64,000 bases of DNA from Alphaproteobacteria bacterium (lineage in GTDB: Bacteria; Pseudomonadota; Alphaproteobacteria; Micropepsales; Micropepsaceae), in contig CANJIS010000003.1 of the NCBI GenBank assembly GCA_947474565.1, positions 124,001 through 188,000 of the forward strand. Direction: 5' to 3'. The notes beneath the pieces are model-generated. The model worked only from the letters and a program-made list of their open reading frames with translations. It made no database searches and was not told the DNA's origin. The first letter of the stretch is position 1. Every line of letters begins with the position of its first letter. The translations under genes and the position numbers were made by a program. Of this stretch, positions 1 to 64,000 are shown piece after piece.

Positions 1-1551
1 TTGAACACCTGCTGCACAAACTTATCGCGCAGCATACGGTCCGCATCCATAAGATTGAGATTCTGCATGAAATAAAATGCGCACGCGTCACGCCGCATTG
101 CTTCGCTGTTTCGAGGCAGTTGCATGTGCCCTTCCAGAAGCGCCAAATACTCTTTCCGTGTCCTGGCCGAGCGGCCGAAAGCGAAGCCGATGTGAGGATT
201 GTCCGCGCAGCTGATCGCTGGCACGCCCAAATAAGCCATTTCGGACACGACCGTTCCGTAAACCGTGACCGCGCAGGACATTCCGCCCTCCACGAGCTGT
301 CGGTTGGAGACACGGGCGGGCAGAAAATTAAGGCCAGGGTACAAGACCCGCAGACGGTCACAGTCGGCTGCGCTTGCCGCGTCTTGATTGGGGTGCGGCT
401 TGAGAAAAAATGGAATTTTCCGGTCACGGAGCGCTTCGATCGTGAACGAAACCCACTCCCAGAAATCATGAAACAACATCCACCGATAGGCATGCGCGCT
501 ATCGTAGAAGTCGTGCAAGAAGATAACTATCGCACCGCTAATATTGGGGATATCAGTCGTGTGCGCACCGTAACTCGAAGATTTCATGAAGGAAATCTCG
601 TCATCTATTGCGCCCCCCCAGGCGCGCAGCGAGGCGCTCACCCGCGGCCGCGATTTTTTCTTCCTTATTTTCCAGCCGCTCAAAGTCCTCCGGATATTCA
701 TTGAACCGGCGCTGATGGCAACTATCCTCTACGGTTATGGTCTTGGAAAAATCCTGGAAGTTTCCGAATGATTGCACCCGAACGCCGAGTTTCGCCGCAA
801 CGCGAGCGGCAATGCCGTGCTGTACATAACTTGTGTAGGACGTGAGAAAAACGGCGGGCCGCCTCCGTTCGAAATAATCCTGCGCGCGATGCAACTCTCG
901 CAAGGCTTGGCGTATTACCTTCCGCAAATATGGATCGTTCAAGCGCAGAACGGGCGAGGGTCGCCAACGAATATAGCTGTCGGCCACCAAGTCCCCGATC
1001 AAAATGCCATCCTCCTCCAGTGCGACCAACTCATCCTTGGTGGTGACACTCCGCCAGATGCGGTCCGCACGAAACCAATTTTTGAATTCCGTCCATGGCG
1101 CCAAAAGCGGTGCCGAACGATAGGCAATTCCATCGGCATAGCTTTTATAGAGTGCGATCCATTTCCGGTCAGTCCAGCGGTTCGCATAGAGCCAGCGGGC
1201 AATTTGGCGCAAGAGCGAACGTGGTGACGTGTCGTTGGGCGGCGACCTTAGGCTTCTAAGAACAACCAGCTCCACGCGCACCGGCATCTGCGCGCGAAGG
1301 GCGCAGACAGTCTCGCCGAACAGAAAAAAGTAAAACGGATCCTCGGGGCATTGAACGGTAATAACCGGGCTTCGGTCAGACGTATTTCCGTTACGGCGTG
1401 CGGCGAAATAGTCAAAAAAGCGGCGCTCATGATCCGGAAGGCGATAGCGGCGCAGAATCCACTTGGCGGCGCTGAGTGCGCGGTTCAGCAGTGACGGTTT
1501 CGCGACAAGCGCGCCGTCTTCAAATTCGGATTTTGAGGAAATGTTGTTCAT
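1..1551 (-). pseudogene. Capsule/LPS-type polysaccharide protein, frameshifted and cut by the left edge
   Basis: The gene starts at 1551 and reads 316 residues to a stop at 601. The same strand then stays open from about 612 to base 1 in a neighbouring frame, with convincing protein content: IVIFLHDFYDSAHAY, a KPHPN motif, and YGTVVSEMAYLGVPAISC. These resemble the C-terminal halves of capsule polysaccharide and CDP-glycerol-transferase-like proteins, in which KPHP and a Gly-x-x-x-Ser-Glu motif form the nucleotide-sugar site. The frames join if the G7 run at 613-619 (minus strand) is read as six G, giving at least 516 residues. The break may be a sequencing error, a phase-variable tract or a real mutation. 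It is the last visible gene of the minus-strand operon and lies about 100 bases after the PhyH-like gene. The substrate is unknown. Confidence 0.7.
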
Positions 1552-1653
1552 CTCAAGTTCTAAGGATCATTTCGCCTATATTCATGAAACCAGGCGTGCA
1601 TCCGGCGCCATGTATTGCGTTGTGAACATGCCCGCGGACGACCCGCGCGGTCG

Positions 1654-2724
1654 TCAGCGGTACCGGCTGTAAACCGAAGCTGCCTTTTTCATCGCCGCTT
1701 GCAACGCTGGCGAAACATTTTTCAGCTTCGGAGGCCGGGGGGCGTGGTTGTTAAACAAAGCCGAACAATAGATCAATTGGCTGATAAGCCGATGTCCCGA
1801 CCGCGGGTGCTTGCCTTTATGAAACCCGCGCGTGTCCGCGATAAAAGTTGTTCCTCTCTCGCCGGTCAGTTCCAGGCATGATTCCGGTCCGAATGCATTC
1901 TCAATCTCTTTGTCTGGAATGCGGACATATCCCCGTGAAAGCAACTCTTTGTTGGCGGAAAGGCCGCGGCGATGCGATCCTTTCACATATGTATGCGGGC
2001 CATTTTCAGGATTTACCGGCGTTACATACACAAACAGCTTGAGCCAACGCGGGGGTGCATCGAAATCGAAATGATATGCCTGTGCGGCGGTGTCGCTGGG
2101 ACCGTTTCCATACGCAGTCGACCACCAGGTATCGATGCCGCCGACCACTGTCTTTGTGCCGAGATAGGTCTCGGCAATCGCCAGCAATGCCTGGTCAGCC
2201 ATCAAGGACTGGATGGCGTCACACTCCGCAGAATCCTGTTCCCGGATCTTGTAAAGATGGCCTTTCGGATTTTGGGGCTCATAGGACACCAGGTCGGTGG
2301 TCTGTTCCATTTCGCCATCGATCATGGCCGGTGTGCGCAGGGCGAACGCTTCAATCTCCGCGCACAATACTTCGGGCATTCTGCGGTCGAAGACGTAGAA
2401 CCCGTCGCGGGCGATTGCATCCGCAATCCGCCTTTGATCGGCTGCCGTAAAGTGTCCCAGCAAACCCGTGGCGTCCGTGGGAGCTTGGGCAGGCCGCAAC
2501 ACGCGAATAGTGCCATCCAGCATGTCGCTTAACCGTCCATTGCCGACGCAGTGCGCACGCAACAATGCCATCCACGCTTTGTGCGGTATCGGGCGGTCGC
2601 GCAGATAGTTGATCAGCGCCGGAATAACGGCTGCGCCACCCAAAAACTCAAGCGCCAGATCCTTGGCGCGGCGTACAGGGCTTCGGGAGTGGCTAGCCAC
2701 GGTTTTCCTCCGGGAATGATTCAA
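1654..2724 (-). CDS. Phytanoyl-CoA dioxygenase (PhyH) family protein
   Basis: The 356-residue product resembles Fe(II)/2-oxoglutarate-dependent oxygenases of the PhyH family. The likely metal ligands are the HxD in AYHFDFDAPPR (about residue 218) and the distal His in DTRGFHKGKHP, with the 2-oxoglutarate-binding Arg in the same segment. The N-terminal 100 residues are not recognisable. The start overlaps the end of the upstream ABC exporter gene by about 30 bases, so the two are probably translated together. Such enzymes occur sporadically in polysaccharide loci and could hydroxylate a lipid or sugar, but the substrate cannot be inferred here. Confidence 0.82.
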   Translation of the reverse strand: MNHSRRKTVASHSRSPVRRAKDLALEFLGGAAVIPALINYLRDRPIPHKAWMALLRAHCVGNGRLSDMLDGTIRVLRPAQAPTDATGLLGHFTAADQRRIADAIARDGFYVFDRRMPEVLCAEIEAFALRTPAMIDGEMEQTTDLVSYEPQNPKGHLYKIREQDSAECDAIQSLMADQALLAIAETYLGTKTVVGGIDTWWSTAYGNGPSDTAAQAYHFDFDAPPRWLKLFVYVTPVNPENGPHTYVKGSHRRGLSANKELLSRGYVRIPDKEIENAFGPESCLELTGERGTTFIADTRGFHKGKHPRSGHRLISQLIYCSALFNNHAPRPPKLKNVSPALQAAMKKAASVYSRYR

Positions 2725-4480
2725 CGGCGTCCGTCCGCGCTTCGCGGCCGGCGGATGATGCGTTCACGCCTCGCGAGGGCGGTTCCAGCTCTACCAGCTT
2801 GGAGACGCGGCTAACCACATACGGGTCGTGCGTAATGAAAATAATGATCTTGCGCCCATACTCTTTCAGCAGAAGGTCAACAATGCGTTCCCGCGTAATC
2901 TGATCGAGCGCATTTGTGCTTTCGTCCAGAATGAGAACGTCAGCCGTGCGAATTAAGGCGCGCGCCAGGCCGACACGTTGGCGCTGTCCGCCCGAAAAGT
3001 TGCTGCCCTGGAAACTCAATACCGTCTCGGCACCGTCGGGCAAACTGGCAAGTAAGTCTTGAAGTCCAACCGCGTGCAGCGCCGTGTTTGCGTCCTCGTT
3101 CGCCGTTACATGGCCGAACTGTACATTCTCAAGAACGGTGCCGTGAAAGATGCGCGTGGCCTGTTCCGCCAGGACGATGTGCTGGCGCAACGAAGCGTTT
3201 GAGACGCGGGAAATATCCCGTCCGTTTGCCAGAATTCGCCCGCCGACGGGATCAAAGAACCGCAAAAGAAGATCGACCAGGGATGACTTTCCGACGCCCG
3301 ATGGGCCGACAATTGCGTAGCTCGTGCCCGCTTCGAAGGTGAAGTTGAAATTGTCGAGAATGAGCGGCGTGTCTGCGCTGTACCGGAAAGAAACCTTTTC
3401 GAATTCGATACGCGTAATCTGTTCCGACTCCGGAAAGGCCGGCAACTTCTTGGTTTCATCAGACGCGCTTACGACCGAAAGCATGTCCGCGACATTCCGG
3501 CCAGCTTTCAGGTTGGACGTCAGTTTCAGGGCGGCTTCCAGGCCCTGGTTGGCTATGGGCTGCAAGCGCATGAATATCATGATCGATGCGAGAATGAACG
3601 GCATGTTTTGAATCAAAGACGTCGCATCGGTGTAGACCGCAACAATGCCGAGAATGCCTATAATGAGGATGACTGCTGGCAGCTGCGTAAGCTGAGACAG
3701 GGTGTCATTCACAAACAGCGTCCATCGGTAGCTCTTCATCAATCTAACATAGTGTGAGGTGACGAAGTCTTCAGCCGTGAAGCCTCTGACGGTTCGCAAA
3801 CCGCTCAGCGATTCGATGAAGTGGGTGCCGGCGATGCGGCTTTCATCCTGCTGGCGCTGACCCAGGGCCAGTGACTTCTTGAACGTGTTGCGAAGAGAGA
3901 CGATCGTCACTGTAAGCAGGATCAACAGGCCCAGCCCCGAACGCCAGGATTGGTAGAAGAGGGCGCCGATATACGCGAGAAACAGAAATCCCACCGGCAC
4001 TAGCCGCATCACGCCAACCACTATCTGGGCGCCGCGGTTGGCTTCATCTCCGGCCAAGGTAACGAAGTGGCCGATCTGGTGCTTGAGGATTTGTTCAAAG
4101 GGCAGGTGACGGACGAAAGCCGAGTATGCGCGAGTTGAGAAATGCGCATGTAGTGTTTGCATCACATATGAATTGAGTATCTGCGTTGCCATGAATGTGA
4201 TCATGCGCAGAAGCATCAATGTCAGAAATACGATGACATAGAATTTCGCGTCCGGGTTGAAGCCGAGCATCGCGGGAAATTTGTGCAGGAGAGAGCTGTC
4301 GGCAATCGGGTTGCCGCTGCTGAGCATTCCGAGCGGGATGATGCTGAAGACGGCGGCCAGCTCAATGAGAGAGGACACGATGCCCAGCAGCATGGTCGGC
4401 AAAATGCTGACATGCTCACGGATGGAATAGACCAGAAGATCTCTGATCAGGCGAAATTCAGAAACGCGCAGAGATTTCAT
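2693..4480 (-). CDS. ABC exporter, fused permease-ATPase (MsbA-like)
   Basis: This 595-residue half-transporter has about six membrane helices in residues 20-320 and a nucleotide-binding domain in residues 350-580. The domain shows Walker A GPSGVGKSS (about 393), signature FSGGQRQR, Walker B VLILDESTNALD and the switch His in FITHD. Family members export lipids, lipid-linked sugars or peptides as homodimers in the inner membrane. Placement between an acyltransferase and a PhyH-like gene in an operon led by a NusG paralogue suggests export of a lipid-linked glycan or modified lipid. Its start overlaps the acyltransferase stop by four bases. It is not a Wzm/Wzt type, because permease and ATPase are fused. 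Confidence 0.9.
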   Translation of the reverse strand: MKSLRVSEFRLIRDLLVYSIREHVSILPTMLLGIVSSLIELAAVFSIIPLGMLSSGNPIADSSLLHKFPAMLGFNPDAKFYVIVFLTLMLLRMITFMATQILNSYVMQTLHAHFSTRAYSAFVRHLPFEQILKHQIGHFVTLAGDEANRGAQIVVGVMRLVPVGFLFLAYIGALFYQSWRSGLGLLILLTVTIVSLRNTFKKSLALGQRQQDESRIAGTHFIESLSGLRTVRGFTAEDFVTSHYVRLMKSYRWTLFVNDTLSQLTQLPAVILIIGILGIVAVYTDATSLIQNMPFILASIMIFMRLQPIANQGLEAALKLTSNLKAGRNVADMLSVVSASDETKKLPAFPESEQITRIEFEKVSFRYSADTPLILDNFNFTFEAGTSYAIVGPSGVGKSSLVDLLLRFFDPVGGRILANGRDISRVSNASLRQHIVLAEQATRIFHGTVLENVQFGHVTANEDANTALHAVGLQDLLASLPDGAETVLSFQGSNFSGGQRQRVGLARALIRTADVLILDESTNALDQITRERIVDLLLKEYGRKIIIFITHDPYVVSRVSKLVELEPPSRGVNASSAGREARTDAVESFPEENRG

Positions 4481-5514
4481 TGCAATATCCGGGCGGAAGC
4501 AATTTCAAACTTGAGGTCAGGCTGCGGGGATGCGGATTCTGCCGTGATTCCGATCACCGTATAGGGGCGCAGTGGGGACGGCACTTGGGCCTGCATTTCC
4601 GGCTGTGGGCCATGGGCGGTGATTTTCAATTCAAAGGTCTCATCGTGAATAACATGCGTACCGCAATCGGCCCCGTTTATACTGAAGTGCAGCGTCAAAG
4701 GTTCGCCGCGATCAAGCCTGCGGCCTGCGATGGATACAGTCGGGTTTTCGGAGCCGGCCAGCACCACCACAGTATTGATGTCAGCGCCGACGCAGCCACG
4801 GCTCCGGGATCCGGCGAGGTCGGCCTGCCGGAGGCGAAAGCCGCGGTAAAAATACGGCAAATGCAAATCATCCAGGGCGCTTATGGCGGCTGGCGGAGAG
4901 AAGTCGAAGCGTTGCGAGATTTGTTTATTCGGAACGCCGCCGTGAATTTCGTAAGGACCCACATCCCTGGTCACGACACAATTGGAGCCGATGACGGCCC
5001 CACGTCCGATATAAACGCCGGGCATTACCGTACAACTCCATCCCAGCCAGCAATCTTCTTCAATCCAGACTTTCCGTCCCGCGGCCCGTGCGCCTTGGCC
5101 GACGAGATCACCATGAAACACATCTTGGTCGCTGATCAGCCATGTCGGCTTCTCCCGGATTTTATGCTCAGTGGAAATGACCAGCACGTTTCGCGCGAAG
5201 ATGCAGTGAGCGCCGATGTAGAGGTCGCCATAGATCTGGCAACGGTCCTGGAACGTCGTAAAATCTCCAACATGGACGGAGCCGGGGCCAATCGCGGCAA
5301 CCTCCACGTCTTTCCCAACATAAACCTTGCGCCCAAGATTCAGACGGCTCGTCGAATGGTCCGATTCCGGCCAGACGGACAGGTGCGCCGAATGGTGAAG
5401 GGCGCCGAGACCAGCCAAGCCGCTAATGCGCTCTGGCCGCAGGATCGTCGGTCCCCTGGCGGAAGCGGCCACCCATCGGGCGGCCCGCCAAAGTTTACGA
5501 GCAAAGGACATCAT
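4477..5514 (-). CDS. Left-handed beta-helix acyltransferase (hexapeptide repeat) with C-terminal extension
   Basis: Residues 60-200 contain a hexapeptide-repeat left-handed beta-helix (VHVGDFTTFQDRCQIYGDLY, then WIEEDCWLGWSCTVMPGVYI and GAVIGSNCVVTRDVGPYEIH), as in maltose, galactoside and serine O-acetyltransferases. The His in the extended loop ISTEHKIREKP is a candidate catalytic residue. At 345 residues it is much longer than the usual 180-220; the last 140 residues form an additional domain of unknown function. It is the first gene after the hairpin and ops-like element at 5528-5568 and overlaps the ABC exporter by four bases. A role in O-acetylation of a surface glycan is likely. Confidence 0.8.
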   Translation of the reverse strand: MMSFARKLWRAARWVAASARGPTILRPERISGLAGLGALHHSAHLSVWPESDHSTSRLNLGRKVYVGKDVEVAAIGPGSVHVGDFTTFQDRCQIYGDLYIGAHCIFARNVLVISTEHKIREKPTWLISDQDVFHGDLVGQGARAAGRKVWIEEDCWLGWSCTVMPGVYIGRGAVIGSNCVVTRDVGPYEIHGGVPNKQISQRFDFSPPAAISALDDLHLPYFYRGFRLRQADLAGSRSRGCVGADINTVVVLAGSENPTVSIAGRRLDRGEPLTLHFSINGADCGTHVIHDETFELKITAHGPQPEMQAQVPSPLRPYTVIGITAESASPQPDLKFEIASARILQ

Positions 5515-5527
5515 ATCAGTCAGTTTT

Positions 5528-5540
5528 CCATGCTACCGCA
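5528..5540 (-). promoter_or_regulatory. ops-like element (NusG-paralogue recruitment candidate)
   Basis: On the minus strand this reads TGCGGTAGCATGG. It matches the enterobacterial ops core GGCGGTAGCGTG at 10 of 12 positions and keeps the full GCGGTAGC core that RfaH recognises in E. coli. It lies downstream of a NusG-paralogue gene, four bases after a perfect hairpin and 13 bases before the acyltransferase start. The position is closer to the start codon than in E. coli. A match this short can occur by chance, so the assignment is tentative. Confidence 0.4.
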
Positions 5541-5544
5541 CTTT

Positions 5545-5568
5545 GGGTGAAAGCGTGTGCTTTCACCC
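5545..5568 (-). promoter_or_regulatory. Perfect 10-bp hairpin in the NusG-paralogue/acyltransferase gap
   Basis: The arms GGGTGAAAGC and GCTTTCACCC enclose a four-base loop, between the stop of the NusG paralogue at 5596 and the acyltransferase start at 5514. No T-tract follows it on the minus strand; the ops-like element follows instead. It could be a pause or attenuation hairpin acted on by the upstream NusG paralogue, or a site of mRNA processing. Confidence 0.6.
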
Positions 5569-5595
5569 GGCGCATAGCTGCTTGCGAAAGCGCTC

Positions 5596-6108
5596 TTATT
5601 CGGGCGCGACCGCGGTTTCTTCAATCAAAATACGCACGTTCCTGCCCAGCATATTGAGCAGCACCACAACTCGATCCTTGTCGGCCATACCTTCAAACAG
5701 CGCGCTGCACGACGAAAAAACGCCGCGAATCAGCTTCACCGGTTCGCCGGCTGAGAAGCGCTGTTTTTTATCCATCTGGATAAATCCATCGTGGTCTTCA
5801 CGCTGCTTCAGTTCGTCGACGACTTCGTCTCTGACATTTGCAGGCCCACTATCCCCACCCAGGATGCGATCAACGCCAATGGTCGAGCGTATCGCATGCC
5901 AGCGGTCGCAGGCTTTATCCAGGGCCACAAAACAGTATCGCGGAAAGAGGGGTGCAGAGACGACATCCTGCCGCCGGGCATGGCTTCTCAACTTCCGAAA
6001 CTTGGGCACATATGCCTCGAAGCCCTGGCGGCGCAAATTCTCCACCGCCTTGATCTCTGCGTGCGGGTGCGTGCGCACCACGCACCATTTCCGTCCCGTG
6101 CCGCTCAT
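5596..6108 (-). CDS. NusG-family processive antiterminator (RfaH/UpxY-like)
   Basis: The likely start is the ATG at 6108, whose ATGA overlaps the stop of the upstream regulator; this gives 170 residues. A longer frame reaching 6198 would overlap that gene by over 90 bases. An NGN domain (KWCVVRTHPHAEIKAVENL, then FPRYCFVALD, residues 5-110) is followed by a KOW-type beta-barrel (FSAGEPVKLIRGVF, residues 115-165). The protein is too divergent and too small to be the housekeeping NusG. Specialised paralogues such as RfaH, UpxY and LoaP bind paused RNA polymerase and let it read through long polysaccharide operons. Its place as second gene of such an operon, just upstream of a hairpin and ops-like site, fits this role. 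Confidence 0.85.
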   Translation of the reverse strand: MSGTGRKWCVVRTHPHAEIKAVENLRRQGFEAYVPKFRKLRSHARRQDVVSAPLFPRYCFVALDKACDRWHAIRSTIGVDRILGGDSGPANVRDEVVDELKQREDHDGFIQMDKKQRFSAGEPVKLIRGVFSSCSALFEGMADKDRVVVLLNMLGRNVRILIEETAVAPE

Positions 6109-6731
6109 CGCCTTGCCTCGCGGGGATGGGTCACGACATTGAGCAGGGAAGGGATCAAAACGCGCTCTTTTCCGAACATTGACTGTGCTTCCTGACATGC
6201 CTCAGCGGCTCTTTTAATGTCAGTGACAACAATGCCGTCGAATTCGAACGGAACCGCCTTGAGCGAGTCGAACAAGGGAAATCCCACAAACGTTTTGTCT
6301 GTCAGTTCCGATGTGACGATGCCCGCAATTCTCACGCCCTTTTCAATCGCGCAAAGCATAGAAATTTCCGCGACTTCCGTGGCACCGACCAAAATCACCG
6401 ACTTCCAGCCCCGGCTTTCAGCTACCGCAAACATCGCTGCGCAATCGGTCCTGGCCTGGCGGAAAAAGGCCAGTGAGTTGGAGAGATGCGCCATCGTGAG
6501 TCTGGATTTTTCAGCAAAGCCCTTTGGCGTAAGCAAATAGCTGTAGCGGCGAGCAGGGAAGTGCTTCACCTTCACATAGCCCTTTTTTACGCAATATTTT
6601 ATGTAGGCGTTGACGAGGCCGACCGCGATTCCAAAATCCGACGCACGGCTTCGCTGCGATTCTGAGCCGTTTCGCTCGACAGAATTCAACAGTTCCAGAA
6701 TAATGCGCGTCTGTTCGGCGTTTTGTTGCAA
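6105..6731 (-). CDS. Winged-helix regulator with Rossmann-like C-terminal domain
   Basis: The 208-residue product starts at a TTG (6731) preceded by AAGGTGGG. Residues 1-75 form a winged helix (SDFGIAVGLVNAYIKYCVKK is the likely recognition region, YSYLLTPKGFAEKS the wing), similar to MarR-type regulators associated with exopolysaccharide loci. Residues 100-200 resemble a Rossmann fold of the PglD/CoA-binding type (SVILVGATEVAEISMLCAIE, then IAGIVTSELTDKTFVGFPLF). This suggests a regulator that senses a nucleotide sugar or cofactor. It leads the operon and overlaps the NusG paralogue by four bases. The tandem palindromes at 6773-6810, 42-79 bases ahead of the start, are candidate operators. 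Confidence 0.8.
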   Translation of the reverse strand: MQQNAEQTRIILELLNSVERNGSESQRSRASDFGIAVGLVNAYIKYCVKKGYVKVKHFPARRYSYLLTPKGFAEKSRLTMAHLSNSLAFFRQARTDCAAMFAVAESRGWKSVILVGATEVAEISMLCAIEKGVRIAGIVTSELTDKTFVGFPLFDSLKAVPFEFDGIVVTDIKRAAEACQEAQSMFGKERVLIPSLLNVVTHPREARR

Positions 6732-6772
6732 CGTCCCACCTTGTTATGCCGAAAGCGGGGGGACGCTATCGT

Positions 6773-6810
6773 GTTCGTCGCGTGAACGTCAACATGTTCA
6801 TTGCCTGAAC
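6773..6810. promoter_or_regulatory. Two tandem 15-bp palindromes upstream of the winged-helix regulator
   Basis: The boxes GTTCGTCGCGTGAAC (6773-6787) and GTTCATTGCCTGAAC (6796-6810) share the pattern GTTC-N7-GAAC and are 23 bases apart, about two helical turns. They lie in the 203-base gap 6732-6934 ahead of the regulator. A possible -10 (TATAAC on the minus strand, 6843-6838) lies just upstream, without a clear -35, so the boxes would fall around +20 to +58. Autoregulation by the adjacent winged-helix protein is the simplest reading. The rest of the gap shows only an AT-rich stretch (6825-6870). Confidence 0.6.
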
Positions 6811-6934
6811 AGCCTGGCAAAAACCATCTAACTCATTGTTATAAAACGGTTATTTAAAAAACTGTGCTTATTGCGCCGGGTGGTACCGATGCATGGAAAT
6901 TCTGAAAATTTTGTTGCGCAAACGCCCCTCGGCA

Positions 6935-8132
6935 TCACTGGGTCTTGGTGTTTCTGACCGTTACGCCCCGAACACTGAGGTTTGTGGTGTTCTTGGTCAG
7001 TATGTGTTGCAGAAGGCCGTCTCCGCGTCCGCCAACGATATTGGCTGGCCCGGTGTGAAACGCCAGTTCAAAGCAGCTGAAAGCGTGAAGCCCTGTCGTG
7101 TCCAGGCACTCGACATCCGTAAAATCGAGCCTGTTCGAATAGGAATTTGCCGCCCCGCCGAAGCAATACGGCGCATTTCCCGGCGAAGCGAAAATACACC
7201 TGATCCGGGTCGCCGTTATGTTGTTGTTGGAGTTGTTGTACGTCACATAGCCATCACTTCCTCCGGACGACAGATTGTCCTTGAAGGTATCATTCATCAT
7301 CCTGATGTTTTTCGCCGGTCCTTCGAAATGAACGGCTGAATCGCCGTTGGCGTGCTGCACCGTGACGTTTGAAATGATAATTCCATCAGCTGTGGTGAAA
7401 CTGGCGAAGCGTTCCTCGGTCGCAGGCTTCTGATAGCCGTGCGCTCCTTCAAAACTTCCGTTGTCAATTACCCAGTCGGTCGATGTTCCCGAGACCGAAT
7501 TTTCACAGATCAGGTCGTTGTACAGGTCGCTGCCTCGGAAATGGCTGACATAAACACCGTGGGAATTTGTGCCGGATTTCTGAAGTAGCCCATAACCCGT
7601 CGATACATCCGTCCAGCCATCGATTCTGAAGTCCGTCACGTTTCCGATCTGGTTGCACCCGCTCATGGGGGGATTGTCAGATCCGTCGCAGGTCTCATTT
7701 TTTGATCATCACATGGGCTACGGCCTTGGACATGCCTGCAAAAATCGCCCACCCGCCAGAGCCGGCCATGACATGGAGGCCATTTATCGTGACGTTGCTG
7801 GCTTCAATATCGAGGATGGGAGCTGTGGATGGATTGAGATGCGGAGCGAACCTGCAACCGTTGGCGCTCAAAGTTGTTCTGTCGGCCGCAATTTTTACCG
7901 TGCTGGCGACATAGTAAGTCTTTCCTGCCGTGCAGGTAACGTTTTGCGAGTTCAAAAAAGCAGCCGCAATCGCGGGCGCATCGTTGGTCTTGCCGTCCCC
8001 CTTGGCGCCGCACGCATCGATGTTCAGGAACGAATTTCCATGCTTGGCGCATGCGGGTGCGGTATCTGCAGCAATTGCGTGTCCCGAGAAAAGCAGGCCA
8101 ACAACGACGATAAGTAATCCTGCGATTTTCAC
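6935..8132 (-). pseudogene. Secreted parallel beta-helix (pectate-lyase_3-like) protein, frameshifted
   Basis: The first segment (8132-7695) begins with a signal peptide ending GHAIAADTA and has the motif CGAKGDGKTNDAPAIAAAF, the hallmark of Pectate_lyase_3 and GH28-like beta-helix proteins. It stops after AHVMIKK. The second segment (7666-6935, open further upstream) continues the same protein with NETCDGSDNPPMSGCNQIGN. Reading the A6 run just before 7695 as five A joins them into one 398-residue frame. Asn/Ser-rich beta-helix turns continue to the end. It could be a polysaccharide lyase or hydrolase acting on the exopolysaccharide made by this locus, as secreted beta-helix enzymes often do. 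The break may be a homopolymer sequencing error or real decay. Confidence 0.75.
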
Positions 8133-8309
8133 GGAGCCTCACGGGTTTTGCTTCTGCCGTCCACGATAGGCGGAAAACCCCCTATAATCGAATCCGGCTT
8201 TTTTCACGAGATGCCGGTATTTTTGACCCAGGGGGCCGGTTCCGAAGGAATTCTGGCAGGGTAATGAAGGCGGCCTAGGATTGTCTGACCGGGGTGGGAG
8301 AGAAGAAAC

Positions 8310-9098
8310 GTGTTTTTCGTCTTGTCAAAATTATTCTGGATGGTGGTTGTGCCAGGCAACCTTCTGGTGCTGCTTCTCGTATTGGGGGTAGCGTTGCATG
8401 CCAACGCATCTTCCCGCAGACTTGGTCTTCGTATCGTCTGGCTGGCGACAACTCTTCTCGCCCTGATCCTGGTTTTGCCACTGGGGTCTTGGTTGGTGAA
8501 GCCGCTGGAAGACCGGTTTCAGCATCCTGCGTTGCCGGGCCACGTGGATGGCATTCTCGTTTTGAGCGGCGGCGCAGTCCCGAAAATCTTGCAGGAGCGC
8601 GGCATGCCGGTATCGTTGACCGGCTCAGCACGAATACTGGCTGCTGCTGACCTGGCGCGCCGCTACCCCAATGCGAAACTGGTTTTTTCCGGTGGTTCCA
8701 GCGAACTCATCGGTGGACATGGAACGGAGGCGGACGTCGCGAAGGAAATTTTTCGCCAAGCCGGAATGGATACCAGGAACATAGTGTTCGAGAGCAAGTC
8801 GGCAAACACCTGGGAAAACATCGTCTTCAGCCAGAAAATTGTTGCGCCGAATCCAAACGAAACCTGGATTCTGGTGACATCGGCCTTCCATCTGCCGCGT
8901 GCGGTGGGCGTGGCGCAGAGACTGGGTTGGAAGGTTATACCATGGCCATCTGACTATCTGACCGGCGCGCATTATTCCTGGCCGAGTTTGCTGTCGAGTT
9001 TTTCGGCCAACTTGAACCAGCTGGAGTTGGCCACGCATGAATGGATAGGGCTGGCCGCATATCGCGCAACTCACAAAACCGCGACGTTGCTGCCTTGA
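8310..9098 (+). CDS. YdcF/ElyC-family (DUF218) membrane protein
   Basis: This 262-residue protein begins at a GTG. It has two N-terminal membrane helices (residues 8-30 and 40-62) and a DUF218 domain from about residue 78 (GILVLSGGAVPKI, then KLVFSGGSSE, SANTWENIVFSQ and ILVTSAFHLPRAVGVAQRLG). ElyC/SanA relatives act in the cell envelope and influence undecaprenyl-phosphate-dependent pathways; the reaction is not firmly known. The gene is divergent from the beta-helix gene. The 177-base gap between them contains a TATAAT at 8183-8188 but no convincing -35. Its location among polysaccharide genes fits a lipid-carrier role. Confidence 0.85.
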   Translation: MFFVLSKLFWMVVVPGNLLVLLLVLGVALHANASSRRLGLRIVWLATTLLALILVLPLGSWLVKPLEDRFQHPALPGHVDGILVLSGGAVPKILQERGMPVSLTGSARILAAADLARRYPNAKLVFSGGSSELIGGHGTEADVAKEIFRQAGMDTRNIVFESKSANTWENIVFSQKIVAPNPNETWILVTSAFHLPRAVGVAQRLGWKVIPWPSDYLTGAHYSWPSLLSSFSANLNQLELATHEWIGLAAYRATHKTATLLP

Positions 9099-9147
9099 TT
9101 GGGCTTGGGAGCCGCCACCGAGATTATGCAGGCGATGCTCAGAAAAA

Positions 9148-9534
9148 TTAGCGGAACGTGAATGTCCGGTGCCCCAGAAGGCTGAGGCCTGCTCCACAAG
9201 CAATCCCTGTCGCGTGCGCAACTGTGTCAACAATCTCGGATTCTCCGAACAAACCGATGAGAATCATTCTGGTGGTGATGGACACCAGCAGTACAATGAG
9301 AAGGCTGGCGAGATTGACAATGACAAAGGGCAGGATGGTTGATTTCACCGACCGCGTGGTGCCGGCCCACACAATGTACCGATAGAGATAGTAGCCAACT
9401 ATCATGGCGACGATTTGTGCGCCCAAGGTCGCCAAGCCGAATGGCATGGCTAGCGAAAACGCAATTCGAACGCCCAAAGCGATAAGCGCTGCTGCGGAGC
9501 CGCAAACCAGGTACCGGAAAATCTCACGCGTCAT
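9148..9534 (-). CDS. GtrA-family small membrane protein
   Basis: The 128-residue product has four predicted membrane helices (about residues 10-30, 38-55, 67-88 and 103-122), charged loops, and ends GLSLLGHRTFTFR, a typical GtrA-family C-terminus. GtrA proteins are thought to flip polyprenyl-phosphate-linked sugars or to support a partner glycosyltransferase of the GtrB/DPM1 type. Such a GT2 enzyme is encoded at 17448-18440. It is the last gene of the five-gene minus-strand operon and overlaps the acyltransferase stop by four bases. Confidence 0.85.
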   Translation of the reverse strand: MTREIFRYLVCGSAAALIALGVRIAFSLAMPFGLATLGAQIVAMIVGYYLYRYIVWAGTTRSVKSTILPFVIVNLASLLIVLLVSITTRMILIGLFGESEIVDTVAHATGIACGAGLSLLGHRTFTFR

Positions 9535-11510
9535 TTTTTGCCCGAAAGAAAATCGGACATGACGTTATTGGCCTGGTTAGAGAAACGGAGCGATCCGGCA
9601 ACGGTCAAGTGGCCGGCATCTTCATAGAGCCATACCCCATCGCGCATGATCGGGCAGGCCGTATCGCACATGTAATCCACCGGCCGGGCCAGGGATACGG
9701 TATCGGAAAATTTCGCCTGCACCTTGGCCAGCATCTTGTCGACACCCGCTGTTGCATTGCGTGCATCGTCGGCCGTGCGAGGGCTGCAGGGCGCAGGTTT
9801 TTCGTGCGGCAATGGCGCAGTGCCCAATCGCGCCGAGGTGAAATCGCATGGCGCCACGACCTGCGCACCGATAATGAGAATGCGCCGGCCGGGACGCTCG
9901 ATCTCCGCGATGGTCCGCTCCAAGCCGTGCTGGAGCACATCAAGCCGCGCCTGCTCGGACGGAATGTCGATAGCCCGGCCACTGTCGTCGCCGATACTGC
10001 CAATCATATAGCCCATCCAAGCTTCGCTGATGATAACCGGCGCGTTGTTTTGCCTGATTGTCGCCAGGACACGGTCACGGCCGATCCAGCAGCGCCGGTC
10101 CGGGTATCCCAATCGCACCAGCCCCGACAGGACAAGGCAGCCTTGCTGGATTTGTTCGTCGACGCGAACACCGAGCCGTTCGGCGATTCGGTGGATGCCG
10201 GCCACATAGTGCTGGGCGTAGGAATCGCCGATCAATATGGCGGACAGTTTACCGCCTGATGCCCCAAAGACGCAGGACGTCTCGGTGCGGGCACAGGGGG
10301 CCACGCCGAACGCTTCAAGCTGGTTCATGCGTTGCTGGGAAGCCGTCAGCCGCCAATTCAATCCACCATCGGCCATGGCCAAAGCGCAGACCGCAGCCAG
10401 GCCGACAGATGCCGCAACCAGATTCCTTACACGCAACGCTTTTTTCGGTGCATTGTGCGTGCTCAGGAATGGGCGCTCGACAAACTGATACATCAGCGCG
10501 GCGAGGATAAAAATTGCGACCAATTGGACGCAAATATCGATCGCCCCAAACGCCTGTTCGCCAAAAATATAGTTTGCAAAAACCGCTACCGGCCAATGGA
10601 CGAGGTACAGGGAGTAGGAAATTCTGCCAATATAGGACGCAACCGGGTTTGTCAGAATCGGATTGGTGGCGCCCTGGTTTCCGCCGTAGATGATGAGTGC
10701 GCCTCCCAGGCTTGATGCGACGCCCAGAAGCCGCGCGTGCGAGGTGACTGCGAATACGCCCACTGCGCACAATATCAGCCCAAATGCTTGTGCCGTGCGC
10801 TGGACGCGAATATCCGCGTTTAGCCAGCGATCAACGAGAAAGGCGAGCGCGCCAAGGGCAAACTGATATACGCGGAAGGGCATAAGATAAAAGATGCCGC
10901 TTCCGTCGGACCTTCCGAAAAGATAGGCGGAAATGAAGGAGGCTAGCCCAATGGCGCCGATATAAAAAACCAGTCTTGACGCGCGCGCGCGCGACAACAA
11001 GACGATGAGAAGCGGCCAGAATATGTAAAACTGCTCTTCGACAGACAGCGACCAGAGATGCAGCAGCGACAGGAAATTCGCGTCAGACGAAAAATACTGA
11101 TTTGAGTTCCACCAAAAAAAGACATTTGAAACGAACGCGAGCGACGATAGGGCTGACTGGGCCATCGCAACGAACGGCGCCGGCGGGAGCCAGAGCGTGG
11201 CCGCCACGATCGTGGCCGCGACAGTCGCCAGCATTGCAGGAAAAATCCGGCGGATGCGGCGCGCGTAAAAATTTGCAAATGTGAAACGGCCGGCATGCAC
11301 ATCTGTCAGGATATTTCGGGTGATCAGGTAACCCGATATGACGAAGAAGATGTCAACGCCCGTAAACCCGCCGCCGAAGCCGGATACCTTCAAATGGAAA
11401 AAAACAACGCTTAGGACGGCGAGCGCGCGTAATCCCTGAACGTCTCGCCTGAAGCCGGCAGGGTGGATGTTGCCTTCTGCTTGAGCCTTTCGGGAAAATC
11501 CGAGGGGCAT
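9531..11510 (-). CDS. OafA-type membrane O-acyltransferase with C-terminal SGNH domain
   Basis: The ATG at 11510 shares its A with the stop of the upstream methyltransferase (TGATG), giving 659 residues. An Acyl_transf_3 domain with about ten membrane helices occupies residues 15-360 (FRRDVQGLRALAVLSVVFFH, with GVDIFFVISGYLITRN after it). A periplasmic SGNH domain follows from about residue 425 (ILIGDSYAQHYVAGI, and the catalytic Asp-His pair in YEDAGHLTVAGS). Proteins with this layout transfer acetyl groups to O-antigen or other surface glycans. The position in the sugar-nucleotide operon suggests acetylation of the glycan that contains the sugar made by its neighbours. Confidence 0.92.
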   Translation of the reverse strand: MPLGFSRKAQAEGNIHPAGFRRDVQGLRALAVLSVVFFHLKVSGFGGGFTGVDIFFVISGYLITRNILTDVHAGRFTFANFYARRIRRIFPAMLATVAATIVAATLWLPPAPFVAMAQSALSSLAFVSNVFFWWNSNQYFSSDANFLSLLHLWSLSVEEQFYIFWPLLIVLLSRARASRLVFYIGAIGLASFISAYLFGRSDGSGIFYLMPFRVYQFALGALAFLVDRWLNADIRVQRTAQAFGLILCAVGVFAVTSHARLLGVASSLGGALIIYGGNQGATNPILTNPVASYIGRISYSLYLVHWPVAVFANYIFGEQAFGAIDICVQLVAIFILAALMYQFVERPFLSTHNAPKKALRVRNLVAASVGLAAVCALAMADGGLNWRLTASQQRMNQLEAFGVAPCARTETSCVFGASGGKLSAILIGDSYAQHYVAGIHRIAERLGVRVDEQIQQGCLVLSGLVRLGYPDRRCWIGRDRVLATIRQNNAPVIISEAWMGYMIGSIGDDSGRAIDIPSEQARLDVLQHGLERTIAEIERPGRRILIIGAQVVAPCDFTSARLGTAPLPHEKPAPCSPRTADDARNATAGVDKMLAKVQAKFSDTVSLARPVDYMCDTACPIMRDGVWLYEDAGHLTVAGSLRFSNQANNVMSDFLSGKK

Positions 11511-12739
11511 CAAATGATCTTTACCTCGGGCGTCAGAACAACAAAGCGGCCACCCCATTCCGAGATACCGGCCATTGTTGTTGCGATCTCATCCCGCAGG
11601 TTCCAGGGAAGAATAACCACGTAATCCGGCCGTGCCTCGAAGATCGCTTCCGGCGAAAGAATGGGAATACGGCATCCGGGCATGAGCATCCCATGCTTGG
11701 TGGGATTGCGATCGACTGTGAAGCGAATGAGCTCAGGCCCGATCCCGCAGTAATTCAGCATTGTGCTGGCTTTTGCCGGCGCGCCGTAGCCGGCGACCAC
11801 CTTTCCCTGACGCTTCGCTTTTACAAGAAACTCGAGCGTGTCCAGTTTCGATTCAACCACTCTGTCTGAGAAAGCCTTGTAGGTATCCAGCGACTGCAGT
11901 CCAAAATCCTGCTCGGCGCGAATTTGCGCTTCAACATTTTTGGCGGTCGCGTGTGATGCATTTTCGTGGCAGGCAAACACCCGCAAAGAGCCGCCATGCG
12001 TAGGAAGGGATTCCGTGTCGAATACCCGCAATCCGTGACGGGCAAGAATGGCCTTCACCACGTGAAGCGATAGATACGAGAAATGTTCGTGATAGATGGT
12101 GTCAAACTGGCGTCCGGCAATCTGTTCCTTCAGTGAGGGGAACTCGAAGGTAATGACGCCTTCTGGTGCAAGCAATATTGCGAAGCCAGCGACAAAGTCG
12201 TTGATGTCCGGAACGTGGGCCAGAACATTGTTGGCGGCCATCAGGCTGGCGCTATGGCCGCTGTCCCTGAGGCGCTGCGCAGTTTTCTTTCCGAAGAATG
12301 CTGCTTCGGTCGGCACCCCCGCTTTTCTAGCTATTTCGGCGACATTTTCTGCGGGTTCCACGCCGAGTATCGGAATGGCGCGAGACATGAACGTCTTGAG
12401 CAAGCTGCCGTCGTTGCTGGCAATCTCGACGACAAGGGACTGCTTATCGAGCCCGAAGCGGGCGACCATCTGTTCGCAATAACGCTCGCAATGGCGCAGC
12501 CATGTATCGGAGTAGGCCGACAAATACACATAGTCTTTGAAAATGTTTGCCGGGCTTTCGAAGTCCAGCACTTGTACAAGCCAGCAATTGCCGCAGACAT
12601 AGGCATGAAGGGGGAGGAACGTCTCCGCGCCGAGTGCACGGTTAGGCGGGACGAGGGAATTGGAAAGAGGCGACATGCCCAGATCCGCAAATGTCACCGA
12701 AAGCGGCGCTTGGCATGATCTGCATTTGCGCGAATCCAT
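11510..12739 (-). CDS. Sugar C-methyltransferase (TylC3/TcaB9-like)
   Basis: The ATG at 12739 overlaps the dehydratase stop as TGATG and gives 409 residues. The N-terminus is a zinc-binding domain with CRSC and CGNC pairs (Methyltransf_13). A SAM-binding core follows (VVEIASNDGSLLKTFMSR, then GVEPAENVAEIA), with the YHEHFSYLS motif that holds the catalytic Tyr/His/Glu in TcaB9. A Methyltransf_14 domain closes the protein (AGYGAPAKASTMLNYCGIG). Characterised relatives methylate C-3 of 4-keto-6-deoxy nucleotide sugars. Directly after RfbG, the likely substrate is CDP-4-keto-6-deoxyglucose, giving a branched-chain sugar. Confidence 0.87.
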   Translation of the reverse strand: MDSRKCRSCQAPLSVTFADLGMSPLSNSLVPPNRALGAETFLPLHAYVCGNCWLVQVLDFESPANIFKDYVYLSAYSDTWLRHCERYCEQMVARFGLDKQSLVVEIASNDGSLLKTFMSRAIPILGVEPAENVAEIARKAGVPTEAAFFGKKTAQRLRDSGHSASLMAANNVLAHVPDINDFVAGFAILLAPEGVITFEFPSLKEQIAGRQFDTIYHEHFSYLSLHVVKAILARHGLRVFDTESLPTHGGSLRVFACHENASHATAKNVEAQIRAEQDFGLQSLDTYKAFSDRVVESKLDTLEFLVKAKRQGKVVAGYGAPAKASTMLNYCGIGPELIRFTVDRNPTKHGMLMPGCRIPILSPEAIFEARPDYVVILPWNLRDEIATTMAGISEWGGRFVVLTPEVKII

Positions 12740-13809
12740 CAAAAACCCCGATCTATATTTTGATAATTTTTTATCTGCTGGGCCGTGACGTCGGCGGCAG
12801 GCGCCCCTTCCTTTATCACGGCGTGATACCAGGCCGCTGTCCATTGCAGCGTCTCATCCGGTGTCAAGCGCGGCCGCCAACCCAAAAGTGCGCGCGCCTT
12901 TGAAGAGTCCAGATTCAGGTTGGTTGCCTCGTGCAATTCGGAATCGCGTATCTGCAGCTCGACATTGCCGCCCAACAATTCCATCACAGATTTTGCCACG
13001 TCGGATACTGGGCGCACACCGTGCGTGGGAGGGCCGAAATTGAAGGAGTCGAATTGCGCAGGCGGGCCCTGGTGCAACCGTTCCGCAAGCAGGATGTAGC
13101 CAAGCAGGGGCTCAAGCACGTGTTGCCAGGGCCGCGTCGCTTTTGGGTTGCGCAATACGACAGTCTCGCCCTTAAGCGCGGCCCTGACGCAATCCGGCAC
13201 CAGCCTGTCAGCCGCCCAATCGCCGCCACCCAGAACGTTGCCGGCTCGCGCTGTCGCGACTTGAATGCCGCGGCCGGCAAGAAAGGACTCTCGAAACGAG
13301 TGCGCAACAATCTCAGTGCAGGCCTTGCTGGCGCTATAGGGGTCGTGGCCGCCCAGCGGATCACTTTCGCGATACGGCCAGATTGATTCATTGTTGAGAT
13401 AGCATTTGTCGGTCGTGACGACGACGACCGCTTTGACATGGGGCGAGCGGCTTACAGCATCCAGCAAGTTCGCCGTCCCCATCACGTTAACCGCGAAGGT
13501 TTCCAGCGGGTCGCGATAGGATTGGCGAACCAGCGGCTGGGCGGCGAGATGAAAAATGATTTCCGGATTGTTTGCGGTAAGCGTCTGCTCGATCTTTTCC
13601 CTGTCGCGAAGGTCGTGAAAGTGCTGGCCAAATATCTTGCCCAGATCCATTTGCGTGAAAAGATTGGGCTCTGTATCGGGAGCAAGTGCGAAACCGGAGA
13701 CCTTGGCCCCCAACTGATTCAGCCACGTCGCAAGCCAGCTTCCTTTGAAACCGGTATGCCCTGTGACCAAGACCGGTCTGCCGCTCCAGAACTGGGCGTT
13801 TGGCTTCAC
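12739..13809 (-). CDS. rfbG: CDP-glucose 4,6-dehydratase
   Basis: The GTG at 13809 overlaps the rfbF stop as GTGA, giving 356 residues; an upstream ATG at 13842 would overlap rfbF by 37 bases. It is an extended short-chain dehydrogenase with NAD-binding VLVTGHTGFKGSWLATWL, the CDP-glucose-dehydratase sequence HLAAQPLVRQSYRDP, a TDKCY motif, and the catalytic YxxxK in DPYSASKACTEIV. It converts CDP-glucose to CDP-4-keto-6-deoxyglucose, the branch point to 3,6-dideoxy or C-methylated sugars. Neither an RfbH-type 3-dehydrase nor an E3 reductase is visible in the window, so 3,6-dideoxyhexose formation is unlikely here. Confidence 0.93.
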   Translation of the reverse strand: MKPNAQFWSGRPVLVTGHTGFKGSWLATWLNQLGAKVSGFALAPDTEPNLFTQMDLGKIFGQHFHDLRDREKIEQTLTANNPEIIFHLAAQPLVRQSYRDPLETFAVNVMGTANLLDAVSRSPHVKAVVVVTTDKCYLNNESIWPYRESDPLGGHDPYSASKACTEIVAHSFRESFLAGRGIQVATARAGNVLGGGDWAADRLVPDCVRAALKGETVVLRNPKATRPWQHVLEPLLGYILLAERLHQGPPAQFDSFNFGPPTHGVRPVSDVAKSVMELLGGNVELQIRDSELHEATNLNLDSSKARALLGWRPRLTPDETLQWTAAWYHAVIKEGAPAADVTAQQIKNYQNIDRGF

Positions 13810-14579
13810 CAGGCTTTCCACGGTGCCTCGCCGGAGTCCCACAAAGTCCGCAGATGGTTTCTGTCGCGGACGGTATCCATCGGCTGCCAGAAACCGTGAT
13901 GCTTGTAAGCGGAGAGTTGACCGTTGCGAGCGAGTGTTTCCATCGGCTCTCGCTCCCAGATGGTACCATCTCCCTCAATCAGATCGAGCGCTTTCGGATC
14001 GAGCACGAAAAAGCCGCCATTTATCCAACTGTTGTCGCCCTCGGGCTTTTCGACAAATCCCGAGACGCTATCGCCCTTCAGATCCAGCGCGCCAAAACGG
14101 CCGGGTGGACGTACCGCCGTTACCGTCGCGAGCTTTCCCGTTTTTTGGTGATGTTGCACGAGCGCCCGGATGTCTATGTCGGCAAGACCATCGCCGTATG
14201 TCATGCAGAAGGGGTCATCGCCAACGAAGTCTTTTACGCGCTTCAACCGGCCACCAGTCATCGTTGATGTGCCAGTCTCGATAAGTGTGACCTTCCAGGA
14301 TTCGGCGCGGCGGCTGTGCACTTCCATGCTGTTTTGAGCGATATCAAACGTCACGTCCGCCCGGTGCAGGAAATAATTTGCGAAGTATTCTTTGATCATA
14401 TATCCCTTGTAACCAAGGCATATTACGAAGCGTGAGATCCCATTCATGGAATAGAGCTTCATGATGTGCCAGAGTATGGGGCTTTCACCGATCTGGACCA
14501 TGGGCTTGGGAACGACTTGCGTCTCTTCGCCAAGTCGGGTGCCGAGTCCACCGGCTAATATGACGGCTGTGTCAATCAT
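13806..14579 (-). CDS. rfbF: Glucose-1-phosphate cytidylyltransferase
   Basis: The 257-residue product starts AVILAGGLGTRLGEETQVVP, the nucleotidyltransferase signature with catalytic Arg, followed by KPMVQIGESPILWHIMKLYS and the metal-site Asp in MTYGDGLADIDI. The family length (about 257) and the sequence GFVEKPEGDNSWINGGFFV are typical of RfbF. It makes CDP-glucose from CTP and glucose-1-phosphate and is the first gene of the operon rfbF-rfbG-methyltransferase-acyltransferase-GtrA. The 75-base gap to the divergent gene at 14655 must hold both promoters; no clear boxes are visible. Confidence 0.94.
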   Translation of the reverse strand: MIDTAVILAGGLGTRLGEETQVVPKPMVQIGESPILWHIMKLYSMNGISRFVICLGYKGYMIKEYFANYFLHRADVTFDIAQNSMEVHSRRAESWKVTLIETGTSTMTGGRLKRVKDFVGDDPFCMTYGDGLADIDIRALVQHHQKTGKLATVTAVRPPGRFGALDLKGDSVSGFVEKPEGDNSWINGGFFVLDPKALDLIEGDGTIWEREPMETLARNGQLSAYKHHGFWQPMDTVRDRNHLRTLWDSGEAPWKAW

Positions 14580-14654
14580 CGAATGTCCCGATTCCCCGAA
14601 GGAAGATTCCAGCGCTCTTCTATGTAATTCTGAGGCTGAAGCAAGGTCAATGTG

Positions 14655-16751
14655 ATGAATTCTGCCATGCCCGTAAGCTCAGCGTCCAGCGCCCGCGAGC
14701 GGCACCCGCAAGGTTTAACCAGGTCTGATACGTTTGACGTGCTTTGGGCGCAAATTGCGCTGATAGGCGTCACGATATGCGCGTGCAATGCGGCGGTTTA
14801 TTACCCGCTGCGCCTAGGGCTGTATACGCCACCCCTGCTCATACCGTCCTGTTTTCTGATATTTTCGGCGACCCTGCTTGGTCCGTTGTTGCTGCCCTCG
14901 CGCGGCGTGTGGGGCAGCGCCAATTTGCGCTGCGTTGCCATGCCATTGGTTTCACTGCTGGTACTTGCCAGCCTGTTGCTGGCGTTTGCGCTGCAAAGCT
15001 ATCTGATCATCGCTTACGCGCTGGTATTTGCCGCAGGCGCGTGGCGGGCCCTGCAGTTGTTGAGGACGCAAAGCGCCTGGCAACTAATCTTCTGCGTTTG
15101 CACCGGCTGTGTCGTCGGGCTTTATCTTTTTTGTACCGTCCAGAGCCTAGGCTATGCCGGTGTGTATACGCCCGAACAGAGTCTGCTTGGAACGCTCAAT
15201 CACGACACAACGTTTCACAGCGCAATCACGTTTGTAATCCAAAATTTCGGCGTGCCGTCCGCGGCGCTCGATGGAATTATTCCGATCAAGTATCATTTTG
15301 GATCTCATTTCTGGTTCGCCGCTCTTGGCAAGCTAAGCTCATCCAAGCCGCTGTTCAGCTATGGAGCGGGTGTGCCAATTGTCCTGGCCCCGATGCTTGT
15401 CGTCGCTCTGCTGCTGAGCGTGATTTCGCTCGACCGCGGGCGCAAGCCGCTGGTGGGATATCTGCTAGCCGGGTTGGGCATTATTCTGCTGTCGGATGTC
15501 ATCGGCTGGAACTCCTATTATATATCCGAAACCTATACCTGCGGATTGATAGGGTTTTTGCTGCTCCTTCCGCTGCTCGCGCATCTGGCTGACGGGCCGC
15601 CGCTCTCTCCACGTCGCGCAACGGTTGCTTTGGCAATCGCAGTTGCGGCGATCCCCCCGTTGTTTTTTTTGAAGATTTCCGTCGGCGCACTTTGGACGGC
15701 CGCGCTTGGCTGGGTTGTGCTGCGGCGCTTTGGTTTCGGCATGCGCGGAATGTTGGCGGGATTTGCAGCGGGCGTGGTTTTCCTTTGCATGATGTGGACG
15801 CTGTCGCCGTCGACGCAAGATTATCGGACGGTCAGCAATCACCTGATCGTTCCGTTCTTCTTCTTTCGTCTTTTCCCCGCCGCAGGTCTGGCCTGCTTCA
15901 TCATCCCCTTCATGTTGCTGTTTTCCAAGACGCGAATCTACGGCGGCGAAGGATTGCGCAGGGTGTTTTTGAATAAGTCCGATTTGATGTTCGAGGCGGC
16001 GATGATCGTCATGATCTTCGGTTCAATCCCGCCGCTGCTCGGCATCCCGCAGGACAGTGCATTGTGGTATTTCCTTAACGTCGCACAGTGGGCCGCCATG
16101 CCATTGCTCGTGGCGCGGTTTGCGCCAGAGGGTGCTGGCTTGTCGCAGAAAATTCTGCTGGCGCGATCATTTCCGTTGGTTGTTGGCGCGAGCCTGGGTG
16201 CGTTGACGCTTATCACCGGGGTCTACAAGCAAGTAACCGCGGTTGTCATCGCGGCCGATGAGAGAGGCGAGGGCAAGCTTTTGCATGGCGGCGGGGCGCT
16301 TCAGTATTTTCGCGGCGCGATGGCGCAGGAACATGTTCTTTGGGGCGGCGCTTTTCGCAACATTCTCGCGGCAGCCCCCGGCGGACAATTGATGCAGTCC
16401 GTGCAGAACGCGTTTCCAATCCCTGACAGAACTGCCGCTGTCTTCATTCCGCCGGAAAACACAGCCTTCTGGACATTGTTTTCGACGCCTAGATGTCTCG
16501 ATAAATACAATGTCCAGGTCTCAATGACCGGACAGCCGTCCCTGCTTGGCGGCCCCCCCGTTTCTTACGGATGTGGACGGGACGCCTATACGTCGGAATA
16601 CGGGGCACATTTTGAATCGCGTAGTATTTCAGATGCAGATTTATGCGCGCATGCCCAGCAGCGTAATATGCATCGAGTGTTGATTTTCGCAGGGAATGAT
16701 CACGGTGCTCGCGACCGCATTCTCGATTGTGCAACAAAATCTTCCAGATAA
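14655..16751 (+). CDS. Large polytopic membrane protein, possible GT-C glycosyltransferase or polymerase
   Basis: The 698-residue protein (an in-frame GTG lies one codon upstream) has about 12-13 hydrophobic segments between residues 30 and 530 and a C-terminal soluble region with Cys residues, probably periplasmic. A conserved-looking loop, LNHDTTFHSAITFVIQNFGV followed by IPIKYHFGSHFWFAAL, has acidic and His residues as in GT-C enzymes, where a loop Asp is catalytic. No family could be assigned with confidence. Candidates are a GT-C glycosyltransferase or an O-unit polymerase, since no Wzy is otherwise visible. It is divergent from rfbF and convergent with the 3,5-epimerase gene. Confidence 0.75.
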   Translation: MNSAMPVSSASSARERHPQGLTRSDTFDVLWAQIALIGVTICACNAAVYYPLRLGLYTPPLLIPSCFLIFSATLLGPLLLPSRGVWGSANLRCVAMPLVSLLVLASLLLAFALQSYLIIAYALVFAAGAWRALQLLRTQSAWQLIFCVCTGCVVGLYLFCTVQSLGYAGVYTPEQSLLGTLNHDTTFHSAITFVIQNFGVPSAALDGIIPIKYHFGSHFWFAALGKLSSSKPLFSYGAGVPIVLAPMLVVALLLSVISLDRGRKPLVGYLLAGLGIILLSDVIGWNSYYISETYTCGLIGFLLLLPLLAHLADGPPLSPRRATVALAIAVAAIPPLFFLKISVGALWTAALGWVVLRRFGFGMRGMLAGFAAGVVFLCMMWTLSPSTQDYRTVSNHLIVPFFFFRLFPAAGLACFIIPFMLLFSKTRIYGGEGLRRVFLNKSDLMFEAAMIVMIFGSIPPLLGIPQDSALWYFLNVAQWAAMPLLVARFAPEGAGLSQKILLARSFPLVVGASLGALTLITGVYKQVTAVVIAADERGEGKLLHGGGALQYFRGAMAQEHVLWGGAFRNILAAAPGGQLMQSVQNAFPIPDRTAAVFIPPENTAFWTLFSTPRCLDKYNVQVSMTGQPSLLGGPPVSYGCGRDAYTSEYGAHFESRSISDADLCAHAQQRNMHRVLIFAGNDHGARDRILDCATKSSR

Positions 16752-16813
16752 TGCATGAGCCAGCTCAGCGTTTTTGTCACGTAAGCCGGCTGCAGGCATC
16801 GACGGGTGCTCTC

Positions 16814-17341
16814 CTAAGTAAACATTTTGAAGTTGCGATCGCGCTGCGAAACCAACAGGACCGGCTCCGGCCACGAGATTTCAAATGCTGGATCGTCCCA
16901 TCGGACACCGTCGGCCAATTCCGCTACATAGGTTTCGGTGAGGCTATATAGCATCTCGACATTGTCCGTAAGGGTTAGAAATCCGTGAGCGAAGCCTGGG
17001 GGAACATACAGCGCGACATCAGACTCCGCTCGCAATTCCAAGGTAAAAGTCTGTTTGAAAGTTTTCGACTCTCGCCTTAGATCGATAATCGCATCAAACA
17101 CGTGCCCGCGTATGCAGCGGATTAGTTTGCCCTCGGCTCTGGGCGGATGCTGGAAGTGCATTCCCCTCAACGTGCCGCGCTTGCGCGTGCGCGACAGCCC
17201 CATCTGCAGGAAGGCCCCTGGAACACCGTTGGCTTCAAATTCGGTGTTGGAAAAAACACGGTTGAACGTGCCTCGCTCGTCGGGCGAAGAGTCATCGTAA
17301 ATGAGACAAACCCCTTCCAGGAAAGCACGGTCAAAACGCAT
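16814..17341 (-). CDS. dTDP-4-dehydrorhamnose 3,5-epimerase family protein (RfbC-like)
   Basis: The 175-residue cupin shows the RfbC signatures LRGMHFQHPPRAEGKLIRCI (catalytic His), FDAIIDLRRESKTF and YVPPGFAHGFLTLTDNVEML. It epimerises C-5, or C-3 and C-5, of 4-keto-6-deoxy nucleotide sugars. No rmlA, rmlB or rmlD homologue is visible in the window, and CDP-sugar enzymes are close by. It therefore more likely acts on the CDP-linked C-methyl 4-keto sugar than on dTDP-rhamnose. The gene stands alone, convergent with the large membrane protein and divergent from the GT2 gene. Confidence 0.9.
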   Translation of the reverse strand: MRFDRAFLEGVCLIYDDSSPDERGTFNRVFSNTEFEANGVPGAFLQMGLSRTRKRGTLRGMHFQHPPRAEGKLIRCIRGHVFDAIIDLRRESKTFKQTFTLELRAESDVALYVPPGFAHGFLTLTDNVEMLYSLTETYVAELADGVRWDDPAFEISWPEPVLLVSQRDRNFKMFT

Positions 17342-17447
17342 GTAAAGCCTCCACTTCTATAGCTCGATCGGGTTGCTCTACAGCACAACGCCGGGTTATA
17401 TCATGAGTGGCCGTATTCAAAAGCATTTGTGTGCATGATGAAGAGGC

Positions 17448-18440
17448 TTGCAGGACGGTAAATGGGGGTTGGACTTGGACAAAAGACGCCTGACGATTTT
17501 GGTACCCGCTTTAAACGAGGAGCTTAACCTCCCGATTCTCCGGCAACGTCTGGAGGCCGTTTTTGCGGAGTTAAAAGATCAAATCGAACCCGAATTTATT
17601 TTACTGGATAATTGCAGTAGTGACGGAACAGCCGCGCTAGGTGCGCAGTTTTGCGCAGATAGCCCATATTGGAAATACGTCCGTTACTCGCGCAATTTTG
17701 GATATCACGCATCTCTTGCTTGTGGTTTCGATTTGGCGACTGGTGATGCACTTATCACTGTCGCCAGCGATCTTCAGGAGCCACCTGAGATGATTCCGAA
17801 AATGGTGGAGCTTTGGCAACAGGGGAGCGATGTTGTCTGCGGTGTCTTGCGAGCGCGTAACGATTCAAATCTCATCAAAACCGCAGGCGCAGCGATCTTC
17901 TATCCTCTCATTTACAGTGTGAGCGAAACTTCACTGCCGCGAAATGCGACTGATTTTCGCCTGATCAGCCGGCGCGTTATAGATGTCGTGAAATTGATGC
18001 GAGAGCCAGATCGTTATCTTCGTGGCCTTATTCATTGGGCTGGTTTCAAGCAAAGCTATTTCACCTATGATCGCGACAAGCGTATTCACGGAAAATCCGT
18101 GGCGGGTATTTGGTATTCGTTAAAGTGGGGCGCAAATGCGATTATTTCGTTTTCAAATTTGCCACTCCGGCTTGCGGCATATGTGGGGATTTTGGTGATT
18201 ATTGTTTCCTTTCTGGCATCGATCTATTTCGTCACGGCGCGATTATATCCTTTGCACTGGTTGCCGGTCGCGCCGACAGGGGTCACCGCGATCATTGTTC
18301 TTCTGCTATTTGCGATCGGGTTGAACGCTTTCTTTCTCGGAGTGATTGGCGAGTATGTGGGGCGTATTTACACTCAGGGAAAGCAGCGCCCTCTATATAT
18401 CATTGATAGAATGATCAATATTCGCGCGCCTGGAAGTTGA
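17448..18440 (+). CDS. GT2 glycosyltransferase with two C-terminal membrane helices (GtrB/DPM1-like)
   Basis: The 330-residue product has a GT-A domain (LVPALNEELNLPILRQRLE; DNCSSDGTA; NFGYHASLACGFDLATGDAL; the metal-binding region SDLQEPPEMIP). Two membrane helices lie near residues 240-260 and 275-295, and the end is FFLGVIGEYVGRIYTQGKQ. Such enzymes load glucose or another sugar from UDP or GDP onto polyprenyl phosphate for later glycan decoration. The partner flippase could be the GtrA protein at 9148-9534. The start is uncertain: a TTG at 17448, with further TTG codons at 17469 and 17475. The region is visibly more AT-rich than the last 30 kb. Confidence 0.9.
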   Translation: MQDGKWGLDLDKRRLTILVPALNEELNLPILRQRLEAVFAELKDQIEPEFILLDNCSSDGTAALGAQFCADSPYWKYVRYSRNFGYHASLACGFDLATGDALITVASDLQEPPEMIPKMVELWQQGSDVVCGVLRARNDSNLIKTAGAAIFYPLIYSVSETSLPRNATDFRLISRRVIDVVKLMREPDRYLRGLIHWAGFKQSYFTYDRDKRIHGKSVAGIWYSLKWGANAIISFSNLPLRLAAYVGILVIIVSFLASIYFVTARLYPLHWLPVAPTGVTAIIVLLLFAIGLNAFFLGVIGEYVGRIYTQGKQRPLYIIDRMINIRAPGS

Positions 18441-18506
18441 CCTGATTTACGGCCCTACTCGTTTGAGAGCCCTAGATATCATGCCGTGGTCGGCCGTGAT
18501 TCAGCC

Positions 18507-19400
18507 TTAGTTGGGGTTTTGCCGCCACTCCCAAGTCTGTTTTAAGCCCTCGTCCAGACTGTAACGTGGCGTAAAACCCAGTCCTTTTAAAACTGATACG
18601 TTGGCCACAAGCCTTTTAGGTTCATTCTCGGGCGAGTGTTTGGCGCCGAAGCGAAGTAATTCCGGGCGTCCCGCCAAGACGCCAATCTTCTCGACTATCG
18701 CGCGTACTGGGTGACATTCTCCCGAAGCAATATTGACCGCACCGCAATAGTCGCTGACGAGAACGGACACCAAGGCGCGGGCAGCATCGGCGACATGGAG
18801 GAAATCCCGCTCCTGCCTTCCCGATGTGCAGGCAATTTCCATTCCCCTTAGAAGCGAATCCATTACGTCTGGCACTAGACGTTTTGGAGGCTCGCCCGGT
18901 CCGTAAAGAAAGAATAGTCGTCCCCAGGCAAATTGTGTGTGTGGTTCGCCCACGGCAGTAATGAGGTCAAACAGTGAGTTCTTAGCAACGCCATAGAGTG
19001 TTTGTGGTTTTCTGGGGGTGCTGGTCTCATCGAGCCACTCCGAACCCCAGTCATACTCGGCACAAGTTCCGGTAAAAACTGCGCGCTTCCCACCGACGTT
19101 CACAAATGCTCGGTAGAGCGCAAGGCTTGCCACGACCCAATCTAAATTATTGCGCGCATGCCAAAATAAGCCGGGTGAAACATCCCACGCGAGGTGAAGA
19201 AGGTGGGTCGGTTGAACCGCTTTCATCAATCGCTCGGCTTCGCCGGGCTCCAGAAGGTCGGCCAAATGTATCGTTACGTCATTCGGGCGGTATGCTGAAT
19301 TGCGATACGCGACATGAACGTCGAAATTCTGTTCCAATAAGTATTTGAGAAGATGTCGGCCGACAAACCCGCTGGCCCCCGTGACGAGAACTTTTCTCAC
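18507..19400 (-). CDS. NAD-dependent epimerase/dehydratase (candidate 4-ketoreductase)
   Basis: The preferred start is the GTG at 19400, which places the glycine motif KVLVTGASGFVGRHLLKYLL at the N-terminus (297 residues); a TTG at 19448 would add 16 residues. Features are HLLHLAWDVSPGLF, TGTCAEYDWGSEWLDE and the catalytic YxxxK in LYGVAKNSLF. Proteins of this type reduce 4-keto nucleotide sugars (RmlD- or RfbJ-like) or epimerise sugars. Near CDP-glucose dehydratase, C-methyltransferase and epimerase genes, it is the best candidate for the final 4-keto reduction. It is not co-transcribed with them. Confidence 0.83.
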   Translation of the reverse strand: MRKVLVTGASGFVGRHLLKYLLEQNFDVHVAYRNSAYRPNDVTIHLADLLEPGEAERLMKAVQPTHLLHLAWDVSPGLFWHARNNLDWVVASLALYRAFVNVGGKRAVFTGTCAEYDWGSEWLDETSTPRKPQTLYGVAKNSLFDLITAVGEPHTQFAWGRLFFLYGPGEPPKRLVPDVMDSLLRGMEIACTSGRQERDFLHVADAARALVSVLVSDYCGAVNIASGECHPVRAIVEKIGVLAGRPELLRFGAKHSPENEPKRLVANVSVLKGLGFTPRYSLDEGLKQTWEWRQNPN

Positions 19401-19968
19401 GGTGCGCAACCAGAATGCTTTGCGTCGGCGTCCAACAACTTTTTGCAAGAACTGAAAAATATATCCAACTTGATATCAAGAATATCAAGCTGTGATCGAA
19501 AATAGGCAGTCATGCGCATTACACGCATGCTATGCACCGCGGGAAGCGCTGCGTCTTCAACTGTGCGGACGTGCGCCATAGCGTCATTCCCAGAGAGGTC
19601 GAAACGGTAACCTGCGGCCCTTTTAATCTACCTGGCCCGCCGTCTGTTTCAGGCTGCAATCTCTCAAGTTAATCCAACCCTCAACTTAAAATCCATCGGG
19701 TAATATAGCATATGCAGCGTGAGTGAAATCTGGCTCTGTGCCACGGTTGGCTATGAGTAGGGCTTAAATAATTTGATGCCATTCGCCCTGGCTTCCCAAA
19801 GCGGCGAGTTCGGCCCAGAAGAATTTAGAAATTAAGAACTAGTCTGGCGTTACCGGAGTTGACTTATCAGAGGCTTGATCTAAGTAGCCCCAAGAAGTAT
19901 ATCTGGTAGATCAAAGGGATAGATAACTTGGCTCCCGCTATGCCTGAAAACCGTAACGAGCCTCGGCA
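19401..19968. other. Intergenic region with a spaced inverted repeat
   Basis: No convincing gene is seen in these 568 bases, which are AT-rich and contain only short frames. An exact 8-base inverted repeat, TTGATCTA (19875-19882) and TAGATCAA (19917-19924), has centres 42 bases apart, four helical turns. It lies 45-94 bases ahead of the WecA-like gene. A TTGACT at 19859-19864 is present but has no good partner -10. The segment probably holds the promoter of the 19969 gene. Confidence 0.4.
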
Positions 19969-21075
19969 ATGATCTTGGCCGCTCCTGAAGCATCCAGCCT
20001 GCTTTATTTTTTGGCGCTTGCTGCAACATTCGCGGTTTGCGTGAAGGCCCGTTCGCTTGGCGAGTGGTTGAAGGTCGTTGCTTATCCGGATGGTTTGCGC
20101 CGGCGCCATGAGATGGAAACGCCCCAAATCGGTGGCGTTGCGATCCTGACGGCCGTCACAATATGGCTGACCGGGGTCTTGTTACTCGGGGGCGGGGGTG
20201 TCGAGCGTCAGCTATTGTCTGCCCTTCTATTTTGCGCTGTTGGTGTAGGACTGGTCGGTTTCACGGATGATCAGCGTCACATTTCCCCTATGTCACGCAT
20301 CGCGCTTCTGGGTGTTTTCTGTGGCATAGGCGCGACCATCAATCCCGGCCTCATAACCCAGACATTGCATTGGGCCAGTTTTGATCCCCAGCATATTTCC
20401 ACATGGGCTTATTGCGGCCTGACAGGACTGGCGGTTGTCGGTTTGATAAACGCCGTGAATATGGCGGACGGGCAGGATGGCATTGTCGGCTCGATGTTTG
20501 TGGTTTGGTCAATCTGCCTGATGCTTATAACCGATGATGCCAGCCAGCATCTTGCCGGTCTCTTATTGGGCGCGAGTCTTGTGTTTCTCGCTTTCAATCT
20601 GTCACGCCGTCTGTTCTTGGGCGATTGCGGAACTTATGGCGTGACGTTTGTTTTTGCGATGCTGGCGATCGCAGCTCATGCCAAAGGCCAAGTTCAGATT
20701 GAGACTGTCGTGGTGTGGTTCTTCATTCCGGTGATGGATTGTTTGCGCCTCATCATTAGTCGCCCATTGCGCGGCCGTTCGCCGCTAAATGGCGATCGCG
20801 ACCATTTTCATCATCGATTGGAGGATAAGGTGGGCAAGAAGCTCGGCCTTTCCGCCTATGCTGGCGCAGTGGCGTCCTCGTCTTTGATTGCGACGCTCGA
20901 GCCAAAATTTGCGCTTCTCTGTTTTACAGCGCTTGCAGCCTTTTATTTCAGTTTCGCATGGCTTACCGATGCATCGGCCTTTGCCGTGCAGGAAACTGAA
21001 GAAAAGGTGCTTACCAGGCACAATGTGGTTTCAATTCCTCTGGACGGAAAAAATAGATCTTCGAATAGCCCATGA
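19969..21075 (+). CDS. Polyprenyl-phosphate sugar-1-phosphate transferase (WecA/MraY family)
   Basis: The 368-residue, roughly ten-helix membrane protein has the family motifs in order: GGVAIL near the N-terminus, the catalytic-site DD in GFTDDQRHISP, the NAVNMADGQDG loop, FLGDCGTYG, and the His-rich loop GDRDHFHHRLED. It transfers a sugar-1-phosphate (GlcNAc-1-P in WecA) from a UDP-sugar to undecaprenyl phosphate and so initiates surface-glycan assembly. The last 40 residues are a charged tail. It is probably the initiating enzyme of the polysaccharide made here. The next gene follows after 27 bases. Confidence 0.92.
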   Translation: MILAAPEASSLLYFLALAATFAVCVKARSLGEWLKVVAYPDGLRRRHEMETPQIGGVAILTAVTIWLTGVLLLGGGGVERQLLSALLFCAVGVGLVGFTDDQRHISPMSRIALLGVFCGIGATINPGLITQTLHWASFDPQHISTWAYCGLTGLAVVGLINAVNMADGQDGIVGSMFVVWSICLMLITDDASQHLAGLLLGASLVFLAFNLSRRLFLGDCGTYGVTFVFAMLAIAAHAKGQVQIETVVVWFFIPVMDCLRLIISRPLRGRSPLNGDRDHFHHRLEDKVGKKLGLSAYAGAVASSSLIATLEPKFALLCFTALAAFYFSFAWLTDASAFAVQETEEKVLTRHNVVSIPLDGKNRSSNSP

Positions 21076-21102
21076 TGGCCTTGCACATTCTTTGGCCCTG
21101 AA

Positions 21103-21957
21103 ATGAAACCATCCTTAACACCCCGTCTTTCGATCTCGAAGATCCTCCTGGAATGTCTGATTTTTACCGGGCGCAATCTGGCCGGTATTCTGCGTAGAAT
21201 ATGGCTTCTTACGATTGCCGGCTGCGCTATATTCTATTCCCTTTTTAACGAGTACATGGTCGAGCTGCAGGGCTTTATGGCCGCTCCCACCGAGGCCCAT
21301 GCCAGCATGGTGCTGGGCCTGGTGGCCGCATCGGTGCTTCTCCTGCTTTTTGTCTATACGCTTACGCTTGCAGCAGTGACCGATCTGGCCCTGGGGCACC
21401 ATCGGCAGGGGGGGGTATTCTCCATCCGGATCGGCCATCAAGAGGGCCGTTTGTACGCCGCATCGCTCAGGCTTCTTCTACTGATGACGATTTTGATTGC
21501 AGCGGCGTATCTTATTATCTTGGGCATCAGAACGGCAGGCTTCGGACATACTGCGCAATATGCACTGGAAATGGGAATTGCAGGTACTTTGGCGGTCATC
21601 GCTTTGCGCTTGGGCTTCCTTCTTCCCGCGGTCGCAATGGGTGAAAGGCGTGGCGTTGTTATTCGCAAATGCTGGAAGTTTTCTGACGGAATTTTTCTGC
21701 CACTGCTGCTGATCGCGATCGCGGTCGTTCTTCCCGGCCTGCTGCTGGAGCTATTGGGGGAGCTTATCGCCAGGACGACCCAGCCGGCTCTCTACGTCAG
21801 CGGCGCGCTGCAAAACGACATCAATACGTTTCGTCACGTCGCGCCCATATTTTCGATATTGTTTTGGCTGCCGGTCATGCTGACGACGGTGCTGTATGCC
21901 ATCGCATCCACGACAATCTATCGCGCGTTGAAAAACAATTCGCGAATGGAAGATTAA
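21103..21957 (+). CDS. Polytopic membrane protein of unknown function
   Basis: The 284-residue protein has about six hydrophobic segments (near residues 28-48, 67-90, 126-146, 155-178, 190-215 and 245-268) and Arg-rich loops (RNLAGILRRIW, GERRGVVIRKCW). No family is recognised. It follows the WecA-like gene in the same direction after 27 bases, so both are probably co-transcribed and a role in glycan assembly is possible. It converges with the YjbH-like gene, leaving an 18-base gap. Confidence 0.75.
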   Translation: MKPSLTPRLSISKILLECLIFTGRNLAGILRRIWLLTIAGCAIFYSLFNEYMVELQGFMAAPTEAHASMVLGLVAASVLLLLFVYTLTLAAVTDLALGHHRQGGVFSIRIGHQEGRLYAASLRLLLLMTILIAAAYLIILGIRTAGFGHTAQYALEMGIAGTLAVIALRLGFLLPAVAMGERRGVVIRKCWKFSDGIFLPLLLIAIAVVLPGLLLELLGELIARTTQPALYVSGALQNDINTFRHVAPIFSILFWLPVMLTTVLYAIASTTIYRALKNNSRMED

Positions 21958-21975
21958 TTGCCGGCAACGCGACAA

Positions 21976-24483
21976 TTATTCGCCGCTATTCAAAGTATCT
22001 TCTTCGTGGGCGAAGATCTCTGCCATGCCGCTGCGTTGCAGATAATAATATAGATTGGCATCGCCAGCCAGAACTTGGCCGCCATCGCGTTGAACCGGGC
22101 GGATGACGGTATTGATCCCGCTTTGGGTAGATATCGGCACAATCCATCCCAGCGGAATCTTGATTGTGAACCCCTTGTCGAAACTGCCTTCGCCAAACTG
22201 TGCGGCGGAAACGTTGGTCTTGGTCATAAACACACCGAGTTCCACCCCGGTGGAGAAGGTGCGTGAAATCGCGAAGGTCAAGCCGCGGTCGCCCGCGAGA
22301 TACTGTCCGGCGCGGAGTTGAAAATTCATGCCGTACCAGGGTGAGGCATAATAGAGAGTGATGTGTCCCGTCGTGACCTGATAGTTCTGCAAGCCAAGCA
22401 GCCGGTCAAAGGCGCGTTCCTTCACATGATATACGTCGCCGCCAATCGCCCATCGCTGTCCTTGCGGGCGCCATAACACTTCGCCGCCAACGCCTGCATA
22501 CATGTTTTCCAGATATCCCACGCGCGCCTGGGCGAAGACATCCGGTGCCAGTCGCGTGAGGTACGTCAACTCAAGCTGGCCAAGCCCGTTTTTTCCTTCG
22601 GTGAAAAACCTGGCCCAGTCGGTGCGGACATGCGGCAACACGCTGTCGGATGGCCGATTGACGTTGAAATTATCGTAGAGGTTGAGCTCGCCTTCAATCA
22701 CGGCGGACAAGCCGGGCCGCAGGCTTACAACGCCCTGCGCCGCCATCAGGAATTGTACCGCGAAGGGATTGTTCGGATCGAACAGTTGCTGCCGGAAGCT
22801 TGGGTAAATGCTCCAGCTGAATTTTGGATACGTCCCGCGTAGAGTTTCCGACAAGACCGGATTCTCCATTGGCGCGGCTGTTTGTTCGTTCCCATTACTC
22901 AGAAGGCTGTAGTTTCCGGTCTGGGCGATGGCTCGTTCTGTCGGAGCGCGCAGAACATCGAACTCGGTTTGCGGCACGTCATTGCTTGTCGGTAGCAAGC
23001 GGAATTTTTCGATGTTGGACGGTGCATCCATCATCAACACATTGACGAGCCGCCTAACCGCATCATCTTCATGCGCATAGCGAAAGTTGCTGTAGTATAC
23101 GATGGCCTCGCTATCGGTCAGCGAGATGGCCTGAATGACGACTTGGTTTTTCGCGGCGTCAGCTTTGATGGCGGCAATTGCCGACCGTGTGCTGGGTTGC
23201 GCGGGTGCTGATGCATCGATTGTGAGAAGCGCTGCGGTGGTTAGAGCGCCAGGCGTTCCGGCATGTGGGTTTGTGGTCAACGTAACATTGACCAGGTTGC
23301 TGCCGCTGCGCCTTTGCACTGCACAGCGTGCCGATCTGCCGGCGGCATCCGTCGTGACGACCGCTTCGATATCGACGTCAGCGCGCGCAGCCATTGCCGC
23401 AGTGTTGTTGCAGATCGCCCGGACGTTGCCCTGGCTGATACCCAGTACCAGGGTGCGTCCGCGTACAGAGACATCCGCAATATTCGCTTGAGCAAACAGC
23501 GTGTCTGAAAGGTCATCAAGACCGCGAGACGAAACTTTAAGCGTTCCGCCTTGCTGACGCTGCTGCAGCAGCTGGTTGAGCGCCTGTTGTTGTTCCGTCT
23601 CGTTGCGCAGATGCGCGGGCGGCAGCGGCGGACTTCCCAACCGCTGCGGGAACGGATCTTTGACGGGATCCAATATGAAGGCGATGTTGGCGCTTAGCGT
23701 TGTGCCGTAGAGCCACGCCAATCCGAGGCTGGCACTGCCGACCTTATAGGATGCACCGAAATTGAGTTGGTTGCGCGGCGCCAGATTGCCGTAGATTTTT
23801 TCCGCAACATAAGCGTCGCTGCTGTATTCCGCGATCAGCGATAGATTGTCGACGGGTGTGTGATAGACGAGGCCGCCAAATAATCCGGAAGACGGGCCGC
23901 GAAAGAACGTGTTGGAATTGAGCTGCCCGCCAAATGCGGCCGTTGATCCACGGTCCGCGAAAGACGGGGCGATGCTGGCAAAAGGATTTTTGAACTGGGC
24001 GGTGGAACCCAGCCGCCCCCAGCCGATGCCCAGCGTGGCATCGAAAGGACCAAATTGTTTCGAGGCGACCAGATACTCGCCGGCATAGACGCCCGTACCC
24101 ACGACATCGTTGATGCCTAGCGCGACGGCCGGAATGAGGTCTGTTTCATCCCAAAGGCGTGCTTTTACGGCGATAGCGCGATCGTAATAAACCGGAAAGC
24201 CGGCGCGGCCGAAATTGTGGCCCAAGCCGGAATAGCGAAAACCCGTCTCCAGCCAGGGCAGCGCCTGAAAAGAGAAGTAGTAATGCTGGTTGTTTCTCAG
24301 AAAACTTCCGCCGACCCCAATTTCGCCGTCAGGGGCCAGGCGGGCGCTGGGCATGTCGATCAGGCCGACGCCGCCGAAATTGTTACGGGGTTCTGGCCCA
24401 TAGCTATCCGCAACGGCAGGGCAGGCCAGGAGGGAAAGGGCGGTGCAGGCCAGGAGCGCGATCCGGGTCTTGCGCAAGCGCAC
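21976..24483 (-). CDS. yjbH: YjbH/GfcD-like outer-membrane exopolysaccharide protein
   Basis: The preferred start is the GTG at 24483, seven bases after AAAGGAG. It places a clean signal peptide (RKTRIALLACTALSLLACPA) at the N-terminus and gives 835 residues; an ATG at 24606 would add 41 unlikely residues. YjbH features are FGGVGLIDMPSARLAPDGEI, HYYFSFQALPWLETGFRYSG and repeated amphipathic beta-strand pairs to the C-terminus. Gln-rich LNQLLQQRQQGG precedes a periplasmic middle domain. YjbH/GfcD/WbfB proteins are large outer-membrane beta-barrels encoded with group-4-capsule or exopolysaccharide genes. It is divergent from the SLBB export protein, so both likely share a regulatory region. Confidence 0.88.
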   Translation of the reverse strand: MRLRKTRIALLACTALSLLACPAVADSYGPEPRNNFGGVGLIDMPSARLAPDGEIGVGGSFLRNNQHYYFSFQALPWLETGFRYSGLGHNFGRAGFPVYYDRAIAVKARLWDETDLIPAVALGINDVVGTGVYAGEYLVASKQFGPFDATLGIGWGRLGSTAQFKNPFASIAPSFADRGSTAAFGGQLNSNTFFRGPSSGLFGGLVYHTPVDNLSLIAEYSSDAYVAEKIYGNLAPRNQLNFGASYKVGSASLGLAWLYGTTLSANIAFILDPVKDPFPQRLGSPPLPPAHLRNETEQQQALNQLLQQRQQGGTLKVSSRGLDDLSDTLFAQANIADVSVRGRTLVLGISQGNVRAICNNTAAMAARADVDIEAVVTTDAAGRSARCAVQRRSGSNLVNVTLTTNPHAGTPGALTTAALLTIDASAPAQPSTRSAIAAIKADAAKNQVVIQAISLTDSEAIVYYSNFRYAHEDDAVRRLVNVLMMDAPSNIEKFRLLPTSNDVPQTEFDVLRAPTERAIAQTGNYSLLSNGNEQTAAPMENPVLSETLRGTYPKFSWSIYPSFRQQLFDPNNPFAVQFLMAAQGVVSLRPGLSAVIEGELNLYDNFNVNRPSDSVLPHVRTDWARFFTEGKNGLGQLELTYLTRLAPDVFAQARVGYLENMYAGVGGEVLWRPQGQRWAIGGDVYHVKERAFDRLLGLQNYQVTTGHITLYYASPWYGMNFQLRAGQYLAGDRGLTFAISRTFSTGVELGVFMTKTNVSAAQFGEGSFDKGFTIKIPLGWIVPISTQSGINTVIRPVQRDGGQVLAGDANLYYYLQRSGMAEIFAHEEDTLNSGE

Positions 24484-24664
24484 CCATGCCGCTCCTTTCA
24501 CGTCAGCCGGTCGCAGCCCCGCTTTCACGCCATAAGCCTTTAATTCGACCGCATCGGGGGTTCTTGCCGCTTGACTAAGTAATTGCAAGCAAAATCTTTT
24601 CTTCACCCGCGCGCTGGGCTTATGCTAAATGAACGCGGGCGAAATTGGACCGGTTCGAAGGCAA

Positions 24665-27600
24665 ATGTCGAAGATGCGCGATGGCTGGAACAAGCTCATG
24701 GCCAATGGCCGCGTCGCGGCGTTTTGCCTTTCCGTTTTTGCCGGTCTGATTTTGTTGGGCTCTGCCAGCCACGCGCAGTTGTCTTCCAACCCCACACAGC
24801 TGCTTCAGCAACTCCAACAGCAAAACGGGACGTCGAATTCTGGAACATCCGGCGCGCAGGCTTCAGCCCCGTCCGATGTCACGGTTCAGCCGGCGGCGCG
24901 CAGCAATTTCGTCGCGCTGCCACCATCACGGTTAGAGCAGATCATGTCGGCGCGCGCCGGCGCGAAGCTCACACAATTCGGTTACGATGCTCTCGGCCAA
25001 GCGCGGGAAGTCACCATTCCCCAGGCAGGCGGGGTGCAGGACGATTACATTCTGGGTCCCGGCGATGAGATCGTCGTCTCCCTTCGCGGCCAGGAGAATA
25101 GTGAATACCGCGCCACGGTGAGCCGCAGCGGGCAGCTAGTGCTGCCGCGCCTTAATCCCGTTTCGGCGGCGGGCCGAAGCTTTGGCAGTTTTCGCGGCGA
25201 TGTGGAAGCTGCTGTACGGCGTGCCTATGTTGCTACCAATGCTTTTGTCTCGGTGGCGCGTTTGCGCCAGATCAGCGTGCTGATTGCAGGCGAAGTGAAC
25301 ATACCAGGCACGCGCATTGTTCCCGGCCTAGCGTCCGTGGTGGATGCGCTGGTTCTTTCGGGCGGCGTCAAAAAGACCGGCTCTATGCGCAGTGTCCGCA
25401 TTGAGCGCGGCGGCAAGAGTTATGTCGTCGATCTCTATTCGGTCCTCAGCAATGCCAGCAGTGCGGCCGCGCATATGCAGCTTGCGGATGGCGACCGCAT
25501 CCTGGTGCCGGCGCTGGGCAAGGTGGTTGCTGTCAGTGGCATGGTTCGCCAGCCCGGCATCTATGAATTACCGCCGGGGGCTTCAAGCATGAAGGCCCAG
25601 AGTTTGCTGGCGCTGGCTGGCGGTACGGAAGTTCGCGGAAGCTATCGTTTTTCCGTGCTGCGCGTTGGCGCGAATGGAAGTTCTCAGATGGTGACGATGG
25701 CGGATGAAAACGCCATTGTTGGTGACAGCGAAATACTTTTTGCGCAGCTCGGCGCGGATCGGGTCGGCAGCCAAGTAACCCTGTCGGGCGGCACGCCGCT
25801 TGCCGGCAATTACCCCATCATTGAAGGCACGAAGCTTTCCGAAGTTCTCAAGGCTCCGGGCGCTTTGCCGGACGCGCCCTACACGCTGTTCGGTATCATT
25901 TCGCGTAAGGATACGCGCACATTGCTGCGTACCCTGCAGCCCTTCACGCCGGTCGCAACTCTCAACGGCACCGAAGATCTGAGCCTGCAAACCGATGACG
26001 TGATCAAGGTTCTGTCGGTGAACGAGGTCCGTTTGTTGACCGAAACGCTGCGGCTCTATCGCCAGCGCCAGGAAGTTCAGCAGGCCGCGGGTCGCAACCC
26101 CCTGGGCCAAAGCCAGACGGGGACCAATCAAAGCGTTGTGATTCCAGGTAACGTGGTTCCGGGCAGCGCTGTTCAGGGCGCCCTTGCGGCCAACCAGAGG
26201 CCCGTGACGTCCAGCGAGCCGGCACCGGTCTTGAGTTTGGCTGACTCACAGCGGCGCGATATTGCCGAACTTGCCAACCAGATCGATCCGGTTACCCGCC
26301 AGGCCCTCGTCGCCCAGGTGGAGGCCGAGCAGAACCAGATCGCCCAGGACCGATATGCGTGCCAATTGGCAAACCCATTAACGCCGTCCGTTTGCGTCGC
26401 GCCTGATGCCGGTACGTCCGCGGCGGCGGGCAGCTCCAGTCAGGCCAATTCCAGTGATCCAGGCAATCCGATCGGTCAGATCCTGAATTCCGTGCAGGGC
26501 GCCAAGCCCGGCGAAGGGCAGGGCAATGGATCGGTCTTGGCCAATGGCGATGTGCTGCTGCCCAGACTGGCAGTGCAGCCGCCCGCAGCCAATTTTCAGA
26601 CCTTTGATGGCGTGTTGGGACGGGTCGCATCCAATCGTGAAATTTCCAATTTTGGCGATCTGGCGCGTCAGCTGAATATCGATCAGCTGGTGCTGGTCAA
26701 TTTCCTTATCGATCACCAGGCGGTCTTGAACGGCGCGGTCAGCGGCCCGGGCTATTACTTTGTTGGCCCGAATGTGGTGCTGCAGGATCTTGTTGCTGCT
26801 GCTGGCGGCACGACCAACTGGGCTGATGAAAGCGGCGTGGAACTGATCACCACCGCCGTGGACAATCTGGGCGGGCGTTCGGCAACTCGGCGCGTTCAGT
26901 TGCCGCTCCGTCAAGGCATGCTGGCCAGCTACATTGTTCGCCCCCGGGATCAGTTGCGCTTCAATCAGGTCTTCACGGATGCCGGACTGGGGACGGCCAC
27001 GGTGCAAGGAGAGGTGCGTTATACCGGCACCTATCAGATTGTCCGCGGCGAACACTTGTCGAGCCTTCTGGCGCGCGCTGGTGGTCTGACCGGCACGGCT
27101 TATCCCTACGGCACGATTTTCCTGCGCAAATCGGCGGCCGCCACGGAGCGCGAAGGTTATATCCGCGCTGCTGCCGAGATTGAGGAAGAATTGGTCGTGG
27201 CCATGACGCGCATCGGCAATGACAAGATTGATCCCAGCACGTTCGGATCTCTGCAGGGCTTTGTCGGGGAATTGCGCAATCAGCGTGCGATCGGCCGCAT
27301 CTCCATCTCCGCCGATCCCAGCATACTGGCCTCGAAGCCAGAACTGGATCCGCTGCTGGAGCCGGGTGACGTCGTCTATATTCCGCAGCGCCCCAGCACG
27401 ATCTCGGTGCTCGGCCAGGTCATGCAGCCAGGCAGTCTGCCTTACCGCAGCAATTTGACGTTGAAGGACTATGTTCAGATGGCAGGCGGTTACAGCCCGA
27501 CATCCGCCCCTTCCAACGTCTTCATTGTGCTGCCGGACGGTTCTGCCCGGAAGCTGGAAACATCTTGGCTGGGGTTTGGAAATACCCCCGCGCTGCCGCC

Positions 27601-27727
27601 GGGAAGCGCTATCGTGGTGCCGCGCGATGTTACGCCAATCAACACACGTCAGCTGATTCTGGATGTCACCAGCATCATGAGCCAACTGGTCGTGACCGTC
27701 GCTTCGCTCGCCGTGATTTCGCGGTGA
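24665..27727 (+). CDS. Large Wza-type polysaccharide export protein with repeated SLBB domains
   Basis: The ATG at 24665 follows GAAGG; an ATG at 24629 lacks a ribosome site. The 1020-residue product has a signal peptide (ending LLGSASHAQ), a Poly_export domain (DDYILGPGDEIVVSLRG), and several SLBB domains from about residue 180 (QISVLIAGEVNIPGTRIVPG; VVAVSGMVRQPGIYELPPGA). A second block near residue 730 onwards ends TISVLGQVMQPGSLPYRSNL. A C-terminal hydrophobic helix (LVVTVASLAVIS) may be an outer-membrane segment as in Wza. Typical Wza has about 380 residues, so this is more than twice as long. Residues 470-630 form a low-complexity Gln/Ser-rich linker. No lipobox Cys is visible after the signal peptide. 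A role in translocating the exopolysaccharide across the outer membrane is likely. Confidence 0.88.
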   Translation: MSKMRDGWNKLMANGRVAAFCLSVFAGLILLGSASHAQLSSNPTQLLQQLQQQNGTSNSGTSGAQASAPSDVTVQPAARSNFVALPPSRLEQIMSARAGAKLTQFGYDALGQAREVTIPQAGGVQDDYILGPGDEIVVSLRGQENSEYRATVSRSGQLVLPRLNPVSAAGRSFGSFRGDVEAAVRRAYVATNAFVSVARLRQISVLIAGEVNIPGTRIVPGLASVVDALVLSGGVKKTGSMRSVRIERGGKSYVVDLYSVLSNASSAAAHMQLADGDRILVPALGKVVAVSGMVRQPGIYELPPGASSMKAQSLLALAGGTEVRGSYRFSVLRVGANGSSQMVTMADENAIVGDSEILFAQLGADRVGSQVTLSGGTPLAGNYPIIEGTKLSEVLKAPGALPDAPYTLFGIISRKDTRTLLRTLQPFTPVATLNGTEDLSLQTDDVIKVLSVNEVRLLTETLRLYRQRQEVQQAAGRNPLGQSQTGTNQSVVIPGNVVPGSAVQGALAANQRPVTSSEPAPVLSLADSQRRDIAELANQIDPVTRQALVAQVEAEQNQIAQDRYACQLANPLTPSVCVAPDAGTSAAAGSSSQANSSDPGNPIGQILNSVQGAKPGEGQGNGSVLANGDVLLPRLAVQPPAANFQTFDGVLGRVASNREISNFGDLARQLNIDQLVLVNFLIDHQAVLNGAVSGPGYYFVGPNVVLQDLVAAAGGTTNWADESGVELITTAVDNLGGRSATRRVQLPLRQGMLASYIVRPRDQLRFNQVFTDAGLGTATVQGEVRYTGTYQIVRGEHLSSLLARAGGLTGTAYPYGTIFLRKSAAATEREGYIRAAAEIEEELVVAMTRIGNDKIDPSTFGSLQGFVGELRNQRAIGRISISADPSILASKPELDPLLEPGDVVYIPQRPSTISVLGQVMQPGSLPYRSNLTLKDYVQMAGGYSPTSAPSNVFIVLPDGSARKLETSWLGFGNTPALPPGSAIVVPRDVTPINTRQLILDVTSIMSQLVVTVASLAVISR

Positions 27728-28064
27728 TTTCCGGATAGTGATTCTGCGTCTTGGGTTTGGCGCATCGCCGCGCGGTTAATCCTTGGTAACTAGGGTCGCC
27801 AAAGGTGCCGGCCAATCCCCGGGAACTTTGCCCTTGACATAAAATCAAAGCTAAAGACTGTTGGAATAGCAGGAATTGCTTGTGTTTTTTTGCCGCCGCG
27901 CAACGGCGGACATTTTATTATAGGCGCGCTTTGGTACGGGGCGGACGGAAATTTGCCCTGTACTTTTCGATCGGCCTTCTTTACATTGCAGCGCAACAAG
28001 GGTGGGCGCCGTTAATCGTTCCCTCTGATTACGGCCAAACTTTTTAGATATAAGGATCACTCCG
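27728..28064. other. Intergenic region upstream of the small YjbE-like gene
   Basis: No gene is supported in these 337 bases, which are more AT-rich than their flanks. A TTGACA occurs at 27834-27839 without a good -10 at the right distance. A small hairpin (CCGCCG, five-base loop, CGGCGG; 27893-27909) is followed by ACATTTTATTA. It could be a weak terminator of the SLBB gene or part of a leader. AAGGA at 28051-28055 is the ribosome site of the 28065 gene. Confidence 0.4.
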
Positions 28065-28307
28065 ATGCGAAATTTTGTTGCGACAACTGTGGTGGCATCC
28101 ATGATTACAACTGGCGCACTTGCTGCGACGGCCACTGTTGCGCCCCTGCCTTCGGGCAAGGCCGCGGGTGTTTCCAAAGCTATGATTCAAGACGACACCA
28201 TCTGGTTCGTTTTGGCGGGCGGCATCATCGTCGGCGGCATCGCCTTGGTCGCTTCCGGCAACGGCAACAGCACGGTGATAACTGGCACCAGCACCGGCAC
28301 CACGTAA
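28065..28307 (+). CDS. Small exported protein, YjbE/GfcA-like
   Basis: The 80-residue product has a signal peptide (residues 1-20, ending TTGALAATA), a second hydrophobic Gly-rich stretch (VLAGGIIVGGIALVASGNGN) and a Thr/Ser/Gly tail (ITGTSTGTT). Length, Ala/Gly composition and Thr-rich end are like E. coli YjbE/GfcA, the small first protein of the yjbEFGH and gfc operons, whose function is unknown. YjbF-like and YjbH-like genes flank it, which supports the comparison. It has AAGGA ahead of the ATG and a strong terminator 24 bases after its stop. Confidence 0.75.
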   Translation: MRNFVATTVVASMITTGALAATATVAPLPSGKAAGVSKAMIQDDTIWFVLAGGIIVGGIALVASGNGNSTVITGTSTGTT

Positions 28308-28330
28308 GCGCCTGTTGGTCGATGAATTAA

Positions 28331-28363
28331 AAAGGCGGGAAGCTCAGCTTCCCGCCTTTTTTG
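28331..28363. terminator. Bidirectional rho-independent terminator
   Basis: GGCGGGAAGCT (28334-28344) and AGCTTCCCGCC (28346-28356) form a GC-rich hairpin. It is followed by TTTTTT on the plus strand and, reading leftwards, by TTTTT on the minus strand. It lies between the convergent YjbE-like and YjbF-like genes and can serve both. Confidence 0.93.
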
Positions 28364-28378
28364 TTTTCGGATTGCAAT

Positions 28379-29056
28379 TTAGCCAGGTGGCCGCAGCACT
28401 TCCGTTTCCACCGTGTCGCCCTTTGGCGTCAGATGCTGAATGGAGCGCCAGACAAAGCCGCTTTGCGCGTCGACCCAATAGCTGTCCCGAAAAGACCAAC
28501 CCAAGCTGCTGCTTTCGCAAATCTCGTCGGCGCGTACCGTGCTCAATGCTTTGCCGAGAATGGTGATGGTGGCGCGGCCCCGGCTGATGGTTTTGCAGCG
28601 GATCGGTACCGAATAGCGCCCGTCCTCGGGAAAGTCCGCCGACCGGATGGAGGTGAAAGCGCTTTTCAACACCTGGCCGGGTGGCGGTATGGCGGCGCCC
28701 AAGGTCGGCGTCACGGAGGCGATGTTGTGCGGCAGTCCCACGGTTCGGATAAGACGCCCCTCGCGGGTTACCAGCACGACATGGTTGGCCGAGGTCCATA
28801 AAAGATCGCCATTGCTCTCCGTGGCAAGGACCAGCAACTGTTCGCGCTCTCCGTTCAGCCGGTAGCCGATACTCGCATAGGGAATGGCCGCAGCCTGCGC
28901 CCGGGGCACGGTATTGCTGCCGAAGGGCTGGGAAAAGGACTGCCGCATCAGCTCAAAATACTGAGTGTAGTTGCTGTTGCTGTTGGTGCATCCCGCCAGC
29001 GCCATGCAGCCCGCAAACAGGCCGGCACAGTGCAGCAATCGGGATCTGAAATTCAC
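28379..29056 (-). CDS. yjbF: YjbF/GfcB-family lipoprotein
   Basis: The 225-residue product has a lipoprotein signal peptide with lipobox LAGC (cleavage before Cys about 23) followed by an Asn/Ser linker. YjbF/GfcB features are PYASIGYRLNGEREQLLVLA, the sequence after VVLVTREGRLIRTVGLPHNI, SFRDSYWVDAQSGFVWRSIQ and the C-terminal TVETEVLRPP. These periplasmic or outer-membrane lipoproteins are encoded with group-4-capsule/exopolysaccharide genes. It overlaps galU by four bases, linking precursor supply and export in one operon. Confidence 0.87.
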   Translation of the reverse strand: MNFRSRLLHCAGLFAGCMALAGCTNSNSNYTQYFELMRQSFSQPFGSNTVPRAQAAAIPYASIGYRLNGEREQLLVLATESNGDLLWTSANHVVLVTREGRLIRTVGLPHNIASVTPTLGAAIPPPGQVLKSAFTSIRSADFPEDGRYSVPIRCKTISRGRATITILGKALSTVRADEICESSSLGWSFRDSYWVDAQSGFVWRSIQHLTPKGDTVETEVLRPPG

Positions 29057-29934
29057 AGATCCATGCCCTTGAGCAGCTTCTTGATGGCAGGCGCGATGTC
29101 GGGGCGCGACAGGCCAACCGCAATGTTGGCGTGCAGGAAGCCGACCTTGTCACCGCAGTCATAACGGGCGCAATCGGTCTTGACGGCATGGAACGGCATT
29201 TTTCCGATCAACTGCGCCATCGCATCCGTGAGTTGGATTTCATTACCCGCACCGCGCTCCTGGCGATCCAGGATGGAAAAAATCTCGGGCTGCAGAATAT
29301 AGCGGCCGATGATGCACAAATTGGAGGGCGCCTTGGCGGGGTCAGGTTTTTCCACCACGCCTTTGACTTCCGTGACATTGCCCTTGGCCGCGCCCGGATC
29401 CACCACGCCATAGCGCTTGACCTCAGCCGGCGGCTTTTCCTCGGCCGCGACGATGACGCCACCGTTCTCGCGATAGGCCAGCATCATCTGGGAAAGGGCG
29501 CCGGGCTTGCCCACCATCAGGTCGTCGGGCAGCAGAACAGCAAAGGGTTCGTCGCCCACAAAATGCCGGGCGCACCACACCGCATGGCCCAGCCCCAATG
29601 GCTGCTGCTGGCGGATGAAACCGACCGAACCGGTCTGGGGCAGGCTTTCCAGCAGGCTGTTCAGTTCCGCGGTCTTTTCCCGCGCCGACAGCAAGGATTC
29701 CAGTTCATAGGCATGGTCAAAATGGTCCGCGATCACATGCTTGCCACGGCCTGTGATAAAGACGAATTGCTCGATCCCGGCTTCGCGGGCTTCCTCGACC
29801 GCGTACTGGATTACGGGCTTATCCACCACCGGCAGCATTTCCTTGGGGATCGCCTTGGTGGCGGGCAGGAAGCGGGTGCCCATGCCGGCGACGGGGAAAA
29901 CCGCTTTGCGGACATTTTTGATGGCTTGAGGCAT
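29053..29934 (-). CDS. galU: UTP-glucose-1-phosphate uridylyltransferase
   Basis: The 293-residue product begins KAVFPVAGMGTRFLPATKAI followed by PKEMLPVVDKPVIQYAVEEA, the GalU nucleotide-binding and uridylyl-transfer signature. Later motifs are FAVLLPDDLMVG (metal-site Asp), VEKPDPAKAPSNLCIIGRYI and DCGDKVGFLHANI. It makes UDP-glucose, the precursor used by GalE (35229) and Ugd (41250) in this window. It is the first gene of a two-gene operon with the YjbF-like lipoprotein. Confidence 0.95.
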   Translation of the reverse strand: MPQAIKNVRKAVFPVAGMGTRFLPATKAIPKEMLPVVDKPVIQYAVEEAREAGIEQFVFITGRGKHVIADHFDHAYELESLLSAREKTAELNSLLESLPQTGSVGFIRQQQPLGLGHAVWCARHFVGDEPFAVLLPDDLMVGKPGALSQMMLAYRENGGVIVAAEEKPPAEVKRYGVVDPGAAKGNVTEVKGVVEKPDPAKAPSNLCIIGRYILQPEIFSILDRQERGAGNEIQLTDAMAQLIGKMPFHAVKTDCARYDCGDKVGFLHANIAVGLSRPDIAPAIKKLLKGMDL

Positions 29935-30043
29935 GGTTTTTTACGCTCGATGTTCTGCTAAAGGCTTGTGGCAAGGCGCTGTTTTCATGGCACGGCGCCG
30001 CTATTAAAGTCCAGTTTTTCGCAAAGAGCGCCGGATCGTTGGT

Positions 30044-31138
30044 ATGGCAATGACAGAGCGATTTTGGCTCGGTATGGCGGCAGGGTTCCTGGCGGTCGGG
30101 CCCTTTTTCGCCTGGCCGGCCATGGCCGCCCCGGTTCCCGCCGCCGCATTCGCGGCGATTGATACCGCACTTGCCGCCGGCGATGGCGGCCAGGCCGTGC
30201 GTCTGTCCGACCAAGCGTTGAACACGCCCGCCCTTGAGGGCGCCGACCGTGCACGGCTGATGCTGGACCGTGGGCTTGCCCATGAGCTTCAGGGCGCGAG
30301 TGATAACGCGTTGGTGGATATCACCGGCGCGATCAAAGCGCGCTGAGCAACCCGGAACAGGCCCGCGCTTATCTGGAACGCGGTCTGATGCTGGACGGCA
30401 TGAACCGGCTGAATGATGCCGTTGGTGATTACACCGAAGCCATCCGGCTCAATCCAAAATCGGCGCCTGCGTTGAACAACCGCGCCAATGCCTATCGCCG
30501 CCAGAACAGATTCGATGACGCCAAGCGCGACTATCTCGCGTCGCTGGCCGCCGGAAATCCCGCTCCGGAATATCCTTACTACGGGCTGGGCCAGATCGCT
30601 GAGCAGCAAGGCAAGTCGCAAGAGGCCAAATTTTTATCGCCGGGCGTTCGCGGCCAATCCCGGCTACCGGCTGGCGGAGGAGCGTCTGGTCGCTTTGGGC
30701 GGGGCGCCGGTCAGCGCCCCCATCGTGCTGAAACCCCCGCCGGGGGCCGCCCAAGGGGGCAATGCCCCCGTTGTGCTCCGTCCGCCTTCCTCCAGGCCGG
30801 TGGCCGCCCCGGCGGCGGTCCTGCCCAAGACCAAGCCAGCCAGCGCCTCCAGTGCGGGCGTGGGGCCGGGCCTGCGCCCAGCCTTGGACAATGTCGGGGG
30901 AGACAATGTCGGGGGGCAGGAAGTCCAGCTGGGGGTGTGGCGAGAGGCGGCCGAGGGCTGGAGGAGGGCGGTAGCGGCCTCCGGAGGTGCGCTGGCGGGA
31001 TATTCGCATCATATTGTGGCGGCCGACCTTCCCGGCCGGGGCCGCTATTACCGGCTGAGGGTCAGCACACCGGACGGCAAGCAGTTCTGTACCGCGCTAG
31101 CCACCCGGGGAATGGATTGCATCCCCGCCCGGGATTGA
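30044..31138 (+). pseudogene. TPR-SPOR periplasmic protein, interrupted by two frameshifts
   Basis: The first frame (30044-30346) encodes a signal peptide (ending PAMAAPVPA) and a TPR start, and stops after TGAIKAR. The TPR sequence resumes in another frame with LSNPEQARAYLERGLMLDGM and DAVGDYTEAIRLNPKSAPAL. A second shift occurs near 30635 at a T5 run, where QEAK of one frame continues as FYRRAFAANPGYRLAEERL of the other. A Pro/Ala linker follows, then a C-terminal SPOR domain (VQLGVWREAAEGWRRAV; GRGRYYRLRVSTPDGKQF), which binds septal denuded peptidoglycan. The repaired protein would have about 363 residues. One break is at a GCGCGC run (two bases extra or one missing), the other at T5 (one extra). 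Sequencing error and real decay are both possible. Confidence 0.75.
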
Positions 31139-31207
31139 GTTTTTCCCGCCACGCCTTATTCCGGCCAAGTCGGCCCCCTATTTGCCCGCCGTCGAAAAGG
31201 TGCAGCT

Positions 31208-32296
31208 ATGCCGGCGTTTCGCAGCGTGATGGCCTGGGTCATGCGGTATGAGCGCCACCTCTCCGCCATCGCCATGGCTGTGGGCTTCGTCTTCGATGCC
31301 TACACGTTCGGCCGTGTAGACCGCCCGATGACGCAGCTTGTGTTTGTGCTCTATCTGCTGGCGGCAGGCGGTGCGCTGGCCGTGCTGCATTGGTGGCAAG
31401 CGCGCGGGCAGAATTTGGGTTCGCGCACCCATGCCATTCTCGTCGCAGCGCTGCAATTCGCGCTGGGGGCGCTGCTGTCGGGGTTTTGCGTTTTTTATAT
31501 CCGCAGCGCCAATCTGGCGGCCTCCTGGCCGTTCCTGCTGTTCATGGCGGCGGTCTTTATCGGCAATGAGTATTTTCGTGACTATACCGCGCGGCTGGTA
31601 TTTGCGGCGCTGGTATTCTTCTTCAGTCTTTATTCCTACGCCATTCTTCTGGTGCCGGTGCTGATCGCACAGATCGGGCCGCGTTCTTTCCTGATGTCGG
31701 GCGGGATCGCGGTGGCAGGCTTTCTTTTCTATCTGTGGCTGCTGGCCTGGCTTGGTCATGACCGCTACCGCGATGCGCGCACCCAGATCGCCATGGGCGT
31801 GGTTGCGATCACACTGGTGCTCAATCTTTTCTATTTCGCCAAGATTTTTCCGCCTTTGCCTTTGGTGCTGTCGGATGCCGGCGTCTATCACAGCGTCAAG
31901 CGGACAGGCGCCGACTTTGAGGCGAGGGGCGAGACCGAACCGGCGCGCTGGCGGGGACTGTTCGGCACCCATCCCACGCTTCACATCATGCCGGGCGAAA
32001 AGCTCTATCTGTACACTGCGGTGTTCGCGCCTTACCGGCTCACCACGGCCATTGAGCATCATTGGGAATGGTACGATCCGGCGATCCATAACTGGCGGGC
32101 GCAGCAGACGGTGCGGTTCAACATTCAGGGCGGCCGGGATGACGGCTATCGCGGCTACTCCTTCCGCTCCCAGCCCAGGCCTGGCGCGTGGCGGGTCCAT
32201 GTCGTGACCCTGGACGGCCGGTCTATCGGCCAGGTGCGTTTTGAAGTGCTGGCCGCCCAGCAGCCGCCCGTGTTGCAAACCATGGTCCTGAAATAG
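31208..32296 (+). CDS. DUF2914 membrane protein (DUF5924-like N-terminus)
   Basis: The 362-residue protein has about seven membrane helices in residues 15-225. A C-terminal DUF2914 domain (residues 255-355) contains LYLYTAVFAPYRL, IEHHWEWYDP and YRGYSFRSQPRPGAWRVHV; the Trp-rich core is diagnostic. DUF2914 domains are probably periplasmic and of unknown function. The gene follows the TPR-SPOR gene after 69 bases in the same direction. Confidence 0.82.
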   Translation: MPAFRSVMAWVMRYERHLSAIAMAVGFVFDAYTFGRVDRPMTQLVFVLYLLAAGGALAVLHWWQARGQNLGSRTHAILVAALQFALGALLSGFCVFYIRSANLAASWPFLLFMAAVFIGNEYFRDYTARLVFAALVFFFSLYSYAILLVPVLIAQIGPRSFLMSGGIAVAGFLFYLWLLAWLGHDRYRDARTQIAMGVVAITLVLNLFYFAKIFPPLPLVLSDAGVYHSVKRTGADFEARGETEPARWRGLFGTHPTLHIMPGEKLYLYTAVFAPYRLTTAIEHHWEWYDPAIHNWRAQQTVRFNIQGGRDDGYRGYSFRSQPRPGAWRVHVVTLDGRSIGQVRFEVLAAQQPPVLQTMVLK

Positions 32297-32368
32297 TTCG
32301 GGTTTCGGACGCCTTGCATCGGCAGGGGTTTGGCCCTATTTCACAGCCCAGATTTGGGGTTGTCATAA

Positions 32369-33283
32369 TTGTCCAGCAATAAGACTGTAATATCACATCT
32401 CCGGCGCCTGGAAGCCGAGAGCATTCACATCATGCGCGAGGTGGCGGACGAGTTCGCCAACCCGGTGATGCTCTATTCCGTCGGCAAGGATTCGGCTGTG
32501 ATGCTGCATCTGGCGATGAAAGCCTTTTATCCGGCCAAGCCGCCTTTTCCCCTGATGCACGTCAACACAACCTGGAAATTCCAGGAAATGATCAAATTCC
32601 GCGACGAGACCGTGAAGCGGCTGGGTCTGGATTTCATTGAACACATCAACCAGGACGGCATTGCCCGCGGCATCAATCCCTTCGATAGCGGTTCGTCGCT
32701 GCACACCCAGGTGATGAAAACCGAAGCGCTGAAGCAGGCGTTGGACAAATACAAATTCGACGCCGCTTTCGGCGGCGCCCGCCGCGACGAAGAAAAATCC
32801 CGCGCCAAGGAACGCGTCTTCTCGTTCCGCAGCGCCGCCCATGCCTGGGATCCCAAAGCCCAGCGGCCGGAGCTTTGGCGCGTCTACAACACCCGCATCA
32901 ACAAGGGCGAAAGCATCCGGGTGTTTCCGCTCTCCAATTGGACCGAGCTCGACATCTGGCAGTACATTCTGGCGGAAAACATTCCCATTGTGCCGCTCTA
33001 TTTCGCCAAGAAGCGCCCGGTGGTCGAGCGCGACGGCACCCTGATCATGCGCGATGATGAACGCATGAAGCTCAGGCCCGGCGAAAAGGTCGAAGAGCGG
33101 CTGGTCCGCTTCCGCACCTTGGGCTGCTATCCGCTTACCGGCGCCATTGAATCGGATGCCGACACACTGGAAGGCATCGTCACCGAAATGTTCACCGCGC
33201 GGACCAGCGAACGTCAGGGCCGCCTGATCGACAGTGACGAGAAAGCCTCGATGGAGAAGAAGAAGAAGGAGGGGTATTTCTGA
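32369..33283 (+). CDS. cysD: Sulfate adenylyltransferase small subunit
   Basis: The likely TTG start at 32369 gives 304 residues with the usual CysD N-terminus, [21 protein letters not shown]-loop features are [20 protein letters not shown] (pyrophosphate-binding SxGKDS) and [20 protein letters not shown], with the C-terminal [20 protein letters not shown]. With CysN it makes adenosine 5'-phosphosulfate from ATP and sulfate. Its stop overlaps the start of cysNC (TGATG), so the subunits are translationally coupled. Confidence 0.96.
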
Positions 33284-35205
33284 TGAACGCCCCCGAGGGC
33301 GCGCCCCGCGCGACCGACAATTCAACAAAGTCCGATCTTCAGAAATTCCTTGCGGACCAGGAAAAAAAGACCCTGCTGCGCTTTCTCACCTGCGGCAGCG
33401 TCGATGACGGCAAGTCGACCCTGATCGGACGGCTGCTCTACGACACCAAGCTTCTGTTTGAAGACACGCTGGCCTCGCTGGAAAAAGACAGCAAGAAATT
33501 CGGCACCACCGGTGAAGACATCGATTTCGCGCTGCTGGTGGACGGGCTGGAAGCTGAGCGCGAGCAGGGCATCACCATTGATGTCGCCTATCGCTTCTTC
33601 GCCACCGACAAGCGCAAATTCATCGTCGCCGACACACCGGGCCACGAACAATATACCCGCAACATGGCGACGGGCGCTTCCAACTCCGAACTGGCCGTCA
33701 TCCTGATCGATGCCCGCAAGGGTGTGCTGACCCAAACCCGCCGCCATGCCTATATCGCCAGCCTGCTCGGCATTCGCCACATCGTGCTGGCGGTGAACAA
33801 GATCGATCTGGTGGATTATTCCCAAAGCGTGTTCGACGGCATTGTCGCCGACTTCAACGCTTTTGCGGAAAAGCTGGGCTTCGCCAGCCAAATCGCGATC
33901 CCTCTTTCCGCCCGCTATGGCGTCAACGTCATGGCCAAGAGCCCCGAGACCCCTTGGTATCAAGGCCCGGCGCTGCTCAACCATCTGGAAAGTGTCGATG
34001 TCGACACGGCGCTGGAGAAGGGGCCGTTCCGCCTGCCGGTGCAGTGGGTCAATCGTCCCAATCTCGATTTCCGCGGCTTCTCCGGCACCGTCGTTGGCGG
34101 CCGCATCAAGCCGGGCGACACGGTGGCGGTGGCCAAATCCGGCCGCACCACCAAGGTGGCGCGCATCGTCACCATGGACGGCGATATGAAAGAGGCGGTG
34201 GCCGGTGATGCGGTAACGCTCACCCTCACCGATGAAGTCGATACGTCACGCGGCGATGTCCTGTCGGCGCCGGAAGCGCGGCCGGATGTGTCCGACCAGT
34301 TCGCGGCGCATCTGCTGTGGATGGCGGAAGAAGAAATGCTGCCCGGGCGGCAATATCTGCTCAAGCTGGCCACCGCCACGGTTCCGGCTTCGGTCTCTGA
34401 ACTCAAGCACAAGGTGGACGTCAACACGCTGGAGCATCTGGCGGCGAAGACGCTCACGCTCAATGATGTGGGTTACGCCAATTTCTCTCTGGGCGCGCCT
34501 TTGGCTTTCGACGCCTATCGCGACAATCGCGATATGGGCGGTTTCATCCTGATCGACCGTTTCACCAATGCCACGGTCGGCGCCGGCATGATCGATTTCG
34601 GCTTGCGCCGCGCCACCAATGTCCATTGGCAGGCGTTGGACGTGAACAAGGAAGCCCGTGCCCGCATGAAGGGCCAGAAGCCGGTGGTGTTGTGGTTCAC
34701 CGGCCTGTCGGGCTCGGGTAAATCCACCATTGCCAATCTGGTGGAGAAAAGTCTCACCGCAGAAGGCAAGCACACCTATCTGCTGGACGGTGACAATGTT
34801 CGCCACGGCCTCAACAAGGATCTGGGCTTTACCGATGCCGACCGGGTGGAAAATATCCGCCGGGTGGGCGAGGCCGCCCGTCTGTTTGTGGATGCCGGCC
34901 TGATCGTATTGGTGTCGTTCATTTCACCCTTCCGCTCCGAACGCCGCATGGCGCGTGAGCTGGTGGGCAAGGGCGAGTTTGTCGAAGTCTTTGTCGATAC
35001 GCCCATTGAAGTCTGCATGCAGCGCGATCCCAAAGGGCTTTACGAAAAAGCCAAAAGCGGCGCGATCAAGAACTTCACCGGCATCGACAGCCCTTATGAG
35101 ACGCCCGAGCAGGCAGAGCTGGCGATCAAGACCGTGGACGGCCCTGCCGAGCGGCATGCCCAGGCCATCGTTGCCTATCTGCGCGAACGGGGCTATCTGG
35201 GCTGA
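33283..35205 (+). CDS. cysNC: Bifunctional sulfate adenylyltransferase large subunit / APS kinase
   Basis: The 640-residue fusion has an EF-Tu-like GTPase in residues 25-240 (G1 [17 protein letters not shown]3 [13 protein letters not shown]4 NKID), beta-barrel domains to about residue 450, and an APS kinase from about 465. The kinase shows Walker [30 protein letters not shown] and [10 protein letters not shown]. CysN hydrolyses GTP to drive APS formation; CysC phosphorylates APS to PAPS, the sulfate donor for assimilation and for sulfotransferases. No PAPS reductase or sulfotransferase is visible in the window. It is followed after 23 bases by galE. Confidence 0.96.
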
Positions 35206-35228
35206 ACACTGTCCCCGGGGGATTGGGT

Positions 35229-36212
35229 TTGAGCAGCACCGTACTTGTGACAGGCGGCGCCGGTTATATCGGCAGCCATACCGTCTATGCGCTGCTGGAT
35301 CGTGGCGACAGGGTCGTGGTGCTGGACAATCTTTCCACCGGGGTGCGCGCCCAGGTTGGAACGGGCGCTGCCTTCTTCCAGGGCGATGTCGCCGACAGCG
35401 CACTGGTCAACAAAATCATCACCGACCAGCAGGTGGACACGGTGATTCATTTCGCCGGCTCCATCGTCGTGCCGGAATCAGTGGCCGATCCGCTCGCCTA
35501 TTACGACAACAATGTCGTCAAGACCCGCACCCTGATCCAGACGGTGGTGGAAGCGGGCATTAAAAATTTCATCTTCTCCTCCACCGCCACAGTCTATGCC
35601 GAGGATGCGCCGCAGCCGCTGCATGAAGAGGCACCGCGCGCGCCCATCAGCCCCTATGCCCGTTCCAAATTGATGACGGAATGGATGCTGGAGGATGTTT
35701 CACGGGCACACGGGCTGCGTTACGCTATTTTGCGCTATTTCAATGTCGCGGGCGCCGATCCCCAAGGCCGCACCGGTCAATCGAATCCCAACGCCACCCA
35801 TCTGATCAAGCGCGCCGCGATGGTGGCGCTGGGGCGGTTGCCGCAACTGGATATTTTCGGCACCGATTATCCCACGCCAGACGGCACGGGCGTGCGCGAC
35901 TATATTCATGTCACCGACCTGGCGGCGGCGCATCTGCTGGCGCTGGACGCGCTCCGCGGCGGCGCCGGCAGTACCACATACAATGTCGGTTATGGCCGCG
36001 GTCTTTCGGTGCGTCAGGTCGTGGATGCGGTTGAGAAGGTGACGGGCAAGCCGTTGCCCGCGCGCGTCGGTCCCCGGCGTGCCGGCGATCCACCGACTCT
36101 GATTTCCGATCCCGGCCGCATCAAGGCAGCGTTGGGATGGAAGCCGGGGCACGATGGCATAGACGAAATCATCTCGTCGGCCATTGCATGGGAAAAGCGT
36201 TTCAATCGCTAA
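35229..36212 (+). CDS. galE: UDP-glucose 4-epimerase
   Basis: The TTG at 35229 is six bases after GGGGGA and gives 327 residues; a TTG at 35223 is also in frame. It starts VLVTGGAGYIGSHTVYALLD and has DTVIHFAGSIVVPESVADPL, SSTATVYAED, the catalytic YxxxK in SPYARSKLMTEWML, and YFNVAGADPQGRTGQ, all typical of GalE. It interconverts UDP-glucose and UDP-galactose. It converges with the UDP-glucuronate epimerase gene with a four-base overlap. Confidence 0.93.
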   Translation: MSSTVLVTGGAGYIGSHTVYALLDRGDRVVVLDNLSTGVRAQVGTGAAFFQGDVADSALVNKIITDQQVDTVIHFAGSIVVPESVADPLAYYDNNVVKTRTLIQTVVEAGIKNFIFSSTATVYAEDAPQPLHEEAPRAPISPYARSKLMTEWMLEDVSRAHGLRYAILRYFNVAGADPQGRTGQSNPNATHLIKRAAMVALGRLPQLDIFGTDYPTPDGTGVRDYIHVTDLAAAHLLALDALRGGAGSTTYNVGYGRGLSVRQVVDAVEKVTGKPLPARVGPRRAGDPPTLISDPGRIKAALGWKPGHDGIDEIISSAIAWEKRFNR

Positions 36213-37183
36213 ACGCCGTAATAGCCCTTGTACCAGTCCACGAATTTGGGAATGCCAACGCTGATAGGCGTGGTGGGCTCAAAGCCCAGGTCGCGGCGGC
36301 TGGCTTCGATATCGGCATAGGTGCGCGGCACATCGCCAGGCTGTATCGGCTCCAGCGACACCACTGCCTTGCGCTGCAGGGCGCGCTCGATCTCGGCAAT
36401 GAAGTCGGTCAGTTTTTCCGAGCGATGATTGCCCAGATTGTAAACCGCGTGTGGCGGCGTCCCGGACGGTGGCCGGTCCAGCGTGCGGATCACACCGTCA
36501 ACAATGTCGTCGATATAGGTGAAGTCGCGCCACATCTCGCCATGGTTGTAAACGCGCATGGTTTCACCGGCGATGATGGCGCGCGTGAACAGGAAATAGG
36601 CCATGTCCGGCCGGCCCCAGGGACCATAGACCGTAAAGAAGCGCAGTCCGGTGGCAGGAAGGCCGTAGAGGTGTGCATAGGTGTAGCCGAACAATTCGCC
36701 TGCCCGCTTGGTCGCGGCATACAGCGAATTGGGTTGTTCGACCGGATCATCCGCCGCAAAAGGCGATTTGGTGTTGTCGCCATAGACCGATGAGGAGCTG
36801 GCATAGACGAAATGCTTCAGGCCCTTCAGCGCGCGCGCCAGTTCCAGCATCACCACCTGGCCCATCACATTCGATGTGACATAGGCATAGGGGTCGGTGA
36901 GGGAGTAGCGCACACCCGCCTGGGCCGCCAGATGGACAATGCCATCGATCTGCGGATTGTCTGCCGCCAGCTTCAACATCGTGTCCCGGTCGGCGATGTC
37001 GATCTTGTGGAAGCGGAAATTCTTCTGGGCCTTTAGCGGCGTTAACCGCGCCTCTTTCAACGCCACATCGTAATAGGCGTTGAGATTGTCGATCCCGATA
37101 ACGCTATCGCCCCGCGCCAGGAGAGCGTGAGAAACAGCGGCGCCGATAAAGCCTGCCGCGCCCGTCACCAGAATCGTCGCCAT
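36209..37183 (-). CDS. NAD-dependent epimerase, UDP-glucuronate 4-epimerase-like
   Basis: The ATG at 37183 follows AGGGA and gives 324 residues beginning TILVTGAAGFIGAAVSHALL; a longer frame to 37303 is not supported. Key sequences are GIVHLAAQAGVRYSLTDPYA, the catalytic YxxxK in LYAATKRAGELFGYTYAHLY, RFFTVYGPWGRPDMAYFLFT and GDVPRTYADIEASRRDLGFE. These match the CapI/LspL group that converts UDP-glucuronate to UDP-galacturonate. With Ugd encoded at 41250-42563, the route UDP-Glc to UDP-GlcA to UDP-GalA is complete. Confidence 0.9.
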   Translation of the reverse strand: MATILVTGAAGFIGAAVSHALLARGDSVIGIDNLNAYYDVALKEARLTPLKAQKNFRFHKIDIADRDTMLKLAADNPQIDGIVHLAAQAGVRYSLTDPYAYVTSNVMGQVVMLELARALKGLKHFVYASSSSVYGDNTKSPFAADDPVEQPNSLYAATKRAGELFGYTYAHLYGLPATGLRFFTVYGPWGRPDMAYFLFTRAIIAGETMRVYNHGEMWRDFTYIDDIVDGVIRTLDRPPSGTPPHAVYNLGNHRSEKLTDFIAEIERALQRKAVVSLEPIQPGDVPRTYADIEASRRDLGFEPTTPISVGIPKFVDWYKGYYGV

Positions 37184-37290
37184 GAAATCCCTGGGAAAAA
37201 TGGCCACCAAGATTGCCGGGGATGGGTCTTGGGTCAAGCCGGGCCAGCGGCTATGGTCCTCTCGGCAATGCGTTGTTAGGCCAAGGATAA

Positions 37291-39366
37291 TTGGACACGG
37301 CATTGGCAGGGGAGGGTGAGGGCGCGCAGGCCATGATGGGCCCGTGGCGCTTTGTCATGCCTGTCACGATCTTCGTGGCGGCTCTGCTTCTGTTCGCCAT
37401 CGAACCTTTGATCGCCAAGATGATCCTGCCCTGGTTCGGCGGCTCGGCGCAGGTCTGGATGGCCTGCCTTCTGTTTTTCCAGACCGCACTGCTTGGCGGC
37501 TATCTCTATGCCCATCTGCTGGCCACCCTCGTGCCCCGGCGCTGGCAGTGGTGCGTCCATGTCGGCCTTCTGGTCGTAAGCCTGGCCTTTCTGCCGGTGA
37601 TCCCGGCGGCGCATTGGCGGCCCAATGGCGATGAGAGCCCCTTGCTCCTGATCCTTGGTCTGTTGGCGGCCACCATCGGGCTTCCCTTTGTTCTGCTGGC
37701 GTCCACCACGCCGTTGCTGACGGCCTGGAGCGCGCGGCAAAAACCGTCGGCGTCATCGCTCACCCGGCTTTACGCCTTGTCCAACCTCGGCTCGATGCTG
37801 GCGCTGCTCTCCTATCCGATCTTGATCGAGCCCATGCTGGCCACGCGGTTTCAGGCCCTGAGCTGGTCTTTCATATATGGCGGCTTTGTCCTCATGGCCG
37901 GATTGGGCGCCTGGCGCTTGAACAGCGCCGCCCCGGCTTCTGAACCGGTTGCGGTGGTGGACAATGCTGAGCCGCCATCATTCGCCGCCAGATTATTATG
38001 GCTGTTGCTGCCGATGGCGGCTTCAGCGCTGCTCCTCGCTGTCACCAATCACATTTTGCGCAACATCGCCGCCATGCCGCTGCTATGGATAGCGCCGCTG
38101 GCGCTTTATCTTCTCAGCTTTGTTATCACCTTCGATTCCCCGCGCTGGTATTGGCGCCCCATCTGGTATCCATGGTTTGCCCTGTTCAGCGGCGCGATGA
38201 TCTATGTGCTGATCGGATTGTTCCTGATCTACGATTATCTGCCGCAGCTGCTTTTCTACATGTCGGGATTTTTCATCTGTTGCATGGTCTGCCATGGCGA
38301 ACTGGCGTCGCTCAAACCCAGCCCACGCCATCTCAGCGCTTACTATCTCACGATCGCGGCGGGCGGGGCGCTGGGCGGACTTCTGATCGCCGCTGTGGCG
38401 CCGCTATTGCTGCCGGGCGATTTCGACATCGCCATTGTGCTGCCGGTTCTGGTTCTTTTGATCATCGCCGTGGTGTTCTGGCGGTGGCCGCGCCATTGGA
38501 ACGGGCTCTGGCGCTATGCCTTCCTTGTTCTGGCCCTGCTGGCGCTGGGTGTTGATACCGGTGTGATGGCGAAGAGGCAGGTGGAAGATTTCAGAGCCGT
38601 CATCTTTGCCGAGCGCAATTTTTACGGCCCTCTCAAAATTTCGGATGTCGGCGGCGCCCGCATCCTGCAGAACGGCAATGTCGTGCATGGCCGTGAGTTG
38701 CTGGGGCCTGAGGCATCGCGGCCCGTCAGCTATTACGGACCTTACTCCGGCATCGGACGCGCGGTGGCGCTGTTGCAGGCGCGCGGGCCGCTCAGGATCG
38801 GCGTTATCGGGTTGGGCACCGGCAGCATGGCCGGCCATGGCCGGGCCGGGGACAGCGTTACCTTCTATGAGATCAATCCGGCGGTACCGGTGATCGCGAA
38901 AAATTACTTCCGTTTCATCGCCACCAGCGGCGCCAAGACCGAAATCCATATGGGTGACGCCAGGCTGTCGCTGGAGCGCGAAAAGCCGCAAGGCCTGGAT
39001 CTGATGGTAATCGATGCCTTCACCAGCGATTCCATCCCGGTGCATCTTCTGACCCGGGAAGCCTTCGCCCAGTATTGGCGGCACATGAAGCCGGACGGCG
39101 TTCTCGCCGTGCATGTCTCCAATCTTTACATCGACCTGGCGCCGATTGTGGCCGCCGCCGCCCTGGATGACCACAAGACGGCCCGTCTGGTGAGCGATAA
39201 GGGCGACGATGCCCAGTCACTGGACCACTCGGACTGGGTGTTGATCGCGGCTGATCCGGCCTTTTTCCAACAGAAGCTGCTGGCCGATGCCGATCTGCAA
39301 TATATTCCTGTGTCGCTCGCCCCTTGGACCGACGATTACTCAAACCTCTGGCGCTCTCTTCGTTGA
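37291..39366 (+). CDS. Membrane protein with spermidine-synthase-like domain
   Basis: The TTG at 37291 follows AAGGA and gives 691 residues; ATG codons at 37333 and 37336 are alternatives. About eleven membrane helices fill residues 20-420. A Rossmann domain like spermidine synthase and SAM methyltransferases follows from about residue 505 (RIGVIGLGTGSMAGHG; YEINPAVPVIAKNYF; VIDAFTSDSIPVHLLTREAF). The family is annotated as fused MFS/spermidine synthase, but no real member is shown to make spermidine and the function is unknown. It is divergent from the UDP-GlcA epimerase gene. Confidence 0.85.
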   Translation: MDTALAGEGEGAQAMMGPWRFVMPVTIFVAALLLFAIEPLIAKMILPWFGGSAQVWMACLLFFQTALLGGYLYAHLLATLVPRRWQWCVHVGLLVVSLAFLPVIPAAHWRPNGDESPLLLILGLLAATIGLPFVLLASTTPLLTAWSARQKPSASSLTRLYALSNLGSMLALLSYPILIEPMLATRFQALSWSFIYGGFVLMAGLGAWRLNSAAPASEPVAVVDNAEPPSFAARLLWLLLPMAASALLLAVTNHILRNIAAMPLLWIAPLALYLLSFVITFDSPRWYWRPIWYPWFALFSGAMIYVLIGLFLIYDYLPQLLFYMSGFFICCMVCHGELASLKPSPRHLSAYYLTIAAGGALGGLLIAAVAPLLLPGDFDIAIVLPVLVLLIIAVVFWRWPRHWNGLWRYAFLVLALLALGVDTGVMAKRQVEDFRAVIFAERNFYGPLKISDVGGARILQNGNVVHGRELLGPEASRPVSYYGPYSGIGRAVALLQARGPLRIGVIGLGTGSMAGHGRAGDSVTFYEINPAVPVIAKNYFRFIATSGAKTEIHMGDARLSLEREKPQGLDLMVIDAFTSDSIPVHLLTREAFAQYWRHMKPDGVLAVHVSNLYIDLAPIVAAAALDDHKTARLVSDKGDDAQSLDHSDWVLIAADPAFFQQKLLADADLQYIPVSLAPWTDDYSNLWRSLR

Positions 39367-39418
39367 TCTGGCCGCTGGCTGGCTTTAAGACACGCTTATA
39401 ATAAAACGGGGAAATGCC

Positions 39419-40603
39419 ATGCTTCAGACCATCGCTGCCTTTGACCGCATCGGTGAAGAAAATGCCTTTGCCGTTTTGGCGCGGGCAACAGCCCTGGCCG
39501 CGCAGGGCAAGGACATCATCAGTCTGGGCATCGGCCAGCCGGATTTTCGCACCCCCGACCATATCGTGGAAGCCGCCATCAAGGCGCTGCGCGATGGCCA
39601 TCATGGCTACACGCCGGCGGTCGGCATCCTGCCACTGCGCGAAGCCGTGGCCAATGAACTCAATACCCGCTACGCCGGCGCCAATGTTTCCCCCAACGAA
39701 GTGATGATCATGCCGGGCGGCAAGCCCACCATGTTCATGTCCATCCTGATGTTCGGCGAACCGGGAGCTGAGATCATGTATCCCGATCCCGGCTTTCCGA
39801 TTTACCGCTCCATGATCGAATATACCGGCGCCACGCCGGTGCCGGTTCCCATACGTGAGGCCAACGGTTTTGCCTTTTCCGCCGACGAAACGCTTTCGCT
39901 GATCACGCCCCGCACGCGGCTGATCATCATCAACTCGCCCGCCAATCCCACCGGCGGCGTCACGCCCAAGGCTGAAGTGGACAAGCTGGTGGCCGGGTTG
40001 GAGAAGTGGCCCAACGTGGCGGTGATGTCGGACGAAATCTATGATCGCATGCTGTATGACGGCGAAAAGCATGTCTGCCTGCTCACCTATCCTTCCATTC
40101 GCGACAGGGTGATCCTGCTGAATGGCTGGTCCAAGACCTATGCCATGACCGGCTGGCGGCTGGGCTATGCGGTGTGGCCGGGCAAGTTGTACGACCATGC
40201 CCGCAAGCTATCGGTGAATCTGCATTCCTGCGTCAACGCGCCCACCCAGTATGCCGGTCTGGCCGCGATCACCGGTCCGCAGGACGCGGTGGACATGATG
40301 GTGGCGGAGTTCGACAAGCGCCGCAAAGTCGTGGTCGAAGGCTTGAACAAGCTGCCGGGCGTTTCCTGCATCACGCCCAAGGGTGCTTTCTATGCCTTCC
40401 CCAATGTCGGCAAGACAGGCTGGAAGGCAAAGAAGCTGGCCAATGCGCTTTTGGACGAAGCTGGTGTGGCGCTGATCGGCGGGCCGGATTTCGGTATCCT
40501 GGGCGAGGGCTATCTGCGCCTGTCCTATGCCAACTCGACGGACAATATCCTGAAGGCACTGGCGCGCATGGGCGACTTCCTGGCGTCGCGTAAAGCGTCC
40601 TGA
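39419..40603 (+). CDS. PLP-dependent aminotransferase, class I/II
   Basis: The 394-residue product has the fold-type-I signatures DIISLGIGQPDFRTPDHIVE, YTPAVGILPLREAVANEL, SPANPTGG and the PLP-lysine motif NGWSKTYAMTGWRLGYAVWP (Lys about 238), and ends YLRLSYANSTDNILKAL with the carboxylate-binding Arg. It belongs to the aspartate/alanine aminotransferase-like group; the amino donor and acceptor cannot be told. GGGGAA precedes the ATG. A HAD phosphatase gene follows within four bases. Confidence 0.92.
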   Translation: MLQTIAAFDRIGEENAFAVLARATALAAQGKDIISLGIGQPDFRTPDHIVEAAIKALRDGHHGYTPAVGILPLREAVANELNTRYAGANVSPNEVMIMPGGKPTMFMSILMFGEPGAEIMYPDPGFPIYRSMIEYTGATPVPVPIREANGFAFSADETLSLITPRTRLIIINSPANPTGGVTPKAEVDKLVAGLEKWPNVAVMSDEIYDRMLYDGEKHVCLLTYPSIRDRVILLNGWSKTYAMTGWRLGYAVWPGKLYDHARKLSVNLHSCVNAPTQYAGLAAITGPQDAVDMMVAEFDKRRKVVVEGLNKLPGVSCITPKGAFYAFPNVGKTGWKAKKLANALLDEAGVALIGGPDFGILGEGYLRLSYANSTDNILKALARMGDFLASRKAS

Positions 40604-40606
40604 GGC

Positions 40607-41284
40607 TTGTTCTCTGCCATCATCTTCGATTGCGACGGCGTGTTGGTGGACAGCGAGGTGCTGGCCTATGAAATCGAGATCGCACTTTTGGCCGAGCACG
40701 GGCTTAGCTTTGGACGCGAGGATTATCTCACCCGCTTCATGGGCCTCAGTTATCAAGCCTTCCATGCGGCCATGGACAAAGAGGCGGAGTTGCGGCTCGG
40801 CCGTCCCCTGCCTGCCGCGATGCGCGAAGAACTGGCGTCACGCCTGCGCCGGACCATGGAAGAGCGGCTGACCGCTGTGCCGGGCGCGAATGCGGCCGTG
40901 GCGGCTGTTACAGGGCCCAAGGCCATCGCCAGTTCCAGCACCCGCGCGGCATTGGAGCGCAAGCTGCGGCAGACCGGTCTGTGGTCCGCCTTCGCGCCGC
41001 ATGTTTATTCCGCTGAGGATGTGCCGCGCGCCAAGCCGGCACCCGATCTGTTTCTGTATGCTGCGGCGGCGCTGAACATGCCGCCTGCCGATTGCCTGGT
41101 GATCGAAGACAGCATCCATGGCGTGGTTGCCGCCAGAGCTGCAGGGATGCGCGTTTGGGGATTCCTGGGTGGCGGGCATGCCGACACCGGACTGGGCGCA
41201 CGCCTGAGCGCGGCCGGCGCGGAAGACCTGTTCGAAAACTGGTCTGCGCTTAGCGGCCGTCTGCTTCGGCCCGCCCCACGCTGA
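40607..41284 (+). CDS. HAD-superfamily (subfamily IA) phosphatase
   Basis: The TTG at 40607, directly after the aminotransferase stop, gives 225 residues with motif I FDCDGVLVDSE at the N-terminus, an alpha-helical cap (YLTRFMGLSYQAFHAAMDKE), motif II IASSSTRAALERKL, motif III Lys in RAKPAPDLF and motif IV CLVIEDSIHGVVAARAAGM. It resembles beta-phosphoglucomutase/phosphoglycolate-type phosphatases that act on small sugar phosphates. Its end overlaps the convergent ugd gene by about 35 bases. Confidence 0.9.
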   Translation: MFSAIIFDCDGVLVDSEVLAYEIEIALLAEHGLSFGREDYLTRFMGLSYQAFHAAMDKEAELRLGRPLPAAMREELASRLRRTMEERLTAVPGANAAVAAVTGPKAIASSSTRAALERKLRQTGLWSAFAPHVYSAEDVPRAKPAPDLFLYAAAALNMPPADCLVIEDSIHGVVAARAAGMRVWGFLGGGHADTGLGARLSAAGAEDLFENWSALSGRLLRPAPR

Positions 41285-42563
41285 CATAGCGAAAACCGGC
41301 CTGCGCCATCATCGCCGGGCGATAGATATTGCGCAGGTCGATCACCAGCGGCGTTTTCAGCGCTGCTTTGACCTTGGCCAGATCCAGCGCGCGGAACTCA
41401 TTCCATTCCGTCAGGATCACCACGCCGTCGGCGCCCTGGATGGCGTCATAGGCATCCTTGCATTGCTGCACGTTGAGATGCTTCGCGGCTTCCTTGGCGC
41501 CCTCGGGATCAAAGGCGCGGATGACAGCGCCGGCCGCCTGCAGCTTCGGCACGATCACCAGGCTTGGGGCATCGCGCATATCATCGGTGTTGGGTTTGAA
41601 CGTCAGCCCCAGCACCGCGATGGTTTTGCCTTTCACGCCACCGAACGCCGCTTCGATTTTTTTCGCCATGCGCAGCTTGCGCTCATCATTGACCGCAACC
41701 ACCGCTTCCACGATTTGGGTGGGAAGCCCGGCGTCTCGCGCCGTCTTCACCAGCGCCAGCGTGTCCTTGGGAAAACAGGAGCCGCCAAAGCCGGGTCCGG
41801 CGTGGAGGAATTTTCCGCCGATACGGCCATCCAGCCCGATGCCGCGCGAAACATCCTGCACATCCGCGCCCAACTTCTCGCACAGATCGGCCATCTCGTT
41901 GATGAAGGTGATCTTGGTGGCAAGAAACGCATTGGCGGCATATTTGATCAGCTCGCTCGATTCCCGGCTGGTGAACAGGATGGGCGTCTCATTCAGAAAG
42001 AGCGGCCGGTAAACTTCCCGCATCACTTCGCGGGCGCGCTCGCTGTCGCAGCCCACCACAACCCGGTCGGGGCGGCGGAAGTCTCCAATCGCAGAGCCTT
42101 CCCGCAGGAATTCGGGATTGGAGGCCATGTCGAACTGGGCGTCCGGCTTTATCCGGCGAATGATTTCTTCCACCTTGCGGCTGGTGCCGACCGGAACGGT
42201 GGATTTGGTCACCACCACGGTATAGCCGGTCAGGGCGAGGGCGATCTCCTCTGCCGCGGCGAAGACATAAGACAGGTCGGCATGGCCATCGCCCCGCCGG
42301 CTGGGCGTACCCACCCCGATAAAGACGGCGTCGGCGCTGGAAACGGCTTTTCCAAGCTCGGTCTCGAAAGTCAGCCGCCCGGCTTTGACATTGGCCGCAA
42401 CCACTTCATCCAGGCCGGGTTCAAAGATCGGCATCACCCCCTGGCGCAGGGCGGCGATTTTGCTCTCGTCCTTGTCCACGCAGATGACCTGGTGGCCGAA
42501 TTCCGACAGGCAGGCCCCCGAAACCAGGCCGACATAGCCACTGCCGATCATCGCGATGCGCAT
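41250..42563 (-). CDS. ugd: UDP-glucose 6-dehydrogenase
   Basis: The 437-residue product starts RIAMIGSGYVGLVSGACLSE (NAD-binding) and shows VDKDESKIAALRQGVMPIFE, FIGVGTPSRRGDGHADLSYV, the central-domain sequence KYAANAFLATKITFINEMAD, the catalytic Cys in GPGFGGSCFPKDT (about residue 260), and GLTFKPNTDDMRDAPSL. It oxidises UDP-glucose to UDP-glucuronate, supplying the epimerase at 36209-37183. It stands alone on the minus strand, with a 114-base gap before the purU end. Confidence 0.96.
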   Translation of the reverse strand: MRIAMIGSGYVGLVSGACLSEFGHQVICVDKDESKIAALRQGVMPIFEPGLDEVVAANVKAGRLTFETELGKAVSSADAVFIGVGTPSRRGDGHADLSYVFAAAEEIALALTGYTVVVTKSTVPVGTSRKVEEIIRRIKPDAQFDMASNPEFLREGSAIGDFRRPDRVVVGCDSERAREVMREVYRPLFLNETPILFTSRESSELIKYAANAFLATKITFINEMADLCEKLGADVQDVSRGIGLDGRIGGKFLHAGPGFGGSCFPKDTLALVKTARDAGLPTQIVEAVVAVNDERKLRMAKKIEAAFGGVKGKTIAVLGLTFKPNTDDMRDAPSLVIVPKLQAAGAVIRAFDPEGAKEAAKHLNVQQCKDAYDAIQGADGVVILTEWNEFRALDLAKVKAALKTPLVIDLRNIYRPAMMAQAGFRYVSVGRAEADGR

Positions 42564-42677
42564 GAAATCACCTTACGAAAACGCCCTCTTTTGGCCTGAC
42601 CGGCGCAGCGGTTCAAGGCCTATTAGTCCCGATTTTGCCGATCTTGCTAAAGAGATATTTCTGCTGGGCCGTTTAAA

Positions 42678-43538
42678 TCAAGCGAACACGATCGTCTTGC
42701 TGCCGGCGATGATCACGCGCCGCTGGGTGTGCCAGGTCACGGCCCGCGCCAGCACCCGGCATTCCACATCGCGTCCGAACGCTACCAGGTCTTCCACCGT
42801 GTGGCCGTGATGCACCCGCTGCACATCCTGTTCGATGATGGGGCCTTCATCCAGTTGCGGTGTCACATAATGCGCCGTGGCGCCGATGATTTTCACGCCC
42901 CGGGCGAAAGCCTGCTGATAGGGCTTTGCGCCTTTGAAGCTGGGCAGGAAGGAATGATGGATGTTGATACAGCGCCCTTCCAGCGCGCCGCACAAATCCG
43001 GCGACAGGATCTGCATGTAGCGCGCCAGCACCAGAAGATCGATGCGCTGCATCGCCATCAGATCAGTGATCGCCTTTTCCTGCTCCGGCTTGGTGCCTTC
43101 CAGCTTGCAAAAGGGAATACCGCTCCATTCCACGAAGGCGCGCATATCGTCATGGTTGGAAACCACGGCGGGAATTTCAACCGGCAACAGGCCCGCGCGC
43201 CAGCGATGGATCAGGTCGTAAAGGCAATGGCCGAATTTCGACACCGCGATCATCACCCGCGGCTTGACCCGTCTGTCATACAGCGTCCAGTCCATGGCGA
43301 ATTTCGTCGCGATCGGTTCAAACCCGGTGATGAAGGCTTCCGGCGACAAACCGCTGCCACCCTCGGCGCGAAACGCCACCCGCATATAAAAGCGGTCGAG
43401 GCCCGCGTCATTGAACTGGCTGGAGTCGACGATGGAGGCGTTGTTGTCAGCCAGGAAGCTGGCCACCGCCGCGACAATTCCTTTGCGGTCCGGACAGGCC
43501 AGAACCAGAATGAAAGGGCTGTTCAGGGTTTCTGCCAT
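42678..43538 (-). CDS. purU: Formyltetrahydrofolate deformylase
   Basis: The 286-residue product has an N-terminal ACT domain (ILVLACPDRKGIVAAVASFL, residues 8-85). A formyl-transferase-like hydrolase domain follows (RVMIAVSKFGHCLYDLIHRW; VVSNHDD; INIHHSFLPSFKGAKPYQQA with catalytic His; ATAHYVTPQLDEGPIIEQD with catalytic Asp). It hydrolyses 10-formyl-THF to formate and THF. It is last in the recG operon and overlaps the aldo/keto reductase gene by 16 bases. Confidence 0.95.
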   Translation of the reverse strand: MAETLNSPFILVLACPDRKGIVAAVASFLADNNASIVDSSQFNDAGLDRFYMRVAFRAEGGSGLSPEAFITGFEPIATKFAMDWTLYDRRVKPRVMIAVSKFGHCLYDLIHRWRAGLLPVEIPAVVSNHDDMRAFVEWSGIPFCKLEGTKPEQEKAITDLMAMQRIDLLVLARYMQILSPDLCGALEGRCINIHHSFLPSFKGAKPYQQAFARGVKIIGATAHYVTPQLDEGPIIEQDVQRVHHGHTVEDLVAFGRDVECRVLARAVTWHTQRRVIIAGSKTIVFA

Positions 43539-44356
43539 AGCGAAGGCGTGAGTATCTTCTCATCGGCCAGGGCGCAAGCGGCCCAGTCCAGTGCGGGCAG
43601 GGGGCGCGCCGCAGCGGCCAGGATTTCATCGAGTTCCGCCAGGGTGGTGACGCCCACCAGGCCTATATCGATTTCCGGCCGGGACAGAACGAAGCCCAGT
43701 GCGGCTGCAAGAGGTGTGGTGCCGGAAGCCGCGATGCGGCCTTTGACGGCGTTCAACGCTGGTGCGGCACCTTGAAGATGCGCCGGTATTGTTTCCATCA
43801 GCAGAAGCCCTTGCAGGAAAAGTGAGCGGGCATGGACTTCGACGCTCATCTCCTTCAGCCGGCCCAGCGTGCCGTCCTGCAGCAACCGCTGATCCAGCAG
43901 ACTGAAAGGCAGCTGCATCACATCAGGTCTGAAGCGCGCCGCCAATTCTGCAGGCTTCTCCGCGACATAGACGGAAATTCCGATGCGCCGGAAAACACCT
44001 TCCGCTTTCAGACGCAGCAATGCCGGCCACAATGTACCGTCTTCCAGATCGGATGCAGCATGCACCAAAAGCGTGTCGGCTTTCAGTTTTGCCGCCGACT
44101 CTCTGGCGCGGGTGATCACCGCATCCAAACCATTTTTCAAATTCACGGTCTTGGTGACGATGCGGAACGGCGAAAGATTGAATCCGGCCAACACCGCTTC
44201 CGCCTCGCCGTAATTGGCGGCGGTATCCAGCAGTTTGACCCCAGCTTTTGCGGCGCGGTCCAGGATTGCCGCGGCCTCCGCTTTGGATACCTGTCCCTTG
44301 GCGTTGGAGACGCCATGGGCCTGACCGAACTGCACCGTACCCAAACCCAGTTTCAT
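43523..44356 (-). CDS. Aldo/keto reductase
   Basis: The 277-residue TIM-barrel oxidoreductase begins KLGLGTVQFGQAHGV. The tetrad can be traced: Asp and Tyr in LLDTAANYGEAEAVL, Lys in RIVTKTVNLKN, His in DTLLVHAASD. The C-terminal NADPH region is IGLVGVTTLAELDEILAAA. The short length and N-terminus fit AKRs that act on sugar-like aldehydes or ketones; the substrate is unknown. It overlaps the neighbouring oxidase gene by four bases. Confidence 0.9.
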   Translation of the reverse strand: MKLGLGTVQFGQAHGVSNAKGQVSKAEAAAILDRAAKAGVKLLDTAANYGEAEAVLAGFNLSPFRIVTKTVNLKNGLDAVITRARESAAKLKADTLLVHAASDLEDGTLWPALLRLKAEGVFRRIGISVYVAEKPAELAARFRPDVMQLPFSLLDQRLLQDGTLGRLKEMSVEVHARSLFLQGLLLMETIPAHLQGAAPALNAVKGRIAASGTTPLAAALGFVLSRPEIDIGLVGVTTLAELDEILAAAARPLPALDWAACALADEKILTPSLWQKP

Positions 44357-45480
44357 GACACCAGTCCTGCCACGTGATCCGCAATCGCCAAGGATGAGGT
44401 CAGCCCTGGTGACTCGATGGCGAACAGATTGACCATTCCCGGCAGGCCATGCACCGCCGGTCCGTCAATCTGAAAATCCTGGTTGGGATTTTCCGGCCCG
44501 GCTGTTTTGGGCCGCACGCCGGAATAGCCGGGCGTCAGCATCTCTTCACGGATGGCTGGCCAGTACTTTGTGATCAGCGGTGCGAATTGCTGGGGCACCG
44601 AGGGCGGCACGGCGTAATCAATCGCCGCCGGATCATTGTTCTCCAGCCACTGCACATTGGGCCCAAAGCGGGCCTGTCCGCCCAGATCAAGCGTCAGGTG
44701 TACGCCCAATCCACCAGGCTCCGGCACGGGATAGACCAAATGCTGGAACGGGCTTTTCATGGACAGGATGGCGTAATTGCCTTTGGCCAGCCTCAGCGGC
44801 GGCACAAAGCGCCGGGGCAGGGCATCAATCAGCCCTGCGATATGCTGTGCCCACAAGCCGGCGCTGTTGATCACGATGCGGGCGTTGAGCACAAAGCTGC
44901 CGCCGTCATTCGCCACTTGCAAGGCGTAGCCATCCGGCATCTTGGCGATGGCAGTTACTTCCGCCTTGCGCGCCAGCGACGCCCCATGAGTTTCGGCGCC
45001 ACCCAGCAGGGCCAGCATATATTGATGGCTATCGATGATACCGGTGGATGGTGAGAACAACCCTTCCACTGCGAACAGATCGGGTTCCAGGGTTGCGATC
45101 TGTGCCTTCGACAAGGGCTGCAAATCGCCCACGCCGTTATCCGCCGCCGCTTTCGCAATGCCTGCCAGCTTGCCGGCCTGATCCGCATGGGTGGTGACAA
45201 TCAGCTTGCCCAGCTTTTTGTGGCCGACGCCGTGGGACTGGCAGAAGGCATAAAGCAGGTCGCGGCCGCGCACGCAGAAGCGGGCTTTCAGGGAATCCTG
45301 AGGGTAGTAAATTCCGGCATGAATGACTTCGCTGTTGCGGGCGCTGGTTTCCATCCCGAAATGCTCGTTCTTTTCCAGGATCATGGTTTCCAGACCCGCC
45401 ATGGCGAGTTTGCGCGCCACCGCCAGGCCAACCGTGCCGGCGCCGATCACCACGGCATCGCAGGAAAAATTATCGTTCAT
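44353..45480 (-). CDS. FAD-dependent oxidoreductase, LhgO/DAO family
   Basis: The 375-residue product starts with a dinucleotide-binding motif, DAVVIGAGTVGLAVARKLAM, followed by the family sequence ETSARNSEVIHAGIYYPQDS, which matches L-2-hydroxyglutarate oxidases (LhgO/L2HGDH). The substrate region includes PVPEPGGLGVHLTLDLGGQA and the C-terminal NLFAIESPGLTSSLAIAD. It probably oxidises L-2-hydroxyglutarate or a related hydroxyacid. It lies between recG and the aldo/keto reductase with four-base overlaps on both sides. Confidence 0.88.
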   Translation of the reverse strand: MNDNFSCDAVVIGAGTVGLAVARKLAMAGLETMILEKNEHFGMETSARNSEVIHAGIYYPQDSLKARFCVRGRDLLYAFCQSHGVGHKKLGKLIVTTHADQAGKLAGIAKAAADNGVGDLQPLSKAQIATLEPDLFAVEGLFSPSTGIIDSHQYMLALLGGAETHGASLARKAEVTAIAKMPDGYALQVANDGGSFVLNARIVINSAGLWAQHIAGLIDALPRRFVPPLRLAKGNYAILSMKSPFQHLVYPVPEPGGLGVHLTLDLGGQARFGPNVQWLENNDPAAIDYAVPPSVPQQFAPLITKYWPAIREEMLTPGYSGVRPKTAGPENPNQDFQIDGPAVHGLPGMVNLFAIESPGLTSSLAIADHVAGLVS

Positions 45481-47552
45481 CCGGTTCTCAAATACCGCAC
45501 CGCTTCGTCACGGCCAAACAGATAAAGCAGAACCCGAAGCGCCTCGCCGCGCGGGCTTTTCAGGTCAGCATCCCGCGTCAGCATCAGCTTGGCATCGTCA
45601 TGGGCGATAGCCAGAAGATCGTCATGCGCTGCCGGGTCGGCCATCCGGAATTCTTCCATCCCGCTTTGGCGTTTACCCAGCATTTCGCCCGGTCCGCGCA
45701 GTTTCAGGTCCATCTCGGCGATGACAAAGCCGTCATCGGTTTCGCGCAAGGTCTTCAGCCGCGCCGTGGCGGCCTCGCCCAGATTGCCGTGATAGACCAG
45801 AAGGCAGGACGACTTGCCGCTGCCACGGCCCACCCGGCCTCGCAATTGATGCAACTGCGCCAGGCCGAAACGCTCGGCATGCTCCACCACCATGATGGTG
45901 GCTTCCGGCACGTCCATGCCCACTTCGATCACCGTGGTGGCCACCAGCAGTTTGGTCTCACCCGCCTTGAATGCGGCCATGGCGGTGTCGCGTTCCGCCG
46001 CCTTCATCTTGCCGTGGACCAGGCCGACCTTGTCTCCCAGCACTTGCTTCAGCATGACGAAGCGTTCTTCGGCGGCGGCCAGGTCGATCTTTTCGGATTC
46101 CTCCACCAGGGGACAAACCCAGTAGGCGCGCTGGCCTTCATCCAGCGCGTGCTTCAAATGCGCGATCAGATCGTCCAGCCGCGCCGCGCTCATCACCCGT
46201 GTCTCCACAGGTTTCCGGCCCGGAGGCCGCCCGGTGATGCGCGACACATCCATGTCGCCATAGGCGGTCAGCGCCAGGGTGCGGGGAATGGGCGTCGCCG
46301 TCATCACCAGCACATCCGCCGGTTTGCCTTTCGCTTGCAGCGTCATGCGCTGATGCACGCCGAAACGATGCTGCTCGTCAATGACCGCCAGCCCCAGTTC
46401 ACGGAAGCTCACATCGTCCGAAAACAGGGCGTGGGTGCCAATCAGAATATCGATCTCACCGGCCGCCAGTGCCTTCAGAACGGCTTCGCGCGCGGCGCCT
46501 TTTTCGCGTCCGGTCAGCGCCGCCAGTTTTACGCCCGCCGCCTTGGCGTAAGGCTCCAGGCTGGCGCAATGCTGCCGCACCAATATCTCGGTGGGCGCCA
46601 TCAGTGCGCCCTGCAATCCGGCTTCGACGGCATTCAACAGCGCCAGCAGCGCCACCACGGTCTTGCCCGCGCCGACATCGCCCTGCAACAGGCGCAGCAT
46701 GCGCTTGTCGGATGCCATGTCCTTGTCGATTTCCGCCAGGGTGGTGAGCTGGCCATCGGTCAGGGCAAAGGGCAGGGCGGCGATGGCTTTTGCGCGAAGG
46801 CGGCCATCGCCTTCGATCCGCCGCCCGGCGGGACCGCGCAACTGCGCCCGTATCAGCATCAGCGCCAGTTGATTGGCCAGCAGCTCGTCATAGGCCAGCC
46901 GCCGCCGCATCGGCGTTTCCGGCGACAAGTCCGCGTCATGCCTGGGCGTGTGCACTCCCGCCAAGGCTTCGCCGAACGGAACAAAAGCTTCGCGCTTCAA
47001 AAAGGCCGGGTCCTGCCATTCCGGCATCTGCGGCACTTTTTCCAGGGCCCCGCGCACAGCGCGCGCCAGTGACTTGGCCGCCAGCCCTTCGGTCAATGCA
47101 TAGACGGGCTCATGCGCCGGCAAGGCGCTGTCGTGTTCCACCACGTAATCGGGATGCGCCATCTGCAGCCTGTCCTTGAAGGACTCGATCCGCCCCGACA
47201 CGATCCGCTGCGATCCCAGCGGCAGAATGTCTGTGAGATATTTGGCGTCGGCGCGGAAGAAAACCAAGTCCATCACCGCCGTGTCGTCCGACACCCGCAC
47301 TCTGTAGGGCTGGCTCTTCACGCGCCCCGGAATGTGTTCCAGCACGCCCACCGTCACGGTGGCGATGCGGCCCGGTTCGATCTTGTTCAGCTTGGGGCGG
47401 TAGGAGCGGTCGACCACCCCCACCGGCAGGTCGAAAATCAGGTCCACCAGTTTGGGCCCCGCCACCTTGGCGATCAGTTTTTCCAGCTTGGGACCCACCC
47501 CGGAGAGGGTGCGGATATCGGCAAAAAGCGGGAATAGAATCGAGGGCCGCAT
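45477..47552 (-). CDS. recG: ATP-dependent DNA helicase RecG
   Basis: The 691-residue product has the wedge/OB domain (LSGVGPKLEKLIAKVAGPKL; YRVRVSDDTAVMDLVFFRAD), then helicase motifs: Walker A LLQGDVGAGKTVVALLALL, APTEILVRQH, the DEQH box in LAVIDEQHRFGVHQR, TATPIPRT, and motif VI HQLRGRVGRG. It remodels stalled replication forks. It is divergent from sdhE-mfd, an arrangement common in alphaproteobacteria, and leads a four-gene operon recG-lhgO-AKR-purU. Confidence 0.97.
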   Translation of the reverse strand: MRPSILFPLFADIRTLSGVGPKLEKLIAKVAGPKLVDLIFDLPVGVVDRSYRPKLNKIEPGRIATVTVGVLEHIPGRVKSQPYRVRVSDDTAVMDLVFFRADAKYLTDILPLGSQRIVSGRIESFKDRLQMAHPDYVVEHDSALPAHEPVYALTEGLAAKSLARAVRGALEKVPQMPEWQDPAFLKREAFVPFGEALAGVHTPRHDADLSPETPMRRRLAYDELLANQLALMLIRAQLRGPAGRRIEGDGRLRAKAIAALPFALTDGQLTTLAEIDKDMASDKRMLRLLQGDVGAGKTVVALLALLNAVEAGLQGALMAPTEILVRQHCASLEPYAKAAGVKLAALTGREKGAAREAVLKALAAGEIDILIGTHALFSDDVSFRELGLAVIDEQHRFGVHQRMTLQAKGKPADVLVMTATPIPRTLALTAYGDMDVSRITGRPPGRKPVETRVMSAARLDDLIAHLKHALDEGQRAYWVCPLVEESEKIDLAAAEERFVMLKQVLGDKVGLVHGKMKAAERDTAMAAFKAGETKLLVATTVIEVGMDVPEATIMVVEHAERFGLAQLHQLRGRVGRGSGKSSCLLVYHGNLGEAATARLKTLRETDDGFVIAEMDLKLRGPGEMLGKRQSGMEEFRMADPAAHDDLLAIAHDDAKLMLTRDADLKSPRGEALRVLLYLFGRDEAVRYLRTG

Positions 47553-47615
47553 GGCCGGAAAAGTTTATGTGCCGTCCCGGTTGTCCTCAACAGGGCCCCT
47601 CGCTATATCCCCCTC

Positions 47616-47912
47616 ATGGATGACGTGAAGAAGGGTGGCTCTTCGGAGAACCGCCGTAAAATGCTTTTGTTCCGGGCCCAACGGCGCGGTTTCAAGGAGG
47701 TCGATCTGATCTTCGGCGCCTATGCCGAGGCGGCGCTTCCGGGCCTGGACGAGGCCGCCCTGAACCAGTTCGAAGCCCTGCTGACCGCCCCGGACCAGGA
47801 AGTCTATGAGTGGCTGCGCGGCGCCACGCCGGTGCCCCCCGAACATGACAATGCCGTTTTCGCCGGCCTCAAATCCGTGATTGGCCACAAGGGCAAAAAG
47901 TGGAACGCCTAG
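47616..47912 (+). CDS. sdhE: Succinate dehydrogenase assembly factor SdhE (Sdh5 family)
   Basis: The 98-residue helical protein has RRKMLLFRAQRRGFKEVDLI, corresponding to the conserved RGxxE-type motif needed for covalent flavin attachment to SdhA, followed by the family pattern FEALLTAPDQEVYEWLRGAT. The conserved surface here reads RRGFKEVD. It overlaps the mfd start by 13 bases. Confidence 0.93.
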   Translation: MDDVKKGGSSENRRKMLLFRAQRRGFKEVDLIFGAYAEAALPGLDEAALNQFEALLTAPDQEVYEWLRGATPVPPEHDNAVFAGLKSVIGHKGKKWNA

Positions 47913-50900
47913 ATTACATCGCCAAGCATGAGGCCCGGTTCACCGTTTCGGGTGCGCCGGCCGGATATGACGCCTATCTGGCGGTGGAAGCCGCGCGCCG
48001 CCGCAGCGGCCCGGTGCTGTTCGTGGCCGAAGGCGAAAATGAAGCCGAAGCGGCATTGGCGGCGATGGCGTTTTTCGCGCCGCAGCTTCCGCTGCTGTCT
48101 TTCCCGGCCTGGGACTGCCTGCCCTATGACCGCGTCTCGCCCAAGCCGGATATTGAAAGCACCCGTCTGGCGACCTTGGCGGCGCTCGCCAAGGGTGTCG
48201 AAGCTTGCGTCATTGTCACCTCGGTCAACGCGTTGCTTCAACGCGTGCCGCCGCGCGACGCCATCGCCAAGGCCAGCGTCCAGGCCAAAACAGGCGAGGA
48301 GGTGGATCGTGATGCGCTGATCGCGTTTCTCGCATCCAACGGCTATGTCCGTTCCGACACAGTGCGCGATCCCGGCGATTTCGCCTTGCGGGGTGGCATT
48401 GTGGATCTATGGCCGCCGGGCACGGACGAACCACTGCGGCTCGATTTTTTTGGCGAGACACTGGAAGCCATCCGCCGCTTCGACGCCGCCACCCAGCTTT
48501 CGCGCGATGCCGTGGATGGCATATCGCTTTTGCCCGCCAGCGAAGCGCCGTTGGGCCAGGACGCCATCAGCCGCTTCCGCACCGGTTATGTCGCGGCCTT
48601 CGGTCCGGCGGGCGACGATCCGCTTTACGAAAGTGTGAGTGCCGGCCGCAAGGCGGTGGGCATGGAGCATTGGCTGCCGCTGTTCTACGGCCATCTCGAC
48701 ACGCTGTTTGATTATCTGCCGCGCTGCCTGGTGATGCTGGGCCATCAAGTGGAAGAGACGAAGAAGGCGCGGCTGGAAGTGATCAGCGATTGCTATGAGA
48801 CGCGCGAGCAATTCCGCCACCAGGATCCGAATTCCAAAGCGATCAAGGCCGCGCCTTACAAGCCGCTGAAGCCGGAAACGCTGTATCTCACGGACGCCGA
48901 ATGGCAGTCGCGCTTAAGCAAAAATCTGGTGCGCACGCTGTCGCCGTTTCAGGCGCCCGAATCCACCACGAGCGTCGATGCCGGCGGCCGCCAGGGCCGC
49001 GACTTTGCGCCGGAACGCACCAGCGGCAATCAGAATGTTTTCCAACTCGCTGCCGATCATCTGAAGGCGCTGCAAAGCGGGGGCAGGCGCGCGGTGATGG
49101 CAAGCTGGACGGATGGCTCCGCCGAACGCATGGGCGGGGTGTTGTTCGATCATGGCCTGCCGGCAATCCGCAAAGTGGCGGATTGGCCGGAAGCTTTGCG
49201 TTTGCATGAAAATGCCGTCGGCATGGCGTGTCTGGGTATCGAGCATGGTTTCGAAGCACCCGGCTTTGCCTTGATGAGCGAACAGGATGTGCTGGGCGAC
49301 CGCATGGTGCGGGCGAAGGCGCGTCAGCGCCGGGCGCAGAATTTCCTCTCGGAGGCCTCGTCGCTCGCGCCGGGTGATCTGATTACCCATATCGAACATG
49401 GCGTCGGCCGTTATCTGGGCCTGAAAGCCATTGAGGCGCTGGGTGCGCCGCATGACTGCCTGGAAATCCAGTATGACGGCGGCAAGCTTTTCCTGCCGGT
49501 AGAGAATATCGAACTTCTCACCCGCTATGGCTCGGACGAGGGCGCCCAGCTTGATCGTCTGGGTGGTGGCGCTTGGCAGAAGCGCAAAGCCGAGATGAAA
49601 GCGCGGGTGCGCGAGATTGCCGCCGAGCTGATCAAGATCGCCGCCGCCCGCGAACTGAAGCATTTGCCGCCGGTTGATCCGCCCGCCGGGCTGTATGACG
49701 AATTCTGCGCCCGGTTTCCGTATCAGGAAACGGAAGACCAGGAAAAGGCCATCACCGACGCCATCTCCGACCTGGCCAAGGGCCGGCCCATGGACCGGCT
49801 GGTTTGCGGCGATGTGGGCTTCGGTAAGACCGAAGTGGCGTTGCGCGCCGCCTTTGTCGCCGCCATGGCGGGCGAGCAGGTGGCGGTGGTGGTGCCCACC
49901 ACGCTTTTGGCGCGCCAGCATTACCGCAATTTCGCCGAACGCTTTAACGGCTTTCCGCTCAAGGTGCGTCAGCTATCCCGTTTCGTGGACGCCAAGGAGG
50001 CGCGTGAAACCAAGGAAGCTCTGGCCGATGGCAGTGTGGATGTGGTGGTCGGCACCCATGCCTTGCTGGCCGAAAGCATTTCCTTCAAGCGTCTTGGTCT
50101 GGTGGTGGTGGATGAGGAACAGCATTTCGGCGTCGTCCATAAGGAGCGGCTGAAATCGCTCAAATCCGATGTCCATGTCCTGACGCTGACCGCCACGCCC
50201 ATCCCCCGAACGCTGCAACTGGCGCTGTCCGGGGTTCGTGATCTGTCGCTGATCACCACCCCGCCAGTGGACCGGCTGGCCGTGCGCACCTTTGTGACGC
50301 CGTTCGATCCCCTGGTCGTGCGCGAAGCTTTGTTGCGCGAACATTATCGCGGCGGACAGTCCTTCTTTGTCGCGCCGCGCATCGCCGATCTGCGCGAAGC
50401 CGAAGCGTTTTTGAAAGAAACCGTGCCGGAAGTGAAAACGGCGGTGGCCCATGGCCAGATGACGCCGTCGGTGCTGGAAGATGTGATGACGGCGTTCTAT
50501 GAGCGCAAGATAGACGTGCTGATCTCCACCAACATCGTGGAATCCGGCCTCGATATTCCCACCGCCAACACCATGATCGTGCAGCGGGCTGACATGTTCG
50601 GCCTCAGCCAGCTTTATCAGATACGTGGGCGCATCGGCCGTTCCAAGGCGCGGGCTTACGCCTATCTGACGACCCCGCCCGACAAGAAGCTCACCGACAC
50701 CGCGACGCGGCGGCTGGAAGTGCTGCAATCTTTGGATCAGCTGGGGGCAGGCTTCTCCATCGCCAGCCACGACATGGATATCCGCGGCGCCGGCAATCTG
50801 CTGGGCGAGGAACAATCCGGTCATGTCCGGGAAGTGGGCATCGAGCTTTACCAGGACATGCTGGAAGAAGCGGTGTCCAGCTTGCGCGAGGGTGGTGATG

Positions 50901-51373
50901 GCGCCAACACCGAAGACCAATGGTCGCCCACGCTCAATCTGGGCACTTCGGTGCTGATTCCGGAAAGCTATGTCGCCGACCTCAATCTGCGCATGGCGCT
51001 GTATCGCCGCCTGTCGGATTTGCAGACCCGTACCGACATCGACGCCTTCGCTGCCGAATTGATCGACCGCTTCGGCCCACTGCCGGAGGAAGTCAAACAC
51101 CTGTTCGAGATCGTGGCGATCAAGCAGCTCGCCCTGGCTGCGGGCGTGGAGAAGATTGATGCCGGCCCCAAGGGCGGTACCATTACCTTCCGCAACAATG
51201 CTTTCGCAAATCCTTTGGCGCTGATCCAGTTCATCAGCAAACATTCCGGCACCATCAAGGTCCGGCCCGATCAGAAGGTGGTGGTCAGCCGCGACTGGGC
51301 CACGCCGGACGAACGCCTGGCCGGCGCCAAGGCGCTGCTGGGGCAATTGGTCAAGCTGGCAAAGGCCGCCTGA
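47900..51373 (+). CDS. mfd: Transcription-repair coupling factor
   Basis: A GTG start at 47900 inside the end of sdhE gives 1157 residues. The order is the UvrB-homology module (residues 10-300), the RNA-polymerase-interacting CarD-like domain (LITHIEHGVGRYLGLKAIEA, about 495), and a RecG-like translocase with Walker A LVCGDVGFGKTEVALRAAF, the DEEQ box in VVVDEEQHFGV, TATPIPRTLQ and QIRGRIGRSKARAYAYL. The TRCF C-terminal domain closes it. It displaces RNA polymerase stalled at DNA lesions and recruits UvrA. Confidence 0.97.
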   Translation: MERLDYIAKHEARFTVSGAPAGYDAYLAVEAARRRSGPVLFVAEGENEAEAALAAMAFFAPQLPLLSFPAWDCLPYDRVSPKPDIESTRLATLAALAKGVEACVIVTSVNALLQRVPPRDAIAKASVQAKTGEEVDRDALIAFLASNGYVRSDTVRDPGDFALRGGIVDLWPPGTDEPLRLDFFGETLEAIRRFDAATQLSRDAVDGISLLPASEAPLGQDAISRFRTGYVAAFGPAGDDPLYESVSAGRKAVGMEHWLPLFYGHLDTLFDYLPRCLVMLGHQVEETKKARLEVISDCYETREQFRHQDPNSKAIKAAPYKPLKPETLYLTDAEWQSRLSKNLVRTLSPFQAPESTTSVDAGGRQGRDFAPERTSGNQNVFQLAADHLKALQSGGRRAVMASWTDGSAERMGGVLFDHGLPAIRKVADWPEALRLHENAVGMACLGIEHGFEAPGFALMSEQDVLGDRMVRAKARQRRAQNFLSEASSLAPGDLITHIEHGVGRYLGLKAIEALGAPHDCLEIQYDGGKLFLPVENIELLTRYGSDEGAQLDRLGGGAWQKRKAEMKARVREIAAELIKIAAARELKHLPPVDPPAGLYDEFCARFPYQETEDQEKAITDAISDLAKGRPMDRLVCGDVGFGKTEVALRAAFVAAMAGEQVAVVVPTTLLARQHYRNFAERFNGFPLKVRQLSRFVDAKEARETKEALADGSVDVVVGTHALLAESISFKRLGLVVVDEEQHFGVVHKERLKSLKSDVHVLTLTATPIPRTLQLALSGVRDLSLITTPPVDRLAVRTFVTPFDPLVVREALLREHYRGGQSFFVAPRIADLREAEAFLKETVPEVKTAVAHGQMTPSVLEDVMTAFYERKIDVLISTNIVESGLDIPTANTMIVQRADMFGLSQLYQIRGRIGRSKARAYAYLTTPPDKKLTDTATRRLEVLQSLDQLGAGFSIASHDMDIRGAGNLLGEEQSGHVREVGIELYQDMLEEAVSSLREGGDGANTEDQWSPTLNLGTSVLIPESYVADLNLRMALYRRLSDLQTRTDIDAFAAELIDRFGPLPEEVKHLFEIVAIKQLALAAGVEKIDAGPKGGTITFRNNAFANPLALIQFISKHSGTIKVRPDQKVVVSRDWATPDERLAGAKALLGQLVKLAKAA

Positions 51374-51385
51374 CACGCTCGCTTT

Positions 51386-51517
51386 TGTCATTCCCGCGTA
51401 AGCGGGAATCCAGGGCCGCAGACTCGTCTGCCAGACCTGCGTCTGTTTCATCTGGATGCCCGCTCGGAGTTTACACTCCGGCCGCGCTTTGCGCGGACCG
51501 GGGTGGCGGGCATGACA
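51386..51517. repeat. REP-like palindromic repeat element
   Basis: The element starts TGTCATTCCCGC and ends GCGGGCATGACA, a near-perfect terminal inverted repeat. Inside are a perfect hairpin (ATTCCCGC, GTAA, GCGGGAAT; 51390-51409) followed by CCAG, and a second hairpin, CCGGCCGCGC with GCGCGG-A-CCGG. A related hairpin occurs at 54995-55018. It lies 12 bases after mfd and may also act as its transcript 3' end. No tract of T follows. Confidence 0.75.
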
Positions 51518-51546
51518 GCTGTGTTTTTTCCTGATTGACTGATCCC

Positions 51547-52074
51547 ATGCCTGATCAGGCCGAACCCATCGCGTTTACCCTGCCGCTCACGCTGGCGGAT
51601 TATTTTGAATTGCGCGCTTTTTATCTGCGCCGCTATGCCGTGCGCAATTCGCTGATCTTTTTTGGTTTTCTGATCATTGGTGCGCTGATCATCCCCCCTC
51701 TGTCCGGTGTGCCGGAAGGGCTGATGATGCGGATCGTGGAGCGCAACTGGACTTATTATGCCGGGGTGGTGGTGGCTGTCTTCCTGCTGGTGCGGCTGCT
51801 GCCCTTCGTCTCGATGCTGGCGCTGTGGGTGAGGGGCAAGCTGCCCCGCGACATCGCCGTGCTGATCTATTGGGAAGGGATAAAATACACGCTGTTCGAT
51901 TCCGATGTGCTGCTGCGCTGGAGCGCCATCACCGCCATACAAAGCACACCCAGGGCTTATTATATTATCGCCAAGGCGCGCATCGTTCGCCTGCAAAAGC
52001 GCGATATTGCGCCAGACCATCGCGCCCAATTCGAAGCGCTGGCCTCGGCGCATACCAAGTGGATCGTCAGTTAA
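51547..52074 (+). CDS. YcxB-like membrane protein
   Basis: The ATG at 51547 gives 175 residues; a TTG four codons upstream is an alternative. Two membrane helices (about residues 38-58 and 78-100) are followed by a cytosolic YcxB-like C-terminal domain (YTLFDSDVLLRWSAITAIQS; YYIIAKARIVRLQKRDI). The YcxB domain resembles PH-like membrane-associated folds and has no known function. It converges with the acyl-CoA dehydrogenase gene, overlapping by eight bases. Confidence 0.75.
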   Translation: MPDQAEPIAFTLPLTLADYFELRAFYLRRYAVRNSLIFFGFLIIGALIIPPLSGVPEGLMMRIVERNWTYYAGVVVAVFLLVRLLPFVSMLALWVRGKLPRDIAVLIYWEGIKYTLFDSDVLLRWSAITAIQSTPRAYYIIAKARIVRLQKRDIAPDHRAQFEALASAHTKWIVS

Positions 52075-53869
52075 GCTCCATCACCACGGCGCTGCCAGCC
52101 TGAATGCGTTCCAGCAGCATGGGGCATTCCGGCACCATGCGCTCCATCCAGTAGCGGGCGCACATCAGCTTGTCCTTGTGCAAGGGATCGTCCTTGCCGA
52201 CGGAGATTTTCGCCATCCGTGCCCACAGATATGCCAGCACGGTGATGCCCATCAGGCGCATATAGTCATAGGCGCCTGCGCCGGCATCGTTGGGGTTCTT
52301 CAATCCGTTCGCCGCCAGCCACATGGTGGCCGCCTGCAGCGCTTCGGTCGAACGTTTCAGGCCTTTGACATAGGGCTCCAGCGCCGCATCCTTTTCATTT
52401 TCGGAAACCCAGCCGGTCAGCGCCGCGAACAACGCCATCGGCGCCGCGCCGCCCTTGCGTCCCAGCTTGCGCCCCACCAGGTCCATGGCCTGCACGCCAT
52501 TGGCGCCTTCATAGATCTGGTTGATGCGGGCATCGCGCACAAACTGCTCCACGCCATTGTCGCGGATATAGCCGTGACCGCCATAGCACTGCATGGCCAG
52601 GTTGGTGGCTTCGAAACCCAGATCGGTGCCGAACGCCTTGATGATCGGCGTCATCAGATCGGCCAGCGCTTCAGCCGCCGCCGCTTCCGGCCGATTGGAT
52701 TTACTGATCGCCATTTGCAGAGTCGTCCAGCAAGCCAGGGCCCGCATCCCTTCCACCGAACTCTTGGCCTGCAGCAGCATGCGTTTGACGTCCGGGTGCA
52801 CAATCTCCAGGTCCGCCGGCTTGTCCGGCTCCTGCGCCCCGGTCAGGGCGCGGCCCACGCGCCGTTCATGGGCGTAAGCCAGGCCGTTCTGATAGGCGAC
52901 GTCGCCCAGGCCGATGCTCTGCACGCCGACGCCCAGCCGCGCCGCATTCATGATGCCAAACATGCCCGCCATGCCGGCGGAAGAGGAGCGCTTCTCGCCC
53001 GGCTTGGGCGCTTCGGGCTTGGGGCCCAGCCGCCAGGCAACGGCATTGTCGAAATTCAAAACACAGGTGGCTTGGCCCTTGATGCCCATCTTGTGCTCGA
53101 TGCCGCCGGTGATGACGCCGTTGCGCGCGCCAACCTTGCCGTCCTCGCCCACCAGAACCTTCGGCACCATGAAAAAATTCACGGTGGAAAGGTCGTCGTG
53201 GAATTGGCCTTTCTCATCCGGAAGCTTGGCGATCACCATATGGATGACGTTATCGGTCAGGTCCTGGTCGCCGCCGGAAATGAAAATCTTGGTGCCGGTC
53301 ATGCGATAGGTGCCGTCCGGCTGCTCCACCGCCTTTGTCTTCATCAGCCGCAAATCGGTGCCCGCACCGGGCTCGGTCAGGCACATGGTGCCCGCCCATT
53401 CGCCCGACACCAGCTTGGGCACGATATGCTCTTTCATCCAGTCCAGGCCGGTGGCGATCAAGGCGCCGTAAGCGCCCGCCGTCAGCATGGGATACATGGC
53501 CAGCGACTGGTTGGCCGCCATGCCCATTTCCGAGACCGCCATGGTCAACAGCACGGGCATTCCGGCGCCGCCGAATTCGACGGGTGCGCCTAGGCCGCCC
53601 CAGCCGGCTTCGCTATAGGCCTTGTAGGCTTCCTTGAATCCCTTGGGGGTGCGCACGGTGCCATTTTCGAAATGGCAGCCTTCCTCATCGCCCGACTGGT
53701 TGATGGGCTGCAGCACTTCTTCACAGAATTTGCCCGCATTGGTGAGGATGTCGTCAATCAGGTCGGGCGTCAGGTCTTCGAAGCCGGGCAGGTCGCGATG
53801 CTTCTCGGCCTCCAGCAATTCGTGAATCAGAAACTGAAAATCTTCGACCGGCGCGCGATAAATGGGCAT
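52067..53869 (-). CDS. Acyl-CoA dehydrogenase
   Basis: The 600-residue product is of the long FadE5-like type. It has an N-terminal extension (FQFLIHELLEAEKHRDLPGF), FAD/acyl-CoA region GTMCLTEPGAGTDLRLMKTK and IFISGGDQDLTDNVIHMVIA, and the family motif QCYGGHGYIRDNGVEQFVRD followed by YEGANGVQAMDLVGRKLG, where the Glu is the likely catalytic base. It catalyses alpha,beta-dehydrogenation of acyl-CoA in fatty-acid breakdown. The gene stands alone; its ATG at 53869 is preceded by GGAGG on the minus strand. Confidence 0.94.
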   Translation of the reverse strand: MPIYRAPVEDFQFLIHELLEAEKHRDLPGFEDLTPDLIDDILTNAGKFCEEVLQPINQSGDEEGCHFENGTVRTPKGFKEAYKAYSEAGWGGLGAPVEFGGAGMPVLLTMAVSEMGMAANQSLAMYPMLTAGAYGALIATGLDWMKEHIVPKLVSGEWAGTMCLTEPGAGTDLRLMKTKAVEQPDGTYRMTGTKIFISGGDQDLTDNVIHMVIAKLPDEKGQFHDDLSTVNFFMVPKVLVGEDGKVGARNGVITGGIEHKMGIKGQATCVLNFDNAVAWRLGPKPEAPKPGEKRSSSAGMAGMFGIMNAARLGVGVQSIGLGDVAYQNGLAYAHERRVGRALTGAQEPDKPADLEIVHPDVKRMLLQAKSSVEGMRALACWTTLQMAISKSNRPEAAAAEALADLMTPIIKAFGTDLGFEATNLAMQCYGGHGYIRDNGVEQFVRDARINQIYEGANGVQAMDLVGRKLGRKGGAAPMALFAALTGWVSENEKDAALEPYVKGLKRSTEALQAATMWLAANGLKNPNDAGAGAYDYMRLMGITVLAYLWARMAKISVGKDDPLHKDKLMCARYWMERMVPECPMLLERIQAGSAVVMELN

Positions 53870-53918
53870 TTTTTGTAATCCTCCCGAAGCACGGCGTATG
53901 TAGCATATCGCGTGAGCA

Positions 53919-53956
53919 TAAAAAAACGGCCGGGGGCTTTCGCCACCGGCCGTTTC
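53919..53956 (-). terminator. Rho-independent terminator of the low-complexity secreted protein gene
   Basis: On the minus strand ACGGCCGG (53953-53946) and CCGGCCGT (53933-53926) pair around a 12-base loop. A run of T follows (53926-53919). It lies 45 bases after the stop at 54001, in the right orientation. Confidence 0.88.
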
Positions 53957-54000
53957 CTCCGCCTTCCAGACCAGAAGGCCGTTCAGGCGGGAATAATGCC

Positions 54001-54513
54001 TTACCGCATGCCCGCGCCGACCGAAGCGCCAGCGTTGACGTTACCCGGAACGCTACCAACCGTATTGGTGGTGGAATTTACGGTGCCGGCCGCGCTGTTG
54101 GCCGCCTGACCAGCCGCACCCACAGCGTCGGCGCTGTTGACATTGCCATTGGCCGAGGCGCTCTGGCCGCCAGCATTAACCGAGGCGCTGGTGTTCGCAT
54201 TGGCGCGTGCGGTGTTGTTGATGGTATCGGTCGCGCTGTTGGCGGTGTTCGCAGCCGTGTTCGCGGTGCTATTCGCCACGCCAGCCGCCGGAGCGGTATC
54301 AACGCTGCCATTGATTCCCGTGGTGGCCGAACCGGACATGCCGCTGGAACCGGCAGACATGCCGCCCGCGGCATTACCACCCGCGCCAACTGCGCCGGTC
54401 GTTGCGCCGACGGTGCCGCCGACCGCGCCGCCCAGCTGTGCAAAGGCCGGAGCAATGGCAACCGCGCCAGTCAAAAGCGCGGCAGTGAAAGCAGTGCGAA
54501 TAAAGGTTTTCAT
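54001..54513 (-). CDS. Secreted Ala/Asn/Ser/Gly-rich low-complexity protein
   Basis: The ATG at 54513 follows AGGAGAG and starts a signal peptide (MKTFIRTAFTAALLTGAVAI, cleavage after APAFA), giving 170 residues. A longer frame to 54588 lacks support. The mature part is Gly/Ala/Thr-rich (GGTVGATTGAVGAGGNAAGG), then a quasi-repeat of Asn-Ser/Thr-Ala units (ANSTANTAANTANSATDTIN, then NAGGQSASANGNVNSADAVG). No domain is recognised and no Cys is present. Such proteins can be surface or periplasmic filler or adhesive proteins; function unknown. It has its own terminator and ribosome site, so it is a real, single-gene unit. Confidence 0.75.
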   Translation of the reverse strand: MKTFIRTAFTAALLTGAVAIAPAFAQLGGAVGGTVGATTGAVGAGGNAAGGMSAGSSGMSGSATTGINGSVDTAPAAGVANSTANTAANTANSATDTINNTARANANTSASVNAGGQSASANGNVNSADAVGAAGQAANSAAGTVNSTTNTVGSVPGNVNAGASVGAGMR

Positions 54514-54659
54514 GAGTCTCTCCTGGTTTGCGCGCATAAGGATACGCACGCATTTCTTTCCCGGTGAGACAACGGGTTTGGACATCAAAGGTTGCCGACG
54601 ATAAGCGTGCGCTTATGTACGGCGGTTGGAATTGTGGCGATAAAAAGTTAGGTTCCTTC

Positions 54660-54914
54660 ATGCCCGCGAAAGAAAATGTTCCCGCCAATCTTCCTCATAA
54701 AATGCCGGCGGATTTTCGCAAAGCAATCGAGTCCGATGCGATGGTGAAAACTGTCTGGGCGGACATTACGCCGTTGGCGCGCAACGAGTGGATTTGCTGG
54801 GTCACATCGGCCAAGAAAGATGAGACCAGAGCCCGCCGGATAGACGTCGGCTTGGACAAAATGCGCAAAGGCATGCGGCGGCCCTGTTGCTGGCCGGGCT
54901 GTCCCCATCGCTGA
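54660..54914 (+). CDS. YdeI/OmpD-associated (OmdA)-like small protein
   Basis: The ATG at 54660 gives 84 residues: PADFRKAIESDAMVKTVWAD, then TPLARNEWICWVTSAKKDET RARRI, typical of the C-terminal part of the YdeI/OmdA bacteriocin-protection family. An upstream ATG at 54564 adds 32 unrelated residues. The end, RRPCCWPGCPHR, is unusually Cys-rich. The family function is uncertain. Typical members have 80-190 residues, so this may be a short or truncated member. Confidence 0.65.
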   Translation: MPAKENVPANLPHKMPADFRKAIESDAMVKTVWADITPLARNEWICWVTSAKKDETRARRIDVGLDKMRKGMRRPCCWPGCPHR

Positions 54915-54922
54915 GCGGTTTT

Positions 54923-54950
54923 GGCTGGTGACCCCAGGAAGACTCGAACT
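54923..54950 (-). repeat. Duplicated 3' end of tRNA-Arg
   Basis: These 28 bases are identical to 55035-55062, the last part of the tRNA-Arg gene (part of the T arm, acceptor strand and encoded CCA). The copies are 112 bases apart in the same orientation and enclose a REP-like hairpin. The rest of the tRNA is absent here. It is a possible attachment-site remnant or a local duplication. Confidence 0.85.
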
Positions 54951-54994
54951 GGCCAGCTTTGCTTGGCGAGCGTGCGAGCCTTAGCAAAGCGGCC

Positions 54995-55018
54995 ATCCCC
55001 GCGAAGGCGGGGATCCAG
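54995..55018. repeat. Short REP-like hairpin repeat
   Basis: ATCCCCGC-GAAG-GCGGGGAT is a perfect hairpin followed by CCAG. It is the same design as ATTCCCGC-GTAA-GCGGGAAT-CCAG at 51390-51413. It lies between the duplicated tRNA end and the complete tRNA gene. Confidence 0.7.
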
Positions 55019-55037
55019 AACAAGGCGCGGTATCGGC

Positions 55038-55114
55038 TGGTGACCCCAGGAAGACTCGAACTTCCGGCCTACGGTTTAGGAAACCGCCGCTCTATCCTGC
55101 TGAGCTATGGGGTC
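55038..55114 (-). tRNA. tRNA-Arg (anticodon CCT)
   Basis: On the minus strand the 77-base gene begins GACCCCA, has D arm AGCTCAGCAGGATAGAGC, an anticodon arm with loop TTCCTAA (anticodon CCT), and T arm around GTTCGAGTC. Acceptor strand TGGGGTC and discriminator A follow, with CCA encoded. It reads AGG codons. A copy of its 3' end lies at 54923-54950. Confidence 0.95.
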
Positions 55115-55131
55115 GCCGCCCGAGAAATGCC

Positions 55132-56694
55132 TTATTTTTTCAGCCAAAGCCAGCGGCTCGGGTGTAAATCCCGGGCGTTCGCCGTCCAGCCCTGGACTTT
55201 GGCGGCAACCAGATCGGTCTGCACCGGATAACGCAGCGGCACCCAGGGATAATCCTTCAACGCAAGGGCCTCGGCCGCGGCCAGGGCGCGGCCACGCCTG
55301 CTTGCGTCTGGCTCTTTTTCCGCCGCATCCAGCACGGCATCGAAGCGGGGATTGCGATAACCTGCGTAGTTGTTGCCGGCATCGCCACGCAACAGCCCAA
55401 GAAAATCCGACGCATCGTTGTAATCGGCAAACCAGTTGGCTGATCCCAGCTGATATTGGTGCTGGCGAAGATTGCGCAGATGAATGGGAAAATCCGCGGT
55501 CTGGATGCTGAGATCGATATAGATCACCTTCAGCATCGCCTGCAGCACCGCCGCCAATCTGCGATTGTCGGAATTGCCTGTGGTTTCATAACTCAGCTTC
55601 AGGCGCTGGAACGGGCCATAGCCTGCGTCCTGCATCAGCAATTGTGCTGCCGCCACGCGGGCGTTGAACGGCATGGCTTTGAAATCCATCGCTGCGCCGG
55701 CCGGATAATTGGCGGTGCCGGGCGGCACAAAGCTGTAGGCAGGCGGCTCGCCGCGTTTCAGCACCTTGTCGGTGATGGCTTCGCGGTTATAGGCCAGGTT
55801 GATGGCGCGGCGCACCCGCGCATCCTTCAGCGCCGGATCGGCCAGATTGATGGCGATATAGTCCACCCCAAGCGATGGCGTCACCTTGAGTGCGCCCGGC
55901 ATGTTGGTTTTCAGCCAGGCGATCTGACTGGCGGGCGCCGGGCTTTGCAGATCCAATTCACCGGCGCGAAACCGCCGCAGCGCCGCATCGGCGTCATCGG
56001 TGGGAAAATAGGTGACGGTGCCGATCGCCACCTTGGCCGCATCATAGAAGCGGGGATTCTTCGCCAGCGTAACGTGGTCGTTCGGCTGCCATTCCTTCAG
56101 CACATACGGCCCGTCGCCGACATGATTGCCCGGCCGTGCCCAGGCCGCGCCTTTGGTTTCCACCACATGCTTTGGTAACGGCAGGGCGCTGGGATGGGTG
56201 AGAAGTTCGGGCAGATACGGCGCCGGATGTTCCAGCGTCAGGATCAGCGTATCGGGCTTGGGCACATTCACGCCAAGCTGCTGATAGGGCACCTTGCCGG
56301 CGCCATAGGCTTTGGCGTTCTTGATGATCCAGAGATTATAGGCGTAGCGCGACGCGGTTTTGCCATCCAGCAAGCGATCGAAGGCGTAATCGAAATCATC
56401 CGCGGTCACCAGTTTGCCGTCCGACCAGAGCGCGCGGCGCAGACGAAAGGTCCAGGTCAAGCCGTCGGGTGACACCGTCCAGCTTTCCGCAATGCCCGGA
56501 ATGGCGCGGCCCCCGGCATCCAGGGTGGTCAGCCCAACCATCAGGTCGTGCTGAATACTCTCTTCCGCCTGGGCGCCGGCGAAATGTGGATCAAGCGAAT
56601 CCGGCTCCGCGCCATTGCCCCGGCGCAACACTTGTTGTGCGTTGGCCGTCCCGGTGAGGACCAGAAGCGCGAGCGTGATGGAAAGTAATTTCAT
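55132..56694 (-). CDS. Peptide ABC transporter substrate-binding protein (OppA family)
   Basis: The 520-residue periplasmic protein has a signal peptide (ending LTGTANAQQ) and SBP_bac_5 features RRGNGAEPDSLDPHFA, GIAESWTVSPDGLTWTFRLR, NHVGDGPYVLKEWQPNDHVT and DARVRRAINLAYNREAI. It binds oligopeptides for an Opp/Dpp importer, probably the transporter encoded at 59281-62944. The next gene upstream, at 56697, is a paralogue two bases away, so both are co-transcribed. Confidence 0.92.
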   Translation of the reverse strand: MKLLSITLALLVLTGTANAQQVLRRGNGAEPDSLDPHFAGAQAEESIQHDLMVGLTTLDAGGRAIPGIAESWTVSPDGLTWTFRLRRALWSDGKLVTADDFDYAFDRLLDGKTASRYAYNLWIIKNAKAYGAGKVPYQQLGVNVPKPDTLILTLEHPAPYLPELLTHPSALPLPKHVVETKGAAWARPGNHVGDGPYVLKEWQPNDHVTLAKNPRFYDAAKVAIGTVTYFPTDDADAALRRFRAGELDLQSPAPASQIAWLKTNMPGALKVTPSLGVDYIAINLADPALKDARVRRAINLAYNREAITDKVLKRGEPPAYSFVPPGTANYPAGAAMDFKAMPFNARVAAAQLLMQDAGYGPFQRLKLSYETTGNSDNRRLAAVLQAMLKVIYIDLSIQTADFPIHLRNLRQHQYQLGSANWFADYNDASDFLGLLRGDAGNNYAGYRNPRFDAVLDAAEKEPDASRRGRALAAAEALALKDYPWVPLRYPVQTDLVAAKVQGWTANARDLHPSRWLWLKK

Positions 56695-56696
56695 GC

Positions 56697-58361
56697 TCAG
56701 ACGAACAGCGCCGATCGCGCTTTCTGGTCAAACGACATCCAGCGGCTGCGATGCTTGTCCAAGCTGTTGCCAACCCATCCCTTGACATAGGGGCGCACCA
56801 GATTGCCGTTGACCCAGAAGAACAGGGGCATAAAGACCTGGTTCTTCAGCAGCAAAGATTCGGCCTCCGCCAGCTTTCGACCGCGGCTCTCCACATCGAC
56901 CTCGTTTTGCGCTTCGGCCAGTGCCGCGTCGAACGCAGGATCGGAATGCTGGCCCCAATTGTTGGGATTTCCGGTCTTGAACAGGTCCAGGAAATTGGAC
57001 GCGTCGTTGAAATCCCCCGACCAGCCCGGTTGACCTATATCGAAGTCATGGACCTGTAAGCGCTTGTAGAAAATCGCGGCATCGTTGGGCTCAATCGTCA
57101 TGTTGACGTAAATCAGGGACAGCATCTGCTGGATCGCCGCAGCCACGGCGCGTCCCGATCCGGCGGCGGTTGAACGGATCATGTAATTGGTCGCCAGCCG
57201 ATTGTTCGTGCCATAGCCGGCTTCGCGCATCAGCGCCCGCGCTCGCTCCAGCCGGTCGGCAGGCGGCATGTCTTTGAAGCTGAGAGCATTGCCTCCCGGA
57301 AAATTGGCTGTGTTGGGCGGGACCAGATTGTAAGCGGGCAGATAGCCGACATGGGTTATCTTCTGGGTAATCGCTTCGCGGTTGAGGGCAAGATTCATCG
57401 CCTCCCGCACCCGGATATCGTCGAAAGGCTTGCGGCCCAGATTGATCGAGACGAGGTCCACGATCATTTGCGGCACCGGATCGATCATGTCGGGCATGTG
57501 GGCCTTGATGTAATCGATTTCCGCCCCCGGCAGCTTGTCTTGCGCATCCAGTTCGCCGGCCTGCACACGTCGCATTGCGGCGGAATAATCGTCGGTGGGG
57601 TAGTAGATGACTTTTTCCAGCGCCACATTGGCCGCATCATAGAAGCGCGGATTTTTCACCACGGTGACATGACCGTTGGGCACCCATTCGGTGAGCATGA
57701 AGGCGCCGTTGCAGACGTAATTTCCCGGTCTGGGCCAATCCCGCCCCTTTTTTTCCACCACATGACGCGGCTCCGGATACATGGAGGTGTGCATCAGCAT
57801 CTCGGGCAAATAGGGCACGGGATGTTCCAGGTGGATCTCTAATGTGTGTGCGTCCAGCGCCTTCGCGCCAAGCGCCGAGGGCGGCATCTTCCCGGTGTTG
57901 ATCGGTTCGGCATTCTTGATCACATAGGGAAAATAGGCGTAGCTCGCAGCCAGCTTGGGATCGAGAACGCGCGTCCAGGAAAAGATGAAATCATCCGCTG
58001 TCAGCGGAACGCCGTCGGACCACATTGTGTCTTTCAGCTTGAAGGTCCAGGTCAGGCCGTCGGGTGAAGTGGTCCAGCTTTCCGCGATGCCGGGAATGGG
58101 CCGGGCGTTCTGGTCTTCGGTCGTAAGCCCGACCATCAAATCGCCGATGATGGAGTCTTCCCAGGTTGCGTCAGCAAGCGAGGGATCAAGGGTCATGGGT
58201 TCGGCCCCGTTGCCCCGGTAAAATGTGTTGGGCTCCAGCACCACATGGCGGGGTGCTTTGCTGCCCGGCTTGAGCGCCAGATAGGCGACCCCTGCCGCCG
58301 CCGCGCCGCCGCCCACCAGCGCCATGCGCCGGTTCCAGCCTTTGTGTCTGTTATTCGTCAT
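56697..58361 (-). CDS. Peptide ABC transporter substrate-binding protein (OppA family), paralogue
   Basis: The ATG at 58361 gives 554 residues. The N-terminus, NRRMALVGGGAAAAGVAYLA, is a possible twin-arginine-like signal. Family features are FYRGNGAEPMTLDPSLAD, GIAESWTTSPDGLTWTFKLK, NYVCNGAFMLTEWVPNGHVT and DIRVREAMNLALNREAI. It closely parallels the downstream gene at 55132, so the pair arose by duplication, and the different signals may reflect different substrates. A frame extending to 58406 is less likely. Confidence 0.92.
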   Translation of the reverse strand: MTNNRHKGWNRRMALVGGGAAAAGVAYLALKPGSKAPRHVVLEPNTFYRGNGAEPMTLDPSLADATWEDSIIGDLMVGLTTEDQNARPIPGIAESWTTSPDGLTWTFKLKDTMWSDGVPLTADDFIFSWTRVLDPKLAASYAYFPYVIKNAEPINTGKMPPSALGAKALDAHTLEIHLEHPVPYLPEMLMHTSMYPEPRHVVEKKGRDWPRPGNYVCNGAFMLTEWVPNGHVTVVKNPRFYDAANVALEKVIYYPTDDYSAAMRRVQAGELDAQDKLPGAEIDYIKAHMPDMIDPVPQMIVDLVSINLGRKPFDDIRVREAMNLALNREAITQKITHVGYLPAYNLVPPNTANFPGGNALSFKDMPPADRLERARALMREAGYGTNNRLATNYMIRSTAAGSGRAVAAAIQQMLSLIYVNMTIEPNDAAIFYKRLQVHDFDIGQPGWSGDFNDASNFLDLFKTGNPNNWGQHSDPAFDAALAEAQNEVDVESRGRKLAEAESLLLKNQVFMPLFFWVNGNLVRPYVKGWVGNSLDKHRSRWMSFDQKARSALFV

Positions 58362-58569
58362 AGCCTTAACCTTATCATGGCTTTGGAAAGCTTGGCGGCA
58401 GGCCAAGCCCCATGCTTTTATAGCCCCCGGTTCGGGCTGGAACCCCCGGCAATGGGGCGGGGAAGAATTTCCCGGTCATAACGCCCATTGGCGGCAGCCA
58501 GGTCTAAATATATAGGGTCCGTGTGCCAGACCTATCCAGTCCGGCGGATGGATGAGCAGGAGAATGGTT

Positions 58570-59217
58570 ATGAAACGCATTTTGTTCGTGGCGCTCGGCC
58601 TGGCTTCGCTGGCGATGCCTGCCTTGACGATGCCTGCTGCGGCCGCGCCGCGCGAGGATGTGGTTTTTGGCATTTCGCGTTGCGGCACCATTGCCGATGA
58701 CCGCACCTGGCTGGATTGCGTGTATGGCGCGGCGCAGCCGATGCGCGCCAAGCTGGGGCTGCCGCCCGCCCCTGCCTCGCAGCAGGCGCTGGTGCCGGCG
58801 ATCCCGCTCGGCCAGACCGCCGCTTCGGCCGCCCAGATGGCGTCCAACGGCACCCGGGTGCTCAGTGCTGACGAAGCGGAATATTTTGCGGAATACACCA
58901 GGATGTCCGCCGTACCGCGCGCGGTCATGAAGCTTTTCACGCCCAAGGAACAGAAATCCGAAGAACCCACCACGCTGGCATCCTACAAATTCGATGCCGC
59001 CGGCTATTTTCTGGTGACGCTGGCGAATGGACAGACCTGGCGCCAGGACAGTAGCGACACCCGCCATGCTCGTTGGAACAAGCCAGCCTCAACTTATACG
59101 GCCCAGATCGTGCCCAACGGCGGCACCATGAGCGGCCGCAAATTGAAGGTCGGTCAGGAAATCTTCCAGGTCAATCAGATCCAGACCGCTGACGCCAAGT
59201 CTGCGCCCCGGCGTTAA
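58570..59217 (+). CDS. Secreted protein of unknown function
   Basis: The third of three in-frame ATGs (58570) has GGAG seven bases upstream and begins MKRILFVALGLASLAMPALT, a signal peptide ending AAAAP, giving 215 residues. The mature protein has two Cys in GISRCGTIADDRTWLDCVYG, a probable disulfide, and a C-terminal beta-rich part (GYFLVTLANGQTWRQDSSDT; GRKLKVGQEIFQVNQI). No family is recognised. It is transcribed opposite to the peptide-transport genes that flank it. Confidence 0.7.
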   Translation: MKRILFVALGLASLAMPALTMPAAAAPREDVVFGISRCGTIADDRTWLDCVYGAAQPMRAKLGLPPAPASQQALVPAIPLGQTAASAAQMASNGTRVLSADEAEYFAEYTRMSAVPRAVMKLFTPKEQKSEEPTTLASYKFDAAGYFLVTLANGQTWRQDSSDTRHARWNKPASTYTAQIVPNGGTMSGRKLKVGQEIFQVNQIQTADAKSAPRR

Positions 59218-59280
59218 GCGGAGCGTCGGCCCGGAAAAGTGCGGCCTCGTGGTTTTCCGTAGGCCGCGCGACCAATAATA

Positions 59281-61071
59281 CTAATCATGTTCTGCAACGA
59301 AGTGGCCTGGCGCCACTTCGTTCAGAACCGGGCGATATTGTTCGGCATCGGGATCGTCCGTCCGTTTTGACTTGAGGAAGTTCAGCGCCGCCCGCCGGTC
59401 CAGCGGCGAGGGCAGGTCACCCGTCAACAGCACGCGCTTTTTTTGCCGCTCGGCTTTCGGATCGGGCTCTGGCACCGCCGACAGCAGCGCCCTGGTATAG
59501 GGATGGCGCGGATCGTCATACAGCGCATCAGCGTCCGCCATCTCCACCACGCGACCCAGATACAGCACCATCACGCGATGGGACAGGCGGCGCACCACCG
59601 ACAGGTCGTGGCTGATGAAGATCAGCGCCAGCCCGGTTTCCTTCTGAATGTCCTGGATCAAAGCCACGATCTGCGCCTGGATGGAGACATCGAGCGCGCT
59701 GACCGCTTCGTCGCACACCACCATCCTGGGCTCGACAATCATGGCGCGGGCGATGCCGACGCGCTGGTTCTGCCCGCCGGACAGTTCATGTGGATAGCGG
59801 TTGATCCAGGCGGGATCGAGACCGGTTTTTTCCATCATGGCGCGCACTTTGAGGCGTACCTGCTCGCGTGAGAGCTCCGGTGACAGCGCCTGCAGCGGTT
59901 CGGCGATGGAAACCCCGATGGGCTGGCGGGGATCAAGGCTGGCGAGCGGATCCTGGAACACGATCTGAAAGCCTTTGCGCGCGGCGCGGATGGCCTCTTT
60001 GCTTTCGTCACTCAGGTCGCGGCCCAGCCACACCACACGGCCCGCATTCTTGGGCAGCAACTGCAAGACGGCGCGGGCCAAGGTGGATTTTCCGCAGCCG
60101 GATTCGCCCACTATGCCCAGCGTCTCGCCCTGGTGGAGGGAAAAGCTCACGCCATCCACGGCGCGCAGTTCTTTGGGTTTTTGAAAAAGACCCTGTGTGA
60201 CCGGGAAACTGACCTTCAGGTCATTCACATCCAGCAGGATCGGGCCGGGCGCCGGTTTGGGCAGCAGTGGTGTATCCAGCCTGGGCATCGCTGCCAACAG
60301 CATCTGGGTATAGGGATGCTTGGGCGCGTAGAAAATCTCATCCACTGCGCCATGTTCCACCACCATGCCGTTGCGCATGACTTGTACCTGGTCGGCGTTG
60401 CCGGCGATCACACCCATGTCATGGCTGATCAAGGCGATGGCGGTTTTCTTTTCGGTCTTCAGGGCGCGGAGAATTTCCAAAATCTGCGCCTGCACCGTCA
60501 CATCCAGAGCGGTGGTGGGTTCGTCGGCGATCAGGAGGTCAGGGCCGGTAATGGTAGCCATGGCGATCATTACCCGCTGGCGCATGCCGCCCGACAATTC
60601 ATGGGGATATTGCTGCATCCGCCGGGCGCTTTCAGGAATGCGGACATAGTCCAGCATTTCGCGCGCCCGCGCTTGCGCCTCTTCGCGCGAAAGCTTGCGA
60701 TGCACGGTCAGGGCTTCGGTGATCTGGTCGCCCACTTTCATATGCGGGGTGAGCGAGGTCAGCGGATCCTGGAAGATCATGGTGATGGCGCCGCCGCGCA
60801 GCGCGTTCAGCCTTTTGGGCTCCGCGCCCAATATTTCCTCGCCGCGGAATTTCACGCTGCCGCTGGCGCGGCCATTGCCGGACAGAAGCCCCATCGCCGC
60901 CAGGAACAGCTGGCTCTTGCCGGAGCCGGATTCTCCGACCACGCCCAGGCAAGATGCTTCGGCGATGTCCAGGCTGACATCCTTTACGGCATGGATATCG
61001 CCATCCGGGGTGGAGAAATGCACATTCAGATCGCGAATGGAAAGCAGCATCAGCGGGCTCTTTTCATTCAT
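59281..61071 (-). CDS. Fused dipeptide/oligopeptide ABC transporter ATPase (DppDF/YejF-like)
   Basis: The 596-residue product carries two ABC ATPase domains. The first (residues 8-255) has Walker [13 protein letters not shown], signature [10 protein letters not shown] and Walker [13 protein letters not shown]. The second (residues 295-535) has [37 protein letters not shown] and [16 protein letters not shown], and each half has an oligopeptide-type C-terminal region ([20 protein letters not shown]). It powers the peptide importer with the two permeases upstream. The four-base overlap with the permease gene shows translational coupling. Confidence 0.94.
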
Positions 61072-62000
61072 CTGTCTTTGGGATCGAGCGCGTCGCGCAG
61101 GCCATCGCCGATGAAATTGAAGCAGAACAGGGTTACCGCCATCAGCAGGGCGGGAAAGACCAGCAGCCAGGGCGCGGTTTGCATTTGGTTGGCGCCATCA
61201 GCAATCAGCACGCCCCAGCTGGTGAGCGGCTCCTGGATGCCCAGTCCCAGAAACGAAAGGAAGCTTTCGGTCAGGATCACGCCAGGCACGGTCAGGGTGA
61301 CATAGACCACCACCGGCCCAATCACATTGGGGATCACATGCTTGGTGATGATGGCAAGGCTGGAAACGCCGCCGGCCCGCGCCGCTTCGATGAATTCCTT
61401 CTGTTTGATGGAAAGGGTCTGGCCACGCACAATCCGCGCCATGGTCAGCCATTCCACGGCGCCAATCGCCACGAACAAAAGAAAGAAATTGCGGTTGAAC
61501 AGCACCATCAGAATGATGACAAAGAAAATGAAGGGCAGGGAATAAAGAATATCCACCACCCGCATCATCAGATTGTCCACCCGGCCGCCCAGATAGCCGG
61601 CGGTGGCGCCATACAGAACCCCGATCAGCAGTGACACCAGGGTGGCGACCAGGCCCACCGCCAGACTGACCCGCGCGCCATACAGCGTCCGCACAAACAG
61701 ATCGCGGCCCACTGCATCGGTGCCGAACCAATGGGCGCCACCGGCGTTGCAATCCCAGCCGGACCACCAATTGGGCGCGCAGGCAACCAGCTCATAATTG
61801 ACTTCGTCATAGGCATATTGCGACAGCAGCGGCGCAAACAGCGCCATCAAGGCGATCAGCGACAACAGGATAATGCTGGCCATCGCGGCGCGATTGCGAA
61901 ACAGCCGCCGCCTTGCATCCACCCACAGGCTTCGCCCCTGGATGGCCTGGCTCTTCTCCATCACTTCGGCGTTGAAGGGGTTGCTGCCAATCGCGATCAT
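61068..62000 (-). CDS. Peptide ABC transporter permease (OppC/DppC type)
   Basis: The 310-residue protein has six membrane helices, an N-terminal OppC_N segment ([20 protein letters not shown]), the sequence [20 protein letters not shown], and the EAA loop [20 protein letters not shown], and ends [19 protein letters not shown]. It forms the inner-membrane channel with the OppB-type permease. It overlaps both neighbours by four bases. Confidence 0.95.
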
Positions 62001-62944
62001 GTCAGCCGGACTCTCGGATCAAGCAAGCCGTAAATCATGTCGGCGAGGAAATTCAGCACAATGATCAGGGTGGCGTAACAAACGATCACCCCCAGGACCA
62101 ATGTGTAATCGCGATTGAGCGCGCCCTGAACGAAATAGCGGCCGATGCCGGGCAAGCCGAAAATCTGCTCCACCACCAGCGAGCCGGTAAGGATCGCCGC
62201 CACCGCGGGCCCCAGATAACTGATCAGCGGCAAAGAGGCGGCCCGCAGCGCATGCCGCAACACAATGCGTGTGGTGGAGACGCCCTTGGCCTTGGCGGTG
62301 CGGATGTAATTGGCCCGCAGCACTTCCACCATGCTGCCGCGCATCAGGCGGGCAATCACTGCGATCTGGGGCAGGGCCAGCACTGTCACCGGCAGGATCA
62401 TGTTGCGCAGCGCGCCATTGTTCCACCCACCCACCGGCAGGGAAACGTCGTAGCCGAACAGGCTCACACCATAAATCCCGAACAGCAACGTCAGGAGCGG
62501 CGCGGTGACGAAAGTGGGAATGGTGATGCCGACCATCGCCAGCGTCATCACGGAATAATCCTGCCAATGATTTTGCCGCAGCGCTGCCCAGATGCCCATC
62601 AGGCTTCCGATCAACAGCGCCAGCGCCATGGCCGACAGGCCCAGCCGTGTGCTCACCGGCAAACCGGTCCCGATCAGCTGAACGACGGTGAAATCCTTGT
62701 TCTTGAAGGAAGGGCCCATGTCGCCATGCGCCAGTTTGTTCAGATAAATCTGATATTGCTGCCACACCGGCTTATCCAGGTCGTAAGCAGCTTTGATGTT
62801 TTGTTCGACTTCCGGCGGCAGCTTGCGTTGGGAATCGAAGGGGCCGCCCGGCGCGGCGTGCATCATGAAAAAGGACAAAGTGATAATGACGAACAAAGTC
62901 GGGATCGCGCCCAGGAAGCGGCGCAACGCATAGCCCGCCATCAA
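61997..62944 (-). CDS. Peptide ABC transporter permease (OppB/DppB type)
   Basis: The 315-residue protein has six membrane helices, the OppB N-terminus YALRRFLGAIPTLFVIITLS, and the EAA loop RTAKAKGVSTTRIVLRHALR, and ends [18 protein letters not shown], the family C-terminus. It partners the OppC-type permease. The four-base overlap with the gene for a PotD-like binding protein places both in one operon. Confidence 0.95.
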   Translation of the reverse strand: MMAGYALRRFLGAIPTLFVIITLSFFMMHAAPGGPFDSQRKLPPEVEQNIKAAYDLDKPVWQQYQIYLNKLAHGDMGPSFKNKDFTVVQLIGTGLPVSTRLGLSAMALALLIGSLMGIWAALRQNHWQDYSVMTLAMVGITIPTFVTAPLLTLLFGIYGVSLFGYDVSLPVGGWNNGALRNMILPVTVLALPQIAVIARLMRGSMVEVLRANYIRTAKAKGVSTTRIVLRHALRAASLPLISYLGPAVAAILTGSLVVEQIFGLPGIGRYFVQGALNRDYTLVLGVIVCYATLIIVLNFLADMIYGLLDPRVRLT

Positions 62945-64000
62945 CGCGCCCCCGCCACGAAACTACGCCACTGCGTATCCATGGCCTCACCATGCGCGCG
63001 CCACCAGCCATCGTCCACCGGGAAAGCGGTGTTGAAATGCGCGGTGGGAAGGATGGATCTGATATCGGCGACATTTTCGGGATTCTTGCCCAGCAATGAA
63101 AAAGACGAGCGCCGCGCCGGCCCGAGCGGCTGCAAATTCGACACCCCCGCCAGCGGCGCCGAACCGGTGGCGAAGCGGATATATTCGAGCGCCAGCTCTT
63201 TTCTGGGGTTTCCCGCCGGAATGGCGAAGGCGTCAAATTCATAAAGCTGATGATCCCAGATCGCGCCCAGGGGTTTGGCATCCGGTTGCTTGGGATCGTA
63301 AAGCACGCTGTTGAAGGCGGTGGCGAAAGCCGCTTCGCCGCTGCGGATGCGCTGGGCCGCTTCGCTGTCCCGGTCATACCAGACGAGATTGGGGCCGAGA
63401 CTGGCCAGTTTGTCGTATGCGCGTTCCAGGCCTAGCTCGGTCGAAAGCTGGATATAGATATTGTTCGGCGCGACGCCGTCGGCCAGAAGCGCCATTTCCA
63501 GGTTGTATTTGGCGCTGCTGCGCTTCAGCAGGCGCTTGCCCGGAAATTTTACGGTGTCGAAGAAATCCGCCAGCGTGGCGGGCGCTGTACCGGCAAAGCG
63601 GGCGGGATCGAAAATCACGATCTGGGAATAGACCACGCTGCCCACCCAGCAGGGGCCGATGGCACCGGGCACAAAATCCTTCGCCGCCGGGGTGCCGTCA
63701 GCGCCTGCGGGCAGGGTGGCGGCATCGATCTTTTCCAGCATGCCCCGCTCGCAAGCTTCCACGACCCTGGGCAGTTCAAAATCGATCACGTCGCCTTTGA
63801 GGTCGGAAAGCTGCCCCTCCCAGTCGGCGATGTGCACATCGACCCGTTTGGCGGCGGCAAAAGGATGCATCTGCGCCACCTGCTGGGCATGGCCATAATC
63901 GCCCGGCCAGGTGGTGACGGTGAGGATGGGCAGGGGCCGTGAATACCAATAAAGCGCGGCTCCAGCGGCCAGCAGCAAAATCAAGGCGGTCAGAAGGATT
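62941..64000 (-). CDS. Extracellular solute-binding protein (PotD/SBP_bac_1-like), cut by the right edge
   Basis: The reading frame is open to base 64000, so the start lies outside; at least 353 residues are visible. A hydrophobic N-terminal helix (ILLTALILLLAAGAALYWYS) is followed by a type-1 periplasmic binding domain: PILTVTTWPGDYGHAQQVAQ, VDVHIADWEGQLSDLKGDVI, FDTVKFPGKRLLKRSSAKYN, IRSGEAAFATAFNSVLYDP, and KELALEYIRFATG. This resembles polyamine- or small-solute-binding PotD-type proteins, not OppA. It is first in the operon with Opp-type permeases, with four-base overlap. Confidence 0.88.
   Translation of the reverse strand, partial: ILLTALILLLAAGAALYWYSRPLPILTVTTWPGDYGHAQQVAQMHPFAAAKRVDVHIADWEGQLSDLKGDVIDFELPRVVEACERGMLEKIDAATLPAGADGTPAAKDFVPGAIGPCWVGSVVYSQIVIFDPARFAGTAPATLADFFDTVKFPGKRLLKRSSAKYNLEMALLADGVAPNNIYIQLSTELGLERAYDKLASLGPNLVWYDRDSEAAQRIRSGEAAFATAFNSVLYDPKQPDAKPLGAIWDHQLYEFDAFAIPAGNPRKELALEYIRFATGSAPLAGVSNLQPLGPARRSSFSLLGKNPENVADIRSILPTAHFNTAFPVDDGWWRAHGEAMDTQWRSFVAGAR

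Follow-up and report, generated by a model that had tools for sequence, protein, structure and literature searches.

The window, that is, the whole analysed stretch of 64,000 nucleotides (contig C3, positions 124001-188000), belongs to genome G000, which comprises 2.18 Mb in 39 contigs and is 99.84% complete. The only tRNA gene called by ARAGORN within the window is a complete tRNA-Arg with anticodon CCT, located at 55038-55114 on the minus strand (Rfam tRNA model: 68.3 bits at 55041-55114). A repeat search revealed two direct copies of 36 nt, at 54915-54950 and 55027-55062, which are spaced by 112 nt and equal at 34 of 36 positions (94%). The displaced copy includes an exact core of 28 nt (54923-54950) and repeats 25 nt of the tRNA 3'-end exactly, from the base before G53 through CCA (54926-54950, minus strand); the base before G53 is common to the copy and to the adjoining hairpin described below. 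The initial annotation had reported a 28-base exact direct copy of the tRNA 3'-end including CCA at a distance of 112 bases, which our data confirm. The longest exact repeat in 54701-55400 is 28 nt long, whereas 500 dinucleotide shuffles gave a mean of 9.3 and a maximum of 14, and a chance origin is thereby ruled out.

The description of the copy as a tRNA 3'-end was too narrow, as the similarity also runs 11 nt beyond CCA. The trailer past the copied CCA (54915-54925, minus strand) and the sequence directly past the CCA of the complete gene (55027-55037, minus strand) are equal at 9 out of 11 positions. At a fixed place such a match has a chance of 1.3e-4, and 13 out of 19980 11-mers in the surrounding 10 kb reach it. 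Since the similarity continues past CCA, the copied DNA was not the tRNA alone, and the sequence argues that the copy probably arose at the DNA level and not from the mature tRNA end only. A gene for an OmdA/YdeI-like protein (54660-54914; PF13376, E 4.8e-18) is convergent with the tRNA gene, and its stop codon ends at 54914, adjoining the copied trailer. An assembly artefact, also considered in the initial annotation, is unlikely as the sole cause of the copy because the same layout occurs at other tRNAs in other genomes.

Less than 90 bp separate the two copies. The initial annotation had this insert consist mainly of one hairpin, but two hairpins are present, which we refer to as hairpin1 and the REP hairpin and together as the module. 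According to the predicted folds, hairpin1 (54950-54995, plus strand) has a 4-bp outer stem, a 2/1 internal loop, an 8-bp stem and a TTGG..CTTA tip. It adjoins the copied tRNA end at the T-loop base G53. With our covariance model R2, the stretch 54950-55019 scores 89.5 bits, a value that is not independent since the window sequence is itself a member of R2. The 33-nt core of hairpin1 has no second match in G000 at up to 3 mismatches. The second element (54996-55018, plus strand), found by a REP pattern search, is composed of the hairpin at 54996-55013 and the tail TCCAG, and a linker (55019-55026) leads to the repeated trailer. As a short palindrome present in many copies, the 54996-55013 hairpin belongs to the REP family of this genome: the pattern has 36 matches in the 2.18 Mb at up to 3 mismatches and none in a reversed control, and REP pairs in inverted arrangement occur among these loci. 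Hairpin1 and the gene-end copies are not part of the REPs described in the portion of PMC3733652 considered here. A second REP locus of the window (51357-51414) lies behind an Mfd-like gene (PF03461). Two further REPs of G000 (L017 and L027; C8:45563 and 76150) seem by eye to lack the usual TGTCAT head and to be adjoined by another hairpin, which at L027 appears to include the stop codon of the gene.

Thirty tRNA-Arg(CCT) loci were compared, 28 of them from the same genus and 27 of these with downstream sequence; L061, without downstream sequence, and L063, from another family and cut at a contig end, were left out of the count. The window is the only one of the 27 same-genus loci with a 3'-end copy. 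The initial annotation had held that its proposal would be refuted if all relatives had the duplication and none a sign of insertion; this case did not occur, as none of the other 26 loci carries the copy. The downstream neighbours of the tRNA vary widely among same-genus loci. In G006, for example, an acyl-CoA dehydrogenase gene, found further on in the window, begins about 100 bp past the tRNA. Owing to these differences, neither a clean empty site nor an intermediate allele was present among the fetched relative loci, and none of them shares the downstream flank of the window.

A DNA search of 61 genomes led to the same layout at tRNA-Arg(TCT) in genome G016. Covariance models were then built, R1 from three seeds and R2 from 11 members. 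At E values up to 0.5, R1 had matches in 40 of 60 genomes, but most of the weaker ones that were looked at were other hairpin repeats, after which R2 was used at E values up to 1e-5. In 69 genomes of the genus, R2 gave 20 matches in 14 genomes. Among the 11 members, double-sided changes are seen at 15 of 19 base pairs, and 97.6% of the cells are paired, a result reached by none of 500 shuffles, although fitting the alignment to the structure biases towards it; the number of further pair types was reached by 162 of the 500. Thirteen of the 20 matches (11 of 18 measured together and the two of G084) have a tRNA or tmRNA gene no more than 200 bp away. Without the three seeds these were 10 out of 17 (binomial chance 2e-16, given that about 1.0% of the genome lies so near a tRNA), and 6 out of 11 when counted as loci (5e-10); both values assume independence and a tRNA density as in G000, and the choice of seeds leans towards tRNAs. 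As a control, 30 of the 36 REP loci of G000 were inspected, and that of the window alone lies within 600 bp of a tRNA.

A narrow pattern with GCCA before the T-loop resulted in 9 matches in 37 genomes, of which two, in G000 and G016, have the layout of the window. Four others (L074, L075, L077 and L080) are by eye DNA without a tRNA end, and those in G015 and two in G040 look, from the match alone, like ordinary tRNAs with a GCCAG/CTGGC T-stem. A class-wide model search covered 385 genomes with at most 13 candidates scored per genome, so that absence there means little. Among the best-ranked articles of the open-licence PMC literature, we recognised no paper describing the module. A family of longer repeats, by eye apparently separate and MITE-like, was noticed at gene ends of congeners (L121, L122, L126-L130; G065, G015, G080, G071). 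Most of these repeats start with GCGCGG..CTTT and include a stem resembling hairpin1; the end of several lies near CACAAAATC..CGCGC.

Copies of gene ends at hairpin1 or a few bases from it were found for tRNA-Arg(CCT), tRNA-Arg(TCT), tRNA-Gln, tRNA-fMet, where the 5'-end is repeated upstream, and queF. At tRNA-Arg(TCT) of G016 the copy comprises 24 exact nucleotides from G53 at a spacing of 100 nt, followed by hairpin1 and REP, in which bases have changed relative to the window while pairing is kept. The segment from tRNA-Pro to tRNA-Arg(TCT) appears to be inverted between G016 (L065) and G030 (L200), one end being the module-bearing tRNA-Arg. The tRNA-Gln of G084 likewise has a 24-nt exact copy from G53, and here the next 94 nt repeat the first spacer with 83 matches; this is a real tandem repeat. 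In G061 the tRNA-Gln is followed by an inverted module pair and then by a contig end at hairpin1 plus GTTCG, the first 5 nt of the T-loop start; inverted pairs occur in G084 as well. A 17-nt exact copy in G090 is preceded by other hairpins. A scan of the tRNA-Gln loci of 55 genomes, allowing up to 2 mismatches in 18, detected copies in G084 and G090 only, with L208 repeating L153, L179 having one base downstream, G061 cut by its contig end and one locus partly unreadable.

Mirror-image cases are provided by tRNA-fMet. Upstream of the complete gene in G079 come first its 5' half, which reaches to the anticodon loop, and then the module; a 22-nt palindrome is situated inside the D-loop of this displaced half (L118). 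In G008 the order is module, spacer, 5' fragment, module, spacer and gene, the fragment comprising 14 nt of the gene or 18 including the preceding bases. At the tmRNA genes of G030 and G008 (C220) repeated ends flank the module without abutting it (21 of 23 and 20 of 22 equal); the G008 module there is an R1 match outside the 20 matches of R2. Outside the genus, a module with an 11-nt 5' copy was found at tRNA-Arg(TCT) of G099. Within the genus, a module of G080 (C119) stands behind an apparent tRNA-Gln 3' fragment with no tRNA in the 2.1 kb fetched.

Not every module is accompanied by a copy. An automatic direct-repeat scan at hairpin1, applied to 17 of the 20 modules, was positive for four (G000, G016, G086 and G079) and negative for 13. 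Copies, some of them weak, were recognised by eye or alignment at scan-negative modules of G061 and G090 (tRNA-Gln), G090 and G008 (queF), G030 (tmRNA) and G008 (fMet), and the scan-negative module of G080 has the orphan fragment. No copy was found in G075, G000 (C12), G006, G009, at fMet of G088 or at tRNA-Gln of G016. Outside the genus, modules without a copy are present at tRNA-Gln of G403 and at the end of a sigma-70-like gene of G434, presumably rpoD as named by eye, and a weak match in G213 looks like plain REPs.

These layouts could be the result of insertion. The module might be a mobile non-coding MITE-like palindromic element whose insertion duplicates a long target site of variable length, and only where the remainder of the gene is included in the duplication would the insertion survive, leaving an intact gene plus a displaced end. 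We regard this explanation, the chief alternative to the duplication discussed below, as possible but tentative. The duplications would measure 35-36 bp in the window, 24 bp in G016 and about 44 bp in G079 (by eye, broken by the palindrome), and in these three cases no module stands on the far side of the copy. It also accommodates the adjoining or near position of hairpin1 at both tRNA-Arg genes, tRNA-Gln, fMet and queF, and the second end of a protein gene, queF, in G086. Duplications of 3 to 26 bp beside dyad symmetry are described for YPAL/RU-2 elements in the available part of PMC2229807, which also places RPE in tmRNA and M1 RNA genes. By that description, YPAL/RU-2 resemble the module in being non-coding and palindromic, with variable duplications and a preference for dyad symmetry; at the module, by contrast, it is a gene end that has been duplicated, and the gene remains intact.

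Insertion fits less well elsewhere. The tandem arrays of G084 and of tRNA-Pro in G087 and G086 would call for either several insertions or duplications of about 80-120 bp, two modules are present at fMet of G008, and modules without a visible copy occur at fMet of G088 and at tRNA-Gln of G016 and G403. A mover is also missing among the Y1 transposases (RAYT, PF01797), the one transposase family searched: 18 of the 69 genus genomes have it, but only 2 of the 14 module carriers do, and there is no match in G000, which leaves RAYT unsupported as a present-day mover. Retro-type (target-primed) insertion would fit one fixed and one variable end; nothing else spoke for it and it was dropped. An integron attC origin was rejected as well, for most displaced ends start by eye with GTT or GCT but no attC-like pairing partner was seen.

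The queF gene (PF14489) provides a further view of the gene ends. Beyond hairpin1, its last codons recur in diverged form in G086, G090 and G008, in G086 as 41 ungapped nucleotides of which 30 are equal. None of 300 shuffles matched as well in G086 and G090, compared with 51 out of 300 in G008. The in-gene end is low in GC3 in G086 (5 of 14 codons vs 109 of 138, p 0.0013) and G090 (6 of 14 vs 108 of 136, p 0.0054), whereas G008 shows no contrast (8 of 14 vs 99 of 144, p 0.38). Read in the frame of the gene, the displaced G086 copy has a GC3 of 9 out of 13, its in-gene counterpart 4 out of 13. The last 14 codons are the GC3-poorest 14-codon window of queF in G086 (L204) and G090 (L207). Because the three loci are related they are not independent, and this signal in two of three related genomes points weakly to a gene end that may have been brought in.

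The initial annotation had suggested that the copy may be the scar of a nearly fully deleted integrative element. In this case an integrase would have recombined at the T-loop, the att site of the element would have supplied the new 3'-end, and the element would later have shrunk to its ends. According to the available part of PMC4383910, islands in tRNA genes consist of a regenerated gene and a displaced fragment, 3' fragments downstream and 5' fragments upstream, with the crossover at the T-loop or the anticodon loop. The intact gene and the displaced fragment, in the right order and orientation and with the junction at the T-loop, are found in the window, and the low GC3 of the in-gene queF end in G086 and G090, against 9 of 13 in the displaced G086 copy, agrees with a replaced gene end. 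The Islander filter of the same source, however, requires an integrase and at least 2 kb. No integrase lies between tRNA gene and fragment in the window, the insert of which leaves no room for one, and the G008 queF locus lacks the GC3 contrast. Moreover, one would hardly expect the integrase of a single island to produce this module at five unrelated genes. We therefore find the scar of a lost integrative element unsupported and unlikely.

Copies of tRNA ends also occur without the module. Downstream of tRNA-Pro(CGG), 3' copies of 13-19 exact nucleotides were found at 123-125 nt in G087, G086, G008 and G090, and a weaker one of 10 nt in G016; R2 has no match there at E values up to 1e-5. The survey comprised 41 rows, two of which are the same G000 gene; 24 had 210 nt downstream and 4 were flagged, G090 being taken from another locus. 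The spacer is repeated in G087 (58 of 63) and G086 (57 of 64) but not in G090 (local score 13, shuffle maximum 16), and in G008 not directly after the first copy, although a strong local match is present (106 vs 19). Among the 43 tRNA genes of G000, two have a 3' copy of 13 nt or longer no more than 400 bp away, Arg(CCT) (25 nt) and Ala(CGC) (13 nt), and spacer repetition at the latter is hardly present (18 vs 17 in shuffles). This tRNA-Ala copy (C2, L227) lies 162 nt downstream and is followed by sequence that is similar by eye.

The same measurement in Escherichia coli K-12 tyrV yielded 19-nt exact copies of the tRNA-Tyr 3'-end at 178, 356 and 534; past the first of these, 189 of 199 bases recur. 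We take this to be the rtT array; rtT-type repeats are trailer segments at whose end the 3'-end of the preceding tRNA recurs. To our knowledge, the origin of the tRNA-end repeats at tyrT and tyrV is not settled. Both tyrV and the window have 3'-end copies behind the gene that begin in the T-loop region, and the downstream direct copy in the window runs from this region through CCA. The tyrV copies have the same length from the 3'-end as the longest tRNA-Pro copies. They differ from the window in number and setting: tyrV contains three copies with near-perfect spacers and no REP module, whereas the window, like G016, contains one copy (24-28 nt in the two) and the two-hairpin module. Tandem repetition of the spacer amounts to 9 of 11 nt in the window and is absent from G016, but is clear in G084, G087, G086 and E. 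coli.

The tyrV locus also raises the question whether selection keeps the repeat because the trailer RNA acts as terminator, processing signal or small RNA. Such a function has reportedly been suggested for tyrT and tyrV, and RttR is annotated as a small RNA at tyrV. In several genomes, covarying hairpins immediately follow tRNA genes, which would suit this explanation, but the layout is patchy, with one of 27 same-genus tRNA-Arg(CCT) loci, and the fold of the 128-nt trailer is unexceptional for its composition. At -50.1 kcal/mol it has a z score of only -1.5, with 17 of 200 shuffles at least as stable, so that fold stability alone is unremarkable. Selection for a trailer function thus appears to be an unlikely explanation.

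The explanation that we favour, at about even odds, takes the repeat in the window for an rtT-type repeat of the tRNA end, produced by a duplication that had one of its breakpoints at a palindrome, with the recurrent module of hairpin1 and REP as its spacer. The proposal in the initial annotation of a REP-associated duplication is supported: gene-end copies accompany the module at several genes that are unrelated to one another. In the presumed order of events, the module would first arrive at the gene end. A local duplication with breakpoints in the tRNA T-loop and at the outer end of hairpin1 would then produce the order tRNA, module and second tRNA end, and the remainder of the second repeat would be short or lost, 11 nt being left in the window. 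As the upstream tRNA stays complete, such an event would be tolerated. Template switching or slippage at palindromes may be the molecular cause.

Several observations argue for duplication: the layout at G016, the tandem repeat of G084, the inverted module pair of G061 with its contig end in a T-loop start, the module-free tRNA-Pro copies, tyrV, the mirror case at fMet of G008, and the covarying stems of the module. G084, tRNA-fMet of G008, tyrV of E. coli and the tRNA-Pro loci of G086 and G087 would follow from it directly, and the window would follow if most of its second spacer had disappeared. Against it stands the weak repetition behind the copy, which in the window is limited to 9 matches in 11 nt with a local score not above shuffles and is absent in G016; the second spacer would therefore have to have been lost. 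Spacer repetition is also missing at tRNA-Pro of G090 and nearly so at tRNA-Ala of G000, and the fetched loci offered neither an empty site nor an intermediate allele. In addition, the queF copy with the odd codon use is the in-gene one in two of three genomes, which simple duplication would not predict. Insertion accounts more directly for the window, G016, G079 and queF, but neither insertion nor duplication predicts a queF end that was brought in.

A further reading, which we think rather unlikely, is that a gene-free element of about 75-145 bp, made of two hairpins or an inverted module pair, lands within the terminal parts of essential genes, every landing yielding an intact gene plus a displaced end. 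This would amount to island-style regeneration on the scale of a MITE and without an encoded integrase. The landing sites would be the T-loop or anticodon loop of tRNAs, a tRNA 5' half and the tail of queF, where codon use hints that the element perhaps brings a new gene end along. If the module is mobile, it would be a gene-free element that spares essential genes, as each landing leaves a whole copy.

Repeats of tRNA ends are known from E. coli. Here they are found at several tRNA genes of one lineage, with the breakpoint repeatedly at the same kind of hairpin. Because single-copy, tandem and decayed forms are present in different species, their origin can be tested by strain comparison. For programs that search for genomic islands, a tRNA gene with a displaced fragment need not imply an integrase. 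In this lineage, the duplication of tRNA ends looks like a recurring process and not like the scar of a lost virus-like island.
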